NCBI RefSeq assembly: GCF_011170125.1 | Contig: NZ_BLLN01000002.1 | Location: 1,087,501-1,151,500 of the forward strand | Length of the DNA stretch: 64,000 nucleotides | Reading direction: 5' to 3' | Source of the DNA: Streptomyces diastaticus subsp. diastaticus | GTDB lineage: Bacteria > Actinomycetota > Actinomycetes > Streptomycetales > Streptomycetaceae | In this document: one piece after another, positions 1 to 64,000 of the stretch | Layout: every line of letters starts with the position of its first letter | Numbering within the stretch: the stretch's first letter is position 1 | Position numbers and translations under genes: made by a program | Notes under the pieces: model-generated | The model's database searches: none | Seen by the model: the letters and a program-made list of their open reading frames with translations, nothing else | Told to the model about the DNA's origin: nothing

Positions 1-219
1 GGTCCGGCCGGGACCCGGTCCGGAAGAGGCCGCCCTCCCGCGCGGCCGCGGACGGCCGTCTCGCCCGCATGGCGTCAACTTCGGCCCGGTCCTTCACTCC
101 GTCGGGTGGGTGGGCGGTGGGCGGACCGCTCACGGGGAACAGAAAGGGATCACCAGCTCACCTCAGGCAGCCACCCCGCCCGCGGTGGCTCCCGCACAGA
201 GACGGACGGACGAGACTTC

Positions 220-777
220 ATGGCCACCGACACCACCCCCCGCTACACCGTCCCCGGCCTCACGGTCCAGCAGGGCGGCAAGCTCATCGACCTGCTGCGC
301 CTTCGGCTCTACGCCCTCAACGACCTCCACCTGACGCTGAAGCACATCCACTGGAACGTGGTCGGACCGCACTTCATCGCGGTCCACGAGATGCTCGACC
401 CCCAGGTCGACCGGGTCCGCGAGATGGCCGACGACGTGGCCGAGCGGATCGCGGCGCTCGGCGGCGTCGCCAAGGGCACCCCCGGCGCGCTGGTCTCCGC
501 CCGCACCTGGGAGGACTACAGCATCGGCCGGGGCGACGCCATCGCCCACCTCGGTGCCCTGGACGTCGTCTACACCGGCGTCGTCGAGGACGTCCGCAAG
601 GCCGTCGCCCAGGCGGGCGAGATCGACCCGGCCACCGAGGACCTGCTCATCGAGCAGCTCCGCGACCTGGAGCAGTTCCAGTGGTTCGTCCGCGCCCACC
701 TGGAGACCTCGGGAGGCTCCCTGCGCACCGCCGGGGCGACCACCGAGAAGGCGGGCGCGGAGAGCGCCACCGACTGA
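220..777 (+). CDS. dps: Dps-family DNA-binding ferritin-like protein
   Basis: A 185-residue protein with the Dps four-helix layout. The N-terminal part carries the segment LKHIHWNVVGPHF (about residues 42-54), followed by H-E-M-L-D and a D-x-x-x-E stretch, which are the family's inter-subunit ferroxidase ligands. Dps proteins form dodecamers that oxidise and store iron and protect DNA in stress. An in-frame start 114 bases upstream is possible, but the ATG at 220 begins the usual Dps length and the region before it has no Dps character. The C-terminal tail of about 20 residues is low in complexity. The gene is followed closely by the broken tspO. The family call is firm; the paralogue type is not. 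Confidence 0.9.
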   Translation: MATDTTPRYTVPGLTVQQGGKLIDLLRLRLYALNDLHLTLKHIHWNVVGPHFIAVHEMLDPQVDRVREMADDVAERIAALGGVAKGTPGALVSARTWEDYSIGRGDAIAHLGALDVVYTGVVEDVRKAVAQAGEIDPATEDLLIEQLRDLEQFQWFVRAHLETSGGSLRTAGATTEKAGAESATD

Positions 778-829
778 CCGGGCCGGGCGCGGGCACCCGC
801 GCCGCGACACCCCGCGGACCGGAGGCCCC

Positions 830-1301
830 GTGGCACGCAGCACCCGCCCCCCGGCGCCGAACCGCGCGGCGGGCCTGCTGGTCCTCTGCTCCGCCGTGGC
901 GGCCGCCGGCGGTCTCGCCGCCGGTGACGCGGACCGGGTCCACGCCTTTCTCCACCACCCGGCCTGGCCCCCGCCCGCCTGGCTCTTCGGCCCGGTCCGG
1001 ACGGTCCTGTACGCCACGATCGCCGTCGCCGGCCGGCTCGTCGCCCGCACCACGTCGCCGCGCCATGACGGCCTGGTCCGTCCAGCCCACCCGCAACCTC
1101 GACTGGACGCCCCTCCTCTTCGGCGCCGTCCAGTACGGCGTGGCCTTCCTCGACGCCGCCCTGGTCACCCTCGCCATCGCGGCGACGGTCCTGTTCTTCC
1201 GCCGCGTCGACCGCAGGGCGGCAGCCCTGCTCCCGCCCTACCGCTGCCGGGTGGTGTTCGCGGCGGCGCTGAACTGGTCGGTCCGGGTGCGGAACGGGTG
1301 A
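830..1301 (+). pseudogene. Frameshifted TspO/MBR (tryptophan-rich sensory) protein
   Basis: TspO is a five-helix membrane protein of about 150-170 residues that binds tetrapyrroles. The first half reads in the frame of a GTG at 830: hydrophobic helix, then PPAWLFGPVRTVLYA. The second half reads in another frame from about 1064: NLDWTPLLFGAVQYG and, at the end, FAAALNWSV. The two halves together give the TspO order but need a frame change between about 1045 and 1085. Several conserved tryptophans of the family read as arginine (GPVRT for GPVWT, and YRCRV near the C-terminus), so this looks like a decayed gene and not just one sequencing error. It lies 52 bases after dps. Confidence 0.7.
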
Positions 1302-1338
1302 GGGGCGGGGAGCCGGAAGGTGCCCGGCTCCCCGCCCC
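1302..1338. terminator. Bidirectional hairpin terminator
   Basis: A 16-base GC-rich inverted repeat (ggggcggggagccgg and its complement) around a 6-base loop lies between the convergent tspO remnant and the HTH gene. There is no T-tract, as is usual in Streptomyces. Confidence 0.7.
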
Positions 1339-1361
1339 GCGTCAGGAAGGACGAGGCCGGT

Positions 1362-1814
1362 CTACTCCTCCTCCCCGGCCGCCCGCCCCGCCAGCCGCTC
1401 GTACCGCTGGCGGGCCGCCTGGGGAGTGCCGAGGCCGAGGCCGAAGGCGATCTCCTGCCAGGTCATGCCGCGGCCGCGGGCCATGCGGATGAGGCCGGTC
1501 TCCAGTTCGTCCAGGTCGGCGCGGGCGCTGGGGACGAGGGTGAGGGCGGCGGTGACGTCGGCCGGGTCGACCTCCGGCTCGTCGCCCTCGGGCAGGGCGG
1601 TGCCGCTGAGCAGGTAGGAGACGAGGCGGACGGCCTCGTGCGGGCCGATCATCGACGGGTGCACCTGGCGGCGCCGCTGCTCGTCGGTGGCGGCGTGCCG
1701 GTCGGCGATGCGGAAGAGCGAGGCGTGCACCCGGCCGGCGCGCGCCTGCTCGGCGTCGGGGGCGGCGAAGGGCGCGTCGGGGGCGGACTGCTGAGGGTCC
1801 GGGGTGTTCGGCAT
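1362..1814 (-). CDS. Small protein with C-terminal helix-turn-helix
   Basis: A 150-residue soluble protein. The last 40 residues (RGRGMTWQEIAFGLGLGTPQAARQRYERL) look like a sigma-region-4 or MarR-like helix-turn-helix, with a turn between WQEIA and TPQAARQRY. The first 100 residues are Ala-rich and match no family I recognise. The ATG at 1814 has GGAG five bases upstream. The 60 bases upstream carry three TTGA-type half-sites and an exact TTGACA -35 box, which would suit autoregulation. No partner gene is evident; the neighbours are convergent or unrelated. DNA binding is inferred from the motif only. Confidence 0.75.
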   Translation of the reverse strand: MPNTPDPQQSAPDAPFAAPDAEQARAGRVHASLFRIADRHAATDEQRRRQVHPSMIGPHEAVRLVSYLLSGTALPEGDEPEVDPADVTAALTLVPSARADLDELETGLIRMARGRGMTWQEIAFGLGLGTPQAARQRYERLAGRAAGEEE

Positions 1815-1840
1815 GGCTCCAGCGTGGGTGGCGCACGGAT

Positions 1841-1875
1841 TGTTGTCAACGACATGCTTTCAACGTCGCGTTCAA
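1841..1875 (-). promoter_or_regulatory. Promoter with three spaced TTGA half-sites
   Basis: On the minus strand TTGAACG, TTGAAAG and TTGACAA recur 12 and 14 bases apart. The last is a consensus -35 (TTGACA), with CACGCT 17 bases on as a weak -10 and the start codon of the HTH gene 12 bases later. It could be an operator-promoter for that gene. Confidence 0.4.
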
Positions 1876-1893
1876 TTCACTCGGGCGGCCCTG

Positions 1894-2958
1894 TCACCAG
1901 CGCATACGGACGTCCTCCGCCCACCCCAGTACCCCGCGGACGGCGACACGGTCGCCGGTGTCGTCGTGGACGGTGCCGTTCCAGTGACCGAAGCACTGGT
2001 CGGTGTGGTTCGACAGGAGACCCGCGTCCGTCCGGGTCACCCGGTCGTGGATCGGGGTGAAGGTGAGGTCGACCTGCTCCGATCCGGGGGAGCGGACCCG
2101 CCAGGGCGCCAGCGGTTCCGCCAGGTCGTAGGACCACGTCAGCTCTTCCCCGATTTTGGAGAGGCGGCCGTCCACGCAGAGGGCGTTCTCGGTGGCCCCG
2201 GTCCCGGCGGTCCACCGCCCGCCGAACTGGAGCCCCAGCGTCCGTCCGTCGGTGCGCCCCGACCCCGCGCCCCAGTTCCAGTGCGCCCGCCTCGGCCAGC
2301 GCCCGCGCCCGTGGTCCAGCACCGCCCAGGAGTCGCCCGGCGCGAAGGGCAGCACCCGGCTGCCGACACGGACCCGGCCGTGGGCCGGCAGAGCCGTCTG
2401 CTTCGAGGTGTACTGGAAGCGGTCCGCGCCCCACGGCACCACCACCGACAGGGTCTCGTGCCCCTCGGGCAGGGCGGCGTACACGTCGACCTCCACCTGT
2501 TCCCCGCTGCCCGGCGCCAGGCAGCGGGCGGTCAGCCGGGTGCCCGCGCCCTCGCGCCGGATGCCGACGCGGACCTGGTCGCGCACCGGCCGGGCCGGGC
2601 CGACCGTGACGTCATGGCCGCCGAAGGGGCCGGGGACGCCCGCGACACCCTCGGGCAGCGGGGTGCGCGGGCCGCCGGGGCGCAGCGAGGTCCGCTCGAT
2701 CTCCCGTCCGCCGGGCCCCAGTTCGAGGACGTACACGGCGTCCAGCCGCAGGAAGTCCAGATCGCTGACGGTCAGCGCCACCAGGTGGGTGGGCGTGGTG
2801 ACACACCAGTACTCCCAGCGTTTGGTGCGGCCCCACCCGCGCAGGTTGGCCCGGTGCAGCGGCCGCCGGGACCAGCCGACCGCCTCGGGCGCCAAGGTGC
2901 CGTCGGGGCGGCACAGGTCGACAGGTCCGTGGGTGAGTTCACGTTCGTGGGTGGTCAT
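1894..2958 (-). CDS. DUF2804 family protein
   Basis: A 354-residue protein recognised as DUF2804 by its layout: an N-terminal GWGRTKRWEYWCV segment, a middle lipocalin-like part, and the C-terminal patterns HWNWGAGSG, LGLQFGGRWTAGTGATENALCVDG and a final HWNGT...GVLGWAEDVRMRW. The family has been suggested to bind or modify lipids, but no activity is established. The start is the ATG at 2958; further upstream codons in frame are proline- and arginine-rich and have no family character. It is divergent from the lipid-modification operon that starts at 3308, about 350 bases away, which may reflect shared function but is not proof. Confidence 0.85.
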   Translation of the reverse strand: MTTHERELTHGPVDLCRPDGTLAPEAVGWSRRPLHRANLRGWGRTKRWEYWCVTTPTHLVALTVSDLDFLRLDAVYVLELGPGGREIERTSLRPGGPRTPLPEGVAGVPGPFGGHDVTVGPARPVRDQVRVGIRREGAGTRLTARCLAPGSGEQVEVDVYAALPEGHETLSVVVPWGADRFQYTSKQTALPAHGRVRVGSRVLPFAPGDSWAVLDHGRGRWPRRAHWNWGAGSGRTDGRTLGLQFGGRWTAGTGATENALCVDGRLSKIGEELTWSYDLAEPLAPWRVRSPGSEQVDLTFTPIHDRVTRTDAGLLSNHTDQCFGHWNGTVHDDTGDRVAVRGVLGWAEDVRMRW

Positions 2959-3307
2959 GGGCGGCAGGGTACGGGGCACGTCCGGTCCGCGGGCCTGACC
3001 GGTGCCGCTGAGCAGGGGAGCTGCCGCCTGACCGGGGGCGGACGGACCGACGGGCGGGACCGGGTGACCGGGCGTCGCGGTCCCCTCCGCCGGTGACGGG
3101 GAGCGAGTCCCGGTCACGGCACGGGAGTTCTCGCCGGACGGGCCGGGGCGTGGCGGCCGGGGCGTGGCCGCCCGGCCCGGGCGGCCGACGTCCCGAAAAA
3201 AGTGCCCACGCCTCCAATCCGCTCCGCCCTCCAGCTCCGAAGAGAGGGATGAGGGGTGCCGGCCGGGCCCCCGTTCGTCGGTGTTCGCGGGTGAGGGGGA
3301 GTGCGGC

Positions 3308-4609
3308 ATGGGGCGGGAGCGGCGGCGGGTGGCGGTGGTGGGGGCCGGAGTCGCCGGGCTGACGGCGGCGTACGTGCTGCGGGAGACGGAGGACGTCACC
3401 GTGTACGAGGCCGACGAGCGGCTCGGGGGACACGCGCACACCCATGAGCTGACCGGGGCGGACGGGGTGGTGCGGTCGGTCGACTCCGGGTTCATCGTGC
3501 ACAACGAGCGGACCTACCCGTACCTGCTGCGGCTCTTCGGCGAACTGGGTGTCGAGACCCAGGAGTCGGAGATGAGCATGTCGGTACGGTGCGAGGGCTG
3601 CGGTCTGGAGTACGCGGGGGCGCTCGGGCCGCGCGGGCTGTTCGCCCAGCCGAAGAACGTGGCCGACCTGCGGTTCGTGCGGATGCTGACCGCCGTGACG
3701 GCCTTCCACCGCAGGGCGCGGGCGCTGCTCGCCGACGGCGGCCGGGGCGGGCCGACCCTCGGGGAGTTCCTGGACCGGCACGCGTTCTCGCCGTACTTCG
3801 TGCAGCACTTCGCGATCCCGCTGGTCTCGGCGGTCTGGTCGTGCGCGCCGGGGACGGCGCTGGAGTACCCCGCCCGTCACCTGTTCCGGTTCCTGGAGCA
3901 CCACGGGATGCTCTCGGTCAGCGGGTCGCCGGTCTGGCGGACGGTGACGGGCGGTTCGCGGGCCTACGTGGACCTGCTCGCCAAGCAGCTCCCGGACGTG
4001 CGGACCTCCGCCCCGGTCCGCCGCGTGGTGCGGACGGCCTCCGCCGCCCACGTCACCGTCGGGACCGGCGGCGGGGGCACCTCGACCGAGGCGTACGACG
4101 CGGTGGTGATCGCCGTCCACCCCGGACAGGCGCTGGCGATGCTGGCCGACGCGGACGCACGCGAGCGGCGGGTGCTGGGCGCCTTCCCGTACTCCGCCAA
4201 CCCGGCCGTGCTGCACACCGACACCTCGCTCCTGCCGAAGGCGCCCGGTGCCCGCGCCTCCTGGAACTACCTGCTGCCCGAGTGCGGCCGGGCCGTGCCG
4301 CGCGGCGCGGGCGAGGGCGGCCACGTCCGGGTCAGCTACGACATGAACCGCCTCCAGCGCCTCGACGCGCCCGAGCAGTACCTGGTGACCCTCGGCGACG
4401 ACGGGCGCGTCGACCCGGCCTCGGTGGTCGCCCGGATGGCGTACGAACACCCCGTCTACACGCCGGAGTCGGTCGCCGCGCAGCGGGAACTGCCCACGCT
4501 CGGCGGGGAGCGGACCGTGTACGCGGGCGCCTATCACGGCTGGGGCTTCCACGAGGACGGCTGCCGCTCCGGGGTGCGGGCGGCCGAACGGCTCGGGGTG
4601 ACCTGGTGA
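3308..4609 (+). CDS. FAD-dependent amine-oxidase-like oxidoreductase (lipid-modification operon)
   Basis: A 433-residue flavoprotein. The N-terminus is a Rossmann dinucleotide motif (VAVVGAGVAGLTAAYVLRE, residues 8-26) followed by the acidic end of beta-2 (VYEADERLGGHAHT). The C-terminus has the second FAD contact, VYAGAYHGWGFHEDG. This subtype is the one found beside DUF1365 and cyclopropane-fatty-acid synthase genes in many bacteria, where it is thought to oxidise membrane acyl chains; the actual substrate here is unknown. Start is the ATG at 3308. The GTG of the next gene overlaps this stop by four bases (GTGA), so the pair is translationally coupled. Confidence 0.9.
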   Translation: MGRERRRVAVVGAGVAGLTAAYVLRETEDVTVYEADERLGGHAHTHELTGADGVVRSVDSGFIVHNERTYPYLLRLFGELGVETQESEMSMSVRCEGCGLEYAGALGPRGLFAQPKNVADLRFVRMLTAVTAFHRRARALLADGGRGGPTLGEFLDRHAFSPYFVQHFAIPLVSAVWSCAPGTALEYPARHLFRFLEHHGMLSVSGSPVWRTVTGGSRAYVDLLAKQLPDVRTSAPVRRVVRTASAAHVTVGTGGGGTSTEAYDAVVIAVHPGQALAMLADADARERRVLGAFPYSANPAVLHTDTSLLPKAPGARASWNYLLPECGRAVPRGAGEGGHVRVSYDMNRLQRLDAPEQYLVTLGDDGRVDPASVVARMAYEHPVYTPESVAAQRELPTLGGERTVYAGAYHGWGFHEDGCRSGVRAAERLGVTW

Positions 4610-5388
4610 CTTCGGCACCGGACGCGCCCGGAGCCGGCGCCGCCCCGGCCCTGTACCACTGCGAGATCCGCCACCTGCGCACCGGGCCGCGCCGGTACGC
4701 CTTCGGCCGGCGCACCTACCTGTGGCTGGTCGACCTCGACCACATACCCCGGCTGCCGCGCGGCCTGCGCCCGCTGGCCCGCTTCGACGCCCGCGACCAC
4801 TTCGCGGGCGCCGCCGCGCCCGGCCGCGCCCCCGGCCCCGCCATCCGCGCCGCCCTCGACCGCTACCTCGCCGCCCAGGGCGTCGGCCTGGACGGCGGCC
4901 GGGTCCTGATGCTGGCCCACGCCCGCGTCCTCGGGCACGTCTTCAACCCGCTGACGCTGTACTGGTGCCACGGCCCCGCCGGGGAACTCCGGTGCGTCGT
5001 CGCCGAGGTCCACAACACCTACCGCGAGCGCCACTGCTACCTGCTGCGCCCCGACCCGGCCCACGGCCGCGCGGAGACGCCCAAGGAGTTCCACGTCTCG
5101 CCCTTCTTCACCGTGGCGGGCACCTACCGGATGCGGCTCCCCGCACCCGGCGAGAGCCTCGACCTCGCCGTCCACCTGGACCGGGACGGCGTACGCCGGT
5201 TCACCGCCACCGTGCGCGGCACGCGCGGCCCGGCCACCACCGGCGCCCTGCTGCGGGCCGCCGCCCGGCACCCCTTCTCCACACTCGCCGTCTCCCTCGG
5301 CATCCGCCGCCACGGCATCCGGCTGTGGGCACGTGGCCTGCCCGTCGTCCCCCGTCCCCGACACCGCGCCCAGGAGGGCCTGGAATGA
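4606..5388 (+). CDS. DUF1365 domain protein
   Basis: A 260-residue protein with the DUF1365 signature blocks: LYHCEIRHLRTGPRRYAFGRRTYLWLVDLD at the N-terminus, the central RVLGHVFNPLTLYWCH, then VVAEVHNTYRERHCYLL and KEFHVSPFF. The family has no proven reaction but nearly always sits with an FAD amine oxidase and a CFA synthase. Start is a GTG overlapping the previous stop, and its own TGA overlaps the next ATG (ATGA). Membrane-lipid acyl-chain modification is inferred from the operon. Confidence 0.9.
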   Translation: MTSAPDAPGAGAAPALYHCEIRHLRTGPRRYAFGRRTYLWLVDLDHIPRLPRGLRPLARFDARDHFAGAAAPGRAPGPAIRAALDRYLAAQGVGLDGGRVLMLAHARVLGHVFNPLTLYWCHGPAGELRCVVAEVHNTYRERHCYLLRPDPAHGRAETPKEFHVSPFFTVAGTYRMRLPAPGESLDLAVHLDRDGVRRFTATVRGTRGPATTGALLRAAARHPFSTLAVSLGIRRHGIRLWARGLPVVPRPRHRAQEGLE

Positions 5389-6746
5389 ACGTGTCCGTCC
5401 CGACGCCCGGCGCCCCCGAGGCGCCCGCCCCGCACCACCCGGCCGCGCCGGACACCCCGTCCGGCCACGGCCGGCCGGACGCCGCCCGGTGGCCCGGCGT
5501 CGCCACCGTGCCCCGCTGCTCCCCGCCCCGCTCCCTGATCGGCCGGGCGCTGCTGACCCGTGCCCTGGACCGGCTGCCGCTGCACGTGCGGTGGGGCGAC
5601 GGAACCGGCGCGCCGGGCACGCGGCGACTCGGCACGGGCGGACCGAACCTGCGGGTGCGCGACACCGACGCCTTCGTGCGCCGGGTCGCCGTCGGCGGCC
5701 TGATCGGCTTCGGCGAGTCGTACATGGCCCGGGAGTGGGAGGCCGACGACCTGCCCGCCGTCCTCGGGGTGCTGGCACGGCACGTCACCGAGCTGGTGCC
5801 CGCGCCGCTGCACCGGGTGCGGCGCCTGTGGGACCTCCGGCGCCCGGCGTCCGAGCGCAACACCGTCGAGGCCGCGCGGGACAACGTCCAGCGCCACTAC
5901 GACCTCTCCAACGACCTCTTCGCCCTCTTCCTGGACGAGACGCTGACCTACTCCGGCGCCGTCTTCCGCTCCCTGCCCGCCGCCTTCGACGCGCTGCCCG
6001 CCGCCCAGCACCGCAAGATCGACCGGCTGCTCGACCTCGCCCGGGTCGGCTCCGGCACCCGCCTGCTGGAGATCGGCACCGGCTGGGGCGAACTGGCCCT
6101 GCGCGCCGCGGCCCGGGGCGCCCGCGTCACCACCGTCACCCTCTCCGCCGAGCAGCGCGACCTGGCCCTGACCCGCGTCGCCCACGCCGGGTACGCCGAC
6201 CGCGTCGACGTGCGGCTCAGCGACTACCGGGACGTGAGGGGCGACTACGACGCGATCGTCAGCGTCGAGATGATCGAGGCGGTCGGCGCCGAGTTCTGGC
6301 CGGAGTTCTTCGGCGTCCTGGACCGGCGTCTGGCCCCGGGCGGCCGGATCGCGCTCCAGGCCATCACCATGCCGCACGAGCGGATGCTCGCCACCCGCTC
6401 CGCCTACACCTGGATCCAGAAGTACATCTTCCCCGGCGGCATGATCCCCTCCCTGCGCGCCGTCGACGACCTGACGCGCACCCGCACCACCCTGCGCGTG
6501 ACCCGCGACGACCCCTACGGCCCGCACTACGCCGAGACGCTGCGGCTGTGGCGGGCGCGGTTCGCCGATCGGGCGGCCGAGGTGGACGCGCTCGGCTTCG
6601 ACCCGGTCTTCCGCCGCATGTGGGACTTCTACCTCGCCTACTCCGAGGCCGGCTTCGCCACCGGCTACCTGAACGTCCGGCAGATCCTGCTGGAGCGCGC
6701 GGCGCCCGGTGTGCCCGCGCCCCGTACCGAGGGGAGCCCCGCGTGA
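5385..6746 (+). CDS. cfa: Cyclopropane-fatty-acyl-phospholipid synthase family methyltransferase
   Basis: A 453-residue SAM-dependent methyltransferase of the CFA/mycolic-acid-synthase family. After a Pro-rich N-terminal 40 residues come the N-terminal lipid-binding domain (GLIGFGESYMAREWEADDL), the RHYDLSNDLFALFLDETLTYSGAVF block, the SAM-binding loop LLEIGTGWGELAL (about residue 225), and the CFA-specific VSVEMIEAVGAEFWPEFF. The C-terminal WDFYLAYSEAGF is also typical. It transfers a methylene or methyl group to a phospholipid acyl double bond. All SAM-binding and active-site blocks are present, so it should be active. Start is the ATG coupled to the DUF1365 stop. The exact product (cyclopropane, methyl branch or furan precursor) cannot be told. 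Confidence 0.92.
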   Translation: MNVSVPTPGAPEAPAPHHPAAPDTPSGHGRPDAARWPGVATVPRCSPPRSLIGRALLTRALDRLPLHVRWGDGTGAPGTRRLGTGGPNLRVRDTDAFVRRVAVGGLIGFGESYMAREWEADDLPAVLGVLARHVTELVPAPLHRVRRLWDLRRPASERNTVEAARDNVQRHYDLSNDLFALFLDETLTYSGAVFRSLPAAFDALPAAQHRKIDRLLDLARVGSGTRLLEIGTGWGELALRAAARGARVTTVTLSAEQRDLALTRVAHAGYADRVDVRLSDYRDVRGDYDAIVSVEMIEAVGAEFWPEFFGVLDRRLAPGGRIALQAITMPHERMLATRSAYTWIQKYIFPGGMIPSLRAVDDLTRTRTTLRVTRDDPYGPHYAETLRLWRARFADRAAEVDALGFDPVFRRMWDFYLAYSEAGFATGYLNVRQILLERAAPGVPAPRTEGSPA

Positions 6747-7453
6747 AGGGCGCCGCCCAGCGCATGACCGCGTCGCTGGAGGAGATCACCGGCGGGCCCC
6801 TGCCGTTCCGCCTCCGTCCCTGGGACGGCAGCGAGTCCGGCCCAGCCGACCCCTCCGGCACGCTGCCCGTGGTCGTCGTGCGGCACCGCCGCGCCCTGCG
6901 CCGCCTGCTCTGGTCGCCCGGCGAACTGGGCCTGGCCCAGGCGTACGACGCGGTGACCGCCATCGAGACGGGCGAGCACGTCGGCGACGCCGCGTACCCG
7001 GCGTTCACCCGCCTGATCCACGACCGGCTACGGCCCGGCGGCCGCGCCCTCGTCCAGCAGATGTCGCGGGGCGCCCACGCCCCCGGCGGCGGCGCCTTCA
7101 TCGAGACCCACATCGCCCCCGACATGCACATGCGGCCGCTCGGAGAGACGGTCGGACTGCTGGAGGGCGCGGGTCCGGAGGTGCGGCACACCGAGTCGTT
7201 GCGCGAGCACTACGTCCGCACCGTCGCCGCCTGGGCCGAGACGCTGGAGGCGCGCTGGGACGAGGCGGTCGCCCTGGTCGGTGAGGTCACCGCCCGCGTC
7301 TGGCGGCTCTGCCTCGCCGGTGGCGGCCTCGCCTTCGACCAGCGCCGGATGGGCGTCGACCAGGTCCTCGCGGTACGGCCCGGCCGCGACGGGGCCGGCG
7401 GGCCGCCCGTGACCCCGGCCGGCTGGTACGGCTCCGGGGAGGCGGCCCGATGA
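6743..7453 (+). pseudogene. Internally deleted second CFA-synthase-type methyltransferase (frame intact)
   Basis: An open frame of 236 codons starting with a GTG that overlaps the stop of cfa. The N-terminus resembles the start of the CFA-type family (up to WSPGELGLAQAYDA). The sequence then jumps straight to the segment that follows the SAM-binding half: AIETGEHVGDAAYPAF, LRPGGRALVQQMSRG, GGGAFIETHIAPDMHMRPLGETVGLLE, ending with RMGVDQVLAVRP. The block holding the acceptor helix, the E/D-x-G-x-G-x-G SAM loop and motif II is missing, roughly 180-200 residues by comparison with the neighbour. The frame is kept, so a protein may be made, but it should not bind SAM. It could be a non-catalytic subunit or a recent in-frame deletion. 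Confidence 0.7.
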
Positions 7454-8253
7454 CCGACTGGGGCGGACTCGCGGCGGGGCTCGCGGTCGCGGCGGGGGCG
7501 GCGCTCGCCGTCATGCTGGTCACCTTCGCGCTCGCCCTGCGCGAGGGCGTGCACCGGATCGTCGACGTGGCCTGGGGCGCGGCCTTCGCCGCCGTCGCCC
7601 TCGCCTCGTACGGCTTCTCCCGCACGCGACCCGAGCCCGGCGACGGCTCCCTCGCCCTGCTCGCCACCGTGCTGACCTGCCTCTGGGGCCTGCGCCTCGC
7701 CGTCCACATCGGGCGGCGCGGGCGCGGCCAGGGTGAGGACCCGCGCTACGCCAAGATGCTCGCCAAGGTCCCCGGCAGCCCCGCCGCCTACGCCTTCCGC
7801 AAGGTGTACCTGCTCCAGGGCGCCCTGGTCTGGCTGGTCTCGCTGCCCGTCCAGGCCGCGATGTACGTCCGGGAGCCGGTCGGCGCGCTCGCCGCCTGCG
7901 GGGTGGTGCTGTGGGCGGCCGGCCTCGCCTTCGAGGCGGTGGGGGACCGGCAGCTCGCCCGGTTCAAGGCCGACCCGGCCCACCGGGGGCGCGTCATGGA
8001 CCGGGGCCTGTGGGGCTGGACCCGCCACCCCAACTACTTCGGGGACTTCCTGGTCTGGTGGGGCCTGTTCCTGCTGGTCTGCGCCGATCCGGCGGTGGCC
8101 GGGGCCACCGTCGTGGCCCCGCTCACCATGTCCTGGCTGCTCGTCCTCGGCAGCGGGAAGGCCCTGCTGGAGCGGCACATGGCCGAACGCCCCGGGTACG
8201 CCGCCTACCGCGGACGGACCAGCGGGTTCTTCCCGCTCCCGCCCCGGCGGTAG
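7450..8253 (+). CDS. DUF1295 membrane protein (steroid-reductase/isoprenylcysteine-methyltransferase-like)
   Basis: A 267-residue integral membrane protein with about six hydrophobic helices. The C-terminal part holds the family signature DRGLWGWTRHPNYFGDFLVWWGLFL and LLERHMAERPGYAAYRGRTSGFFPL. DUF1295 proteins are related to 5-alpha steroid reductases and ICMT-like enzymes that bind NADPH or SAM near the membrane. It ends the operon of FAD oxidase, DUF1365, CFA synthase and deleted paralogue, and its ATG overlaps the previous stop (ATGA). Reduction or methylation of a membrane acyl intermediate is a reasonable inference; no reaction is proven for the family in this context. Confidence 0.88.
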   Translation: MTDWGGLAAGLAVAAGAALAVMLVTFALALREGVHRIVDVAWGAAFAAVALASYGFSRTRPEPGDGSLALLATVLTCLWGLRLAVHIGRRGRGQGEDPRYAKMLAKVPGSPAAYAFRKVYLLQGALVWLVSLPVQAAMYVREPVGALAACGVVLWAAGLAFEAVGDRQLARFKADPAHRGRVMDRGLWGWTRHPNYFGDFLVWWGLFLLVCADPAVAGATVVAPLTMSWLLVLGSGKALLERHMAERPGYAAYRGRTSGFFPLPPRR

Positions 8254-8260
8254 CGACGCC

Positions 8261-8629
8261 TCACCTGGCGCGGCGCGCGCACAGCCCGAGCACCGAGAGC
8301 GCGGCCCAGCCGACCGACACGGCCAGCACCTTCGGCCGGACCGCACGGTCCAGGGTCGGGCCGAGCAGCAGGGCGTCTCCGAGGTCGGCGGCGATGCGGA
8401 CGGCGGTGGCGGTGCGCAGGGCGGGGCCCTCCGGGGCCGTGGCCATGGCGAGGCCGACGGCGAGGTCGCGCCAGGCCAGGGGGCGGAGGCAGGTCTCCGT
8501 GTCCCTGGGGACCGCGCCGTCCCGGGTCGTCAGGCCCGACGGGCGGGCCAGGAGGGCGGGGCGGGCCGTCACCAGGGCGCCGTAGACGGCGGTGGTGGTG
8601 CCTACGGCGCGGAGCAAGGGGGTGTGCAC
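8261..8629 (-). CDS. Small predicted membrane protein
   Basis: A 122-residue hydrophobic protein with about four predicted helices (LLRAVGTTTAVYGALVTARP, WRDLAVGLAMATAP, TAVRIAADLGDALLLG, VLAVSVGWAALSVLGLC). It has no catalytic motif and no family I can name. It lies only seven bases from the convergent DUF1295 stop. It may be the last gene of a minus-strand group with the cyclase remnant and universal stress protein, although 150 bases separate them. Confidence 0.6.
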   Translation of the reverse strand: MHTPLLRAVGTTTAVYGALVTARPALLARPSGLTTRDGAVPRDTETCLRPLAWRDLAVGLAMATAPEGPALRTATAVRIAADLGDALLLGPTLDRAVRPKVLAVSVGWAALSVLGLCARRAR

Positions 8630-8730
8630 GGTGGCCTCCCGGTCGGGGTTGGGGGTACTCGTGGTTCGCCCCCGGAGGGCGTTGCGGATGCGCCGGTGCC
8701 CCGGCCGGGCTCAGAGGCGGCCGCGAGCGC

Positions 8731-8771
8731 CGGCCGGGCTGGGTCCGGCCGGGCTGGGTCCGGCCGGGCTG
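8731..8771. repeat. 15-bp tandem repeat, 2.7 copies
   Basis: The unit cggccgggctgggtc occurs twice perfectly and then for 11 more bases. It lies in the decayed 3' part of the cyclase remnant and reads Pro-Gly-Arg-Thr-Gln there. Confidence 0.85.
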
Positions 8772-8966
8772 CCGCGGCCGGGTCGTATCGGCAGGGACGC
8801 GGGCGTCGTCGTCGACCGCGGCGAAGCCGAGTGCCCGCCAGAGCTGGAGGGTGCGCTCGGGCCCCACCCCGGCCCGCTCGGCGACCTCACGCCGTGTGTA
8901 GGCCCTGCCGTCGCCGAGAAGCAGCTCCTCGACGGCGGGGTCCGGTTCCCCGGCGCCGCCGCTCAT
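8772..8966 (-). pseudogene. N-terminal remnant of an adenylate/guanylate-cyclase-type protein
   Basis: The frame from an ATG at 8966 encodes AVEELLLGDGRAYTRREVAERAGVGPERTLQLWRALGFAAVDDDARV. This is the start of the regulatory domain found in Streptomyces adenylate/guanylate cyclase domain proteins (LLGG-x-R-x-Y-T-R-x-x-V-A-E-R-A-G-V ... LWRALGF). Beyond about 8800 the reading becomes a Pro/Arg-rich repeat with no cyclase catalytic domain, so only a stub of some 60 residues survives. The ATG overlaps the stop of the universal-stress gene (ATGA), showing it was the second gene of that operon. The family assignment is from memory of the motif and moderately sure. Confidence 0.5.
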
Positions 8967-9412
8967 GTGGTGTGCACGATGAGGACGTCGACCGGCGCCT
9001 TCCGGGCGATGTCCGCCGGTACGGAGCCGAGGAGCCGCCCGGCCAGCGAGCGCAGCCCTCGGTTGCCGACGACCAGCAGGTCGGCCGAGCACTCCCGCGC
9101 GGCCCGCGCCAGCGCGGCGACGGGCTCGCCCTCCACCGCCAGCGACCGGACCCGCCGCGCCCCGTGCGAGCGGGCCCGGTCCCGGGCGGTCTGGAGGGTG
9201 TCCTCGGCGGGCGCCGAGCCCACCACCTGGTGGGCCTCGGCACCCAGCTGGTCCTGGGCCCGGGCCAGGTCGGGCCCGCGCATCGGCACGTACGCGCAGA
9301 CGACGACGAGTTCGGCGCCGCAGACGGCGGCGAGCCGCGCGGCCCTGTCGACCGCAGCGAACGACGACTCGGAACCGTCCGTGCCGACCATGACGGTCTG
9401 ATAGGTGCTCAC
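8963..9412 (-). CDS. Universal stress protein (UspA family)
   Basis: A 149-residue single-domain Usp. It starts with the beta-1 strand and phosphate contact TVMVGTDGSESSFAAVDRAA. It ends with the ATP-binding motif G-x2-G-x9-G-S (GNRGLRSLAGRLLGSVPADIA) followed by PVDVLIVHT, so it is of the nucleotide-binding class. Such proteins aid survival under hypoxia, starvation or oxidative stress. The start is a GTG with GGGAG eight bases upstream. The downstream gene was a cyclase-type protein, now a stub. No promoter is clear, though an AT-rich patch (gcgtaaaataaagcg) lies about 40 bases upstream. Confidence 0.92.
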   Translation of the reverse strand: MSTYQTVMVGTDGSESSFAAVDRAARLAAVCGAELVVVCAYVPMRGPDLARAQDQLGAEAHQVVGSAPAEDTLQTARDRARSHGARRVRSLAVEGEPVAALARAARECSADLLVVGNRGLRSLAGRLLGSVPADIARKAPVDVLIVHTT

Positions 9413-9519
9413 GCCAACTCCCCTCGCCCCGAGACTACTTACTCCGGCGTAAAATAAAGCGCCGGGTGCGGGCGGGCAAGGGGGCCGACGGGGTGCTCAG
9501 GTCGTCCGGCTTCCGGACG

Positions 9520-9801
9520 TCAGGCCAGCAGGGCGCGGGAGGTCTGCCGGGCGCCGGCCGTGTGTGCGGGGAGGCGGCCCTGTGGGCAGGTGGCGGCCAG
9601 GAGGTCGTCCGCCTTGAAGAGGGCCGCCTTGATGTCGGGCGAGCCGGTGGCGGCGCACAGGGCGCGGGTGGCCTCGTCGAGGGCGCGGCGGTTGGCGGGC
9701 GTGTCCCGCTCGAACTGGGCGATGCGGACCTGGGCGTACTGGGACAGCAGGGTGCGCAGTCGCTGCGCGCTCGGGGTGGTGGTGGCGGGCGGGGTGGGCA
9801 C
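9520..9801 (-). CDS. DUF5133 family small protein
   Basis: A 93-residue protein. The segment RLRTLLSQYAQVRIAQFERDTPANRRALDEATRALCAATGSPDIKAALFKADDLLA follows the DUF5133 pattern, a two-helix family restricted to streptomycetes and often found beside stress genes. Start is the GTG at 9801, which has AAAGGA eight bases upstream; a longer reading from 9858 lacks a binding site. The conserved LCVSTGT of the family reads LCAATGS here. Function unknown. Confidence 0.6.
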   Translation of the reverse strand: MPTPPATTTPSAQRLRTLLSQYAQVRIAQFERDTPANRRALDEATRALCAATGSPDIKAALFKADDLLAATCPQGRLPAHTAGARQTSRALLA

Positions 9802-9939
9802 GCGGAGCGTCCTTTCGTCGGGAGGACTCTCCTGTACATATGTCCCCGCGCGCGGCATCCATGCCTAAAGAATCACACTCGGTGATCGTGTGTGGCCGCT
9901 GGGTGCGTGCGGGGACGAGGCGGGCCTGCCGCGGGCCGG

Positions 9940-10350
9940 CTATGCGGGCAGGTCGTAGTCGAACCAGATGCTGTGGCTCCCGTCGCTCTCGTCGGTCAGT
10001 CCGCCGGTACCGGTGATGCCGGTCAACTGGCCGGTGCCGCTGGACGGGATGATGACGAAGGACTCGTCCTTGCGGTCGTCGCCCGAGGTCGTCGCCGAGT
10101 GCGTGAAGTTGAAGGTCCCCGTACGACCGTGGAGCGCCCCCTCGAAGGACTCCATGGCCACATATCCGCCCACGTTGGTCGCGTGGTCCAGCGCGTACGT
10201 GAACAAGGTGGCCGAGTGGCCGGTGATCTCTCCCTCGAACCGCTTCTGCATCGTCGCCACCCCCGCCGGGGTCCCGGTCGCCACGGCCCGGGCGGGCGCC
10301 AGATCGGCCGGGGCGAAACCGCTGACGGTGAAGGTTCCTGTAGCTCTCAT
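9940..10350 (-). CDS. DUF3224 family protein
   Basis: A 136-residue protein with the DUF3224 pattern: a start of MRATGTFTVSGF, a middle KRFEGEITGHSATLFTYALD, YVAMESFEGALHGRTGTFNFTHSAT, then a C-terminal GTGQLTGITGTGGL and FDYDL. The family is a small beta-barrel related to allene oxide cyclase and dirigent-type folds, with no proven role in bacteria. Cytoplasmic, with no signal peptide. It is a single gene, flanked by unrelated genes on both sides. Confidence 0.85.
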   Translation of the reverse strand: MRATGTFTVSGFAPADLAPARAVATGTPAGVATMQKRFEGEITGHSATLFTYALDHATNVGGYVAMESFEGALHGRTGTFNFTHSATTSGDDRKDESFVIIPSSGTGQLTGITGTGGLTDESDGSHSIWFDYDLPA

Positions 10351-10495
10351 GCGGCGAGCCTAGCCGTGCGCTCCGGTCGGGCGCAGGACATCGACAGGCT
10401 CGGTGCGGACCGGCCGGACGGGCGGCGCCCCGGGGCCCCGGAGGGAGACCTCCGCGGGCGGCCCGGGGCGCGCGGGGGCCGGCCGGGAAGGGGCC

Positions 10496-11143
10496 TCACT
10501 GCTTGCCGGTGCCGACCGGGTCGATCACGACGCCCTCCGAGGTGGAGCTGTCGGAGACGGGGACGTTGATCTCGGTCGGGATGGTCTTGGAGCGGGTCTC
10601 CTCGGGCGGGGTCACGACGAGCCGGGTGATGTCGACGCCGGAGCCGCCGGAGTGGTTGGCGGGGTAGTGGAGGGTGGCGCGGGTGGTCTCGCCGGTCTTG
10701 AGGACGACGGTCGGGGTCGCCAGGTCGCTGCGGTTGGCGTTGACGCCGCCCGGGCCGCTGTCGGCCTTGAGGTCGACACCCGGGAAGCCCTTGAGGAAGC
10801 AGGCGTCGCCGGTGTTCTTGAAGGCGATGTGCAGGGTGCCCTCGCCCATGCCGTGGGCGCTGCTGATGTCGAGGTTCGCGGTCTCGCAGGGGCCGGTGTT
10901 GATCGTGCCGCCGCCGCTGCCGGGGGCGTCTGTCGCCGAGTCGCCGCCGGTCGTGTTCCCGCTCTCCTCACCCGCTCCGCCCTCCTGTGCGTCCCCGCCC
11001 TTGCCGGAGGGCGAGGAAGAGGAAGCGGGGGCGGCGGCGTCGGTGTCGCCGGTGCTCGCGGCGGTGTCGTCGCCCTGGCAGGCGGTGAGGGAGAGGCCGG
11101 TGACGAGGGCCAGGGTGGCGAGGGTGATCTTGTGAGCGCGCAT
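10496..11143 (-). CDS. DUF4232 lipoprotein
   Basis: A 215-residue secreted lipoprotein. A signal peptide ends in the lipobox LTAC (Cys about residue 22), followed by a Ser/Gly/Asp-rich linker of about 60 residues. The DUF4232 domain starts at GPCETANLDISS and has the second cysteine in DACFLKGFPGVDL. Start ATG at 11143 has AAGGA six bases upstream; earlier in-frame codons are unlikely to be used. The role is unknown. A related lipoprotein is encoded at 25841-26521. Confidence 0.85.
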   Translation of the reverse strand: MRAHKITLATLALVTGLSLTACQGDDTAASTGDTDAAAPASSSSPSGKGGDAQEGGAGEESGNTTGGDSATDAPGSGGGTINTGPCETANLDISSAHGMGEGTLHIAFKNTGDACFLKGFPGVDLKADSGPGGVNANRSDLATPTVVLKTGETTRATLHYPANHSGGSGVDITRLVVTPPEETRSKTIPTEINVPVSDSSTSEGVVIDPVGTGKQ

Positions 11144-11482
11144 CGGTCGTCCTTGGCGGTCGTGATGTGTGCTCGCCGGGAGCGAGCCTTGCTGGTCATG
11201 TGGACCCGCCGGACCGCCCGCGCCGTTCCGCCCGGACGGATCTTCTTGCATGGCTGTTACACGTGAACAGTTCCTGTTACCGGGTCGGCCCGCGGCGTGT
11301 CGGCTCGTGGGTCCAGGGACCCAGGGTCCGGGGCCCTGGCCGGGCGCGGCCGGCGTCCCTAGGGTCCGTCCCGATGGGCGGCGCGGACGCGTGACGCACG
11401 GGGGCGTGGCCGCGAGATTGTCATGGCTCGCTCACGCGTGCCGCTCCTGCCTGTGCTGTCCCCTTCCTGTGAGGAGAGAACG

Positions 11483-12469
11483 ATGTGCGAATCCTGCGCG
11501 ACACCGGCGGTCGAGGAACTCGCGGCGGACGAGGAGGCGGTGCGGCGCGGGGGCCTGTCGCGGCGCGGCCTGCTCGCCGGGCTCGGCGCCGGACTGGGCC
11601 TCTCCGTCATCGGCCTCACCACCGGCGCCTCGACCGCGTCGGCGGCCTCGGCGAAGAACGGCGCCTGGGCCAACCCGGCGCTCGGCTACTTCCCCCAGGG
11701 CGGCCACTACGGAGCCCCCCGAGGCGGCGCCGCGCACGCCGGGCAGGACATCACCAACTCGACCGGCACGGGTGTCTACGCGGCGGCCGCCGGCACCGTC
11801 ATCCGGCGTTCGTGGGGCGGTGGCCTCGGCGGCCGGACCGGCAACGCCCTGGTCATCTCGCACGGCGGCAACCAGTACACGTACTACGGCCACCTCAGCG
11901 CCTACCGGGTCGCGCTCAACGCCAAGGTCAAGGCCGGGCAGCGCATCGCCGACATGGGGGCGACCGGCAACGTGACGGGGCCGCACCTGCACTTCGAGAC
12001 GCACTCCGGCGGCCTCGGCAGCATCACCAACCCGGTCACCTTCATGACGGCTCGCGGTGTGGACCTGGGCGGCGGCTGGCCCCGGCTGGACGCGGGCGCG
12101 TCCGGCGCCACGGTCGTCGTCGTCCAGCGGCTGATGACGCAGCGGGGTCACAAGCTGGTCGCCGACGGGAACTACGGCTCGGTCTCGGTCGCCGCCGTCA
12201 AGAAGTTCCAGGCGTCCAAGGGGCTGGTGGCGGACGGCCAGGTCGGCCCCGCGACCTGGCCCAAGCTCGTGTACACCCTGCGCCAGGGCAGCAGCGGCCA
12301 GCACGTCAGCGCCCTCCAGACCGCCCTGAACCGGCGCAGCGCGGGTCTCGCGGTGGACGGCACCTTCGGTTCCGTCACCACGACCGCCGTCCGCGCCTAC
12401 CAGGGCCTGAACCGCCTGGTCGTGGACGGCGAGGCGGGCCCGGTGACCTGGCAGGCGCTGGTGGGCTGA
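11483..12469 (+). CDS. Tat-exported M23 metallopeptidase with two peptidoglycan-binding domains
   Basis: A 328-residue cell-wall hydrolase. Residues 25-57 form a twin-arginine signal (LSRRGLLAGLGAGLGLSVIG). The M23/LytM catalytic domain has its zinc ligands in HAGQD and HLHFETH, with GNALVISHGG and YTYYGHLS between them. Two PG_binding_1 repeats follow (LVADGNYGSVSVAAVKKFQ and LAVDGTFGSVTTTAVRAYQ). It should cut peptide cross-bridges outside the cell. The ATG at 11483 has GAGGAGAG seven bases upstream; the in-frame start 60 bases earlier has no site. Monocistronic, ended by a strong hairpin. Confidence 0.93.
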   Translation: MCESCATPAVEELAADEEAVRRGGLSRRGLLAGLGAGLGLSVIGLTTGASTASAASAKNGAWANPALGYFPQGGHYGAPRGGAAHAGQDITNSTGTGVYAAAAGTVIRRSWGGGLGGRTGNALVISHGGNQYTYYGHLSAYRVALNAKVKAGQRIADMGATGNVTGPHLHFETHSGGLGSITNPVTFMTARGVDLGGGWPRLDAGASGATVVVVQRLMTQRGHKLVADGNYGSVSVAAVKKFQASKGLVADGQVGPATWPKLVYTLRQGSSGQHVSALQTALNRRSAGLAVDGTFGSVTTTAVRAYQGLNRLVVDGEAGPVTWQALVG

Positions 12470-12478
12470 CCCGGCCGA

Positions 12479-12517
12479 CGGGCCCGGTCGCCGGTGAGGT
12501 GCCGGCGACCGGGCCCG
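12479..12517. terminator. Bidirectional hairpin terminator
   Basis: A perfect 16-base inverted repeat (cgggcccggtcgccgg and complement) with a 7-base loop lies between the convergent M23 peptidase and the TIR-like membrane-protein gene. Confidence 0.8.
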
Positions 12518-12556
12518 GGCGGCCCGACACCGGCGGGGACACCGCGGGTCGCATCG

Positions 12557-13960
12557 CTACAGGCGCGAGTCGACCCAGTCGCGCACATCCCGGCGGACGA
12601 GCAGCAGGGCGGCCACGGGCATGCTCAGGACGATCAGCAACAGCAGGACGAAGGCGACGAACAGCACCCTGCCCGGAGCGGGCAGCTTCCCCAGCACGGC
12701 TGCCAGCAGCAGCACGGGGAAGAAGACGCCTTGGATGCGGCTGATCATGACGGCGTACGGGCCCCCGCGCCACAGCCGGTACCCGCAGACGGCGACCACC
12801 AGCAACCACAGCAGGAGAGGCCAACTCGTGTAGAGGGAGAGGAGAGCGCCGGGGTCGAAGCCGCGGGAGAGGTCGGGAACCTCGGGCGGGAGGATGTCCC
12901 CGACGGCGAGGACCAGGCCCGCGAGCAGGAGGGGCAGTGTCAGCGGCGCCAGCCAGAACGTGGCGATCACCAGCACGCTCACCTTCACCGCCCACGGGCG
13001 CCGCGTCCTGGGCTTGAGTCGCGCCGGAACGCCCGCCCGCCGATAGACGGGCTGCAAGGCGCGCGGCAGAGCCCGCTGTGTACGACGTGCGACGCCGAGC
13101 AGGGGGAACCTGCCGTCCAGCATCTCCCAGTGCGGTGTCCAGTCGCGGTCGAACCAGATCGCCGCGCGAACATAGCGTCCTCGCAGGAGACGGTGGCGGA
13201 TGCGCTTCGGCGGGTAGTCGGGCAGTCCTTTGGGGAACTCGCCTTCCAGCGCCGCGCGGAACCGCGTGTACTGGTCGTGGTCCCGGACGGCCAGGAGGAC
13301 CAGACGGGTCGGGTCGTCGCGCCTCACCAGCTCTCTGACCTCGCGGCCGAGATTCCTGCCCGCCCCCGCGGCCAGCACGACGAGGGCGGAGCGGTCGAGC
13401 GCGGCGACCACCTCGTTCCACCACGTCCCGTCCGAGGCGTAATGGCGCTGGGCGCCGAGGTGCGGCAGCCGGTCGGTCGTACTGCCGAGCGCCACCATCC
13501 GGCCGAACGGTGCGAACGCGCGGCCGACCTGGTCCTCTTCGGTCCGCAGATGGGCGGGTGTGGGCAGCATGAAGGTGAACAGCAGGCGGAACCATCGCCG
13601 TGCGGCCACCCGGGAGAAGCCGGCGTCGTCCTTGAACGACCGGAGGAACACCACGATCCGCTCGTCCGCGGGGAGGCCCTGGATGCTGGTCAGGACGGGA
13701 GTCAGATGCATCCGCCCCCGCAGCACCGCCCAGATGCCGGCCACCACCAGAAGCGCGTTGGCCGCGAAGATCCCCCAGGTCGCCCAGGCCGAGGCGGTCC
13801 CGTAGGCGAATCCGATGCCTCCGGCGCCCAGGGTCAGTGCGATCCACCCCGCCGTACTCAGACGGCGGCCCTGGCGCTCGGACTGGGCGATCACGGCGGC
13901 CTGACGGGGCGGGCGTCTCGGTCTGGGCGGCGCTGTGCTGTCGGTTCGCAGTTCCGCCAT
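12557..13960 (-). CDS. Multi-TM protein with a cytoplasmic TIR-like/Rossmannoid domain
   Basis: A 467-residue protein. Two TM helices (about 36-54 and 60-80) are followed by a soluble domain (about 98-290) and then about four TM helices (325-355, 370-395 and two more to 460). The soluble domain begins RIVVFLRSFKDD, continues with an EE pair, FGRMVALGS, GAQRHYASDGTWWNEVVAALDRSALVVLAAG, and GREVRELV. That order of strand, D-x-W helix, and Glu-containing helix resembles TIR/STIR domains, but this is a visual inference, not a family match. The ATG at 13960 has GGAG upstream. It is divergent from a SLATT-type gene 65 bases away, suggesting a joint system. Confidence 0.7.
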   Translation of the reverse strand: MAELRTDSTAPPRPRRPPRQAAVIAQSERQGRRLSTAGWIALTLGAGGIGFAYGTASAWATWGIFAANALLVVAGIWAVLRGRMHLTPVLTSIQGLPADERIVVFLRSFKDDAGFSRVAARRWFRLLFTFMLPTPAHLRTEEDQVGRAFAPFGRMVALGSTTDRLPHLGAQRHYASDGTWWNEVVAALDRSALVVLAAGAGRNLGREVRELVRRDDPTRLVLLAVRDHDQYTRFRAALEGEFPKGLPDYPPKRIRHRLLRGRYVRAAIWFDRDWTPHWEMLDGRFPLLGVARRTQRALPRALQPVYRRAGVPARLKPRTRRPWAVKVSVLVIATFWLAPLTLPLLLAGLVLAVGDILPPEVPDLSRGFDPGALLSLYTSWPLLLWLLVVAVCGYRLWRGGPYAVMISRIQGVFFPVLLLAAVLGKLPAPGRVLFVAFVLLLLIVLSMPVAALLLVRRDVRDWVDSRL

Positions 13961-14025
13961 CTTGCTCCGCCTTGTCGAGTCGGGGACGCTGGCTTCCTCA
14001 CGGTAGTGCTGAGAGGGCGTGAGTT

Positions 14026-14904
14026 GTGGGGGATTCAGGCGATTCGGCCGTGCGGTGGGTGTGGGACCGGCAGAGCGTCTGGTCACAGGCCGCGGACCAG
14101 GCCAAGCGCTCGATCGGACGGGCCAGGAGAGCCGGGCTCGTGCTGGGCGTGACGGGGGCGTGCCTCGGCACCGCGGCCGCCCAGGTCATGGGGTGGAGCG
14201 AGGAGGCGGGGAAGAGCCTGGCCTTCCTGGCGGCCGTCGCGGTGGGGCTCGTTCCGCTCGCCACCAGGAACGCGGGTCCCCAGCAGGTCCGCGAGTGGAC
14301 CAGGCTGCGCTCGCTCAGCGAGGAGCTCAAGAGCGAGGTCCACGTGTACCTCGCGCACGTCGTTCCCTACCGGGAGGCTGACGCCTCCCAGCTCCTCCTG
14401 GAACGTGCCGAGCGGGCGCTCGCGGACGCCTCCGACCTCGCCGGCCACACCGTCGGCCTCACTCCGCGTCGGCGCGCGCTCCCCCTCGTCACCGATGTCG
14501 GCTCCTACCTGAGGCTGCGGGTCGCCGACCAGATCGCGGGCTACTACCGGCCCCGGGCGGCGTACATGAGCCGACGGGGTGCCCGCGTCCGCCGGGTGGA
14601 GCTGGCGTTGGCCGTGGGCGCGGCGCTGCTGGGAGCCGCGTCCGGCGCCTTCGGCGACGAGTGGCCCGTCGCGTGGATCGCGACGGTCACGACTGTGGCC
14701 GCCGCGTTCACCGCGCACGCCGCGGCCTCCCGGTACGCGTACCAGGAGATGGACTTCTCCCGTACCGCCGCGGAACTGGAAGGTCTCACGGTCCGGCGCG
14801 CTCAGGCCGCCGACCCCGCCACCGACGACGCCTTCGTCGAACGATGCGAGCGGGTCATAGCCGCGCAGAACCAGGGGTGGCAGGCGAAGTGGCTCGGTGA
14901 GTAG
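14026..14904 (+). CDS. SLATT/DUF4231-type membrane protein with two copies of the 2-TM unit
   Basis: A 292-residue protein with two related halves. The first has W-x-x-Q-x-x-W-S-x-x-A (11-24), two TM helices (36-53 and 66-80), then WTRLRSLSEELKSEVHVYLAHVVPY. The second has YLRLRVADQIAGYYRPRAAYMSRRGARVRR (161-190), two TM helices (190-207 and 214-234), then YAYQEMDFSRTAAELEGL. This is the SLATT/DUF4231 architecture. Computational surveys place it as a pore-forming effector beside nucleotide-signalling conflict systems. No nucleotidyltransferase is nearby; the only partner is the divergent TIR-like membrane protein. Start GTG at 14026 with GAGAGGG upstream. Confidence 0.75.
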   Translation: MGDSGDSAVRWVWDRQSVWSQAADQAKRSIGRARRAGLVLGVTGACLGTAAAQVMGWSEEAGKSLAFLAAVAVGLVPLATRNAGPQQVREWTRLRSLSEELKSEVHVYLAHVVPYREADASQLLLERAERALADASDLAGHTVGLTPRRRALPLVTDVGSYLRLRVADQIAGYYRPRAAYMSRRGARVRRVELALAVGAALLGAASGAFGDEWPVAWIATVTTVAAAFTAHAAASRYAYQEMDFSRTAAELEGLTVRRAQAADPATDDAFVERCERVIAAQNQGWQAKWLGE

Positions 14905-14974
14905 GCCCTCGGGCGGGGGAGGCCGGGCCGCTCGTCGCCGGCCGGATTCCGGCCCGGGGAGGCGGGCGGAGGTG

Positions 14975-15685
14975 CGGCACCCACCGGCGTCGGTGCCCGC
15001 CTGGTCGACCGGGGGCTGTATCCGCCCGCACCCGCCCTCGTGGTCCCCACCGCCCCGGGGGGCCCGGCCCGCCGGATGAGAGGGCGGGCGCGGGACGGCT
15101 TGCGGACGGCGTTCGCGCACCCGGTGCTGCGGCCGGGGTGCTGCTCACCGGGGCGGCGGCGCTCCCGCTGCCCGTGGCGTCGCTGCTGCCGCCGTCGCCG
15201 GCGCGGGAGGAGCGGTGGGGCGCGGCCGTGACCGCGATGGTCGTGGGGGCGCGGGGCGCGGCGCCGGGACGGTGGTGGTCACCCTCGCGGTCGTCGTGCG
15301 GGGCCCGTTCGGGCGTCCCGGGCGGATGGCGGCGGGCGGGCTCGGGTCGGTGGGGGCCGGGCCGCCGGGGCCCGGGCTGACGCCGGGCGCGTCCGGTGCC
15401 GTGGCAGCCGGTTCCGTCGTGCCGTCGGCAGCGGGATCCGCGCCGCGCACATCACGCCGTCGGTGCTCGGTCGCACCGGAGGACCGCCTGTCCCGGGCGC
15501 GGGCCCTGTCGTTCGTCCTCCAGCGCCCGGCCCTGCTGCTGACGCACCACGTCCTGGGAGCCGGCGCCGACCTGGCGGGCCCGGCGCTCGCCGTCCTCGG
15601 CTGCGCGGTGACGACCACGGCCGTCGCGCTGCTGTGCCTGGACTCGCGCCCTTTGCGCACCGACCGCGCCGGGCCGGCCCCCTAG
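14975..15685 (+). pseudogene. Decayed, 5'-truncated MFS transporter
   Basis: Fragments in different frames line up in the order of the C-terminal half of a major-facilitator transporter. They are ARDGLRTAFAHPVLRP, then from 15138 LLTGAAALPLPVASLLPPSP, then from about 15260 GTVVVTLAVVVRGPFGRPGRMAAGGL, then near 15430 GSGIRAAHITPSVLG, then [38 protein letters not shown] to the stop at 15685. At least four frame changes are needed, and no N-terminal half is present. It is therefore a dead transporter gene. Substrate unknown. Confidence 0.6.
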
Positions 15686-15694
15686 GGTCGTGCC

Positions 15695-16090
15695 ATGCTG
15701 CGACTCGGTTTCCCCGTCATCGGCGTCACGGATCTGCCCCGGGCGGTGGCCTTCTGGTCGGAGGCCCTGGACCTGGTGGCGACCGAGGAGTGGCGCTCCG
15801 GCACCTGGCGGACGCTCGACCGCGCCGACGGTTCGGGGCGCGCTCTCGCCCTGATGGTCAGCGACTCCCCGCCCGAGCCGCGCCCCCGCCTCCACCTGGA
15901 CCTGTTCACGGACTCGGCCGAGGAGCAGGAGGCCGAGGTGCGGCGGCTGGTCGGGCTCGGCGCGCGCCGCGTCGACTGGGATCTGTACCCGCCCGAGCCC
16001 GACTTCGTGGTCCTCGCCGATCCGGACGGGAACATCTTCTGCGTGGTCGACCTGAGCCACGCCCCCAGCGGCGGGGGCGGTGGCACGTGA
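15695..16090 (+). CDS. VOC/glyoxalase-fold protein
   Basis: A 131-residue protein of the vicinal-oxygen-chelate superfamily: RLGFPVIGVTDLPRAVAFWSEALDLV at the start, PRLHLDLFTDSAEEQEAEVRRLVGLGARRVDW in the middle and FVVLADPDGNIFCVVDL at the end. The His in HLDLF and the Glu/Asp positions fit the metal site partly. This subgroup is common in actinomycetes; substrates are usually unknown. It stands alone, ten bases after the MFS remnant and before two hairpins. Confidence 0.85.
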   Translation: MLRLGFPVIGVTDLPRAVAFWSEALDLVATEEWRSGTWRTLDRADGSGRALALMVSDSPPEPRPRLHLDLFTDSAEEQEAEVRRLVGLGARRVDWDLYPPEPDFVVLADPDGNIFCVVDLSHAPSGGGGGT

Positions 16091-16092
16091 GA

Positions 16093-16169
16093 AGCCCCGG
16101 GCCCGATCAAAGCACGGGTCCGGGGCTGGGCCGCCCGGCTGCTGACCGTCCAAGGAGGCAGCCGGGCGG
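16093..16169 (+). terminator. Two consecutive hairpins after the VOC gene
   Basis: The first, 16093-16127, has a 13-base stem (agccccgggcccg) with one mismatch. The second, 16131-16169, has a perfect 12-base stem (ccgcccggctgc). Both fit factor-independent termination in this GC-rich host. Confidence 0.65.
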
Positions 16170-16257
16170 GGTCAAGAGGCCCGCTGTGCGCGGGCGGTGG
16201 GGACGGCGACCGACGCCGGCCAGGCGGGGGCCGCGACGGTCACGGCGACGTGCCGCG

Positions 16258-16425
16258 TCACCACGGGTCGGCGATCTCGTGCAGTCTGCCGCACGCCAGC
16301 ATGGGGCAACGGACGTAACGAGCGGCGGGGGCTTCGGGTTTCAGGTCTGGCTCGGTGGCTTCCGGTGCGGCGGGGCGCGGCGGGTCGGGGTGGTCGTCCT
16401 CAGGGCGTACGTTCGGCGGGGTCAC
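16258..16425 (-). CDS. Small Cys-containing protein (55 aa), last gene of microgene operon
   Basis: Starts at a GTG with GAGGAG seven bases upstream. The N-terminal 35 residues are Pro/Glu-rich and disordered-looking; the C-terminus is RYVRCPMLACGRLHEIADP, where C-x4-C and a His resemble a small metal site. No family recognised. It overlaps the previous gene by 26 bases, so it belongs to the same transcript. Confidence 0.55.
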   Translation of the reverse strand: MTPPNVRPEDDHPDPPRPAAPEATEPDLKPEAPAARYVRCPMLACGRLHEIADPW

Positions 16426-16867
16426 GCGTATCTCCTCGGTTAAGGAACGACGCCCGGCCGTCGCCGTCACGCCGACGGACGGACGTAATTCTCGGGATCA
16501 GCAGGGGGCGGGCTGTGAGCTGGTACCAGGCCCCTCCCTCGCGGGCGGTGAAGCGGTACGGGAAGCCGGTCGCGAGGCGGTCGACGGTCTCCTCGCCGTA
16601 GGCCGGGTCGGCTGCCCAGAGGCGGAGTTGGGAGGGGGCGTGCTCGGCGGGCCGCACCACCGGGCGCAGCGCCCCCGGCGGCAGGCGGGTGGTGCGCGGG
16701 TCGGGGTCGAGGGCGTCGGCGAGGCGGTGCGCCTGACGGCGCAGCCAGCGCAGCGCGAGGCGCCGGGTCGGGGCGACGACCCCGCCGAGGAACACGGAGG
16801 AGGCGGCCGCACCCCCGTGGACCTCGGCGAGGTACTCGACCCCCGCCGCCGGGCAGGCTCCGCTCAC
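16400..16867 (-). CDS. Uncharacterised Arg-rich protein (155 aa) of microgene operon
   Basis: A soluble, Arg/Ala-rich protein. The only notable segments are APTRRLALRWLRRQAHRLADALDPDP and FPYRFTAREGGAWYQLTARP. No family recognised. It starts at a GTG overlapping the stop of the 40-residue gene (GTGA). The last 25 bases overlap the start of the 55-residue gene. Its setting beside an XRE/DUF397 module is the only hint of role. Confidence 0.55.
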   Translation of the reverse strand: MSGACPAAGVEYLAEVHGGAAASSVFLGGVVAPTRRLALRWLRRQAHRLADALDPDPRTTRLPPGALRPVVRPAEHAPSQLRLWAADPAYGEETVDRLATGFPYRFTAREGGAWYQLTARPLLIPRITSVRRRDGDGRASFLNRGDTRDPAERTP

Positions 16868-16986
16868 GTGGCGCGCCGGAGCCAGCGGCGCAGGCGGTTC
16901 TCCTCGGCCATACGGCCCCTCAGCCACCGCAACAGCGGGGAGTCCTCGCCCGGTTCGTCCTCCGGCGGCGGGTCCGGCGTGCTCAC
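16864..16986 (-). CDS. 40-residue basic helical protein of microgene operon
   Basis: A GTG at 16986 overlaps the previous stop and the TGA overlaps the next GTG, so it is linked on both sides by four-base overlaps. The peptide is acidic at first (DPPPEDEPGEDSP) and then a basic amphipathic helix (LLRWLRGRMAEENRLRRWLRRAT). The perfect coupling on both sides supports real translation. Function unknown. Confidence 0.55.
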   Translation of the reverse strand: MSTPDPPPEDEPGEDSPLLRWLRGRMAEENRLRRWLRRAT

Positions 16987-17174
16987 GCGGGCCCCCGGGC
17001 CGCGCATTCCGCCGTACTCCGGTGGCGTCTGAGCAGGACGCGGCAGTCGGTCGCCCTGCTCAGGTCGTGCTCGGCCCTCGCCACCGCCTCGGCCAGCCGG
17101 AACTCCTCGCAGGCGCGGCAGTCCCCACGTGCCCGCGACCCGTCTCCGTCCGGCGCAACGTTCATTCCAGGCAT
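16983..17174 (-). CDS. 63-residue Cys-containing protein, first gene of microgene operon
   Basis: ATG at 17174 with GAGGA six bases upstream. The peptide carries GDCRACEEFRLAEAVARAEHDLSRATDCRVLLRRH, with a C-x2-C and two more cysteines that could bind a metal, in a predicted helical hairpin. It is divergent from the XRE regulator at 17281 with 106 bases between, so both may share control. No family name is claimed. Confidence 0.6.
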   Translation of the reverse strand: MPGMNVAPDGDGSRARGDCRACEEFRLAEAVARAEHDLSRATDCRVLLRRHRSTAECAARGPA

Positions 17175-17280
17175 GGGTGTTCCTCTCTGTAGCCGTTCCG
17201 CTACCGGGAGCACTCAGGCTGACCTAGAGTCGAACCGCGATCAACGTGACAGGTGAGCACGGAAGGTTGGTGATGCCTCC

Positions 17281-18117
17281 TTGAACCGCAAGGAGCTGAA
17301 CCCGGAAAGCAGCCCGCAGGCGGCTTATGGTGCGCATTTGCGCAAGTTGAGAGAGGGATCTGGCTGGACACAGCAGGAAGTAGCGGACAGGGTCGAATAT
17401 GCCAGTTCGCATATGTCGGCCGTGGAAACTGGTCGCAAGTCTCCGACCTTGCGTCTGTCGCGCCGTTTGGATCGCGTTTTCGGCATATCCGAGCGAGGCG
17501 GCTCCTTCGAGCGTATGTGGCGCGACCTGAAGCAGGGCAGCCTGCTGGAAGGCTTCCCGGAGTACGTGGGGTACGAGGCGCGGGCGGTGGAGATCCGCCT
17601 GTACAACATTGGGATCATTCCCGGCCTGCTTCAGGCTCCTGAGTGCGCGAAGGTGCTGGCTGAAAGTGCTGTTCGGCGCGGCAGTATCACGGCAGAACAG
17701 GGAAGCGAGCGGGTACAGTTTCTGGCGGAGCGGCAAGCTGCGTTGGCCAGGGATCGTCCACCCATGGTGTTCGTGACCATGGACGAGAGCTGTATCCGTC
17801 GTCCCATCGGTGGGCCTGCCGTGATGAAGCGACAGCTGGAGCGTCTGATCGCGTTTGCCGAGCTGCCGAACACGGTGCTTCAGGTCGCGCCTTTCGAGAT
17901 AGGCGAACGCCGCACGTTCGATCTGCCGGTCAACATCCTGACTCTGCCGGATCGCTCTGTGATCTGCTACGCCGAGTCGCAGGCGCAAGGCCATTTGGAG
18001 CGTGAAGGAACCTCGGTCATCAGCATGCTGACGGAGTACCATCAACTCCAGGCCGAGGCACTGTCGCAAGCCGCCTCCGTGGCCCTGATCAACCAGTTAC
18101 GAAAGGGCACCCCGTGA
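17281..18117 (+). CDS. XRE-family regulator with DUF5753 domain
   Basis: A 278-residue protein. The N-terminal helix-turn-helix (about 17-72: AHLRKLREGSGWTQQEVADRVEYASSHMSAVETGRKSPT) is followed by the C-terminal DUF5753 domain (EARAVEIRLYNIGIIPGLLQ ... PNTVLQVAPFEIGERR). This pair is the Streptomyces partner of DUF397 genes, one of which follows with a GTGA overlap. The start is probably the TTG at 17281. Base composition is visibly lower in GC, with codons such as ttg, aga, gta and cat that are rare in the neighbours, which points to fairly recent arrival. Confidence 0.88.
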   Translation: MNRKELNPESSPQAAYGAHLRKLREGSGWTQQEVADRVEYASSHMSAVETGRKSPTLRLSRRLDRVFGISERGGSFERMWRDLKQGSLLEGFPEYVGYEARAVEIRLYNIGIIPGLLQAPECAKVLAESAVRRGSITAEQGSERVQFLAERQAALARDRPPMVFVTMDESCIRRPIGGPAVMKRQLERLIAFAELPNTVLQVAPFEIGERRTFDLPVNILTLPDRSVICYAESQAQGHLEREGTSVISMLTEYHQLQAEALSQAASVALINQLRKGTP

Positions 18118-18323
18118 CGACCGCATCCCCCCGCTGGTTCACGTCCTCGTACAGCAACAACGGTGGCGACTGCGTCGAGGTCGCCACCAACCTCGCCGCC
18201 TCGCACGGCACTGTCCCCGTCCGTGACTCGAAGGTCGTGGGCGGCCCGGTGCTCGATGTCCCCGCAGGCGCCTTCTCGTCCTTCGTGGACGGCGTCAAGG
18301 CGGGCGAGTTCCGCTCGGTCTGA
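18114..18323 (+). CDS. DUF397 protein, copy 1
   Basis: A 69-residue DUF397 protein: WFTSSYSNNGGDCVEVATNL, then VPVRDSKVVGGPVLDVPAGAFSSFVDGVKAGEF. DUF397 proteins accompany XRE/DUF5753 regulators and are believed to modulate them, as in WhiJ-type developmental modules. The GTG overlaps the regulator's stop. A near-identical copy follows at 18484. Confidence 0.9.
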   Translation: MTTASPRWFTSSYSNNGGDCVEVATNLAASHGTVPVRDSKVVGGPVLDVPAGAFSSFVDGVKAGEFRSV

Positions 18324-18384
18324 CCGAGCGGACAGCGTGGAAGGAAGCCCCGCCCACCTCGTCTCCGGGAGTGGTGGCGGGGCT
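18311..18384 (+). terminator. Hairpins at the end of the XRE-DUF397 operon
   Basis: A 9-base stem (ccgctcggt / accgagcgg, 18311-18331) overlaps the stop codon of DUF397 copy 1. A second stem (agccccgcc / ggcggggct, 18346-18384) follows. The second is the better terminator. Confidence 0.5.
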
Positions 18385-18483
18385 CCTCGCTGTTCTCGGC
18401 CAGGTCCGGAAGGCGCCCTCGCGCGGGGCGGTCGCGCGACCTACGCTCGGCGCACGAGCCGCCGTCCGCGAAGGGGTACGTCC

Positions 18484-18693
18484 ATGTCGAACGCCTCGCC
18501 CCGCTGGTGCAAGTCCTCCTACAGCGACAACGGTGGCCAGTGCGTCGAGGTCGCCACCAACCTCGCCGCCTCGCACGGCACTGTCCCCGTCCGTGACTCG
18601 AAGGCCGTGGGCGGCCCGGTGCTCGATGTCCCCGCAGGCGCCTTCTCGTCGTTCGTGAACGGCGTCAAGACGGGTGCGTTCCGCTCGATGTGA
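18484..18693 (+). CDS. DUF397 protein, copy 2 (recent duplicate)
   Basis: A 69-residue protein nearly identical to copy 1, 370 bases downstream. The DNA from the S-Y-S-x-N-N-G-G region to the stop matches with only scattered changes, including long identical runs. It begins MSNASPRWCKSSYSDNGGQ. An ATG is used instead of an overlapping GTG. The 160 bases before it do not resemble the regulator gene, so only the small gene was duplicated. Confidence 0.9.
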   Translation: MSNASPRWCKSSYSDNGGQCVEVATNLAASHGTVPVRDSKAVGGPVLDVPAGAFSSFVNGVKTGAFRSM

Positions 18694-18896
18694 GCGGTGG
18701 CATCCCTGGCCCTCCCGGATGGAGCCGCCTGGCCGTTCGCCCGCCGCGAGCGCGTGCGGTCCCGAGGCGGCCGGCCGGCCCGGGCCCTTCACGCTGCACG
18801 AGCGGCGTCGGACCGCGCGGATCGCGAAGTCGGAGCCGACCGCGCATGACCTGCCGTCCGCCGCCCGGAGCCCGACCGAGCCGGCGCGATCCGCCG

Positions 18897-19409
18897 CTAC
18901 ACGCCGGTGGCGCCGTCGAGGCGTTCCCGGACCAGGTCGGCGTGGCCGTTGTGGCGGGCGTACTCCTCGATCATGTGGACGTAGACCCAGCGGAGGCTGA
19001 CGTCCTGGCCCATGAAGCGGCCGGTGTCGGAGAGGGCGCGGTCGGCGCAGCACGCGCGGGCGCGTGCGATCTCCGCCTGCCAGGTGGCGAGGGCATCGCC
19101 CAGGGTGGCGCCCTCCGCCAGTTCGAAGCCGCCGTCGGGGGCACCCGGATCGGCCCGCGGGTCGTAGATCGGCGGGGCCTGCTCCCCGGCGAACACGCGG
19201 CGGAACCAATTCCGCTCCACCTCCGCCATGTGCTGAACGAGGCCGGTCAACGTGAAGCCGGACGGAGGCACGGACGCGACGGCGGCCTGCCCGTCGTCCA
19301 CGCCCTCGCACTTCATGGCGAGCGTGCGGCGATGAAAGTCGAGCCAGCCTTCGAGTGTGGTGCGCTCATCGGCGTTCAGGGGCGGCATGGGACGTTCGAG
19401 GTCGCTCAT
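18897..19409 (-). CDS. DinB/DUF664 family protein
   Basis: A 170-residue four-helix protein of the DinB/DUF664 superfamily. Metal-site histidines are in [16 protein letters not shown] and [23 protein letters not shown]. Members are mycothiol- or bacillithiol-dependent transferases or detoxification proteins of unknown substrate. ATG at 19409. A second member lies at 41373-41930. Confidence 0.88.
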
Positions 19410-19474
19410 CGAGCGATTATCACCGGCGGCCGAGGCCCTCGGCGGCCGGGCCCCGCGCCACCGCGAAGGCCCCC

Positions 19475-20380
19475 CTAGCGGTCGAGGGCGGACAAGGCCG
19501 CCTTCCTGGCCCGTTCGTACCGCTTCAGTTCGGCCCGGGACTCCTCGACGAGCGGGCGGCCCGCCTCCTTCGCGGCCGCCTCCACCACCTGGTGCAGTCC
19601 GCTCTCCACCTGGCAGTCCACGTCGGCTCCGGCCAGCTCCAGTTCGCGCAGGCCGACCGTCCGCAGGGACTCCTCGTCCCCGGTCTCGCCCTCGTCCTCC
19701 AGCAGGGCGCGGATCTCCTGCCGGGGGTCGTCCAGGGCGCGGTACCGGTGGCCCCGCTCCTCCATGCAGCCGGCCCACTCCCGCTGCGCCCGCCGGAAGG
19801 CGGCGGACTCCTGGGTCGCCCCGATGACGGCGTTGCTCAACTCCTGCACCGTGTAGTACAGCTCGGGCCACCGCTCGCCGTAGACCTCGGTCTGGGCGCG
19901 GCTCACGCACGAGCCGGGGTCGTGGCTCATCACCAGGCCGCCGGGCAGCTCCACGGTGCGGTGGTTCTCCTCCTCGCCGAGGAGTGCGTCGCGCCAGTGC
20001 CGCCGCTCCTTCGCGGTGAGGGTGGCCAGGTGCTCGGCGTTGGGGTCGGGTGGCCTGCCGGCCAGGTGGGCGGAGGTCAGGCCGTAGCCGTCGTTCCTCG
20101 CCTCGTCGGGTCGCAGCAGCGCGAACGGGCTGTCGCCCGCCGCGCGCCGGTCGGCCGCCTCCTCACCCACCCGGTACGCGTGTCCGCGTGCGCGCATGCA
20201 GGCCCGCACGGCGCTCTCCTCCGCCTGCCACAGGGCCGCCTCGTCCGCCGCCGCGTACGTGAGGACGCCGTCCAGCGGGCGGGGGTCGGGCGGTGCGGGA
20301 GTGGCGGCCCGGTGGCCGGGCGACTGGCACCCGGCCACCAGGAAGAGCGCCGCGCCCAGGGTGAGCAGCGCGGCACGCAC
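19475..20380 (-). CDS. Secreted lipoprotein, unknown
   Basis: About 301 residues. A short signal peptide ([18 protein letters not shown]) ends in the lipobox LVAGC with Cys 18. The mature part is charged and helical with several cysteines ([24 protein letters not shown]), two of them in similar C-M-x-x-R-G-H contexts, which suggests an internal duplication. No family named. The start is uncertain: a GTG 12 bases upstream overlaps the end of the crystallin-like gene, so the two may be coupled. Confidence 0.7.
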
Positions 20381-20385
20381 GGGGG

Positions 20386-20781
20386 TCAGCACCACTTGTT
20401 GGAACCGACCCCGTTGCGGAAGACGCCCCCGGCGCTCGACGCCTCGTGGGTGTCGATGAGGCGGGCGCCGCGCAGCAGGTAGTAGCTCTTGCCGGAGTAG
20501 TTGGTGCCCGCGTAGATCCGCACGTTGCACTGGGTGCCGTTGTTGAAGACCGAGCGGGCCCGCGCGAACTTGTCGTAGACGCGCAGGTTCTTGTTGTCGC
20601 CGTACACGCGGCCCGGGCTGCCGCCACCCATCCGCGAGGTGAAGGCGCAGAGCGCGCCCGGGTCGCAGGCCGGCCACGCCGCCTGCGCCGGGGTGCTGAT
20701 CGCGCCCAGTCCGAGCCCGGCCATCAGCGTCGCCCCCGCCGTGAGCCCGATCTTCGTGCGTACTGCTCTGACTCGACCCAT
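20386..20781 (-). CDS. Secreted peptidase-inhibitor I36 / beta-gamma-crystallin-like protein
   Basis: A 131-residue exported protein. The signal peptide runs to about residue 35 (TPAQAA). The mature domain has the I36 layout CDPGALCAFTSRMGGG, GDNKNLRVYDKFARARSVFNNGTQCNVRIYAGTNYSGKSYYLLRG, a crystallin-like Greek-key pattern. In streptomycetes this family includes metalloprotease inhibitors such as SMI. ATG at 20781 lies in a context GGGGAATCACCATG. Followed at once by the lipoprotein gene. Confidence 0.82.
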   Translation of the reverse strand: MGRVRAVRTKIGLTAGATLMAGLGLGAISTPAQAAWPACDPGALCAFTSRMGGGSPGRVYGDNKNLRVYDKFARARSVFNNGTQCNVRIYAGTNYSGKSYYLLRGARLIDTHEASSAGGVFRNGVGSNKWC

Positions 20782-21127
20782 GGTGATTCCCCTCCGTCGA
20801 TGACACGTCTCTCGCCCCGGGGCCTGTCGCCGCGGGACGGAGCAAGGCTCGCAGCCTTGGCGCGGGGGGACCGCGGCGTGAGGGGATCTTGGGTCGGATC
20901 TCTGCTCACAAGCTTCTGACCTGCGCTTTCCCCGTTCCGTGAAGGATGTGTGTGCTCCGGGTGTGGGACGGGAGGGAGCGGCGCACCTCGGGTGGGTCGG
21001 GCGGAGGGCCGGTCCCCACCCCGCCCGGACCGGGCCCACCCCGCCCGGACCGGTCCGGCCCGGCACCCTGCGGGCGGTGCCGGGCCGTCGCGCCCGCACC
21101 GCGGCCTCCGGGTGGGCGCGGGTGCGG
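20782..21127. other. Gene-free stretch between crystallin-like protein and methyltransferase
   Basis: No supported gene. It holds the presumed promoter of the I36 gene and a two-copy direct repeat of ccaccccgcccggaccgg at about 21016-21051, close to the methyltransferase 3' end. Confidence 0.5.
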
Positions 21128-21793
21128 TCAGTCGGTCGCCGCCGGGGCCTTGCGGGCGAGGAGGTGGATCTCCCGGAACTGGCGGCGGTCGGTGGGGAGG
21201 GGCTCGCGGGTCATGCGGGCCGTCTCCGTCAGCCCGGCCTCGCCCAGCAGGGCGGAGAGGTGGTCGGGGCACCAGCGGTAGGCGGGGGCCACCGCGTGGT
21301 CGAAGACCTGGGTCCGGTGGGCGGGGGACTCGCTGGCCCAGAATCCGATCAGCAGATGGCCGCCCGGGGCCAGGACGCGAGCGAACTCCGACAGGACGGG
21401 CGGGAGTTCCGCGGGCGGAGTATGGATGACGGACCAGCGGGACAGCACGCCGGACAGGGAGGCGTCGGGGAGGTCCAGCTCGGCCATCGAGCCGACGTCG
21501 AACCGCAGACGGGGGTGGGCCCGGCGGGCCAGGCCGATCATCGCGGGGGAGGCGTCGACACCACGCGCCACCAGGCCCAGGCCCTCCAGATGGGCCGTGA
21601 CGTGGCCGGGTCCGCATCCCAGGTCCGCCACCTCGGCGCCCCTTCCGGCCCCGCGCACGGCCTCGGCGAAGGCGGTCAGCATGGCCCGGTCCAAGGGGGC
21701 GTCGCGCAGGGAGTCGCGGAAGAGCCGGGCGTAGGTGTCGGCGGCGGCGTCGTAGGCGGCACGGGTGGCGGTGAGCGAGTCGGGTGCGGTCAT
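21128..21793 (-). CDS. Class I SAM-dependent methyltransferase
   Basis: A 221-residue methyltransferase of the Methyltransf_11/25 type. Motif I is VADLGCGPGHVTAHL, motif II follows at GVDASPAMIGLARR, and motif III region is LAPGGHLLIGFW. Substrate cannot be told. ATG at 21793. It stands alone; the upstream gene is divergent. Confidence 0.9.
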   Translation of the reverse strand: MTAPDSLTATRAAYDAAADTYARLFRDSLRDAPLDRAMLTAFAEAVRGAGRGAEVADLGCGPGHVTAHLEGLGLVARGVDASPAMIGLARRAHPRLRFDVGSMAELDLPDASLSGVLSRWSVIHTPPAELPPVLSEFARVLAPGGHLLIGFWASESPAHRTQVFDHAVAPAYRWCPDHLSALLGEAGLTETARMTREPLPTDRRQFREIHLLARKAPAATD

Positions 21794-22151
21794 ACCCGGG
21801 ACCGTAGCGCGGGGCGTGAGGCCAGGGGACCCTGCCGCCGGCCGAGCGTGGGTACGCGGCAAGTGCCCGTCGGTGTCGTGCCGGGCGGACGCCCACCTCG
21901 GACGCCCCGGCAACGGAAGGAGCGGGTCGGGGCGGCAACGCCCCCGTGCCGGCTCCCGGGCACCACCTGAGCTGTGCCGCACCGGAGGGAGGGAATGCCT
22001 CACGCGGTGTGCGGGCGGGAGAGGGAGAACCCGCGCGGTGGCCGAACTGGGCAACGTAGTAAGGAGTTTGGTTCACCCTCAGGCGGGCAGGCGGGTGCCG
22101 GGGCGTAGGGGTGTGATCGCGCGCCCGTAAGCATCATCACCGGGGGAATCA
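21794..22151. other. Divergent intergenic region
   Basis: About 360 bases between the methyltransferase and the propeller membrane protein. No gene or clear repeat seen. A TAGTAAG patch near 22055 could serve a rightward -10. Confidence 0.4.
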
Positions 22152-24299
22152 GTGACGGACCGTGCCGACAGCGACGCCATGCCCAGAACCGCCGAGGTGC
22201 CGCTGAAGTGGTGGGACCGCTGGTGGTGGGGGCCGGCCCTCTTCGGCTCCGCCCTGACCCTGCTGACGCTCGCGGCGGGCTCGCCGCTGGCCGGGCGGGT
22301 CCTCGACGAGGAGTTCGGGCGGGTGCCCTGGTGGGTGGTGGTGTGGCCGCTGGCGGCCGGGCTCCTCCTGCTGGGCGGGGCCGGGGCCCCGCGGAGTGTG
22401 CGGTGGGCCGCCTGTCTCGCCTTCGTGGGGACGCCGGCCGGCATCGGCGCCTACGCCACCGGGGCCGAGGCGCAGCCCGTGCCGGGGCCCTTCCTCCCCG
22501 CGCCCGCCGACGAGCGACCGGCCGCCGCCCTCCTCGCCGCCGGACTCTGCCTGGCCGCGGTCGGGCTCTGCGTGCTGCTGCACCGGATCGCGGCGGACCG
22601 GGTGCCTCCGGCCGTGGCCGGTTCCCGGATCCACCGGGCCCGGCTGCTGACGGCCGCCACGGCCTGGGGCGTGGTCGGCGGACTCGTCCTGTCCACGGGC
22701 ACCGGGTACGCGGCCCTCGCCTTCGAGGCGGGCACGCGCGTCGGCCCCCTCACGTTCGACGCCACCTCCCGGACCGTCCCGGAGGAGGAGCGGGATGAGG
22801 GCATCGAGGTGACGCATGGCGAACACCACGCCCCCGCCCTGTACGGCGAACCCGCCAAGGTCGTCTGGGAGAAGGAACTGCCCGGCCCCGCCGCCCTGAC
22901 CACCTGCCGCCTCAGCGGGCCGCCCGTGGACGAGGACGGAGGAGCCCGGCGTCCGAAGGACAACGACCCGGTGACCGTCCGTTCCACCCTGGTCGCGGTC
23001 GAGTGGGGGCACGGCTGGGGCGCGGTGGTCGGCCACGACCCGGCGGACGGCAAGGAGCGGTGGCGGTACACCGTGCGGTACGAAGGAACCCGGGGTGGGA
23101 AGGACGTCTCCCACACCGGCGGCCGCCTCGGACAGGTGGGCGTCTCCGACTTCTGCACCGTGCACGTCGTGGCCACGGCAAACACTCTGGTCACCCTCGA
23201 CGGGAACTCCGGAGAGGTGCTGAACGAGGCGGGGCTGCCCCGGGGTTCCCGGCGCTCCGGGGGCGACCCGCGCGGCTGGTCCTTCGTGACCGGCGCCGCC
23301 GAACGCGCCGGCCACGTCGGCCCACGGCAGCAGCCGCCCGTGGTGCGACTCGGCAGGGACCAGCACGTCTTCCTCAACAGGGGCAGCTTCGTGGCGGAGA
23401 TCGACCAGGCCACCGGCCACCTCGTCTCCATGGACGCCGACCAGCGGTGTGACCTCCTCACCGCCTCCACCGTGACCAGCGCGGACACGTCCCTCCGGAT
23501 CCCCGCCACCCCGCACCTGCTCACCCACTCCTGCGGCACCCCCCGTTACACGGAGATCACCGCGCCCCCGAGCCGGGAGACCGGGGAGGGCCGGGACGCC
23601 AAGGAGTACGACTCGCTCCAGCGCGTCCCGGTGCCTGCCTCCACCACCCTCCCCACACTCGCCTGCGAACGGGACCCCTTCGTCACCGACTTCCGGGTGA
23701 GCGGCGAGAGTTACGCTGTGGCCGGCCTCTGGTGCGGGTCCGGGGACGACCAGCGCAAGCTGCTGCTCACCAACGCCGGGGTCCGCGAAGTGCAAGTGGT
23801 CGAGCTGCCCGAGGACACCGAGCTGCCCCTGCGCCCGGTCACCGAGCTGACCGTCCTGGGCGACGACTACCACACCGTCTGGCTCAGCGGCGGCAGTCTC
23901 CACGCCCTGCCGTCGGAGACGGACGGCAAAGTCGTCCACGAGGAGGGCGGGACCAGGTACCACGCGGTGAAGCCCCGCACGCTCCACACGGGCGATGAGC
24001 CGCTCCAGGCCGTCGCGACATTCACCCACCCCCGCATCCACGACCTGGAACGCGCCCTGCTGGTCTACGCCGTCACCGAGTCCGGCACCGTCCTGGCCCT
24101 GGAACAGCAGGCGGACCCCGGCAAGGTCCTCGACCGCGACCTCACTCTCTACGCCCAGCTCCCGAAGGCCGCCGGTCCCTGCGAGGGCACCCGCGACCTC
24201 GCGGTGGACCGGGCCGGGGAGAAACTCCTCACCTGGTGCACCACGGGGCAGCGGACCAAGGCCACCGCCGTCGGCCTCAACTCCCTGACCACCCCCTGA
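22152..24299 (+). CDS. Membrane-anchored protein with a C-terminal beta-propeller-like domain
   Basis: A 715-residue protein. The N-terminal 200 residues hold about four TM helices (WWWGPALFGSALTLLTLAAG, WWVVVWPLAAGLLLL, AALLAAGLCLAAVGLCVLL, LLTAATAWGVVGGLVLS). The remaining 500 residues look extracytoplasmic, with PQQ/WD-like repeats such as GHDPADGKERWRYTVRYEG and NTLVTLDGNSGEVLNEAG, and several cysteines. Likely a surface-exposed sensor or scaffold; no function known. GTG start at 22152. A truncated frameshifted copy follows immediately. Confidence 0.75.
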   Translation: MTDRADSDAMPRTAEVPLKWWDRWWWGPALFGSALTLLTLAAGSPLAGRVLDEEFGRVPWWVVVWPLAAGLLLLGGAGAPRSVRWAACLAFVGTPAGIGAYATGAEAQPVPGPFLPAPADERPAAALLAAGLCLAAVGLCVLLHRIAADRVPPAVAGSRIHRARLLTAATAWGVVGGLVLSTGTGYAALAFEAGTRVGPLTFDATSRTVPEEERDEGIEVTHGEHHAPALYGEPAKVVWEKELPGPAALTTCRLSGPPVDEDGGARRPKDNDPVTVRSTLVAVEWGHGWGAVVGHDPADGKERWRYTVRYEGTRGGKDVSHTGGRLGQVGVSDFCTVHVVATANTLVTLDGNSGEVLNEAGLPRGSRRSGGDPRGWSFVTGAAERAGHVGPRQQPPVVRLGRDQHVFLNRGSFVAEIDQATGHLVSMDADQRCDLLTASTVTSADTSLRIPATPHLLTHSCGTPRYTEITAPPSRETGEGRDAKEYDSLQRVPVPASTTLPTLACERDPFVTDFRVSGESYAVAGLWCGSGDDQRKLLLTNAGVREVQVVELPEDTELPLRPVTELTVLGDDYHTVWLSGGSLHALPSETDGKVVHEEGGTRYHAVKPRTLHTGDEPLQAVATFTHPRIHDLERALLVYAVTESGTVLALEQQADPGKVLDRDLTLYAQLPKAAGPCEGTRDLAVDRAGEKLLTWCTTGQRTKATAVGLNSLTTP

Positions 24300-24313
24300 G
24301 CATGGAGGGCAAC

Positions 24314-25015
24314 ATGAGCGAGCGTTCCGGCGAGGAGCCGCAGGAGCGGGCAGGGCACTGGTGGTGGGGTGCCGGGCTGTTCGGCGCGGCGGTCGTGCTG
24401 CTGGTGGCGGCGGCGGTCTCGCCGCTGGCCGGGCGGGTCCTCGGCGAGGAATTCGGGGGCGTCCCCTGGTGGGTGTTCCTCTGGCCTCTGGCGGCTGTGC
24501 TGGTGCTCGCGGCCGGGGCCGGGGCCGGGGGAGCCTGCTCCGGGCCGCGGGGCTCGGTGTCGCCGGTGCGGTGGCCGGAACCTTCGCCCACGTCGGCGGA
24601 GCCGAGGAACAGACTCCCGCCGAGCCCTTCCTCCCGGTGATCGGACTGCGCCCCGCCGCGGCCCTGTCGGCCGCCGCCTGTCTGGTCGCGGCCGGGCTCT
24701 GCCTGGTGCTGAGCGGGCGGCGGGTCTCCTGGCTGCCGCCCGCCGATTCAGGTTCCGGGCGCCGCCGGGTGCGGCGGGTGAGCTTCGCAGCCGCCCGGGG
24801 CGCGGTCGGCGGAATCGTGCCGGCCACGGCCACGGGCCACGGTGCCCTGGAACCTCGCGGCGGCCCGGCAGGGGGGACCTGTCCGCCGTCGGCGCCACCT
24901 CCCGGACCGTTCCCGAGGGCGAGCGGGACGAAGGCGCCCAGGCGACGTACGAGGAACACCACAGCCAGAACCCCGTACGGCGAACCCACGGTCCGGCATC
25001 GCCCGCCACGGCTCC
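24314..25015 (+). pseudogene. Truncated, frameshifted tandem copy of the preceding propeller membrane protein
   Basis: An ATG with GGAGGG upstream begins a near copy of the preceding gene's N-terminus: HWWWGAGLFGAAVVLLVAAAVSPLAGRVLGEEFGGVPWW. After about 24530 the match continues in other frames (EPFLPVIGLRPAAALSAAACLVAAGLCLVLSG, then SRTVPEGERDEGAQ and HHSQNPV matching SRTVPEEERDEGIE and HHAPALY). It ends before the propeller domain. It is a partial tandem duplication that has decayed. Confidence 0.75.
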
Positions 25016-25429
25016 TCAAGGGCGGTCCGACGGCGGAGTGCCGGCTCGGCCCCCGCCCCGCAGGTGGACGCACCCCGGCTGCCCCGCCGGGAAGCCGATG
25101 CCCGTCTCCTCCGTGACCGCCGCGAAGAAGGCGCGGCCCTCACCGGTCTGGCGCGAGGTGGTCCAGGCGAGGGCGAGATCGTCCGGGAGGATGCGGTGCA
25201 ACGCCTCGCGGGCCAGGCCCTGGCCCTGCCAGGACGGGGCGACGGTGACCGAGTCGACGTGGCCGGCGCCGCAGGCGCGGCAGATCCGGAACTCGATCTT
25301 CCCGATCTCGCGGTCCGCGCCGTCCCGGATGACGAGTTCGCGCGGACCCGCCGGATGCCCCGCGGAGGTGGCGTGAAAGGCCGGGCCGGCGCCCGACTCG
25401 GGTCTCGTGGAGCGGGGGTCTCGCGTCAC
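25016..25429 (-). CDS. GNAT-like acetyltransferase, short
   Basis: About 137 residues. IGKIEFRICRACGAGHVDSVTVAPSWQGQGLAREALHRIL contains the acetyl-CoA loop (Q-G-Q-G-L-A) of GNAT N-acetyltransferases. The end (EGRAFFAAVTEETGIGFP) also fits. The GTG at 25429 has GGGAG six bases upstream; an ATG at 25486 is possible. The protein is short for the family at the N-terminus. It is convergent with the decayed propeller copy. A palindrome overlaps its likely promoter. Confidence 0.65.
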   Translation of the reverse strand: MTRDPRSTRPESGAGPAFHATSAGHPAGPRELVIRDGADREIGKIEFRICRACGAGHVDSVTVAPSWQGQGLAREALHRILPDDLALAWTTSRQTGEGRAFFAAVTEETGIGFPAGQPGCVHLRGGGRAGTPPSDRP

Positions 25430-25504
25430 GGACGGCTCCCGGCCTCGGCCCGGAGGTGGCCCGTCTCCGGGGAATGCGGCGGCCACTTGCCGACCGACGT
25501 GAGT

Positions 25505-25520
25505 TCTACATTACTGTAGA
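25505..25520. promoter_or_regulatory. Palindrome TCTACA-N4-TGTAGA over a putative promoter
   Basis: A perfect inverted repeat with 6-base arms. On the minus strand CTGACC and TAATGT, 17 bases apart, form a plausible promoter for the GNAT gene and the palindrome covers its -10. TACA-N4-TGTA resembles operators of the BlaI/MecI family, and a BlaI gene is 1.4 kb away. Confidence 0.45.
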
Positions 25521-25740
25521 GGCTGACGTGGGTCAGGGCCGCGAACCGGACCTGTGCCCCCTCGGTGCTGCCCCGGCGGCGCCGTCTCCAGCTTCGGACC
25601 GACGGAGCGCGTCCGCCACCGCAGGGCGCGGACACCGCTCCGCCCGGTCCCGCGACCCGGCGCCAGGGACCTTCTGACGGCGGCCACCCGGCCGTGGTCC
25701 CCGGCGCCCCTCCGGTCCCGCATTCCGTCTGCGGGACCAC

Positions 25741-25823
25741 CGGCGGGGACCTCGATCATGACCAGGACGAGGTCCCCGCCGGCCTGTCCGGCCCGCACTC
25801 CCCCCGCGGGCCGGACAGGCCGG
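25741..25823 (-). terminator. Double hairpin terminator of the lipoprotein gene
   Basis: A perfect 18-base stem (ccggcctgtccggcccgc and complement, 25779-25823) is followed, on the minus strand, by a 14-base stem (25741-25781). They lie 18 bases past the stop of the lipoprotein gene. The rest of 25430-25740 shows no gene. Confidence 0.75.
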
Positions 25824-25840
25824 CGGGGACCCGCCCGGGC

Positions 25841-26521
25841 TCAGACGATGACCGGCACGGTCTCCGAGGGCTTGGTGGACCAGTTGGTGACGATGGGCTT
25901 CTCCACCACGGCCGGCTCCGGAAGCTCGAGCTGCTCCGGGTCGGGGTCGTCCTCGGTGACGGCGATGATGACGTGCTCGAACTCGACGCCCGCGTCGCCC
26001 TTGGTCGTCTTGGGGCTGATCCCGGTGTAGGCGACGGCGGAGCCCGTCAGCTTGATCGGGTCCTCCCCGCCCTGCCCGACCGGGGAGGCGACCCCGTCCG
26101 GACGGGAGCCGAAGGAGACGCTCGGCGTGTTCACGTCCAGGTAGCAGGTGATGCCCGACTTGGCCTTGGCCGTCACCTGGTAGTAGCCGCCCGCCTGCGA
26201 CTTGGGGGTGAGCGCGAACTCCAGATCGTTGGTCCCGCAGGACTGGCCGTACCCGTCCTTCTCCTTCCCCTCCCGCTGCTCGCCGCCGCCCGTGCCCTCG
26301 CCCCCGGCGCCCGAGGGCGAGGTGGCCCCGCCGGAACCCGCCTCCGCGTCCGAGCCCGGCTCCGCGCCGCCGGAGTCTTCGGCGGAACCGCCGGACGAGG
26401 CGGCGGCGGGCGCGGGGCCGTTGTCCTCGGGGCCGCAGGCGGCGGTGGTCGCGGCGAGGGCGGTCACCGCGGCGGCGGCCAGGACGAGACGGGCGGAACG
26501 GGCGGTGAGACGTGTGCGCAT
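25841..26521 (-). CDS. Secreted DUF4232-like lipoprotein
   Basis: A 226-residue lipoprotein. The signal peptide ends in the lipobox TTAAC (Cys about 29), followed by a Gly/Ser/Glu-rich linker to about residue 90. The globular domain starts SCGTNDLEFALTPKSQAGGYYQVTAKAKSGITCYLDVNTPSVSFG. The two-cysteine spacing resembles the DUF4232 lipoprotein at 10496-11143. Function unknown. Confidence 0.75.
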   Translation of the reverse strand: MRTRLTARSARLVLAAAAVTALAATTAACGPEDNGPAPAAASSGGSAEDSGGAEPGSDAEAGSGGATSPSGAGGEGTGGGEQREGKEKDGYGQSCGTNDLEFALTPKSQAGGYYQVTAKAKSGITCYLDVNTPSVSFGSRPDGVASPVGQGGEDPIKLTGSAVAYTGISPKTTKGDAGVEFEHVIIAVTEDDPDPEQLELPEPAVVEKPIVTNWSTKPSETVPVIV

Positions 26522-26879
26522 GATGATCTCCAGCGGCTTCCGAGTGCGGTGCTTGCGTGCTGCGGTGCCGCGGGTACTTCCCCGCTGACTCGAAGGACAC
26601 TAGGGGCGGATCGATGGCCAAATGATCCTGTGGATGTCCGGGTCCTGTCTCAGCGCGAAGGTTGCCCCTCCATGTGTGCGGATGGTGTGGTGAGTGCCTG
26701 TCAGGCCGGTGACCGAAGAGTGCCCGCCGGTCCGCGGACGCCCGGCAGGCGCCCGGAACGAGCCCGGGCGGAGGCGGCGGGGGAGCGGCGAGGAGGCCGG
26801 TGTTCGCTGACGCGTACCCGTCACTCCCGCCCATCGCGGAGAATGGAGGCCGACGGCTCGGACAACAGGAGGTGGCCGC
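26522..26879. other. Divergent intergenic region between lipoprotein and BlaI genes
   Basis: About 360 bases without a supported gene. It must contain the lipoprotein and blaI promoters. An AT-richer patch (ggccaaatgatcctgtggatg, split at 26617) lies here. I saw no TACA-N4-TGTA site upstream of the BlaI start. Confidence 0.45.
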
Positions 26880-27275
26880 ATGGCCGAGGTCAACGCACAG
26901 GGCGGCAGGCGCCGCGGCCAGGGCGAGCTGGAGGCGCAGGTGCTCGCCGTGCTGCACACCGCGGAGGAGCCCGTCACCGCCGCCTGGGTCCGCGAACGCC
27001 TCGGCGGCGATCTCGCGTACACCACCGTCATGACCATCCTCTCGCGGCTCGGCGCCAAGAACGCCGTCACCCGTGAGCGTTCCGGCCGTGCCTTCCTGTG
27101 GACCGCCGCCGCCGACGAGGCCGGACTCGCCGCCCTGCGCATGCGGCGCGTCCTGGACGGCGAACGCGACCGCGACGCCGTCCTCACCAGCTTCGTCTCC
27201 TCGCTCTCCGGCGAGGACGAGCGGCTTCTGCGCGCCCTGCTGAAGAGCGCCCGGGGCGACGCAGACGGCGGCTGA
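26880..27275 (+). CDS. BlaI/MecI/CopY-family repressor
   Basis: A 131-residue winged-helix repressor: RRGQGELEAQVLAVLHTAEEPVTAAWVRERLGGDLAYTTVMTILSRLGAKNAVTRERSGRAFLWTA, then a short dimerisation tail. The GELEAQVLAVL and AYTTVMTILSRL segments are family hallmarks. Members are cut by a partner M56 membrane protease, and that partner is the next gene, two bases downstream. ATG with AGGAGG upstream. The usual target, a beta-lactamase, is not in the window. Confidence 0.92.
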   Translation: MAEVNAQGGRRRGQGELEAQVLAVLHTAEEPVTAAWVRERLGGDLAYTTVMTILSRLGAKNAVTRERSGRAFLWTAAADEAGLAALRMRRVLDGERDRDAVLTSFVSSLSGEDERLLRALLKSARGDADGG

Positions 27276-27276
27276 C

Positions 27277-28209
27277 ATGGGACTCTTCGTCTTCCTCCCA
27301 CTGATCCTGCCGCTCACCGCGCACCCCATAGCCCGCCTCGCCGAGCAGCACCTCCACCCGCGCACCGGCACCCGGCTGCTCGCCGCGCTCAGCCTCGTCC
27401 TCGCCGTGTGCAGCACCCTCTGCCTCGCCCTGCTCGTCGTCGCCGGAACGGCCCGCCTCCCCGGCAACCCCCTCCCCGACGCCTGGGCCGCCCCCGAGGT
27501 CCGCGCCGTCGTCCCCTACGACGAGGTCACCGGCAGCGCCGCCCTCCTCGCCCTGCTCGCCGCGCTCACCGCCTGCACGCTGGCCCTCGTCCGTGAGGCC
27601 CGGCTGCGGCTGCGCACCCGCGGCGCGCTGGCCGGGCTCCCCGGCGCGCACCCCGTCGTCCTGCCCGACCCCGAGCCCTACGCCTACGCCCTGCCCGGGC
27701 GGCCCGGCCGCATCGTCGTCTCCCAGGCCATGCTGGAAAGCCTCGACACCGCCGAACGGGACGCCCTGCTCGCCCACGAACAGGCCCACCTCGACGGGCG
27801 CCACCACCGGCTGCTGCTCGCCGTCCGCCTCGCCGCCTGCCTCAACCCCCTGCTGCGCCCGCTGCGCGCCGCCGTCGCCTACGGGGCCGAGCGGTGGGCC
27901 GACGAGGACGCCGCGATGGCGGTCGGGGACCGCCGTCTCACCGCCCGCGCCGTCGGCCGGGCCGCCCTCAGCTCCCGGTCCGGGCCCGCCCTCGGGCTGG
28001 CCTTCGCCGAGGCCGCGCCCGGGCCCGTGCCACGCCGGGTCGCCGCGCTGCTGGGGCCCGCTCCCTCGCCCCGGCGGCTGCCGCCCGCCATGACCCGGCC
28101 CGGGCTCGCCTTCCTGATGGCCACCACGGGGGCCGCGGCCTCCGCCGCCTCCTCCGCCAACGCCGCCCTCACCCTCCTCCTCGTCCTCAAGGCCGCCACC
28201 CCCCTCTAG
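27277..28209 (+). CDS. M56-family membrane metalloprotease (BlaR1/MecR1-type protease domain)
   Basis: A 310-residue membrane protein with two N-terminal TM helices (to about 60), a third near 90-110 and one at the C-terminus (about 275-305). The zinc motif is H-E-Q-A-H (residues 167-171) in DALLAHEQAHLDGRHH. It lacks the C-terminal penicillin-binding sensor of BlaR1, as is normal for actinomycete M56 proteins. Together with the BlaI repressor it should form a two-gene signal pathway in which the protease clears the repressor. Confidence 0.9.
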   Translation: MGLFVFLPLILPLTAHPIARLAEQHLHPRTGTRLLAALSLVLAVCSTLCLALLVVAGTARLPGNPLPDAWAAPEVRAVVPYDEVTGSAALLALLAALTACTLALVREARLRLRTRGALAGLPGAHPVVLPDPEPYAYALPGRPGRIVVSQAMLESLDTAERDALLAHEQAHLDGRHHRLLLAVRLAACLNPLLRPLRAAVAYGAERWADEDAAMAVGDRRLTARAVGRAALSSRSGPALGLAFAEAAPGPVPRRVAALLGPAPSPRRLPPAMTRPGLAFLMATTGAAASAASSANAALTLLLVLKAATPL

Positions 28210-28387
28210 CCGGGTTCTCACCCCCCGCACGGCCCCATGGGCACGGTGCGGGACGTGAGAGCAGCCACCGGCCCCTCGCCGACCGCACCCCGGCCCCGGT
28301 CGGCGTCCGCGGCCGAGCGGTGACCGGCACGGGTGAGGAGCTCGGGCGCGGACCCGGCCGGGCCGGCGCTTGAGGCCGATCAAGGCC

Positions 28388-30073
28388 CTATTTGGCATCC
28401 GCGTAGCACCCCACCACGGCCGTGGTGAACGGAAAGCGCACCGCCACGTCCCCGAAGCACACCTCGGTGGCCCGCTCGGAGGCCGCCGCGACCGCGGCCA
28501 CCACCGCCGCGGCCTCCTCCTCCGGACAGTGCACGATCACCTCGTCGTGCTGGAAGAAGACCAGCTCGGCGCGGAGCGGGGCGAGGGACCGGCGGAGGGC
28601 GGCGAGGAGCAGCAGGGCCCAGTCGGCGGCGCTGCCCTGCACGACGAAGTTACGGGTGAAGCGGCCCCGGGCGCGGGCCCCGGACGAGGTCGCCGAGGTC
28701 CAGCCGCCCGGCTGCTGCTCCGGAAGCGCGTCGGGGATGCCCGCCTCCTCGGTGCCGGTACCCGGTGCCGTGGCGGGCGGGCAGGTGCGGCCGAGCCAGG
28801 TGCGGACGAGGCGGCCCTCCTCACCGGCGCGGGCCGCCTCGTCCACGTGGCCGACGGCGGCGGGGAAGCGGCGGCGCAGGGCGGCCAGGTTCTTCAGGCC
28901 GTCGCCGGAGGTCTGGCCGTAGACCGCGCCGAGCACGGCCAGCTTGGCGAGGTCGCGGTCGCCGCGGAAGGCCCGGTCGGAGACGGCCTGGTAGAGGTCG
29001 TCCGGGCGGGAGGCCACCTCCATCAGGGCCCGGTCGCCGGAGACGGCGGCGAGGACGCGCGGTTCCAGCTGGTCGGCGTCGGCGACGACGAGCCGCCACC
29101 CCGGGTCCGCGACGACGGCCCGGCGGATCACCTTCGGGATCTGGAGGGCGCCCCCGCCGTTGGTCGCCCAGCGCCCGCTGACGGTGCCGCCCGGCAGGTA
29201 GGAGGGGCGGAACCGCCCGTCCCGCACCCAGTCGGCCAGCCACTGCCAGCCGTGCGCCACCCAGATGCGGTACAGCTTCTTGTAGGTGAGGAGCGGGGCG
29301 ACCGCCGGGTGGTCGATCTTCGCCAGCTCCCAGCGGCGCGTGGAAGTGACCTTGATCCCGGCGCGGGCGAAGGCCCGCACCACGTCGGCCGGCAGGTCGG
29401 GCCGCACCCGGTGGCCGAAGGCCGCCGAGACCTCGTCGGCCAGCTCGGCGAGCCGCCGGGGCTCGCCGGAGCCGCCGTACCGCTCGCCGAGCAGTTCGCG
29501 CAGCACCTCGCGGTGGGTGTCGGCCCGCCAGGGCAGGCCGGCCGCCGTCATCTCGGCGGCGACCAGCGCCCCCGCCGACTCGCTGGCGGTCAGCAGCCGC
29601 ATACGCCCGGGGTGGGCGGCGGTCTCGTGGCGGCGGAGCTGCTCGGCGTAGACCTCGGTGAGGCCGGCGAGGCCCACCGGCACCGGCCGGGGTTCGAAGA
29701 GGGAGGACTGCGCCCCGGCGCCGGGCTCGGCCGCGCGCGTCGGCGGATCGGGCGGCACCGCCGTGCCCCGCAGCCGGGCGAGGGCGGCCGCCGCCGAGTG
29801 GGGTTCCCCCAGCCGCCCTTCGTGGCCGAGGAGCAGGGTCTCGGCGGCCTCCACGTCGTAACACCGCTCCACCCGGACACCCGCGGCCAGCAGGCGCGGG
29901 TAGATCCCGGCGGTGGCCCGCCAGACCCACCGGCCCACCCCGGGCCTCGACCGGACCGCCTCGACCGGCCCGGCCTCCCGGACCACCGGCCCGGCGAGCG
30001 AGCCGTCCGCGGCGAGCGGCGCCACCTCGGCCCCGCCGTCGTCGGTCTCCACCACCGCCCACCGCTCGCTCAT
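28388..30073 (-). CDS. Bifunctional 3'-5' exonuclease/DNA polymerase I-like protein
   Basis: A 561-residue family-A polymerase without the 5' nuclease domain, an actinomycete form. Polymerase motif A is [19 protein letters not shown], motif B is [20 protein letters not shown], and motif C is [12 protein letters not shown]. Motif A reads D-A-D-Q-L-E-P-R where PolA has D-Y-S-Q-I-E-L-R. The N-terminal 190 residues correspond to a degenerate exonuclease domain. ATG at 30073. It is divergent from the PP2C gene with 131 bases between. Its role is probably in repair; the polA gene proper is elsewhere. Confidence 0.9.
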
Positions 30074-30204
30074 ACGTGCGATTCTTGCAGCAGGGGCCGA
30101 CAGCGTCTCGTGGCGCGCCGAAGGGCCGTGGCGGCGAACCTGGGAAGGAGGACCCCGTTCGCCCGGCGCGGCCGGGCACCCGGGCCGGGAACCAGGGAGG
30201 CATC

Positions 30205-31389
30205 GTGACACGGGACCGTATCGGAGTCGCGGCGCTGCTGCGGGCGGCGGAGTCCGCCGCGCCGGTCGCGTCCCTCGATGTGGTGGCGCGGGACCTGCGG
30301 GACCGGTTCGATGCCCGGAACGTGTCGTTCCTCTTCCTCGACGCCGTCGGCCGCAGGATGGTGCGGGTCACCGAGGAGACCGCCGCCGGCCAGGACGACC
30401 ACGTCGACTGGATCCCGCTGGGCGGCTCCAGGTACGAGGAGGTGCTGCGTACCCAGCGCACCGCCCAGCTGCCGGACGGCGCCCACGGGTCGCGCGTGCT
30501 GGTCCCCGTCACCCACCGCGGGGACACTCTCGGCGTGCTGGAGCTGTTCCTCCACGGCGTCACGGCGGGCGTGCGGGAGCGGCTCGCGGAGGCCGCTCAC
30601 GCGCTGGCCTACATCCTCGTCGCCGACCGCCGCTACACCGACCTCTACCACTGGGGCCAGCGCACCACCACGGTCAGCCTGGCCGCCGAGATCCAGCGCC
30701 AGCTCCTGCCCGCGTCCGCCTGTTGCGAGGCGCCCGAGTTCACCCTCGCGGCGGCCCTGGTGCCCGCCGACAACATCGCGGGCGACACCTACGACTACGC
30801 CCTGGACCGCGACACCCTGCACCTGTCCGTGACCGACGCCATGGGCCACGACATCGACGCCTCGCTGATGGCCACCCTGCTGGTCAGCGCCTCCCGAGGC
30901 GCCCGCCGTGCCGGGGCCGGCCTCGCCGAACAGGCCCGCCGCACCCACCAGGCCCTCCTCGACCACGGGGGCGGCACCTTCGCCACCGGCCTGTTGTTCC
31001 GCCTCGCCCTCGACGGCACCGGCGTGCAGTTCGTCAACGCGGGCCACCACTGGCCGCTGCGCCTGCGCGACGGGCGGGTCGAGGAGGTGCACCCGGCCGT
31101 CGACATGCCGTTCGGCGTCGCCCAGGCCGACCCCCACCGGGTGCAGGACTTCGACCTGCGCCCCGGCGACCGCCTGGTGCTCTACACCGACGGCATGCGC
31201 GAACGCCGGGCCGAGAGCGTCGACCTGGCCGCCCTCCTGCTCGCCACCGCCGGCGAGCACCCGCGCCAGGTGGTCCGCACCCTGACCGCCGCCGTCGACG
31301 AGGCCAGCGGCGGACGGCTCGCCGACGACGCCACCGTGCTGTGCCTGGACTGGTACGGCCCCGACGGCTGCCCCGACGGCCGGCGGTGA
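30205..31389 (+). CDS. GAF domain PP2C-type (SpoIIE) phosphatase
   Basis: A 394-residue protein. An N-terminal GAF-like domain (about 10-140) is followed by a linker helix ([32 protein letters not shown]) and the SpoIIE/PP2C domain: [13 protein letters not shown] and [14 protein letters not shown] give the metal-binding aspartates, [12 protein letters not shown] and [10 protein letters not shown] the rest. Such phosphatases act on anti-anti-sigma factors in partner-switching networks. The GTG at 30205 has GGGAGG upstream. An anti-sigma-like ATPase is encoded 7 kb away (37956-38435). Confidence 0.92.
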
Positions 31390-31492
31390 CGTACGCCGCC
31401 GCCGGGCGGCCCGGACCACCCATGTGCGGGGCAAGGGCCTGCCGCCCGGTCGCCGGCCTGCGCGCGTGGGGGACGAACGGGACGGACGGGCG

Positions 31493-31513
31493 CCGGCCCG
31501 CAATGGGCCGGCC
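31493..31513. terminator. Bidirectional hairpin
   Basis: An 8-base perfect stem (gccggccc / gggccggc) with loop gcaat sits between the convergent phosphatase and hydrolase genes. Confidence 0.6.
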
Positions 31514-31518
31514 CCGGG

Positions 31519-32778
31519 TCAGAACCGGTCGAGCAACCACGCCCCCAACTCCTCCGTGATCCTGGTGTGCGGCTCGTTCTCCGAGGCGCAGAGGTAGTCG
31601 TCGACGTCGCTCTCCTCGGGATCGGTCTTGTCGATGTCGGTGTGGAGCGACTGCGTGGTGTCGAGGTCGCGGACGGAGACGGCGCTGACGGCGGGGACGA
31701 AGCAGACCTCCGCGACCGGGGCCTCCGCGCTCGCCAGGGGCAGGGCGTTCAGCGCGGCGGCCGCGATGCCGAAGGAGGCGAGGGTGCCGCCGGGGGCGCC
31801 GTCGAACTCCGGGAGGTCGTCGGTGGTGACCGTCTCGTGCTTGCCGAGGAGCGCGCGGAGTTCGGCGACGACGGCGCCCGCCCCCTCCTGCTGGGTGTGC
31901 AGCACGGTGCGCGGGAGGACCGTGCCGGTGGAGCGCAGGGCGGGGACACCGGGCTCGGCGCCGTTCCCGCTGCCGTCGCCCCGGCCGTTGGCCACGGCGA
32001 GCAGACGGGGCCTGCGCGGCCAGCCGCCGACCCGGTCCAGCTCGGCGAGGAACTCCTCGCGCTCGGTCGTCATCTCGGCGGTGCCCCGCACGGAGTCGAG
32101 GTGACGCCAGAGCATCTGCTTGGCGGCGGGACTGCCGAGCAGGTCGGAGAGAGCCCGGTTGTACGGGTCGATCTGCTTCAGGTAGTGCCCGAACGCCTGG
32201 AGGCCGACCGGCACCCAGGCGCCCCGGTGCGGGGTGTCCCAGGAGAAGTAGGTGCCCGTCCGGTGGTCGATCCGCTGGTGCTCCAGCCTGGCCAGGGCGT
32301 ACCGGGTGACGAGGCCGCCCATGCCGAAGCCGCCGACGACCAGCGGCTCGTCGCCCAGGCGCCCGGCGATGGCGCGCAGGATCGCCTCGCTCGCGAAGCG
32401 GGCGTTCTGGAGGACGGAGGCGCTGCGGTCGCCCCAGCCGAGGATGATCACGTCCCGGCCCCGGCGGCGCAGCTCGCCGAGGAAGGGGTACGCGCCGTTC
32501 TGGAGGCCGTCGTACAGTCCGTCGAGCGAGCTGTGACCGGAGTCGAAGCCGTCGGCCAGCAGGACGGGGCGGACCAGGGAGCTGTTGCCCTCGCCGTGGT
32601 AGACCCAGGCGGTCGCCTCGAAGACCGGGTGGCCGTCGGCGTCCTCCTTCAGGACCTGTCCGAACTGCCAGGTCTCGTCGGGGGCGGGCGCGGCCGGCGG
32701 GACGGCCGCGCCCAGGGGGCGCATCAGGCCCACGGTGCCGACGGCCTGCTCCGACTGCTCGGCGCTCTGCTCGCTCAA
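31519..32778 (-). CDS. Alpha/beta-hydrolase-fold protein with Gly at the nucleophile position
   Basis: A 419-residue protein resembling bacterial lipase/esterase-like hydrolases: PVLLADGFDSGHSSLDGLYDGLQ, VIILGWGDRSASVLQNA, then the nucleophile elbow VVGGFGMGGLVTRYALARLE and YFSWDTPHRGAWVPVGLQ. Homologues have G-x-S-M-G-G at the elbow; here residue 152 is Gly (G-F-G-M-G-G), so ordinary serine catalysis seems impossible. No signal peptide. It may be a non-catalytic member or binding protein. The GGGGTCTCC before the ATG on the coding strand is a weak ribosome site. No operon partners. Confidence 0.7.
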   Translation of the reverse strand: MSEQSAEQSEQAVGTVGLMRPLGAAVPPAAPAPDETWQFGQVLKEDADGHPVFEATAWVYHGEGNSSLVRPVLLADGFDSGHSSLDGLYDGLQNGAYPFLGELRRRGRDVIILGWGDRSASVLQNARFASEAILRAIAGRLGDEPLVVGGFGMGGLVTRYALARLEHQRIDHRTGTYFSWDTPHRGAWVPVGLQAFGHYLKQIDPYNRALSDLLGSPAAKQMLWRHLDSVRGTAEMTTEREEFLAELDRVGGWPRRPRLLAVANGRGDGSGNGAEPGVPALRSTGTVLPRTVLHTQQEGAGAVVAELRALLGKHETVTTDDLPEFDGAPGGTLASFGIAAAALNALPLASAEAPVAEVCFVPAVSAVSVRDLDTTQSLHTDIDKTDPEESDVDDYLCASENEPHTRITEELGAWLLDRF

Positions 32779-33095
32779 AGGGGTCTCCTCTCCGCGCGTC
32801 CGGGCCGTGCGACCTGGTTCGCACGGTTGTGCGGTGATCGTTCAGCGAGATCCTGTGCGGCCTCGGCGGCCCTCATCCCTCTTCGTTCCCGGGTCCACCG
32901 GATCGGTGGAAAACGGGGCACTCGGGTTTGGCCGTACGCGCCCGGAGCGGAGGCGGTGCGCGCCCCGGCGCCGATGGGGCGCGCCCTCGCCGCGACCTCG
33001 CGGCCGGGGACCCCGGCGCCACCGTCCCTCTGGGACCATGGACCCCGTACGCCCCCGACCGGCGGGAGAGCGCGCGGACGAGGTGGAGCACGGCC

Positions 33096-34352
33096 ATGGG
33101 CGGCAGCGGCAGCGCGAGGCACGGCGGCGGCGGGGCGCGGGACGGTGGCCGCTCCGGCGCCGAGTCGCCGAGCCCCGTGGCCCGCGCCCTGGCCGCGGCC
33201 CTCTACAGCGACACCGACGACGACGGCGCCCTGGACACCGGTGCCTCCCTGCTGGCCGCCGCCGACCCCGAGGCGGCGGGGCGGGAACTGCTGCGGCGCG
33301 GCGAGGAGTACGTCCGCCGGGCCTGGGAGCGTGGCTGGCTCCCCGCCGACCTCGACCGGGAGGCCCGCCGTCAGGGCCTCGACCCCGCCGCCCGCACCGT
33401 GCTGGCCGAGCTGGCCGCCGCCGAACTGGCCCGCTACGGCAACGGCCTCGCCCCCGCCTGGCGGCGCCGGCTCGCCGACCTGGCCGCCCCCGCCTGGGCC
33501 GGGACCGGCGGCCGGGACCGGTTCGGCCGCGCCACCGCCGTGCTCCAGGCGCTCCGCCTGCTGCTCCGGCTGCCCGCGATCGAACCTCTCGGCCCGCCCC
33601 CGGGGAGCCGTCCGTCCGACCGGCCCGCCTCACCACCGCGTACCGCCGCAGCCGGCCCCGAGGAGCGCGTGCTCGGCCGGATCCGCGCCCTGCTCGCCAA
33701 GGCCGAGGCGACCGGCTACCCGTCCGAGGCCGAGGCGCTGACCGCCAAGGCCCAGGAACTGATGGCGCGGCACAGCGTCGACGAGGCCCACCTGTCGGCA
33801 GGCCGGGCCGGCGGAGCGGACGCGCCGGGCGCGCGCCGGATCTCGGTGGACCCGCCCTACGAGACGGCCAAGGCGATCCTGCTGGACGCCGTCGCGCGGG
33901 CCAACCGCTGCCAGGCCGTGTGGAACGAGGAGCTGGCCTTCTCCACCGTGGTCGGCCACGAGGCGGACCTCGAACCAGCCGAACTGCTCTACACCTCACT
34001 GCTGGTGCAGGCGGCCACCGCGATGAGCCGCGCCGAGGCGGCGCAGCGCGCCGGGGGGCGCAAGCGGACCAAGACGTTCCGTCAGTCGTTCATGCTGGCC
34101 TACGCCCACCGCCTCGGCGACCGGCTCGCCGACACCGCCCGCGCCGCCACCGCCCACCTGGCCGCCGCCGACCTGCTGCCCGTGCTCGCCACCCGCGACC
34201 TCGCCGTCGCCGAGGAGACCCGCCGCCTCTTCCCCCGCACCACCACCACCCGCGTGCGCGGCGCCGACGACCGGGCAGGCTGGGACGACGGCACGCGCGC
34301 AGCCGACCAGGCCGGGGTCGACGGGCACCGGGGGCGTGTCGACCGGGGCTGA
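33096..34352 (+). CDS. DUF2786 family protein
   Basis: A 418-residue soluble protein. The DUF2786 motif is EERVLGRIRALLAKAEATGYPSEAEALTAKAQELMARHSVDEA (about 190-233), which is followed by a second conserved part (VARANRCQAVWNEELAFSTVVGHEADLEPAELLYTSLLVQA and FRQSFMLAYAHRLGDRL). The N-terminal 180 residues are Ala/Arg-rich. The start at 33096 follows GGTGGAG; longer readings upstream have shadow-type composition. Members are found in phages and bacteria without a proven function. Confidence 0.82.
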   Translation: MGGSGSARHGGGGARDGGRSGAESPSPVARALAAALYSDTDDDGALDTGASLLAAADPEAAGRELLRRGEEYVRRAWERGWLPADLDREARRQGLDPAARTVLAELAAAELARYGNGLAPAWRRRLADLAAPAWAGTGGRDRFGRATAVLQALRLLLRLPAIEPLGPPPGSRPSDRPASPPRTAAAGPEERVLGRIRALLAKAEATGYPSEAEALTAKAQELMARHSVDEAHLSAGRAGGADAPGARRISVDPPYETAKAILLDAVARANRCQAVWNEELAFSTVVGHEADLEPAELLYTSLLVQAATAMSRAEAAQRAGGRKRTKTFRQSFMLAYAHRLGDRLADTARAATAHLAAADLLPVLATRDLAVAEETRRLFPRTTTTRVRGADDRAGWDDGTRAADQAGVDGHRGRVDRG

Positions 34353-34477
34353 CCGGGTAAGCGGCCGGGCGTGGACCTCCTGCCGAGCCGAAGCGCCCCG
34401 CATCGACCCCGCCTGCGCCGCGTACGTCCCCGCGCCGTTCCGGGCGGACCGCATCCGGTGCGCCTACGCTCGGACGC

Positions 34478-36781
34478 ATGAGCTGGCTCTCGGCGCTGGG
34501 CCACACCGCGCGCGCAGCGTTCGTGGTGGAGCGGCGCAGGCTGGAGCCGCTCGGCGCGCTGCGCGGCGCCGCCGGGCTCGCCTTCGTCATCGGGGTCAGC
34601 CTCTGGCTGTTCTCCCCGGCCGTCGCCGCCAGCTCCGCCTTCGGCGCCTACCAGGCCGCCATCGCCACCTACCAGCGCAGTTGGCGGCCGCGTCCGCAGC
34701 TCGCCCTGGTCTCCGGCGCCACCCTCGGCATCAGCACCTTCCTCGGCTACCTCTCCGCCTCCCACCTGGTCCTCTTCCTCGCCCTGCTGGCCGCCTGGGC
34801 CTTCCTGTCGGGGCTGAGCTGGGCCGCCGGGCCGACCGTCGGCGTGATGGCCTCCTCGAACGTGGCCATCATGCTCATCACCATCACCCTGCCCGGTTCC
34901 GTGGCGGAGGCGGCCGAGCACGCCGCGATGAGCCTCTTCGGCGGGCTGGTGCAGGCAGCGCTGCTCGTGCTGTTCCCCTTCCGCCGCTGGCGACCGCACC
35001 GCGACGCCCTCGCCGACGCGCTCGCCGCCGAGGCCGACTACGCCCGCAGGCTGCGCCACGACCCGCACGCCGACTTCGACCCCGAACCCCTCATGGCCGC
35101 CCGCGAGGCCGCCCAGCTCACCCCGCGTGAGCACCGCCGCCGGCCCGCCGAACTCTCCGGCGCCCGGGGCCTGGCCGAACGCATCCGCCCCGTCCTCGCC
35201 TCCCTCGCCGACCCGGCGCTCGGCGCACCCGCCGAGGGGATCGAGCGGGACCGGGTCCGCGAACTGCTCGCCGCCGCGGCGGCCGTGCTCGACGCCGCCG
35301 CCCGCGCGGTGCGCCGGGGCACGCCGCTGTCCCTGGACGCGCCCTCGGTGGCCACGCTGCGCACCCCCGACACCGGCGACGTGCTCACCGGGCCCGTACG
35401 CCGCGCCGCGCTCCGGCTCAAGGCGCTGCTCGGCGACGTCATCGAGACCGCCGATCCGGCCGGCCGCTCCACCACCGCCCCCGACGCGCACCCGCAGGCC
35501 GCCGCCCGCGCCGACGCCGTCCGCGCGGAGGCCACCCGCGCCACCCTCGCCCGTACCCAGGAACCCGGCGCCGCCGGGGAGCCGCCCGCCCCGGGCGCCC
35601 ACGCGGCCCCGTCCGGCCCCGACGCACCGCCCCGTCCCGTGGCACCCGCCGAACCGCCCGTCGCCGCCCCCGTGATGCACCGGCCCGGCCTGGTCGGCCT
35701 GGTGCCGGTGGTGGCCCGCAGTATGCGCGAGGAGCTGCGGGGGGACTCGGCCGTTCTCCGGCACGCCGTCCGGGTCACCGCCGTCGCGCTGCTCGGCTAC
35801 CTGATCGGCACGCTGCTGCCGTTCGGCCACGGCTACTGGGCACCGCTGGCCGCCGTCATGGTGATGCGGCCGGACTTCTCCCGTACGTACTCCCGGGCCG
35901 TGGCCCGTTTCGGCGGCACCCTCCTCGGGGTCTTCGCCGCCACCGGCGTCCTCCAGCTCACAGAGCCGAGCGTGCGCGTCTCCGCGCTGCTCGCGGTGGC
36001 CTGCGCCGCCCTGATGTACCTGCTGATGCGCACGGGTTACGCGGTCAGCCAGTTCTTCGTCTCCGCCTACGTGGTCCTCCTGCTCGGCATGGGCGGCGAG
36101 GAGTGGACCCAGACCGTCCCCGAGCGCGTCGTACTGACCCTGATCGGCGGCCTCCTCGCGATGGCCTCGTACGCCGTCTTCCCGGCCTGGGAGACCCCGC
36201 GGCTGCGGACCCGCCTCGCCGACTGGCTGGCCGCCGCCGGACGGTACGCCGCCGAGGTGGTCGAGCGGTACGCCACCCCGGCCGGGCCCGACGACACCCG
36301 GGTCCGCCAGGCGCTGCTGGAGGCCCGGGCGGCGCACACCGCCTGGCAGGAGGCGCTGGCCCGGGCCGCGCACGAGCCGGTACGCAGCCGGGGCCTGTCG
36401 AGGACCTCGGCCGACGACGCGGAGGAGGCGATCGGGGCGTTCTCCCGGGCCGCCATGCTCATGGAGGCCCACCTGCCGGAGCGCGGTGCCGCCCCCGTAC
36501 CGGGCGCCCAGCGGCTCGCACAGGCCCTGCGCACCACCACGGAGCAGGGCGCGCGGGAACTCAGGGACCGCCGGGTGCCCCAGTGGGACGAGGTGCGGGC
36601 GGCGCTCGCGGCCTGGGACGCGGAAGGTGTGCCGGACCGGGTGGTGCGCCGGGGCGCGGGGATGCTGCTGGCGGCGCTGGAGCAGGTCTCCGAGGCGGTC
36701 GAGGAGTCCCCGCCGTTCGCCGAGTCCCGCGCCGGGCGGCCCGCCGCGGACGGGCCGCCCACCTCCGCTACCGGGTCGTGA
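34478..36781 (+). CDS. FUSC-family membrane transporter-like protein
   Basis: A 767-residue protein with two membrane halves. The first half has about five TM helices up to residue 170 (LRGAAGLAFVIGVSLWLF ... GGLVQAALLVLFPF), then a cytoplasmic helical region. A Pro/Ala-rich linker (about 330-400) leads to the second TM set with the FUSC signature (LRHAVRVTAVALLGYLIGTLLPFGHGYWAPLAAVMVMRPDFSRTYSRAVARFGGTLLG). Related to aromatic-acid or fusaric-acid efflux proteins. ATG at 34478. Its last 14 bases overlap the convergent lipoprotein gene. Confidence 0.88.
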   Translation: MSWLSALGHTARAAFVVERRRLEPLGALRGAAGLAFVIGVSLWLFSPAVAASSAFGAYQAAIATYQRSWRPRPQLALVSGATLGISTFLGYLSASHLVLFLALLAAWAFLSGLSWAAGPTVGVMASSNVAIMLITITLPGSVAEAAEHAAMSLFGGLVQAALLVLFPFRRWRPHRDALADALAAEADYARRLRHDPHADFDPEPLMAAREAAQLTPREHRRRPAELSGARGLAERIRPVLASLADPALGAPAEGIERDRVRELLAAAAAVLDAAARAVRRGTPLSLDAPSVATLRTPDTGDVLTGPVRRAALRLKALLGDVIETADPAGRSTTAPDAHPQAAARADAVRAEATRATLARTQEPGAAGEPPAPGAHAAPSGPDAPPRPVAPAEPPVAAPVMHRPGLVGLVPVVARSMREELRGDSAVLRHAVRVTAVALLGYLIGTLLPFGHGYWAPLAAVMVMRPDFSRTYSRAVARFGGTLLGVFAATGVLQLTEPSVRVSALLAVACAALMYLLMRTGYAVSQFFVSAYVVLLLGMGGEEWTQTVPERVVLTLIGGLLAMASYAVFPAWETPRLRTRLADWLAAAGRYAAEVVERYATPAGPDDTRVRQALLEARAAHTAWQEALARAAHEPVRSRGLSRTSADDAEEAIGAFSRAAMLMEAHLPERGAAPVPGAQRLAQALRTTTEQGARELRDRRVPQWDEVRAALAAWDAEGVPDRVVRRGAGMLLAALEQVSEAVEESPPFAESRAGRPAADGPPTSATGS

Positions 36782-37283
36782 CCTCACCGGTGGGCAGGCC
36801 GGACGGCAGCTCGGTGGGGAGCGAGGAGGGCAGGTCCGTCGGCAGCTCGCCCGGGTCGACACGGGCGAAGGTGTCCTCGCCCGCCCCCTCCCAGGAGACC
36901 GTCAGGGTCTTGCCGTCGGCGCCCAGCTCGGCCTTGCCCCGGGCCCGGTCGGTGCTGCCGTCGGCGCACTTCAGGGCGAGCGCCTGGTCCTGGAAGGTGC
37001 CCGCGCAGGTCGCCTCGCCGATGGTGGCGGCCTGGTCGCGGGTGATCGTGAGGAAGTACGACCTGCCGTCGACCGTGGCCTGCCAGGCGCCGTCGGCGGA
37101 ACCGGGCGCGGCGCTCTCGCCGCCGGTGCCGCCCTGGTCGTCGTCGCCCGCGTCCGAGCCGTGGCCGCCGCCCTTGTGCTTGCCGGTGCCGGAGCCGGAG
37201 CTGTCACCGTCGCTGCCGCAGCCGGTGAGCAGGAGCAGGGCGGCCGCCGAGGCGGCGGCGGAGATCCGGAGCGGTTTCCACAT
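36768..37283 (-). CDS. Small secreted lipoprotein
   Basis: A 171-residue lipoprotein. The signal peptide ends in LLTGC (Cys about 22), then a Gly/Asp/His-rich linker to residue 60. The domain reads DGAWQATVDGRSYFLTITRDQAATIGEATCAGTFQDQALALKCADGSTDRARGKAELGADGKTLTVSWEG, a small beta domain with a disulfide-type Cys pair. The tail is a run of PTDLPSSLPTELPSGLPT repeats. No family named. Confidence 0.75.
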   Translation of the reverse strand: MWKPLRISAAASAAALLLLTGCGSDGDSSGSGTGKHKGGGHGSDAGDDDQGGTGGESAAPGSADGAWQATVDGRSYFLTITRDQAATIGEATCAGTFQDQALALKCADGSTDRARGKAELGADGKTLTVSWEGAGEDTFARVDPGELPTDLPSSLPTELPSGLPTGEVTTR

Positions 37284-37651
37284 GTGACGTTTTCCCCCTG
37301 GTGGGCGGTGTGATGACGGCCCGTCGGGGTAGGCCCCCGTCCGGTACCGGACATCCGGGAGCGTCCACCGGGGCCGGGCGCGGCGTCAAGCCGGAACCCC
37401 GGCCGTCCGGGTGTTCGTTGCGCGGGCGGGACGGTTCCGTAACCGGGGCACCACACCTCGTGCACGTGCATCTGCCCATGCATCCGCAGGTGAACACCGC
37501 TATGATCCCAAGGAGTCAGACCCTACGAGGGTGTCGCGAGCCGCCCATCCCGAACCGATCACGACCGCGTCCGCGACGGCGTACCCGACCAGTTCACGAC
37601 CGCCTCACCACCGGCCCGGGCCGAGCCGAGGCGCCACGGGGGAGCGATCCA
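37284..37651. other. Intergenic regulatory region (lipoprotein / DUF397 divergent)
   Basis: 368 bases with no supported gene. It holds the left operator (37459-37487), a consensus-like -10 TATGAT at 37501-37506, and the presumed lipoprotein promoter. Confidence 0.6.
37459..37487 (+). promoter_or_regulatory. 29-bp operator-like site, left copy
   Basis: The site contains the palindrome tgcacgtgca, then tctgccc, then tgcatc. An inverted copy with 27 of 29 bases identical lies at 38510-38538. It ends 13 bases before a TATGAT -10 box (37501-37506), so it covers the -35 region of the DUF397 promoter. Confidence 0.7.
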
Positions 37652-37894
37652 GTGCACCACGTGTACAACGGCATGGCGGCCAGCGAACTCCACGGCGTTG
37701 CCTGGCAGAAGAGCAGGCACAGCAACTCGCAGGGTTCGTGCGTCGAGTTCGCGAAGCTGCCCGGCGGCGGCGTCGCCGTGCGCAACTCCCGGCACCCCGA
37801 AGGCCCGGCTCTGGTCTACACGCGTGCCGAGATCGAGGCGATGCTGCTCGGCGTCAAGGACGGCGAGTTCGACCACCTGATCGCCGGGACCTGA
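37652..37894 (+). CDS. DUF397 protein
   Basis: An 80-residue DUF397 protein: AASELHGVAWQKSRHSNSQGSCVEFAKLPGGGVAVRNSRHPEGPALVYTRAEIEAMLLGVKDGEFDHLI. The GTG at 37652 has GGGAG eight bases upstream; an inner ATG at 37673 is an alternative. It is convergent with the ATPase gene and belongs to the DUF397 / ATPase / XRE module. Confidence 0.9.
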   Translation: MHHVYNGMAASELHGVAWQKSRHSNSQGSCVEFAKLPGGGVAVRNSRHPEGPALVYTRAEIEAMLLGVKDGEFDHLIAGT

Positions 37895-37955
37895 GCGGAC
37901 CGGCGGCTCCGGCCGGAGCGTGCCGGAGCCCGGTGAGCGGGTGCCGCGCCGCACC

Positions 37956-38435
37956 TCACACCTTGAACAGCGCCCAGACGACCTTCCCGTCGAGCTGCCC
38001 CGCCAGCGGGTGCCAGCCCCAGGCGTCGCTGAAGGAGTCGACGAGGAACAGCCCCCGCCCCGACTCCGCGTCGCAGTCCCCGGGCGGCCGGGCCGCAGGC
38101 GTCCCCGTGCTGGGGTCGCGCACGGCGCACACCAGACGGCTCTCGCAGGCCATCAGGTGCAGCCGGACCGGCGGGTCGTCGGGGCGCGGGGTGTCGGCGG
38201 GCAGCGCGTGCCGCAGGGCGTTGGTGACGAGTTCGGAGACGACCAGGGCGATGTCGTCGAACCGGGCGTCGTTCTCCCACTCCGCGAGGGTCCGCCGGGC
38301 GAACGCCCGCGCGCTGCGCACCGCTTCGTAACGGGCGGGAAGCGCGCAGGAGGCGGCGTACCGGACGTTCGCGGGGTCGAGTGGGGGAAGCCCCTGCCTT
38401 AACGGCGCGAGCATGGTCGATCCATACGTCCCCAT
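37956..38435 (-). CDS. Histidine-kinase-like ATPase (RsbW-type anti-sigma-like)
   Basis: A 159-residue GHKL ATPase. The N box is DDIALVVSELVTNALRHALP, the G1-like box is ESGRGLFLVDSFSDAWGWHP. Streptomyces encode many such ATP-binding proteins next to XRE/DUF5753 and DUF397 genes, where they probably act as switch proteins. ATG at 38435 with GGGGAG seven bases upstream. Its promoter region contains the right operator copy. It is divergent from the XRE gene at 38709. Confidence 0.9.
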   Translation of the reverse strand: MGTYGSTMLAPLRQGLPPLDPANVRYAASCALPARYEAVRSARAFARRTLAEWENDARFDDIALVVSELVTNALRHALPADTPRPDDPPVRLHLMACESRLVCAVRDPSTGTPAARPPGDCDAESGRGLFLVDSFSDAWGWHPLAGQLDGKVVWALFKV

Positions 38436-38509
38436 GCGAGGCACTCCCCGGTTTCGCGGTGCGTAGCGATATGGCGGTGGTGCGCGAGCCATGGTTGCGA
38501 ATGCGGGGA

Positions 38510-38538
38510 GCAGATGCAAGGGCAGATGCACGTGCACG
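38510..38538 (-). promoter_or_regulatory. 29-bp operator-like site, right copy
   Basis: The reverse complement matches 27 of 29 bases of the site at 37459-37487. It lies 75 bases upstream of the ATPase start and between the divergent ATPase and XRE genes, so it could control both. Confidence 0.7.
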
Positions 38539-38708
38539 CGCCGGGATTCGGGGTTCCTGTGTGCGTTGTCCACCATTTCTTCCCGTGACTGTTTCGCGCT
38601 CCCCGCGTGGAGCCTCCTCGCCCTTGTCCGTTTCCGTAACCGAACGCGTACACCCCGGAGGTTTTAGTGGCAGACTGCGGAACCCTGAACGATGGGGAGG
38701 GCTGAGAG

Positions 38709-39572
38709 GTGACCGCAGGCGAGTCCGGAGGCTCGGTGGTGCGGCGGATCCTGCTCGGGTCGCAGCTGAGGCGGCTACGAGAGGGACGTGGCATCACCCG
38801 GGAGGCGGCCGGCTACTCGATCCGTGCCTCCGAATCGAAGATCAGCCGCATGGAGTTGGGACGGGTGAGCTTCAAGGCGAGGGACGTCGAGGACCTGCTG
38901 ACCCTGTACGGGGTCGCCGACGGCGCCGAGCGCGCCGCCCTGCTCGACCTGGCCCGCGAGGCCAACGTCGCCGGCTGGTGGCACAGTTACTCCGACGTCC
39001 TGCCCGGCTGGTTCCAGACCTACGTCGGCCTGGAGGGCGCCGCCTCGCTGATCCGGGTCTACGAGGTGCAGTTCGTGCACGGCCTGCTCCAGACCGAGGC
39101 GTACGCCCACGCGGTGGTCGAGCGCGGTATGCCCGGCGCGAGCGCCGCCGAGATCGACCGGCGGGTCGCGCTCCGCCTGGAGCGGCAGAAACTCCTCGTC
39201 TCCGAGCGCGCGCCCGGCTTCCACGTCGTCCTCGACGAGGCCGCGCTGCGCCGCCCGTACGGCGACCGGGCGGTGATGCGCGAGCAGTTGGAGCACCTGA
39301 TAGAGATCAGCGAGCGGCCCAACGTCACCCTCCAGGTGATGCCGTTCAGCTTCGGCGGCCACGCGGGCGAGAGCGGAGCCTTCGCCCTGCTGCGCTTCCC
39401 CGAGTCGGACCTCTCCGACGTGGTCTACCTGGAGCAGTTGACCAGCGCCCTCTACCTCGACAAGCGCGAGGAGGTCGCCCAGTACGAACGGGCCATGGAA
39501 CGGCTCCAGCGGGACAGCCCGGACCCCGGCCGCACCCGCGATCTGCTGCGCGGTCTGGTCCAACTCACTTGA
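38709..39572 (+). CDS. XRE-family regulator with DUF5753 domain
   Basis: A 287-residue protein. The N-terminal HTH is GSQLRRLREGRGITREAAGYSIRASESKISRMELGRVSF (about 16-55). The DUF5753 domain runs from about 95 (ASLIRVYEVQFVHGLLQTEAYAHAVV) to 275, with RPNVTLQVMPFSFGGH in the middle. The GTG at 38709 has GAGAG upstream. Together with the divergent ATPase and the DUF397 protein it makes the full three-part Streptomyces module. It is the best candidate to bind the two 29-bp sites. Confidence 0.92.
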   Translation: MTAGESGGSVVRRILLGSQLRRLREGRGITREAAGYSIRASESKISRMELGRVSFKARDVEDLLTLYGVADGAERAALLDLAREANVAGWWHSYSDVLPGWFQTYVGLEGAASLIRVYEVQFVHGLLQTEAYAHAVVERGMPGASAAEIDRRVALRLERQKLLVSERAPGFHVVLDEAALRRPYGDRAVMREQLEHLIEISERPNVTLQVMPFSFGGHAGESGAFALLRFPESDLSDVVYLEQLTSALYLDKREEVAQYERAMERLQRDSPDPGRTRDLLRGLVQLT

Positions 39573-39698
39573 CACGCCCGTACCATGTGCCGCGTGTGCC
39601 CCGGGCGGCGTCCGGCGGCGCACACCGGCACTGGGCACGACCGGCCCCCCGCACGACCAGCGGGCCCGGTGAACTTCGCGTCAGCGGATAGGGATCAC

Positions 39699-41210
39699 AT
39701 GTCCGACTCCACCCCCCTCGCAGGGGCCGCCGCACCCGGCCCCGGACCCGGCTTCGCCGACTTCGGCCGGCTCGCCCACCAGTACATCGACGGGCGGTGG
39801 CGGACCGGCACCGGCTCCTGGGACATCATCGACTTCAACCCGTTCAACGGTGAGAAGCTGGCCGCGATCACCGTGGCCACCGTCTCCGAGGTGGACGAGG
39901 CGTACCGGGCCGCCGAGCGCGCCCAGAAGCCGTGGGCGGCCGCCGGGCCGCACGCCCGCCGGACGGTGCTGGAGAAGGCCCTGCGCCTCACCGAGGAGCA
40001 CACCGGGGAGATCGTGGCGGCGATGTGCGAGGAGCAGGGCGCGATCCGCTCCAAGGCCCGCCACGAGGTCGAGCTGGCCTGTGAGTTCCTGCGCGAGGCG
40101 ATCCGGCTGACGGTGCGCCCCGAGGGCGTCATCGTGCCGGCCTCGCAGCGCAGCCGGGAGAACCGCGTCTACCGGCTGCCCGCCGGGGTGATCGGGGTCA
40201 TCAGCCCCTTCAACTTCCCCTTCCTGGTGGCGCTGAAGACGGTCGCCCCCGCGCTGGCGCTCGGCAACGCGGTCGTCGTCAAGCCCAACCAGAACACGCC
40301 GGTGGTCGGCGGCGGACTCATCGCCCGCATCTTCGAGGAGGCCGGGCTGCCCGCCGGGCTCCTCAACATCGTCGTCACCGACATCGCCGAGATCGGCGAC
40401 GCCCTCATCGCCCACCCCGTGCCCCGGGTCATCTCCTTCTCCGGTTCCGACCGGGTCGGGCGGCACGTCGGCGCGGTCGCCGCGAGCCATCTGAAGCGGA
40501 CCGTGCTGGAGCTGAGCGGCAACAGCGCCCTCGTCGTCCTCGCCGACGCCGACCTCGACTACGCCGTGGACGCCGCCGTCTTCAGCCGCTTCGTCTACCA
40601 GGGGCAGGTCTGCATGGCCGCCAACCGCATCCTGGTCGACCGGGCGGTCGAGGCCGAGTTCACCGAGAGGTTCACCGCCCGGGTACGGGCGCTGAGGACC
40701 GGCGACCCGCGCGAACCGGAGACCGACCTCGGTCCCGTCATCAGCGACTTCCAGGCCGACGCGCTGAGCGCCATGGTCGACCGGGCGCTGGCCGAGGGCG
40801 CCACCGCGCTGGTCCGCGGCCGGACCCTCGGCAACCTGGTCGAGCCGACCGTGCTGTCCGGGCTGCCCGCCGACTCGCCCCTGCTCCACCAGGAGATCTT
40901 CGGCCCCGTCGTCCTGCTGGTCCCCTTCGACGGCGACGAGGAGGCGGTCCGCATCGCCAACGACACGCCGTACGGGCTGAGCGGCGCCGTGCACACCGCC
41001 GACGCCGAACGCGGGGTGAACTTCGCCCACCGCGTCGAGACCGGGATGTTCCACGTCAACGACTCGACCGTGCAGGACGACCCGCAGGTCGCCTTCGGCG
41101 GTGAGAAGGCCAGCGGCTTCGGCCGGCTCAACGGCGAGGCGACCGTGGAAGCCTTCACCACCCAGAAGTGGATCTCCGTGCAGCACGGCCGGACCGACTT
41201 CCCCTTCTGA
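39699..41210 (+). CDS. NAD(P)-dependent aldehyde dehydrogenase
   Basis: A 503-residue ALDH. The catalytic Cys is residue 305 in FVYQGQVCMAANRI, the general-base Glu is 271 in LELSGNS, and the cofactor motif is in FSGSDRVGRHVG. FNFPFLVAL and KPNQNTP also fit. The layout is that of benzaldehyde/vanillin-type dehydrogenases, but the substrate cannot be told from sequence. Start at ATG 39699 after a weak site. No catabolic partners nearby. Confidence 0.93.
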   Translation: MSDSTPLAGAAAPGPGPGFADFGRLAHQYIDGRWRTGTGSWDIIDFNPFNGEKLAAITVATVSEVDEAYRAAERAQKPWAAAGPHARRTVLEKALRLTEEHTGEIVAAMCEEQGAIRSKARHEVELACEFLREAIRLTVRPEGVIVPASQRSRENRVYRLPAGVIGVISPFNFPFLVALKTVAPALALGNAVVVKPNQNTPVVGGGLIARIFEEAGLPAGLLNIVVTDIAEIGDALIAHPVPRVISFSGSDRVGRHVGAVAASHLKRTVLELSGNSALVVLADADLDYAVDAAVFSRFVYQGQVCMAANRILVDRAVEAEFTERFTARVRALRTGDPREPETDLGPVISDFQADALSAMVDRALAEGATALVRGRTLGNLVEPTVLSGLPADSPLLHQEIFGPVVLLVPFDGDEEAVRIANDTPYGLSGAVHTADAERGVNFAHRVETGMFHVNDSTVQDDPQVAFGGEKASGFGRLNGEATVEAFTTQKWISVQHGRTDFPF

Positions 41211-41372
41211 CCCGCCCCTCCCCTCTGCTCCCGTCCCGCTCCGCCCGACGGTGGGTCCACGCGAGGCCGGCCGCCCACGCGGACCGTACCTGTCCGCGTC
41301 GCCCGCCACGATGGAGGTGTCCGCAGCAGCCCCGTACGGGACGGGGCCGGGCGCTGGGAAGGGCGGTTGCTC

Positions 41373-41930
41373 ATGGTGGTGCACGTGGACCCCGAGGCAC
41401 GGGGCGACGAGCGGGGCGCGCTGCTCGCCTTCCTCGACGCGGAGCGGGGCGGCGTCCGCCGGGCCCTGCTCGGGGTCGGCGAGGAGGCGGCGGCGACCAG
41501 GCCGACCGCCGGCGAGCTCTCCCTCTCCGGGCTGCTCAAGCACGTCCGGCTGACCGAGCAGGGCTGGCTGGCCCAGGCCATGGGCGCCGCCCCGCAGCCG
41601 GCCGAGGGGGAGACGTACGCCGACCACGAGCACGGCTTCGCACTGGTCGGCGAGGAGACGGTCGCCGCCGAACTGGCCGCCTGGGCGGAGGTGGCCCGCA
41701 GGACCGAGGAGTTCGTCCGTGCCGCCGAGACCCTGGACGCCACCTTCCCGCTCCCCGACGCGCCCTGGTTCCCCGTCGGCCAGCGGGTCTCGCTGCGGTG
41801 GCTGCTGCTGCGCCTCATCACCGAGACGGCCCGGCACGCGGGCCACGCCGACATCATCCGGGAGACCCTGGACGGCGCCGTCGCCTACGAGCTGGTGGCG
41901 AGGGAACGCGGCCAGAAGTGGGGTGGTTGA
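41373..41930 (+). CDS. DinB/DUF664 family protein
   Basis: A 185-residue DinB superfamily protein: LSLSGLLKHVRLTEQGWLAQAMG, FPVGQRVSLRWLLLRLITETARHAGHADIIRETLDGA. The three histidines of the metal site (LKH, ARH, GHAD) are present. It is probably thiol-dependent; substrate unknown. The ATG at 41373 follows GGGAAGGGCGG. The PadR gene starts 100 bases later in the same direction. Confidence 0.88.
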   Translation: MVVHVDPEARGDERGALLAFLDAERGGVRRALLGVGEEAAATRPTAGELSLSGLLKHVRLTEQGWLAQAMGAAPQPAEGETYADHEHGFALVGEETVAAELAAWAEVARRTEEFVRAAETLDATFPLPDAPWFPVGQRVSLRWLLLRLITETARHAGHADIIRETLDGAVAYELVARERGQKWGG

Positions 41931-42032
41931 CAGGGGCGGCGCCGGTCTGCCTTCCCGTACGCCCCTCCCGTACCCTGGTCGGCATCGACCAGGCCGGACC
42001 GGGTCCGGGCTCTGCGGGAGGCGGTGCCGCTC

Positions 42033-42695
42033 ATGTCGGCGATCCGGATGCTGGTGCTCGGCGCGGTGCGCCAGCACCGGCGCGCCCACGGCTACCAGGT
42101 CCGCAACGACCTGGAGTACTGGGGCGCCCACGAGTGGTCCAACGCCAAACCCGGCTCGATCTACCACGCGCTCAAGCAACTGGCCCGGCAAGGTCTGCTG
42201 CTCGCCCACGAGACGGCGCCGTCCACGGCGGGCGGCCCCCCGCGCACCGAGTACTCGGTCACCGGGGAGGGCGAGGAGGAGTTCTTCCGCCTGCTGCGTG
42301 CCGCGCTCACCGGCTACGACCAGAAGCCCGACCTGCTCGCCGCCGCCCTCGGCTTCCTCGTCGACCTGGAGCGGGACGAGGCGGTGGCGCTGCTGCGCGA
42401 GCGGCTGCGCTCCATCGAGGAGTGGCGCCGCTCGGTCACCGAGTACTACACGCCGGAGGCGGGACCGGAGTCGATCGGCCACATCGGCGAGATCATGAAC
42501 CTCTGGGTGCACTCCGCCGACACCGGCGCCGAGTGGACCCGCGGCCTCATCGCCCGCGTCGAGGCCGGGGCCTACACCTTCGCCGGGGAGGGCGAGCCCT
42601 TCGTCGGCGTGCTCACCGAGGGTCAGCCCAACCCGTACGCGACCGAGGGCAACCCGTACGGGCAGGGCGCGCCGCCCGCCGCACGCCCCGAGTGA
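42033..42695 (+). CDS. PadR-family transcriptional regulator
   Basis: A 220-residue regulator. The winged helix is SAIRMLVLGAVRQHRRAHGYQVRNDLEYWGAHEWSNAKPGSIYHALKQLARQGLL. The C-terminal half is helical, as in the Vir_act_alpha_C type, and ends with an NPYATEGNPYGQG repeat. The ATG at 42033 has GGGAGG ten bases upstream; a GTG nine bases earlier is too close. Target unknown; DinB and wrbA genes flank it. Confidence 0.9.
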   Translation: MSAIRMLVLGAVRQHRRAHGYQVRNDLEYWGAHEWSNAKPGSIYHALKQLARQGLLLAHETAPSTAGGPPRTEYSVTGEGEEEFFRLLRAALTGYDQKPDLLAAALGFLVDLERDEAVALLRERLRSIEEWRRSVTEYYTPEAGPESIGHIGEIMNLWVHSADTGAEWTRGLIARVEAGAYTFAGEGEPFVGVLTEGQPNPYATEGNPYGQGAPPAARPE

Positions 42696-42713
42696 GCGGC
42701 GGGCGGCCGGGTC

Positions 42714-43340
42714 TCACGCGCCGCCGGTGAGCCCGCCCTCCTTGAGGGCGCGGGCCACCCGGACGACCCGCTCGGCCTGCACCCTGGTGGCGGTCAGGGT
42801 CCGTTCGTCGACCGGCAGGTCGCCCTGGCCGGAGACGTGGGAGGTGCCGTACGGATTGCCGTCGACGAACTTCGAGGGGTCGGTGTATCCGGGGGCGACC
42901 AGGATGCCGCCGAAGTGGTGGACGGTGTGGTAGAGCGCCAGCAGGGTCGACTCCTGGCCGCCGTGGGCGGTGCTGCTGGAGGTGAAGCCGCTGTAGACCT
43001 TGTCGGCGAGCCGGCCCTCGGCCCAGAGGCCGCCCAGGGTGTCGATGAACTGCTTCAACTGGGCGGCGACGTTGCCGTACCGGGTGGGTGAGCCGAAGAT
43101 CACCGCGTCCGCCCAGACCATGTCGTCCGGCTCGGCCTCGGGCAGGTCCTCGGTCGCCTCGGCGTTGGCCGCCCAGGCGGGGTTGGAGTCGATCGCGGCC
43201 CGCGGCGCCAGCTCGCGCACCTTCCGCAGCCGGACGTGGGCTCCCGCCTCGGCGGCCGCGGTCGCCATGGCGTCGGCGATGCGGGCGACGGTGCCGGTGG
43301 AGGAGTAGTAGACGACGGCCACGTTCACGGTGCCGGGCAT
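42714..43340 (-). CDS. wrbA: NAD(P)H:quinone oxidoreductase, WrbA type
   Basis: A 208-residue flavodoxin-fold protein. The FMN phosphate loop is VVYYSSTGTVARIA. The WrbA signatures are FGSPTRYGNVAAQLKQFIDTLGGLWAEGRLADKVYSGFTSSSTAHGGQESTLLALYHTVHHFGGILVAPGY and NPYGTSHVSG. It reduces quinones by two electrons and protects against redox stress. The ATG at 43340 has GAAGGAGA upstream. It is divergent from the TipA-type MerR gene, whose operator lies 180 bases away. Confidence 0.92.
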   Translation of the reverse strand: MPGTVNVAVVYYSSTGTVARIADAMATAAAEAGAHVRLRKVRELAPRAAIDSNPAWAANAEATEDLPEAEPDDMVWADAVIFGSPTRYGNVAAQLKQFIDTLGGLWAEGRLADKVYSGFTSSSTAHGGQESTLLALYHTVHHFGGILVAPGYTDPSKFVDGNPYGTSHVSGQGDLPVDERTLTATRVQAERVVRVARALKEGGLTGGA

Positions 43341-43518
43341 GGGGACATCTCCTTCGTGTGCGGGGTCGGGCGGAAGCGGGGCCGGCGGTCCGGGGCCGCG
43401 CGAGGCGTACGCCACCGGCGACGAGCCGGCATGGCGGACATACCCGACATCATGCCCTCCCGTCTCCGTGGTCGCGCAGCGCGGAACGCCGGTCCGTGCC
43501 CTCCGCCTGCCCGTCGGC

Positions 43519-43549
43519 TTGCTCCTCACGCGACGTGAGGCGGCACGCT
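43519..43549 (+). promoter_or_regulatory. MerR/TipA-type promoter with 19-bp spacer and dyad
   Basis: TTGCTC and CACGCT are 19 bases apart and enclose the palindrome CCTCACG-CGA-CGTGAGG (43524-43540). An overlong spacer carrying a dyad is the hallmark of MerR-activated promoters, and the dyad closely resembles the tipA operator as I remember it. It precedes the MerR gene at 43607. Confidence 0.75.
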
Positions 43550-43606
43550 GGCGGAAGCGGTCGCCGTCCGGTGGCCGCCCAGGACGTCATGTGAGGGAAC
43601 GAGGCC

Positions 43607-44389
43607 GTGGAACACACCGTCGGAGAGGTGGCCGCCGTCGCCGGCGTCACCGTGCGCACCCTGCACCACTACGACGCCGTCGGCCTGCTCTCCCCCTCGG
43701 GCCGCAGCAGGGCCGGGCACCGCCGTTACGGCGACCGCGACCTCGACCGGCTCCAGCGCATCCTCTTCCACCGGGCCCTCGGCTTCCCGCTGGACGAGAT
43801 CGCCGCACTGCTCGACGACCCCGCCGCCGACCCCCGCGCCCACCTGCGGCGCCAGCACGCCCTGCTCACCGACCGCATCGAGACCCTGCGGCGGATGGCC
43901 GACGCCGTCGCCGCCGCCATGGAGGCAGCACAGATGGGCATCAACCTGACCCCCGAGGAGAAGTTCGAGGTCTTCGAGGGCTTCGACCCCGTCCGGTACG
44001 CCGACGAGGCCGAGCAGCGCTGGGGCCACACGGAGGCCTACCGCGCGTCGCAACGCCGCACGGCCGCCTACACGAAGGCCGACTGGCAGCGGCTCAAGGA
44101 CGAGTTCGACGCGCTGCACGCCCGCGTCGCGGGCCTGCTGGAGCGCGGCGTGCCCGCCGGCGCCCCCGAGGCGATGGACGCCGCCGAGGAGCACCGCCGG
44201 TACATCGACAGCGCCCACTACCCCTGCGACGTGCGGACGCACACCGGCCTGGCCGACATGTACGTGGCCGACCCGCGCTTCACCGCCACGTACGAGGCCG
44301 TCCGTCCGGGCCTCGCCCGGTACCTGCACGACGCGATCCACGCCAACGCCCGCCGCGCGGAGCAGCCGCATGGAGTAAAGGAACAGTAA
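43607..44389 (+). CDS. MerR-family regulator with TipAS antibiotic-recognition domain
   Basis: A 260-residue TipAL-like protein. The N-terminal MerR domain reads HTVGEVAAVAGVTVRTLHHYDAVGLLSPSGRSRAGHRRYGDRDLDRLQ. After a dimerisation helix (to about 105) comes the TipAS domain: TPEEKFEVFEGFDPVRYADEAEQRWGHTEAYRASQRRT ... YIDSAHYPCDVRTHTGLADMYVADPRFTATYEAV. The Cys in HYPCD matches the position that TipAS uses to bind thiopeptides covalently. Start GTG at 43607. Autoregulation through the upstream operator is expected. Confidence 0.92.
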   Translation: MEHTVGEVAAVAGVTVRTLHHYDAVGLLSPSGRSRAGHRRYGDRDLDRLQRILFHRALGFPLDEIAALLDDPAADPRAHLRRQHALLTDRIETLRRMADAVAAAMEAAQMGINLTPEEKFEVFEGFDPVRYADEAEQRWGHTEAYRASQRRTAAYTKADWQRLKDEFDALHARVAGLLERGVPAGAPEAMDAAEEHRRYIDSAHYPCDVRTHTGLADMYVADPRFTATYEAVRPGLARYLHDAIHANARRAEQPHGVKEQ

Positions 44390-44473
44390 GGGCGCGGCGC
44401 CGGGACGGTCCGTGGCGTTGGTAGTTTGGTCGGCTGTACCGTCCCGCCCCGCCCACCCCAGGAGTCCGGAACA

Positions 44474-45175
44474 GTGAATACGCTTGCGCTCGGCCCGAGC
44501 TGGCTGGACCCGGACTACCTGCTCAACCAGTTCGGCATCTACGGCCTGCTGCTCATCGTCTTCGCCGAGTCGGGCCTGCTCATCGGCTTCTTCCTGCCCG
44601 GTGACTCGCTGCTCTTCACCACCGGGCTGCTGATCACCACCGCCCAGCTGAAGTTCCCGCTCTGGCTCGCCATCGTGCTGATCTGCGTCGCGGCGATCGT
44701 CGGCGACCAGGCCGGATACCTCTTCGGCAAGAAGGTCGGGCCCGCGCTCTTCAAGCGGCCGGACTCTCGCCTGTTCAAGCAGGAGAACGTCACCAAGGCC
44801 AACGAGTTCTTCGAGAAGCACGGCCCCAAGTCGCTGGTCCTGGCCCGCTTCGTGCCGATCGTGCGGACCTTCACCCCGATCATCGCGGGCGTCAGCTCCA
44901 TGCGGTACCGCTCGTTCATCACCTTCAACATCGTCGGCGGCATCGTCTGGGGCGCCGGGGTGACGCTGCTCGGAGCCTGGCTCGGCCGGATCGCCTTCGT
45001 CCGCGAGAACATCGAGGCGATGCTGATCCTGATCGTGCTCATCTCCATCGTGCCGATCATCATCGAGTTCGTGAAGGCCCGCGGCCAGAGCAAGCGCGCC
45101 GCCGCGGCCGGGCCGGGCGCCGGCCCCACCCCGCCGCCCGCGCCGCCGCAGCGGGGCCGCCACGCCAAGCGCTGA
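44474..45175 (+). CDS. DedA/SNARE-associated (VTT domain) membrane protein
   Basis: A 233-residue protein with the DedA pattern: FAESGLLIGFFLPGDSLLFTTGLL, GDQAGYLFGKKVGPALF, HGPKSLVLARFVPIVRTFTPIIAGVSSMRYRSFITFNIVGGIVWG. The R-x-x-P-x-V-R-T-x-x-P motif is intact. DedA proteins are probably lipid scramblases or transporters that affect envelope homeostasis. GTG at 44474 with CAGGAG upstream. Confidence 0.93.
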   Translation: MNTLALGPSWLDPDYLLNQFGIYGLLLIVFAESGLLIGFFLPGDSLLFTTGLLITTAQLKFPLWLAIVLICVAAIVGDQAGYLFGKKVGPALFKRPDSRLFKQENVTKANEFFEKHGPKSLVLARFVPIVRTFTPIIAGVSSMRYRSFITFNIVGGIVWGAGVTLLGAWLGRIAFVRENIEAMLILIVLISIVPIIIEFVKARGQSKRAAAAGPGAGPTPPPAPPQRGRHAKR

Positions 45176-45190
45176 CCCAGCGGGACGGGA

Positions 45191-45225
45191 CGAGCGGGGC
45201 GCCCGGGACCCGGGCGCCCCGCTCG
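45191..45225. terminator. Bidirectional hairpin terminator
   Basis: A near-perfect 16-base inverted repeat (cgagcggggcgcccggg and complement) with a tiny loop sits between the convergent dedA and exporter genes. Confidence 0.8.
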
Positions 45226-45238
45226 CCCCGTCCGCGGG

Positions 45239-46888
45239 TCAGAAGCCGCGGGTCCGCTTGGCCGCGCGGCGGGTGGCCGCCTCCGGGCCGCCGGGCACCC
45301 GCAGGAAGAGCCGCGCCGTCTCGCCCCCGAGGTTCACCCCGATGGCGATGGCCATGGCCAGCGCGATGGCGGTGCTCAGCGAGGAGAGGCCGGTGCTGAC
45401 GTCGCCCTGGACGATGCCGAGCAGCCCGTAGTACGTCGCCGAACCGGGCAGCAGCGGCCCGATCGCGGCCGTCACGTACGGCAGCGCCGAGGCGAACTGG
45501 ATGCGCGACAGGAGCTGGCCGAAGAGGCCGACCAGGCCGGCGGCGACCGCGGTCGAGGCGACCGGGGAGATGCCCCCGGCGAAATGCATGGCGCCGTAGA
45601 CCGTCCAGGCGACGCCGCCGTTGAGCGTCACCAGCAGCACCGTCGAGCGCTCCTGCTGGAGCAGGACGGCGAAGGCCAGGGTCAGCGCCATCGCCGCGAT
45701 GATCTGGATCGGCGGCCGCTCCACCGACAGCAGCGCCTCCCGGGGCTGGAGCTGCGCGCCGAGCTGCACGCCCACGTACAGCATCACCAGGACGCCGACC
45801 ACGATGCCGACGAAGAGGTACATGACCTCCAGCAGGCGGGCGGCGGCGGTGATGTAGTAACCCGTCAGGCCGTCCTGCACGCCCGCGACCAGCGCCCGTC
45901 CGGGCAGCAGCGCGAAGAGGCCACCGGTGATGACCGCGGAGGCGCGTACCTCCACATGGGCGAGCTGGAGGGCGATCCCTATGGCCGCGGGCGGCATCGC
46001 GGCCACCGCGAACTGGTAGAACTCCGGCAGCCCGCGACCGGCGAAGACCCACGCCATCCGGTCACCGAGGATGGCGCCGAGCGCCGCCGCCACGAAGACC
46101 GGGATGCCGCCGCCGACCAGCATCGAGGCGCCACCGGCCAGCAGACCGGCCGCCAGCGTCAGCGCCCAGGTGTCGAACGGGTGCCGGTTCCTGCGGATCT
46201 CCGCCAGCCGCCGGTACGCCTCCTCCAGCGACACGTCCGCGTCGTCCGAGCTGATGTCGTCCACCAGCCGGAAGACCGCCGCGAGGCGTGTGTAGTCCGT
46301 CCCGCGCCGCCGCACCGTCCGCGAGGCCGTCAGCGGGTCGTCGACCAGCGAGGGCTGGTACGAGATGGAGAGCAGGGTGAAGGTGACGTTCGGCTCGCAG
46401 CGGTCCAGGCCGTAGCTCCGGCAGACCGCGAACATCGCCGCCTCGACGTCCTCGGCGCCCTCGCCCCCGGCGAGCAGCAGCTCACCGATACGCAGCGTCA
46501 GGTCGAGGACGCGCGGGACGGCCGGACCGGCGTCGTCGGTCTTCTGGGTGAGGTCGGGCGCGGGGCGCTCGGCGACGGGCAGCCGGATCATCGCCCGCAT
46601 CCGGTCCTGCCAGGGGCTGTTCTTGGCCAGCCGCACCATCGGTATGCCCTGGGCGGGCGTGAAGGCGGGCGGCGCGCTGCGCGCGTCGTAGGTGGCCGGC
46701 GGGGTGAACGCCGAACGCTCGGCCTCCTCACCGGCGGGGGGCGCGGCCAGCCCCTCGGGGAGGGCGAACTCCGAGGTGATCTGCGACTCGTTCTCGGCGG
46801 GCGGCGCCTGTGGGACGCCCTGCGGAGGAGTGAAGGCGCTGCGTGCCTCGTCCGACTGCGGCTTGCGGTCGTCCGCGTCCTCCGTCAC
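45239..46888 (-). CDS. Threonine/serine exporter family (ThrE-type) membrane protein
   Basis: A 549-residue protein. Residues 1-110 are a disordered tail with repeats of the type S-A-F-T-P-P. Then comes the ThrP domain (LDLTLRIGELLLAGGEGAEDVEAAMFAVCRSYGLDRCEPNVTFTLLSISY, DLTDxxARTVRRRGTDYTRL-like) and about ten TM helices in two sets of five, with the second set (ThrP_2) starting near residue 400. This fused arrangement is the same as in Corynebacterium ThrE. It should export L-threonine and L-serine, by family. ATG at 46888. Confidence 0.9.
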   Translation of the reverse strand: MTEDADDRKPQSDEARSAFTPPQGVPQAPPAENESQITSEFALPEGLAAPPAGEEAERSAFTPPATYDARSAPPAFTPAQGIPMVRLAKNSPWQDRMRAMIRLPVAERPAPDLTQKTDDAGPAVPRVLDLTLRIGELLLAGGEGAEDVEAAMFAVCRSYGLDRCEPNVTFTLLSISYQPSLVDDPLTASRTVRRRGTDYTRLAAVFRLVDDISSDDADVSLEEAYRRLAEIRRNRHPFDTWALTLAAGLLAGGASMLVGGGIPVFVAAALGAILGDRMAWVFAGRGLPEFYQFAVAAMPPAAIGIALQLAHVEVRASAVITGGLFALLPGRALVAGVQDGLTGYYITAAARLLEVMYLFVGIVVGVLVMLYVGVQLGAQLQPREALLSVERPPIQIIAAMALTLAFAVLLQQERSTVLLVTLNGGVAWTVYGAMHFAGGISPVASTAVAAGLVGLFGQLLSRIQFASALPYVTAAIGPLLPGSATYYGLLGIVQGDVSTGLSSLSTAIALAMAIAIGVNLGGETARLFLRVPGGPEAATRRAAKRTRGF

Positions 46889-47040
46889 CTGTCCGCCTCG
46901 CTCCTCGCGTCCTGCCGGACCGGCCCACCACCCCAGCGGTGTCGTGTCCGTGATCTTCCGTGTGCGTGCCGTGAAGCGGCGCGCGCACCCACGGGGCTCC
47001 TACCTTGGCCCGCCGCCGCGAAACCCGCGACCGCGCACAC

Positions 47041-47086
47041 GGCGACGGGCGGCGCTCCTCCCGCGAGGAGAGCGCCGCCCGTCGCC
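47041..47086 (-). terminator. Hairpin terminator of ppa
   Basis: A perfect long inverted repeat (ggcgacgggcggcgct and complement) within 46 bases lies 32 bases after the ppa stop. Confidence 0.8.
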
Positions 47087-47117
47087 GGAAGGGCCGCTCA
47101 TCCGGCCCCCCTACGGC

Positions 47118-47606
47118 TCAGTGACCGGCTTCCTTGGCCCGCTGGTACGAGCGCTCGATCTCGGCCTCGGCCTCGGCGCGGCCGACCCAGTCGGCGCCCT
47201 CGACGGACTTGCCGGGCTCCAGGTCCTTGTAGACCTCGAAGAAGTGCTGGATCTCCAGGCGGTCGAACTCCGAGACGTCCTGGATGTCCTTGAGGTGGTC
47301 CACGCGCGGGTCGCCCGCCGGGACGCAGAGCAGCTTGTCGTCGCCGCCGGCCTCGTCGGTCATGCGGAACATGCCGATGACGCGGCAGGAGATGAGGCAG
47401 CCCGGGAAGGTCGAGTCGTCCAGCAGGACCAGCGCGTCCAGCGGGTCGCCGTCCTCGCCGAGGGTGTCCTCGACGAAGCCGTAGTCCGCCGGGTAGCTGG
47501 TCGAGGTGAAGAGGCGACGGTCCAGACGGATCCGGCCGGTCTCGTGGTCGACCTCGTACTTGTTCCGCGAACCCTTCGGAATCTCGATCGTGACGTCGAA
47601 CTCCAC
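47118..47606 (-). CDS. ppa: Inorganic pyrophosphatase
   Basis: A 162-residue family I pyrophosphatase. Active-site groups lie in [49 protein letters not shown] and [15 protein letters not shown]. It splits diphosphate from biosynthetic reactions. The start is the GTG at 47606, which has GGAGGAG six bases upstream and matches the usual [10 protein letters not shown] beginning of streptomycete enzymes; an ATG 15-21 bases upstream is less fitting. It is divergent from dacB. Confidence 0.96.
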
Positions 47607-47742
47607 CGGTGGCTCCTCCATGCTCATACAACGAGTGATCTGCGGTCCTCCCCCGGGCAGACGGGCTGCCATGCTCGCGGCAAGACGCAGTGGTTAAGTG
47701 TCCCTCACGCAGGTGTGTGTTCGCGAAAGGGGCTGGTGCGGG

Positions 47743-49272
47743 GTGTCCGGGCGCGGTGGGTGGCAGCTCAAGACCTGGCAGTTCACGGCGGCAGCCGCCG
47801 TGGCCGGCCTGGCCCTGGCGAGCGCGGCCGCGGCCGCCGCCGGTCCCTGGGACTCCGGCGGTCAGCGTACGGCCGAGAGCCGCCGGGCCGCTTCCGGTAC
47901 GGGCACGGGTGACGCGGATCACCGTACGGAGGCGGGGCGTCCGCTCCCCGCCGGCTCCGGCCAGATCACTCCCGAGGCCCCCGCCGTGCTCGCCCCGCTG
48001 GAGGCCGGCGGGCTCGCGCCGCGCACCGGGCAGGGCGCGCGCGAGGCGGCGGCCGGGCAGGCACCGCCGCCCACCACGACCGCGCTCAAGGGCCTTCTGG
48101 AGCCCCTCCTGAAGGCCCGGGGGCTCGGGCCCGGCGCCACCGCCTCCGTCGTCGACGCCGCCACCGGCCAGGAGCTCTACGGGAGCGGCGCGAAGACCGC
48201 CATGGTGCCCGCCTCCACCGTCAAGATCGCCACCGCCGCCGCCGCCCTCAGCGTCCTCGGCCCCGATCACCGCATCCGCACCACCGTGGTCGCCGAACCC
48301 GCCCCCGGCTACGAGGACGGGGCGCCGCCCGAGCGGATCGTCCTGGTCGGCGGCGGCGACCCCACGCTCACCGCGCGCGCCGAGGCCGGGGGCAACGCCT
48401 CCCTGCGTACCCTCGCCGACCGCGCCGCCGCCGTCCTCAAGAAGCGCGGGGCCCGCACCGTCCGGCTCGCCTACGACACCTCCGCCTACAGCGGGCCGGC
48501 CCTGCACCCGATCGGCCCCAACGAGAACATCGCACCGGTCAGCGCCCTGATGGCCGACGAGGGGCGGCTCGACACCTCCCGCAGCGGGCCCGCCCCGCGC
48601 ACCGCCCGGCCCGCCCAGGACGCCGCCGACGCCTTCGCCGGGTTCCTCGCCGACCGGGGTGTCACGGTCGAGGGAGCCGTACGCCAGGCCACCGCGACCG
48701 ACCAGGCCGAGGAACTGGCCGACGTCCGCTCGGCCCCCCTCTCCGCCCTGGTCGAGCGGATGCTGACGCACTCCGACAACGACATCGCCGAGGCGCTGGC
48801 CCGGCAGACCGCCCTCGCCGCCGGGGCCGAGGCCGACTTCGCCGGTGCCGAACGCGAGACGCGCCGCGCCCTCGACCGGCTCGGCGTGCCCCTGGACGGC
48901 ACCCGGTTCGCCGACGGCAGCGGGCTCGACCGGGCGGACCGGGTCACGGCCCGCCTGCTGACCTCCGTACTAGCCCGCGCCGCCCACACCGATCACCCCG
49001 AACTCCGGCCCGTGCTGACCGGGCTGCCCGTGGCCGGGTTCAGCGGGACCCTGGCCGGGCGGTACTCCGGCCAGGACGCGGCCGACGGCACCGGGGTCGT
49101 CCGCGCCAAGACCGGCACGCTCACCGGCGTCAACAGCCTCGCCGGAACCGTCGTCGACGCCGACGGCCGCCTCCTCGCCTTCTCCTTCCTCGCCGGCTCC
49201 ACCACCGACCCCGCGACCGCCCAGTCGACCCTGGACCACCTGGCCACCACCCTGGCCCGCTGCGGCTGCTGA
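47743..49272 (+). CDS. dacB: D-alanyl-D-alanine carboxypeptidase/endopeptidase (PBP4, DacB)
   Basis: A penicillin-binding protein of about 509 residues. A single N-terminal TM or signal helix (TWQFTAAAAVAGLALASAAAAAAG) is followed by a low-complexity linker and the catalytic domain. S-x-x-K is S158-T-V-K161 in PASTVKIATA, S-D-N is at 344-346, and K-T-G is at 456-458. It trims or cuts peptidoglycan cross-links outside the membrane. Two starts compete: GTG at 47698, and GTG at 47743, which I prefer because homologues begin near WQLKTWQF. Confidence 0.93.
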   Translation: MSGRGGWQLKTWQFTAAAAVAGLALASAAAAAAGPWDSGGQRTAESRRAASGTGTGDADHRTEAGRPLPAGSGQITPEAPAVLAPLEAGGLAPRTGQGAREAAAGQAPPPTTTALKGLLEPLLKARGLGPGATASVVDAATGQELYGSGAKTAMVPASTVKIATAAAALSVLGPDHRIRTTVVAEPAPGYEDGAPPERIVLVGGGDPTLTARAEAGGNASLRTLADRAAAVLKKRGARTVRLAYDTSAYSGPALHPIGPNENIAPVSALMADEGRLDTSRSGPAPRTARPAQDAADAFAGFLADRGVTVEGAVRQATATDQAEELADVRSAPLSALVERMLTHSDNDIAEALARQTALAAGAEADFAGAERETRRALDRLGVPLDGTRFADGSGLDRADRVTARLLTSVLARAAHTDHPELRPVLTGLPVAGFSGTLAGRYSGQDAADGTGVVRAKTGTLTGVNSLAGTVVDADGRLLAFSFLAGSTTDPATAQSTLDHLATTLARCGC

Positions 49273-49637
49273 CCCGCCACCCGCCCGGAAGCACCGCCCG
49301 CGCCGACTCGGCGCCCCGGCCGAGGCCACCGCGTGCCGGGCTGCCGGAGCGCCCGGCCGGCCGGGGCGTGGAGGTGCCTGCTCTGCCTGTCCGGCGCCTG
49401 AGGACACTGCCCGTCCGGCGCGAGGACACATCTCCAGCCCGTCCGGCGTTCGAGGGCATCTTCCAAGCCCGTCCGGCGTTCGAGGGGACCCCGCTCCGCC
49501 CCGGCAGCCGGGCCACCGAAGCCGTCCGGCGCCTGAGGACACCCCGGCCGGGCACACGGCCCCGAGGGAGGCCCAGCCGGGCCAGGACCCCGCTCCACCG
49601 GGGGCCGCCAGGCCCCCTGAGCACGTACGGTTGACGC
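49273..49637. repeat. Gene-free region with about five degenerate GTCCGGCG-type repeats
   Basis: Copies of a unit like gcccgtccggcgttcgagg (variants with cgcctgagga or cgaggaca) occur at about 49387, 49409, 49437, 49467 and 49521, at spacings of 22-54 bases. Such units are widespread in Streptomyces intergenic DNA, as I remember. No gene seen. Confidence 0.7.
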
Positions 49638-50840
49638 ATGACGAGCATCGGTGGTGTGGAGATGGTCGACTGGAAGCTCGCGGTCGCGACCGCGAGCAGG
49701 CTCGCCCGGCCGGGCCCGGAGATCGGGCGGGAGGAGGCCCGGGAGGTCGTGGCGGAGCTGCGCGCCCACGCGGCGGCGGCCGAGGAGCATGTGCGCGCCT
49801 TCACCGGGATGACCACGGCGGAGGGGCACGACACCCCGGTGCTGGTGGTCGACCGGCCGGGCTGGATCGAGGCCAACGTGGCCGGCTTCCGCTCTCTGCT
49901 GAAGCCCCTGATGACGAAGATGCGCGCCCGCCGGGGCAGCGGCCCGGCCGGTGTGATCACCGGGGCGGTCGGCGGCAAGGTCACCGGCGTGGAGCTGGGC
50001 GTCCTGCTGTCGTTCCTGTCCTCGCGGGTGCTGGGCCAGTACGAGACGTTCGCCCCGGCCACCCGGGAGCTGCCCGGCGCCCCGAAGGACGGCGGCCGGC
50101 TGCTCCTGGTGGCGCCGAACATCGTGCACGTCGAGCGGGAGCTGGGCGTGGACCCGCACGACTTCCGGCTCTGGGTCTGCCTGCACGAGGAGACGCACCG
50201 CACCCAGTTCACCGCCGTCCCCTGGCTCCGGGACCACCTGGAGGCGGAGATCCAGGCGTTCCTCGCCGAGACCGACGTCGACGCCGGGACGCTGCTGGAA
50301 CGGCTCTCCGACGCCGTCCAGGCGTTCACCGGCGGCCGCCGCGGCGACAGTGCCACCACGGGGACGGAGGCCGAACCCGGCGCGCGCTCCGGCGCGCACC
50401 CCACCGGCTCCGCGCCCGACGCCCGGGGCGGCGACACCGACGGCCGCAGCCTCATCGACCTCGTCCAGACTCCCGCACAGCGCGAGATCCTCGCCCGGGT
50501 CACCGCCGTCATGTCCCTGCTGGAGGGGCACGCGGACTACGTGATGGACGGCGTCGGGCCGCGGATCGTCCCCACCGTCGTGGAGATCCGCGAGAAGTTC
50601 CAGCGCCGCCGCGCGGCCGGGGCCAACCGCCTCGACCAGATCCTGCGCCGGCTCCTGGGGCTCGACGCCAAGCTGCGGCAGTACCGCGACGGCGAGCGGT
50701 TCGTCCGCGCGGTCGTCGACGAGGTCGGCATGGAGGGCTTCAACCGGGTCTGGACCTCGCCCAACACCTTGCCGACGGCCGCCGAGATCACCCGCCCCGC
50801 CGAGTGGATCGCCCGGGTGCACCGCAGCCCCGAACCGTGA
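49638..50840 (+). CDS. Zinc-dependent metalloprotease (DUF2342 / zincin_2 family)
   Basis: A 400-residue actinobacterial protein. The zincin motif is H183-E-E-T-H187 in LWVCLHEETHRTQFTAVPWLR, and EGHADYVMDGVG provides the distal Glu. The family name comes from the structure-based zincin match; activity is rarely tested. A Gly/Thr/Ala-rich loop (about 235-270) is probably disordered. It lies directly before tilS, an association I recall as conserved in actinobacteria. Confidence 0.9.
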   Translation: MTSIGGVEMVDWKLAVATASRLARPGPEIGREEAREVVAELRAHAAAAEEHVRAFTGMTTAEGHDTPVLVVDRPGWIEANVAGFRSLLKPLMTKMRARRGSGPAGVITGAVGGKVTGVELGVLLSFLSSRVLGQYETFAPATRELPGAPKDGGRLLLVAPNIVHVERELGVDPHDFRLWVCLHEETHRTQFTAVPWLRDHLEAEIQAFLAETDVDAGTLLERLSDAVQAFTGGRRGDSATTGTEAEPGARSGAHPTGSAPDARGGDTDGRSLIDLVQTPAQREILARVTAVMSLLEGHADYVMDGVGPRIVPTVVEIREKFQRRRAAGANRLDQILRRLLGLDAKLRQYRDGERFVRAVVDEVGMEGFNRVWTSPNTLPTAAEITRPAEWIARVHRSPEP

Positions 50841-51014
50841 CCCGGCGCGCGGGCCCGACAGGCGTACGCCCCCCTAATCACCCGTCCGAGGGACCGTGGG
50901 GTGGCTCACGGGCGTGCGATGCTCAGGGAACGCTCGGCCTCTGTCACCATCTACGCACGCTGAGTGACGGAAGCTGAGCCCCACCCCCCGAGAATTTCAT
51001 GAAGGGAACCGGAC

Positions 51015-52220
51015 ATGGGTCCCCATCCAGCGGTCGCGGCGATACGCCTCGCGGTCCGCCGCGTCCTGAACGACCTCCTCACCGAGTACCACCACCCCCT
51101 GGCCGAGCAGCCGGCGGGCCGCCCGCCCCGCGCCGAACTGCTCGAACGGGTCGGCCGCGCCACCCGCGCCGGCCGCGCCCGCCAGATCCGCGCCCGCGCC
51201 GGCTCGGGCGCCCCCGCCCAGGTCCCCGCGCCCAGCGAGGCCCCCGCCCCGCACACCGAGGGCCCGCTCGTGCTGGTCGCCTGCTCCGGCGGCGCCGACT
51301 CGATGGCGCTCGCCTCCGCCCTCGCCTTCGAAGCCCCCCGCCTCGGCATCCGCGCCGGCGGCATCACCGTCGACCACGGCCTCCAGTACGGTTCGGACGC
51401 CCGCGCCGCCGACGTCGTCGCCCGGCTCACCGCGCTCGGCCTCGACCCGGTCGAGTCGGCCGCCGTCCGCGTGGCCGCCGCCTCCGACCGGACCGCGCAC
51501 GGTGCTCCGTACGCCGGCGGGGCCCGCCGCGTCGGCCCCGAGGCCGCCGCCAGGGACGCCCGCTACGCCGCGCTCGACGAGGCCGCCGAGCGGCACGGCG
51601 CCGCCGCCGTCCTGCTGGGCCACACCCGCGACGACCAGGCCGAGACCGTCCTGCTGGGCCTGGCCCGGGGCTCCGGCATCCGCTCGCTCTCCGGCATGGC
51701 CGCCGTCTCCGGCGACTCGGGGCGCTACCGCAGGCCCTTCCTCCAGCTCGACCGGCAGACCGCCCGCACGGCCTGCCTCGCCCAGTCCCTGCCCGTCTGG
51801 GACGACCCGCACAACGCCGACCCCGCCTACACCCGCTCCCGACTGCGCCACGAGGGGCTGCCCGCGCTGGAGAAGGCGCTCGGCAAGGGCGTGGTCGAGG
51901 CGCTGGCCCGGACCGCCCAGCTCTCCCGTGACGACGCGGACGCCCTGGACGCCTGGGCCGCCCGCGAGGAGGCCGCCGTCCGTGACGAGGCCGGCGAGCT
52001 GGACTGCGCCCGGCTGCACGCCCTGCCCGCCGCCGTGCGCCGCCGCATCCTGCGCCGCGCGCTGGTCGCGGCCGGGGCGCCGGGGGGCTCCCTGTTCGCC
52101 CGGCACGTCGAGGAGGTCGACCGGCTCATCACCGGCTGGCGGGGCCAGCGGGCCATCAACCTGCCGGGCAAGGTCGAGGCCCGGCGGCAGGGTGGCAGAC
52201 TTGTCCTCCGGCAAGGCTGA
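51015..52220 (+). CDS. tilS: tRNA(Ile)-lysidine synthetase
   Basis: A 401-residue N-type ATP pyrophosphatase. The PP loop is S91-G-G-A-D-S96 in [40 protein letters not shown] and [15 protein letters not shown] are TilS signatures. It modifies C34 of the tRNA that reads AUA and is essential. The N-terminal 85 residues carry an Ala/Pro-rich extension. ATG at 51015 with GAAGGGAA upstream. Confidence 0.95.
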
Positions 52221-52310
52221 CGCCGACCGCAGGGTTCGGACGCCGGCTCGGACGACGGCCGTCGGCCCGGGGAGCACCGCCCCCCGGCCGCGGCCGACGA
52301 CGAAAGTGAT

Positions 52311-52871
52311 GTGCGGGTGGACGCGAAAGACATGGGTGCCGACCTCGAGTCGGTGCTGCTGACCAAGGAAGAGATCGACGCCAAGCTGGTGGAGCTGGCG
52401 GGGCGGATCGACCAGGAGTACGCGGGCAAGGACCTGCTCATCGTCGGTGTCCTCAAGGGCGCCGTCATGGTCATGGCCGACCTGGCCCGGACGCTCTCCA
52501 CCCCCGTCACCATGGACTGGATGGCGGTCTCCTCCTACGGCGCGGGCACCCAGTCCTCCGGCGTGGTCCGGATCCTCAAGGACCTCGACACCGACATCCA
52601 GGGCAAGCACGTCCTGATCGTCGAGGACATCATCGACTCCGGCCTGACGCTGTCCTGGCTGATCTCCAACCTCGGGTCGCGCGGCCCGGCCTCCCTGAAG
52701 GTGTGCACGCTGCTGCGCAAGCCCGAGGCGGCCAAGGTCGCCATCGACGTCGAGTGGGTCGGTTTCGACATCCCCAACGAGTTCGTCGTCGGCTACGGCC
52801 TGGACTTCGCCGAGAAGTACCGCAACCTGCCCTTCGTCGGGACCCTCGCCCCGCACGTCTACGGCGGCTGA
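52311..52871 (+). CDS. hpt: Hypoxanthine phosphoribosyltransferase
   Basis: A 186-residue type I PRTase. The PRPP loop is [14 protein letters not shown], and [27 protein letters not shown] and [20 protein letters not shown] are family blocks. It converts hypoxanthine or guanine to IMP or GMP. GTG at 52311 or at 52317; neither has a strong site. It is 90 bases after tilS and precedes ftsH, the usual order. Confidence 0.95.
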
Positions 52872-53185
52872 GCCCCGCCCCGGCCCACCGGCCACCGGCC
52901 CGTACGGACGCGGGGCGGCGAGGGAACCCTCGTGCGCCGCGCGCCGTTGGAGAGGGGAAGACGGTTTCCGGGCCGTCCCCTGCGGTCGCGGGTGACAATG
53001 CTGGGGTACCGTCCGAAGAACAATTCTCAGAACTGTTCTACGGCGCACGGCTCCTGGACACGCGGATCACCGCGGTCCCGGGAGTGTCGGGCGCGGGCAC
53101 GTGGCCGAGCCGCAGAGCACTCCCGAGTACAGCCTTTATCAATCTCGCGATGGCAGGAGGGACGGGGCGGCACCGCTCCGTATGG
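52872..53185. other. Intergenic region upstream of ftsH
   Basis: 314 bases without a supported gene. It contains a 21-bp imperfect palindrome (53018-53038) and an AGGAGG at about 53155 that is too far (25 bases) from the chosen ftsH ATG; it could serve an alternative ATG at 53150 in frame. Confidence 0.5.
53018..53038. promoter_or_regulatory. 21-bp near-perfect palindrome upstream of ftsH
   Basis: Arms GAACAATTCT and AGAACTGTTC flank one central base with 9 of 10 complementary positions. It lies about 150 bases before the ftsH start. It does not fit LexA (GAAC-N4-GTTC), CIRCE or HAIR patterns. Confidence 0.6.
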
Positions 53186-55210
<2,025 letters not shown>

Positions 55211-55263
55211 ACGACGCGTGACGGCCCCCACACCCGCTGACGGCGGGCAGGGGCTGGAATGCG

Positions 55264-55301
55264 GGCCGCGCCCTCCAGGTTCTAGCCTGGAGGGCGCGGC
55301 C
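55264..55301 (+). terminator. Rho-independent terminator after ftsH
   Basis: A perfect 16-base stem (ggccgcgccctccagg and complement) with loop ttctag is followed by gtttcgt. It lies 54 bases after the ftsH stop and before folE. Confidence 0.85.
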
Positions 55302-55353
55302 GTTTCGTATGCCCGCAGGTGACACGCGTAATTCGCACAGGAACGAGGCAGAG

Positions 55354-55959
55354 ATGACCGACCCGGTGACGCTGGACGGGGTGGGCGCGATCGGCGAGTT
55401 CGACGAGAAGCGGGCCGAGCACGCGGTGCGCGAGCTGCTCCTCGCCGTCGGAGAGGACCCCGACCGCGAGGGCCTGCGCGAGACGCCGGCGCGGGTCGCC
55501 CGCGCCTACCGCGAGATATTCGCCGGGCTGTGGCAGAGGCCCGAGGACGTGCTGACCACCACCTTCGACCTCGGCCACGACGAGATGGTGCTGGTCAAGG
55601 ACATCGAGGTGCAGAGCAGCTGCGAGCACCACCTGGTGCCGTTCGTCGGCGTCGCCCACGTCGGCTACATCCCCTCGGCCGACGGCAAGATCACCGGACT
55701 CTCCAAGCTGGCCCGCCTGGTCGACGTCTACGCCCGCCGCCCGCAGGTCCAGGAGCGGCTGACCACGCAGATCGCCGACTCCCTCATGGAGATCCTGGAG
55801 CCGCGCGGCGTCATCGTCGTCATGGAGTGCGAGCACATGTGCATGACGATGCGCGGGGTCCGCAAGCCGGGCGCCAAGACGATCACCTCGGCGGTCCGCG
55901 GCCAGCTCCGCGACGCGGCCACCCGCAACGAGGCGATGAGCCTGATCATGGCCCGCTGA
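55354..55959 (+). CDS. folE: GTP cyclohydrolase I
   Basis: A 201-residue FolE. The zinc ligands are in [10 protein letters not shown] (Cys about 90) and [37 protein letters not shown] is the family signature. It opens GTP to 7,8-dihydroneopterin triphosphate, the first step of folate synthesis. ATG at 55354; an in-frame ATG 45 bases earlier adds no conserved residues. FolB, FolK and FolP are encoded downstream on the other strand. Confidence 0.97.
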
Positions 55960-55982
55960 CCCGGGCCGGGCCACGACGTACG

Positions 55983-56016
55983 AAGGCCGGGCGCCCCGCG
56001 CGGGGCGCCCGGCCTT
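55983..56016. terminator. Bidirectional terminator
   Basis: A perfect 34-base palindrome (aaggccgggcgccccgc and complement) followed by T residues on both sides lies between the convergent folE and DUF3180 genes. Confidence 0.85.
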
Positions 56017-56036
56017 CTCGTAGGAGAGGGCGGCGG

Positions 56037-56525
56037 TCAGACGGTGGGCGCGGCGCCCGGGGTGTCGTCGTCGCCGTCCTCGGGGAGCTTGCAGACCCGC
56101 TCCAGGAAGAGCCCGGCGGCGATCACGCCGACGCCCGCGACCAGGGAGGCGCCCGCGTAGAGCGCCTGGTCGGCGCGGGCGGGGACCTCCAGGTACCCGA
56201 GGAGGAAGACCGCCACACCGCCGTACAACCCGGCGACCAGGGACGCCACCAGCGCGCTCGCCTGCCCGAAGACCAGGGCGCGGGCGGCCACCAGCGGGTC
56301 GACGCCCTTGGCCTCCGGGCGCCGCTCGCGCTGCGCGCGCAGTCGTGAGCGGAACGCCAGGGCCGTCGCCAGGAGTACGGCGGCGATGGCCGCCAGCACG
56401 ATCGGGGCGAACAGCGGGACCGCGGGCAGGGTGCCGAGGGCGTCCCAGAGCCGGGCACCCGCCCAGGACAGTACGGCGGCGACCACGAGGAGGCCGGCCA
56501 GTGTCCTGACGCGGAGCTGCTTCAC
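56037..56525 (-). CDS. DUF3180 membrane protein
   Basis: A 162-residue protein with four TM helices (TLAGLLVVAAVLSWAGARLW, PLFAPIVLAAIAAVLLATALAF, ALVASLVAGLYGGVAVFLLGYL, LVAGVGVIAAGLFLERVC). The cytoplasmic loop EAKGVDPLVAARALVFGQASAL is the family signature. DUF3180 genes sit at the end of the folB-folK operon in actinobacteria. Function unknown. GTG start at 56525. Confidence 0.9.
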   Translation of the reverse strand: MKQLRVRTLAGLLVVAAVLSWAGARLWDALGTLPAVPLFAPIVLAAIAAVLLATALAFRSRLRAQRERRPEAKGVDPLVAARALVFGQASALVASLVAGLYGGVAVFLLGYLEVPARADQALYAGASLVAGVGVIAAGLFLERVCKLPEDGDDDTPGAAPTV

Positions 56526-56691
56526 GGAGGTGAGGTCCTTTCGCACGCGTCCCGGGTGGCTCCCGCGACGTCACTGGGGGCGGCCGGGTGGGCGTCCGGC
56601 CATCCTGCCGGGTGCCGGAGGCGGGCGGGGCCCCGCCTCCAGCTTGCCCCGGGCGCGGGGCGTACGCCCAGCCGCTCCGCCGGGGAAACGT

Positions 56692-57291
56692 CTACTCGGG
56701 GAGCCGGAGTTCCAGGTCCTCGCGGCGGGTCACGCCGTCCCCGGCGACGCCCGACAGCAGCTCGTCCACCGAGCCGTGGCCCGGCAGCTGAGCCTCGGGG
56801 TCGACGTCGTGCCAGGGGGCGAGGACGAAGGCCCGCTCGTGGGCGTGCGGGTGGGGGAGGGTGAGCTGGGGGTCGGCCGAGACGACGTCGGCGTAGGCGA
56901 CGATGTCGACGTCGAGGGTGCGCGGACCCCAGCGCTCGTCGCGGACCCGGTGGAACGCCTCCTCGACGGCCTGCGCGCGCTCCAGCAGGGAGCCGGGCGG
57001 CAGCGTCGTACGGATCACCGCCACCGCGTTGAAGTAGGAGGGCTGGGAGTCCTGCTCGACGCCCCAGGGCGCCGTCTCGTAGACCGGGGAGACGGCTTTG
57101 ACCCGCAGACCGGGGGTGTCCTCCAGCGCGTCGACGGCGCCCTGGAGGGTCTCCAGGCGGTTGCCGAGGTTGCTGCCGAGGGAGATCACGGCGGTCTTCG
57201 GGTTGGAGAGCGTCACGTCGGCGGCGTCCACCTGCTCGACGACGGAGGCCGGGACCGGCTGTACGGTCGGGTCGCTGCTGTTCTGATTCAT
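56692..57291 (-). CDS. folK: 2-amino-4-hydroxy-6-hydroxymethyldihydropteridine diphosphokinase
   Basis: A 199-residue HPPK. AVISLGSNLGNRLETLQGAV begins the domain after a 32-residue N-terminal extension, and RWGPRTLDVDIVAYADV carries the metal aspartates. LPHPHAHERAFVLAPWHDVDP is also typical. It adds diphosphate from ATP to the pterin alcohol. Its ATG overlaps the folB stop (ATGA). Confidence 0.95.
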   Translation of the reverse strand: MNQNSSDPTVQPVPASVVEQVDAADVTLSNPKTAVISLGSNLGNRLETLQGAVDALEDTPGLRVKAVSPVYETAPWGVEQDSQPSYFNAVAVIRTTLPPGSLLERAQAVEEAFHRVRDERWGPRTLDVDIVAYADVVSADPQLTLPHPHAHERAFVLAPWHDVDPEAQLPGHGSVDELLSGVAGDGVTRREDLELRLPE

Positions 57292-57647
57292 ACACGGCTC
57301 CGGGTGATGGTGACGGTCACGTCGTCGAACGGGACGGTGATCGGGGCGTCCGGCTTGTGGACGGTGACCTCGACCTCCTGGACCGCGTCGGTCTTCAGAC
57401 AGGTACGGGCGATGCGCTCGGCCAGCGTCTCGATGAGATTCACCGGCTCGCCCTCGACCACGGCCACGACCTCCTCGGCGACGACGCCGTAGTGGACGGT
57501 CCTCGTCAGGTCGTCGTCCTCGGCGGCGGGCCGGGTGTCCAGGCTCAGGACGAGGTCGACGATGAAGGTCTGGCCTTCCTCGCGCTCCTTGGGAAAGACA
57601 CCGTGGTGCCCTCGGCCCTTCAGGCCGCGCAGCGCGACACGATCCAC
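57288..57647 (-). CDS. folB: Dihydroneopterin aldolase
   Basis: A 119-residue FolB: DRVALRGLKGRGHHGVFPKEREEGQTFIVDLVLSLD with the catalytic-site Glu, then TVHYGVVAEEV, LIETLAERIA and VTVHKPDAPI. It cleaves dihydroneopterin to the hydroxymethyl pterin. GTG at 57647 with GGAG eight bases upstream. First gene of the folB-folK-(DUF3180) operon. Confidence 0.95.
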   Translation of the reverse strand: MDRVALRGLKGRGHHGVFPKEREEGQTFIVDLVLSLDTRPAAEDDDLTRTVHYGVVAEEVVAVVEGEPVNLIETLAERIARTCLKTDAVQEVEVTVHKPDAPITVPFDDVTVTITRSRV

Positions 57648-57890
57648 GCGAATCACTCCTGCTCTCGTCGTTGTCGGCGGTGGTGCGCGCGTGCGGTCCC
57701 GCCCACCGGCCTCCGCCGAGGCTACCGGTGGCCCCCGGCACGGCCCTCCCACGGGGTGGGGACGGCACGGGGAAGAACCGGGGAACCTCACATGACGCAC
57801 ACGGCCGCACCCGCCCCGGAGCCGGTCCCCCCACCCCGGGCAGGGACGGCGAGAGGCCCCTACCCACAACGCCCGCCGATCAGCCCGCCG

Positions 57891-58361
57891 TCAGGCAGGG
57901 GATTCCTCACCCGGCCCGTCGTCCTCGTCGCCGTCCTCCCCGTCCAGCTCGGCGAGGACCGGGGAGGCGTGGTGCGACCAGAGCTTCCACCCCTCGGTGG
58001 TGCGGCGGAAGACGTTGGTGGCGACGACGAGCTGCCCCACCAGCGGGCCCAGCTCGCCGTCCTCCGGCGGCGGGCCGCCGCTGAGGATGTTCTCCGTGCA
58101 GGTCACGATCGCCGTCGCGCCGAGCAGCGAGGTCTGCACGTCGGTCAGGATGAACTGGATGTAGTCGGTGTTCGCCATGATCACGGCGTAGGAGCGGAGC
58201 ACCTCGCCCCGGCCGCTGAGGACCGGCCAGCCGGGGTGCACGCAGGAGAGCGACTCCTCGTCCAGCCAGAGCGCGGCCAGCTCCGCGTAGTCCCCGCGTT
58301 CCACGATGTCGTAGTACTCGGCGTTGGCACGCTCGACCTGCTCGATCTCGGTGGGGGTCAC
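57891..58361 (-). CDS. NTF2-like (SnoaL-type) protein
   Basis: A 156-residue cone-shaped alpha+beta barrel protein: ERANAEYYDIVERGDYAELAALWLDEESLSCVHPGWPVLSGRGEVLRSYAVI, then FRRTTEGWKLWSHHASPVL. In streptomycetes it lies between folP and folB. No catalytic residues are evident. It may be a helper in the pathway or simply co-transcribed; inferred from position only. GTG start at 58361. Confidence 0.88.
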   Translation of the reverse strand: MTPTEIEQVERANAEYYDIVERGDYAELAALWLDEESLSCVHPGWPVLSGRGEVLRSYAVIMANTDYIQFILTDVQTSLLGATAIVTCTENILSGGPPPEDGELGPLVGQLVVATNVFRRTTEGWKLWSHHASPVLAELDGEDGDEDDGPGEESPA

Positions 58362-58430
58362 CGGGCTCCGTTCGTCGGGGGCGCGCCGTGGCGCGCGGGG
58401 GGAAGGCTGCGGGGTGGGACGGGCCGGCGG

Positions 58431-59291
58431 TCAGCGGGCGGCCTCGACCGCCCGGGCCACGCGGACGGCGTCGGCGGTCGGCCGGACGTCGTGGACGCGG
58501 ACGGCCCAGGCGCCGGCCTGTGCGGCGAGCGCGGAGACGGCGGCGGTGGCCGCGTCCCGCTCGCGGGCGGGCGGCGGGGCGGCGTCGGGGCCGGCCAGCA
58601 CCCGGCCCAGGAAACGCTTGCGGGAGGCGGCGACCAGCAGGGGGTGGCCGAGCGCCCGCAGCCGGTCCAGGTGGGCGACGAGGGCCAGGTCGTGCGGGGC
58701 CTCCTTGGCGAAGCCGAGGCCCGGGTCGACGACGATCCGGTCGGGGGCGACGCCTCCGGCGAGGGCCGCGTCGACCCGTGTCCGCAGCTCGTCGGTGACC
58801 TCGCCGACCACGTCGGTGTAGACGGCCCGGCCGGCCATCGTCTCGCTGAGGCCGCGCCAGTGCATCACCACGAACGGGGCTCCGGCGCCCGCCACCACCG
58901 GGATCATCGCGGGATCGGCGAGACCGCCACTGACGTCGTTGACCAGCAGGGCTCCGGCGGCCAGCGACTGCTCGGCGACGGTGGCGCGCATCGTGTCGAC
59001 CGAGACCACCAGGCCCTCGGCGGCCAGCGTCCGCACCACGGGCACCACCCGGCGCAGCTCCTCGGCCTCGTCCACCCGGGGCGCGCCCGGGCGGGTCGAC
59101 TCGCCGCCCACGTCGATCAGGTCGGCGCCGTGCGAGGCCAGGTCCAGGCCGCGCTTGACCGCCCGTTCGGTGTCGAACCAGCGGCCGCCGTCCGAGAACG
59201 AGTCGGGCGTGACGTTGACCACACCCATGACCGCGCAGCGGTCCCACTCCGGAAGCCCTGCGACGCGCCCGCGCCCAAACGACGTACTCAT
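58431..59291 (-). CDS. folP: Dihydropteroate synthase
   Basis: A 286-residue TIM-barrel enzyme. MGVVNVTPDSFSDGG and DLIDVGGESTRPGAPRV are the pterin/phosphate signatures; VDTMRATVAEQ, VNDVSGG, DPGLGFAKEAPHDLAL and LVAASRKRFLG follow. It joins the pterin pyrophosphate with p-aminobenzoate and is the sulfonamide target. ATG at 59291. It lies upstream of the NTF2-like, folB and folK genes in the same direction. Confidence 0.95.
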   Translation of the reverse strand: MSTSFGRGRVAGLPEWDRCAVMGVVNVTPDSFSDGGRWFDTERAVKRGLDLASHGADLIDVGGESTRPGAPRVDEAEELRRVVPVVRTLAAEGLVVSVDTMRATVAEQSLAAGALLVNDVSGGLADPAMIPVVAGAGAPFVVMHWRGLSETMAGRAVYTDVVGEVTDELRTRVDAALAGGVAPDRIVVDPGLGFAKEAPHDLALVAHLDRLRALGHPLLVAASRKRFLGRVLAGPDAAPPPARERDAATAAVSALAAQAGAWAVRVHDVRPTADAVRVARAVEAAR

Positions 59292-59406
59292 GTCTCCAGC
59301 CTAGAGGCGTGCGGGGGGCCCACCACCCCACGGACCCCCCGGAGCCGGGCGGCACCCGCACGTGCCGTGCCACGGCTCGCGACGCGCGGGGCCCGGCGGG
59401 ATCGGG

Positions 59407-60573
59407 TCAGACGGCGTGCACCGACTCCAGGGCGATGTCCTGGCGCGGTACGGCGCGGGAGTCGGCGGCCGTGGAGCGGCGCAGGGCCTCGTGGAGGGCG
59501 GCCGGGGTGAGGACGCCGAGGAAGCGGTGGTCCGCGTCGGGGTCGAGGACGGCGATCCACCCGGCGTCGTGCTGGAGCATGGTGGCGAAGGCGCGTTTGA
59601 GGGGCGCGCCGACCGGCAGCCACGCCTCCATCCGGCGCGCCTCGGCGCCGACGGTCCCCTCGGCGCCCTCGGCCAGCGCCGCCGAGATCCAGCCGTGCAG
59701 CCTCTCCTCGCCGTCCAGCACCACGGCCCAGCGGGCGCCCTCGGCGCGCAGCCGCTCCCCGGCGGCGGCCAGCGGGTCGTCGAGGTGGACCACCGGCGGC
59801 TGCTCCAGGTCACCGGGCTCGATCGGGGTGACCGAGAGCCGCTTCAGGCCCCGGTCGGCCCCGACGAAGTCCGCGACGTACGGGGTGGCGGGGGCGCCGA
59901 GCACGGCGGCGGGGGTGTCGAACTGCTCGATGCGGCCGTGCCCGTAGACGGCGATGCGGTCGCCGAGGCGGACCGCCTCCTCGATGTCGTGGGTGACGAA
60001 CAGCACGGTCTTGTCGACCTCTGCCTGGAGTTTCAGGAACTCGTTCTGGAGGTGCTCGCGGACCACCGGGTCGACCGCGCCGAACGGCTCGTCCATCAGC
60101 AGCACCGGCGGGTCGGCGGCGAGCGCGCGCGCCACCCCGACGCGCTGGCGCTGGCCGCCGGAGAGCTGCTCCGGGTAGCGGGCGCCGTGCGTGGAGGGGT
60201 CGAGGCCGACCAGCTCCAGCAGCTCGGCGGCGCGGGCGCGGGCCTTCTCGCGCTTCCAGCCGAGCAGGTGCGGGACGGTCGCGGTGTTCTCCAGGACCGT
60301 CTTGTGCGGGAAGAGCCCGACCTGCTGGATGACGTAGCCGATGCGGCGGCGGAGCTCGACCGGGTCGGCGGCGGATATGTCCTCACCGTCCAGGAGGATC
60401 CGGCCGGAGGTCGGCTCGATGAGCCGGTTGACCATCTTCATGGTCGTCGTCTTGCCGCACCCGGAGGGCCCGACCAGCGTGACGAGCTCTCCCGCCGCGA
60501 CCTCGAAGGTGAGGTCGTCGACCGCGGTCGTCCCGTCCGCGTACACCTTGCTGACTTGCTCGAACCGGATCAT
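59407..60573 (-). CDS. Quaternary-amine/glycine-betaine-type ABC transporter ATPase
   Basis: A 388-residue ATPase. Walker A is GPSGCGKTTT (about 36-45), the signature is LSGGQRQRVG, Walker B is VLLMDEPFGAVD, and the switch His is in VTHDIEEA. The C-terminal 130 residues hold two CBS-type regions (RWAVVLDGEERLHGWIS and AGWIAVLDPDADHRFLGVLT), as in OpuA/OpuC/ProV. It powers compatible-solute import. ATG at 60573 has GGGGA upstream; one nine bases earlier does not. It is divergent from the permease genes. Confidence 0.92.
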   Translation of the reverse strand: MIRFEQVSKVYADGTTAVDDLTFEVAAGELVTLVGPSGCGKTTTMKMVNRLIEPTSGRILLDGEDISAADPVELRRRIGYVIQQVGLFPHKTVLENTATVPHLLGWKREKARARAAELLELVGLDPSTHGARYPEQLSGGQRQRVGVARALAADPPVLLMDEPFGAVDPVVREHLQNEFLKLQAEVDKTVLFVTHDIEEAVRLGDRIAVYGHGRIEQFDTPAAVLGAPATPYVADFVGADRGLKRLSVTPIEPGDLEQPPVVHLDDPLAAAGERLRAEGARWAVVLDGEERLHGWISAALAEGAEGTVGAEARRMEAWLPVGAPLKRAFATMLQHDAGWIAVLDPDADHRFLGVLTPAALHEALRRSTAADSRAVPRQDIALESVHAV

Positions 60574-60827
60574 GGTCCCCATTGTGGTGGCGGTGGATGG
60601 TGGGCGTGTGAAGGCTGTGTTGCGGGTGCGCCCCGGAAAGGGGCGAACCCCGGCGATTGTCGGTGCCCGGCGCTAGGGTCGCAGAATGTCGTGGACACCT
60701 GTTCGGTAAGGATGGTTCCGCGGCGGTTTCCGCGGGCCTGTCCGGAAGGGTCGCGCATGGCGGGCCTTTTCGCACGAGGACCGTCGAACAGGGGTGTGAA
60801 CGGCGGGAAGCGGGGGAGGCGGGCGGG

Positions 60828-61544
60828 GTGAGCGCAGAGAACTGCCTGGTGGCCAACGACTGGGTCTGCGGTGAGTACCTCCGTACGCGCGGCCAGGACC
60901 TGGTGGACGCGACCCTCCAGCACATCGGGATCACCGCGGCCGCCGTCGTGATCGGCGTGCTGATCGCCTTCCCGCTGGCGGTCCTCGCCCACCGCAGGCG
61001 CGCCTTCGCGGCCCCGGTCCTCGCGGTGACCACGCTCTTCTACACGATCCCCTCGCTCGCCATGTTCTCGCTGCTGCTCCCGTTCTTCGGGCTCTCGGCG
61101 GCGCTGGTGATCACCGGGCTGGTGCTCTACTCGCTGACGATCCTGGTGCGGAACACCCTCGCGGGGCTCGACGCCGTCCCCCAGGAGGTCCGCGAGGCGG
61201 CCACCGGCATGGGGTACGGGCCGTGGCGGCTGCTCCGGGAGGTCGAGGTGCCGCTCGCGCTGCCCGCGCTGCTCGCCGGGGTGCGCATCACCACGGTCTC
61301 CACGGTCGCCCTCACCACCGTCGGCGCCATCGTCGACCACGGCGGCCTCGGCTCCCTCATCCTCGACGGCCTCGACACCGACTTCCGCGCCCAGGTGCTC
61401 GCCGCCTCGGCGCTCTGCGTGGTCCTCGCGATCACCGCGGACCTGCTCCTCCTCGGCCTGCAACGGCTCTGCACCCCCTGGACGCGCCCGGGAGCCGCCG
61501 CGCCGGGCCCGGCCCCCGCGAGGAAGGCGGCCCCGACCCCGTGA
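60828..61544 (+). CDS. ABC transporter permease 1 (quaternary-amine type)
   Basis: A 238-residue OpuCB-like permease with about five to six TM helices. The ATPase-contact loop is LDAVPQEVREAATGMGYGPWRLLREVEVPLALPALLAGVRI. FYTIPSLAMFSLLLPFFGL is typical of the group. GTG at 60828 with GGGGGAGG upstream. The stop overlaps the second permease's GTG. Confidence 0.9.
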   Translation: MSAENCLVANDWVCGEYLRTRGQDLVDATLQHIGITAAAVVIGVLIAFPLAVLAHRRRAFAAPVLAVTTLFYTIPSLAMFSLLLPFFGLSAALVITGLVLYSLTILVRNTLAGLDAVPQEVREAATGMGYGPWRLLREVEVPLALPALLAGVRITTVSTVALTTVGAIVDHGGLGSLILDGLDTDFRAQVLAASALCVVLAITADLLLLGLQRLCTPWTRPGAAAPGPAPARKAAPTP

Positions 61545-62305
61545 ACGACCTCATCGGCGCCTGGACCTGGCTCACCACCGCCGCCCACTGGCAGGGCGAG
61601 AAGGGCGTGGGCAACCGCCTCGGCGAGCACCTCTACTACAGCGGTGTCTGCCTGGCGATCGCCAGCCTCGTCGCCCTCCCGCTCGCCCTGTGGCTCGGCC
61701 ACCTCGGCAAGGGCGGCACCCTCGCGGTCAACATCTCCAACGTCGGCCGCGCCGTGCCCACCCTCGCCGTGCTCATCCTGCTCTCCCTCACCCCGCTCGG
61801 CGCCCACGAGGGCGTGCCGACACTGATCGCCCTGGTGCTCTTCGCGGTGCCGCCCCTGCTGACCAACGCCTACCTCGGGATGCGCGAGGTGGACCGGCCC
61901 GTGGTGGAGGCCGCCCGGGGGATGGGGATGAGCGGCTGGCAGGTGTTCCGCCGGGTCGAACTGCCGCTGGCGCAGCCGCTGCTGATGACCGGGCTGCGCA
62001 CCGCCGGTGTCCAGGTCGTCGCCACCGCCACGCTCGCCGCGATGGCCGGGGAGGGCGGGCTCGGCCGGATCATCACCGCCGGGTTCGGGCTGAGCGACAC
62101 CCCGCAGGTGATAGCCGGGGCGTTCCTCGTCGCCCTGCTGGCGGTGCTGGTCGAAGGGGTCCTGGTGATGGTCACCCGGCTGACGGCGCCCGACCGTGGC
62201 GTGGCGGGGGCGGCGCGGGGCCGGGCCGCCGGTCCGCCGGGCGGCGGCCTTCGCGCGGACGCCGGTGCGCCGGCCCGGGGCCCGGCGTCCGACACCTCGT
62301 ACTGA
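61541..62305 (+). CDS. ABC transporter permease 2 (quaternary-amine type)
   Basis: A 254-residue permease: GRAVPTLAVLILLSLTPLG, then the EAA loop MREVDRPVVEAARGMGMSGWQVFRRVELPLAQPLLMTGLRTAGVQVVATATLAAMAGEGGLG. GTG at 61541 overlaps the previous stop (GTGA). The C-terminal 40 residues are Ala/Gly-rich. It pairs with permease 1 as a heterodimer. Confidence 0.9.
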   Translation: MNDLIGAWTWLTTAAHWQGEKGVGNRLGEHLYYSGVCLAIASLVALPLALWLGHLGKGGTLAVNISNVGRAVPTLAVLILLSLTPLGAHEGVPTLIALVLFAVPPLLTNAYLGMREVDRPVVEAARGMGMSGWQVFRRVELPLAQPLLMTGLRTAGVQVVATATLAAMAGEGGLGRIITAGFGLSDTPQVIAGAFLVALLAVLVEGVLVMVTRLTAPDRGVAGAARGRAAGPPGGGLRADAGAPARGPASDTSY

Positions 62306-62410
62306 TCCGGCATGTCGCACCGCGCCCCGGGGCCCGGCCCCGGCCCGGCCCGACGCGCGCCGACGTGCCCCGTCCCGACCTGGCCTGACCTGACGAATGG
62401 TGGTTGACCC

Positions 62411-63400
62411 ATGAACAGCAACACGCGACGGACTTCGCGGTTCGGCCGGAGGTCCGGTGCCGCGCTCGCCGTGGCCGCCCTCGCCGTCTCCCTCGCCGCC
62501 TGCGGCGGGGAGAGCCTGGAGGACCAGGGGAAGGGGGACGGGGCCGGTTCGGGTGAGGGCGGCAAGGGCTCGCTCGTCGTCGGCGCCGCCCGCTTCACCG
62601 AGGCCAAGGTGCTCGGCGAGCTGTACGCCCAGATCCTGCGCGACGGCGGCTACGACACGGACGTCAAGACGGTGCAGAACCGCGAGGTCTACGCCAGGGA
62701 GCTGGAGAAGGGGACGATCGACGTCGTTCCCGAGTACGCGGCGACGCTCACCGAGTTCTTCAACCTGGAGAAGAACGGTCCCGACGCCGAGCCGGTCGCC
62801 TCCAGTGACGCCGAGGCCACCGTCGCCGAGCTGAAGAAGTTCGCCGGGCCGAAGGGGCTCACCGTGCTGGCGCACGGCGAGGCCGTCGACCAGAACGCCT
62901 TCGCGGTCAGCAGGGAATTCGCCGACGAACACGGCCTGAAGACGCTTTCGGATCTCGGTGAGTCCGGCGAGAAGGTCAGGATCGCGGCGGGCGACGAATG
63001 CGAGAGCCGCCCGTTCTGCGCCCCGGGCCTGAAGAAGACCTACGGCATCGACGTGACCGGGATCGACCCGAAGGGCGTCGGCACCCCGCAGGCCAAGCAG
63101 GCGGTGAAGAACGGCACCGACCAGCTCGTGCTGACCACCACCACCGACGCCACCCTCGCCAACTACGACCTGGTACTGCTGGAGGACGACAAGAAGCTCC
63201 AGAACGCCGACAACATCCTCCCGGTCGTGCACACCGAGGACGCCGGGGACAAGGAGATAGCCGACCTCCTCGGCAAGCTCACCAAGACCCTCACCACCGA
63301 GGACCTCGCCGAGCTGAACCGCCAGGTGGACGAGGAGCGCCGGAAGGAGGCCGACGTCGCCGGGGCCTACCTGGAGAAGAAGGGCCTGCTGGACTCCTGA
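62411..63400 (+). CDS. Glycine-betaine-type substrate-binding lipoprotein
   Basis: A 329-residue OpuAC-type lipoprotein. The signal ends in LAAC (Cys about 31). The binding domain starts LVVGAARFTEAKVLGELYAQIL and includes VVPEYAATLTEFFN and LLEDDKKLQNADNILPVV. It should bind betaine, choline or a similar solute outside the membrane; aromatic cage residues cannot be settled by eye. Ends the importer operon. Confidence 0.9.
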   Translation: MNSNTRRTSRFGRRSGAALAVAALAVSLAACGGESLEDQGKGDGAGSGEGGKGSLVVGAARFTEAKVLGELYAQILRDGGYDTDVKTVQNREVYARELEKGTIDVVPEYAATLTEFFNLEKNGPDAEPVASSDAEATVAELKKFAGPKGLTVLAHGEAVDQNAFAVSREFADEHGLKTLSDLGESGEKVRIAAGDECESRPFCAPGLKKTYGIDVTGIDPKGVGTPQAKQAVKNGTDQLVLTTTTDATLANYDLVLLEDDKKLQNADNILPVVHTEDAGDKEIADLLGKLTKTLTTEDLAELNRQVDEERRKEADVAGAYLEKKGLLDS

Positions 63401-63808
63401 GTCCGCGGTGCTCCCCCTCCGGCGGGCCGGGTCCGCCACCGCGTGCGGTCTGCGGTGAGCGGGCCGCGCCCGCCGGGGCCCGGGGCGTTTCGCGGTGGGC
63501 TTCGGCACTGCGGCGGCGTTCGCGGAGAGCGCGGACAGGTGGCCGTGAACGATCTTGAAATACGGGCGGCCCGCCGGTGCGCGGGAGCCGGACTCCCAGC
63601 TCCCTCCGGGGCCCCGGCGTGCGGTCTCGGCCGCTCTTCCGGGCGGTTCTCCCGGTGGCCGGCGCACAGGCCCCCTGGGGACAGGGGGAGTTCTCCCGTG
63701 GTGGCGGTCGCGGAACGGGCGGCGGGTGCCGCGCGACTCCTCGTACCGGCGGAGGAGATTTCCGGGCGGGGCTCCATTCGCGCGCCTACGCGCGGTAAGT
63801 TTCTGGCC
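63401..63808. other. Gene-free region after the importer operon
   Basis: About 400 bases with no supported gene, repeat or clear terminator. It presumably carries the promoter of the edge gene. Confidence 0.45.
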
Positions 63809-64000
63809 ATGCCACGTGGACGTCATCGCCATTCCCCACCGCTGCACCGGCTGCTGCCGCCGACGGTCCTCGCCGCGCTCGCCCTGGCCTGCGCCGCACT
63901 GGCCTGGGCCTTCCCCGACCCGCTGGTGCTGCGGCTGCTGGTGGCCGCCGCGGCCCTCGCCGCCGTGGTCAGCTCCGTCCTCATGCGGCGCTGGGACCGT
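63809..64000 (+). CDS. Start of a small membrane protein (cut by window edge)
   Basis: ATG at 63809 begins MPRGRHRHSPPLHRLLPP, a basic tail, then two hydrophobic helices (VLAALALACAALAWAF and LVLRLLVAAAALAAVVSSVLM) and MRRWDR at the window end. 64 codons are visible. The same type of protein lies here in other streptomycetes, as I remember; function unknown. Confidence 0.7.
   Translation, partial: MPRGRHRHSPPLHRLLPPTVLAALALACAALAWAFPDPLVLRLLVAAAALAAVVSSVLMRRWDR

Follow-up and report, generated by a model that had tools for sequence, protein, structure and literature searches.

Two genes for predicted membrane proteins diverge from a short gap in a 64,000-nucleotide stretch of the Streptomyces diastaticus subsp. 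diastaticus genome (hereafter the window), raising the question of whether they belong together and, if so, what they might do as a pair. A sequence-only reading of this locus had pointed to a TIR-type protein beside a duplicated SLATT protein and to a possible role in conflict.

Architecture of the divergent locus

Both genes were found at the positions proposed by the sequence-only reading, separated by a 65-bp gap (Table 1). For the minus-strand gene, GGAG lies directly 5' of the ATG, as read from the sequence, and the relatives P0002 and P0004 begin at the identical alignment column; a longer GTG open reading frame reaching 14086 is also present. Hydropathy and a structure model both place the soluble domain after the N-terminal membrane portion and before further transmembrane (TM) helices, with the N-terminal portion appearing as one segment by hydropathy versus two helices in the model. 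No family in Pfam, NCBIfam or PADLOC fits this protein significantly. Alignments confirmed the conservation of three motifs singled out beforehand (FLRSFKDD, the EE pair and the helix that contains a Glu), and the W of the 'D-x-T-W-W' stretch corresponds to the conserved W180. E207 is invariant in all 36 sequences of alignment A7, and likewise in alignment A6, while D112, R107 and W180 are also invariant across the 36 sequences of A7.

Table 1. Positions of features at the divergent locus, in window coordinates
Feature	Position	Strand	Details
Predicted membrane TIR/DrHyd-like protein, 467 aa	12557..13960	-	ATG at 13960, stop at 12557
Predicted soluble Rossmannoid domain, residues 90-315	13016..13693	-	N-terminal helices 28-86 and C-terminal helices 323-454 on either side
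E207 codon, candidate catalytic residue by position only	13340..13342	-	Glu in helix after third sheet strand
Tandem SLATT membrane protein, 292 aa, two 2-TM units	14026..14904	+	GTG at 14026, stop 14904
First unit, DUF4231 (SLATT-type), residues 18-119	14077..14382	+	Pfam E 2.1e-18, 67.1 bits (cut-off 24.7)
Second unit, SLATT_1, residues 161-285	14506..14880	+	Pfam E 3.3e-21, 76 bits (cut-off 26.3)
Divergent intergenic region, 65 bp	13961..14025	.	Starts of both genes face each other
Perfect 16-bp inverted repeat	12479..12517	.	Between convergent M23 peptidase gene and TIR-like gene

The proposal that the plus-strand protein carries two SLATT/DUF4231-like units in tandem was borne out by the Pfam DUF4231 and SLATT_1 matches, by a match to NCBIfam SLATT_1 (E 8.7e-26) and by the presence of four hydrophobic segments. 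Defined by a profile match over the 2-TM unit (PF18181, PF14015 or PF18184) that exceeds the curated cut-off, SLATT membership applies to the plus-strand protein.

Between the two genes, the block at 13999-14014 is kept in three of the four loci aligned (alignment A8) and, judged from this conservation, may be a candidate shared promoter or operator; no consensus sigma-70 site was found in the 65-bp region. The inverted repeat downstream of the minus-strand gene is a possible terminator, and a T-tract terminator scan found none there. Among the seven flanking open reading frames scanned with Pfam, six have normal matches (M23-PG_binding, DUF4232, DUF3224, Usp, glyoxalase and HTH_31-DUF5753) and one, 16400-16867, has no match, so that the decayed DNA previously suspected in the flanks was not established. 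The same scan detected no nucleotidyltransferase or CD-NTase among these seven, in agreement with the sequence-only reading. In an insertion-site test, the flanking M23 gene gave no more than short or weak matches in the 30 other genomes drawn.

Fold of the soluble domain and linkage of the two genes

The soluble domain had been assigned to the TIR type, and this assignment held in part: the structure model predicts a TIR-like Rossmannoid fold between the TM helices, but no TIR profile matches and DrHyd fits at least as well. When the domain model was compared with known folds, 10 of the first 12 rows were DNPH1/RCL or TIR domains, with identities of 13-14% to DNPH1/RCL versus 6-9% to the SPARTA TIR, and the comparison, being one of a predicted structure, would favour DrHyd (DNPH1) no less than TIR. 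The window protein has no match to the TIR, TIR_2 or ThsB_TIR profiles, and a TIR-type profile matches one of 38 family members, at E 0.19. A Nuc_deoxyrib_tr-type (DrHyd) profile matches neither the window protein nor the family members, and profile similarity to LOG was not found (hhalign, 0.1% against nine LOG sequences). The window domain differs from both DNPH1/RCL, a DrHyd nucleotide N-hydrolase, and the SPARTA TIR in its low identity, its membrane context and its lack of a profile match to either.

Linkage of the minus-strand gene and the SLATT gene is conserved. Direct reading of the sequence showed the divergent pair at four separate loci, namely the window, L002 (Streptomyces sp. CB02923), L003 (S. 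aureocirculatus) and L081, with the SLATT gene lying divergently beside the minus-gene homologue in both L002 and L003; L080, recovered in the genus survey, is the same CB02923 contig as L002 and was counted once. Searches of a protein collection, each scoring the 8000 candidates that shared most words with the query, returned 28 non-self homologues of the minus-strand protein and 77 of the SLATT protein. For 10 of the 28, the longest contig is of identical size to that of a SLATT homologue, which we took as linkage, and this number rose to 12 of 37 after nine further homologues were added (the 37 include four distant homologues); the contigs themselves were read for one such match, P0011 and P0039, which is L002. 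In a mirror-tree comparison of 15 pairs (the window, L003, L081 and the twelve linked by matching contig size), partner distances correlated at r = 0.890, a value reached in none of 5000 permutations and one to which shared descent contributes. The expected co-occurrence in other genomes was observed, and the combination of a confident unrelated fold with no co-occurrence was not what these analyses returned.

Partners of the domain family and of the SLATT family

Of 392 genomes of the genus searched with a profile of the close family, 32 carry the domain, at 36 places that all fall in 35 survey loci (window included). The close form of the minus-strand protein (>300 bits) is patchy, being present in 3 of the 392. 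In a six-frame scan, 27 of the 35 loci had a small membrane protein no more than 2 kb from the domain: SLATT in five (one a remnant) and, in 22 (one a remnant), 8xMP, a family (PF24838) that Pfam labels simply as the octameric membrane protein family. Like SLATT, 8xMP is a small membrane protein near the window's domain family. Neither partner lies within 2 kb in the other eight loci, two of which, L124 and L128, are on short stretches. The 8xMP model used in the scan was built from four seed proteins (L082, L083, L084 and L088), each matched by Pfam's own model, and direct Pfam matches cover 11 of the 22 loci, one being the remnant.

SLATT and 8xMP thus fill the same position next to a single domain family. 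8xMP itself is uncommon (31 places in 26 of 150 genomes), and the genome from which the window comes gave no match to it; by arithmetic, assuming about 0.2 copies per 8.5-Mb genome and 5 kb per locus, chance proximity would account for well under 0.1 of the 35 loci. Most copies (20 of 31 places) lie away from the domain, some of them fused to an acetyltransferase or beside other genes, which counts against an exclusive association. On the domain tree, the 8xMP label is spread across most branches, and the SLATT label marks the window clade and L093. Given that L093 joins weakly (39/76) and that the branches are long, the SLATT pairing could have had either one or two origins.

Several loci show further arrangements. 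L096 carries an 8xMP remnant with one stop (7661-7759) beside its TIR-like gene, which suggests that the small partner decays first. L098 encodes a fusion of the TIR-like domain with DUF4429 (6914-8641); a SLATT fusion there was ruled out, the SLATT sequence being a 39-residue remnant just upstream in another frame. In L164 (4970-9306), 8xMP lies opposite a two-gene unit whose second protein begins with FLRTF, a related motif (E 5e-4 with the wide profile), possibly a more distant branch of the domain family. L165 (12668-14475) and L166 (3162-5107) have 8xMP after an S1-domain protein with an N-terminal nucleoside deoxyribosyltransferase-like stretch that is DrHyd-like by eye; Pfam gave a weak Nuc_deoxyrib_tr match in L166 only (E 0.016), neither 8xMP partner matches the profile of the window domain, and the two loci perhaps represent another nucleotide-enzyme/8xMP pair. 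Pfam places an 8xMP domain behind a GNAT acetyltransferase in one protein of L170 (4139-5131), and L169, L171 and L172 hold reading frames like this fusion, as judged by their size and 8xMP matches only. Two distant domain relatives, P0114 and P0115, are named 'transferase' by NCBI, and one of them is on a Streptomyces plasmid.

The SLATT family was detected in 18 of the 392 genomes (E 1e-10), and three of these 18 also have the minus-strand protein in its close form. Selected large neighbours were annotated with Pfam in 11 of the 16 loci fetched (leaving out L107 and L111-L114), and conflict-type neighbours (TIR, NACHT, nSTAND, MoxR or WD40) were present in all 11. These comprise TIR_2-WD40 in L101, L102, L103, L106 and L115, TIR-NACHT in L104, nSTAND1-WD40 in L108, NACHT-AAA in L109, NACHT and MoxR in L105 (where a WD40 match is below the cut-off), TIR, MoxR and TIR-TPR in L110, and a WD40 protein in L100. 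These immune-type neighbours are the strongest argument for a role in immunity. Gene sizes also indicate a recurring order in L110-L113, consisting of a tandem SLATT, a TIR protein, a MoxR-like ATPase, an unnamed protein and a TIR-TPR protein, with Pfam annotation from L110.

A candidate conflict module and its alternatives

We put at roughly even the chance that the pair is a compact two-gene conflict module, probably anti-phage and abortive, that combines an enzyme or sensor with a membrane effector. In the mechanism that we infer for the pair, from its orientation in the membrane through enzymatic activity, signal, gating and pore formation to defence, the minus-strand protein would sit in the membrane with its TIR/DrHyd-type domain in the cytoplasm, and this anchored domain would most likely sense infection. 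It would then use the invariant E207 to cleave or bind a nucleotide, either NAD+ or a deoxynucleotide, and the product, or a conformational change, would open the tandem SLATT protein, which in turn would permeabilise the membrane. The analyses themselves show the genes and their domains, a predicted class of fold, residues that do not vary, linkage across loci and the company that other members of the SLATT family keep with immune-type genes. A more specific proposal, which we hold tentatively and at somewhat less than even chances, is that the domain belongs to a new family of membrane-embedded nucleotide N-glycosidases of the TIR/DrHyd class, with SLATT and 8xMP as interchangeable effectors.

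It is also conceivable, if rather unlikely, that the domain is a ligand sensor and not an enzyme, gating SLATT by direct contact in the membrane with no diffusible signal. Such contact would suit two partners that are both predicted membrane proteins and whose distances correlate strongly, and the window protein has R where most relatives carry a nearly invariant W just before the conserved Glu. The invariant set of E207, D112, R107 and W180 is, however, typical of an active site, even if a binding site would look alike. The same residue set, retained by the larger partner, argues against a toxin-antitoxin-like pair, in which a toxic SLATT would be kept closed by the multi-TM protein with no dedicated trigger; the divergent genes, their short shared intergenic region and their paired evolution are in keeping with such an arrangement, but 15 of the 18 genomes positive for the SLATT family lack this partner, and we regard this explanation as very improbable.

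Distribution bears on a further possibility, that of a non-immune pair serving the membrane or envelope homeostasis, with the nucleotide-type fold in a regulatory role. The A6 profile found the domain in 2 of 396 genomes of a phylum sample, a loose first look that may miss distant members, and both belong to the window's genus, a largely one-genus distribution that would suit such a role, but the relative P0019 from the protein search comes from Actinophytocola. Also in its favour, a phage collection gave no match, and the 8xMP-type loci L082, L083 and L084 agree in gene order as judged from the sizes of their genes, which in L082 include those for a luciferase-like monooxygenase and an FMN reductase. 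A plasmid collection gave one distant Streptomyces match (30%). Set against the patchiness of the close form within the genus and the STAND/TIR genes beside other members of the SLATT family, a homeostatic role seems improbable to us.

CBASS systems with 2TM or SLATT effectors follow a membrane effector logic, and the window pair is alike in this respect but has no CD-NTase among the seven flanking reading frames scanned. TIR-SLATT gene neighbourhoods are already known: as far as the consulted part of the source describes them, they occur in firmicute phages, with SLATT predicted to be a membrane effector regulated by ADPr derivatives (PMC9503650). They share with the window a TIR-class domain protein beside SLATT and do not need a nucleotidyltransferase, whereas the window domain is embedded between TM helices and lacks a TIR profile match, its SLATT is duplicated, and the wider domain family has 8xMP instead of SLATT. 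In DRT10, composed of a UG17 reverse transcriptase, a noncoding RNA and SLATT, deletion of SLATT abolished phage defence, and its mode of action is called speculative in the sections consulted (PMC12632851); the SLATT partner is common to both systems and required for defence in DRT10, but is coupled there to a reverse transcriptase and not to a TIR/DrHyd-like domain. SLATT has also been linked to nucleotide-related effectors in GTPase systems, according to the relevant part of PMC7159879. Our literature search found no description of a window-type pair among the matches listed or in the excerpts of PMC10799925 and PMC11256431, and none under the term 'TIR-SLATT'; for 8xMP, under its short or its full name, the matches listed included nothing of relevance.

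What is new is a membrane-embedded domain with no family model that forms a divergent unit of two genes with a duplicated SLATT, together with the exchange of SLATT and 8xMP beside one domain family. The conserved domain shared by these loci carries no name in Pfam, NCBIfam or PADLOC, and because 8xMP takes the place of SLATT beside it, we nominate 8xMP as a second effector class. The window pair offers a small, cloneable two-gene system for testing whether SLATT proteins form pores gated by nucleotides, as has been predicted but not proven. If the domain is indeed an N-glycosidase family with interchangeable effectors, 8xMP would represent a new class of membrane effector in immunity, and a larger two-gene system would include the window pair as its SLATT-type branch.
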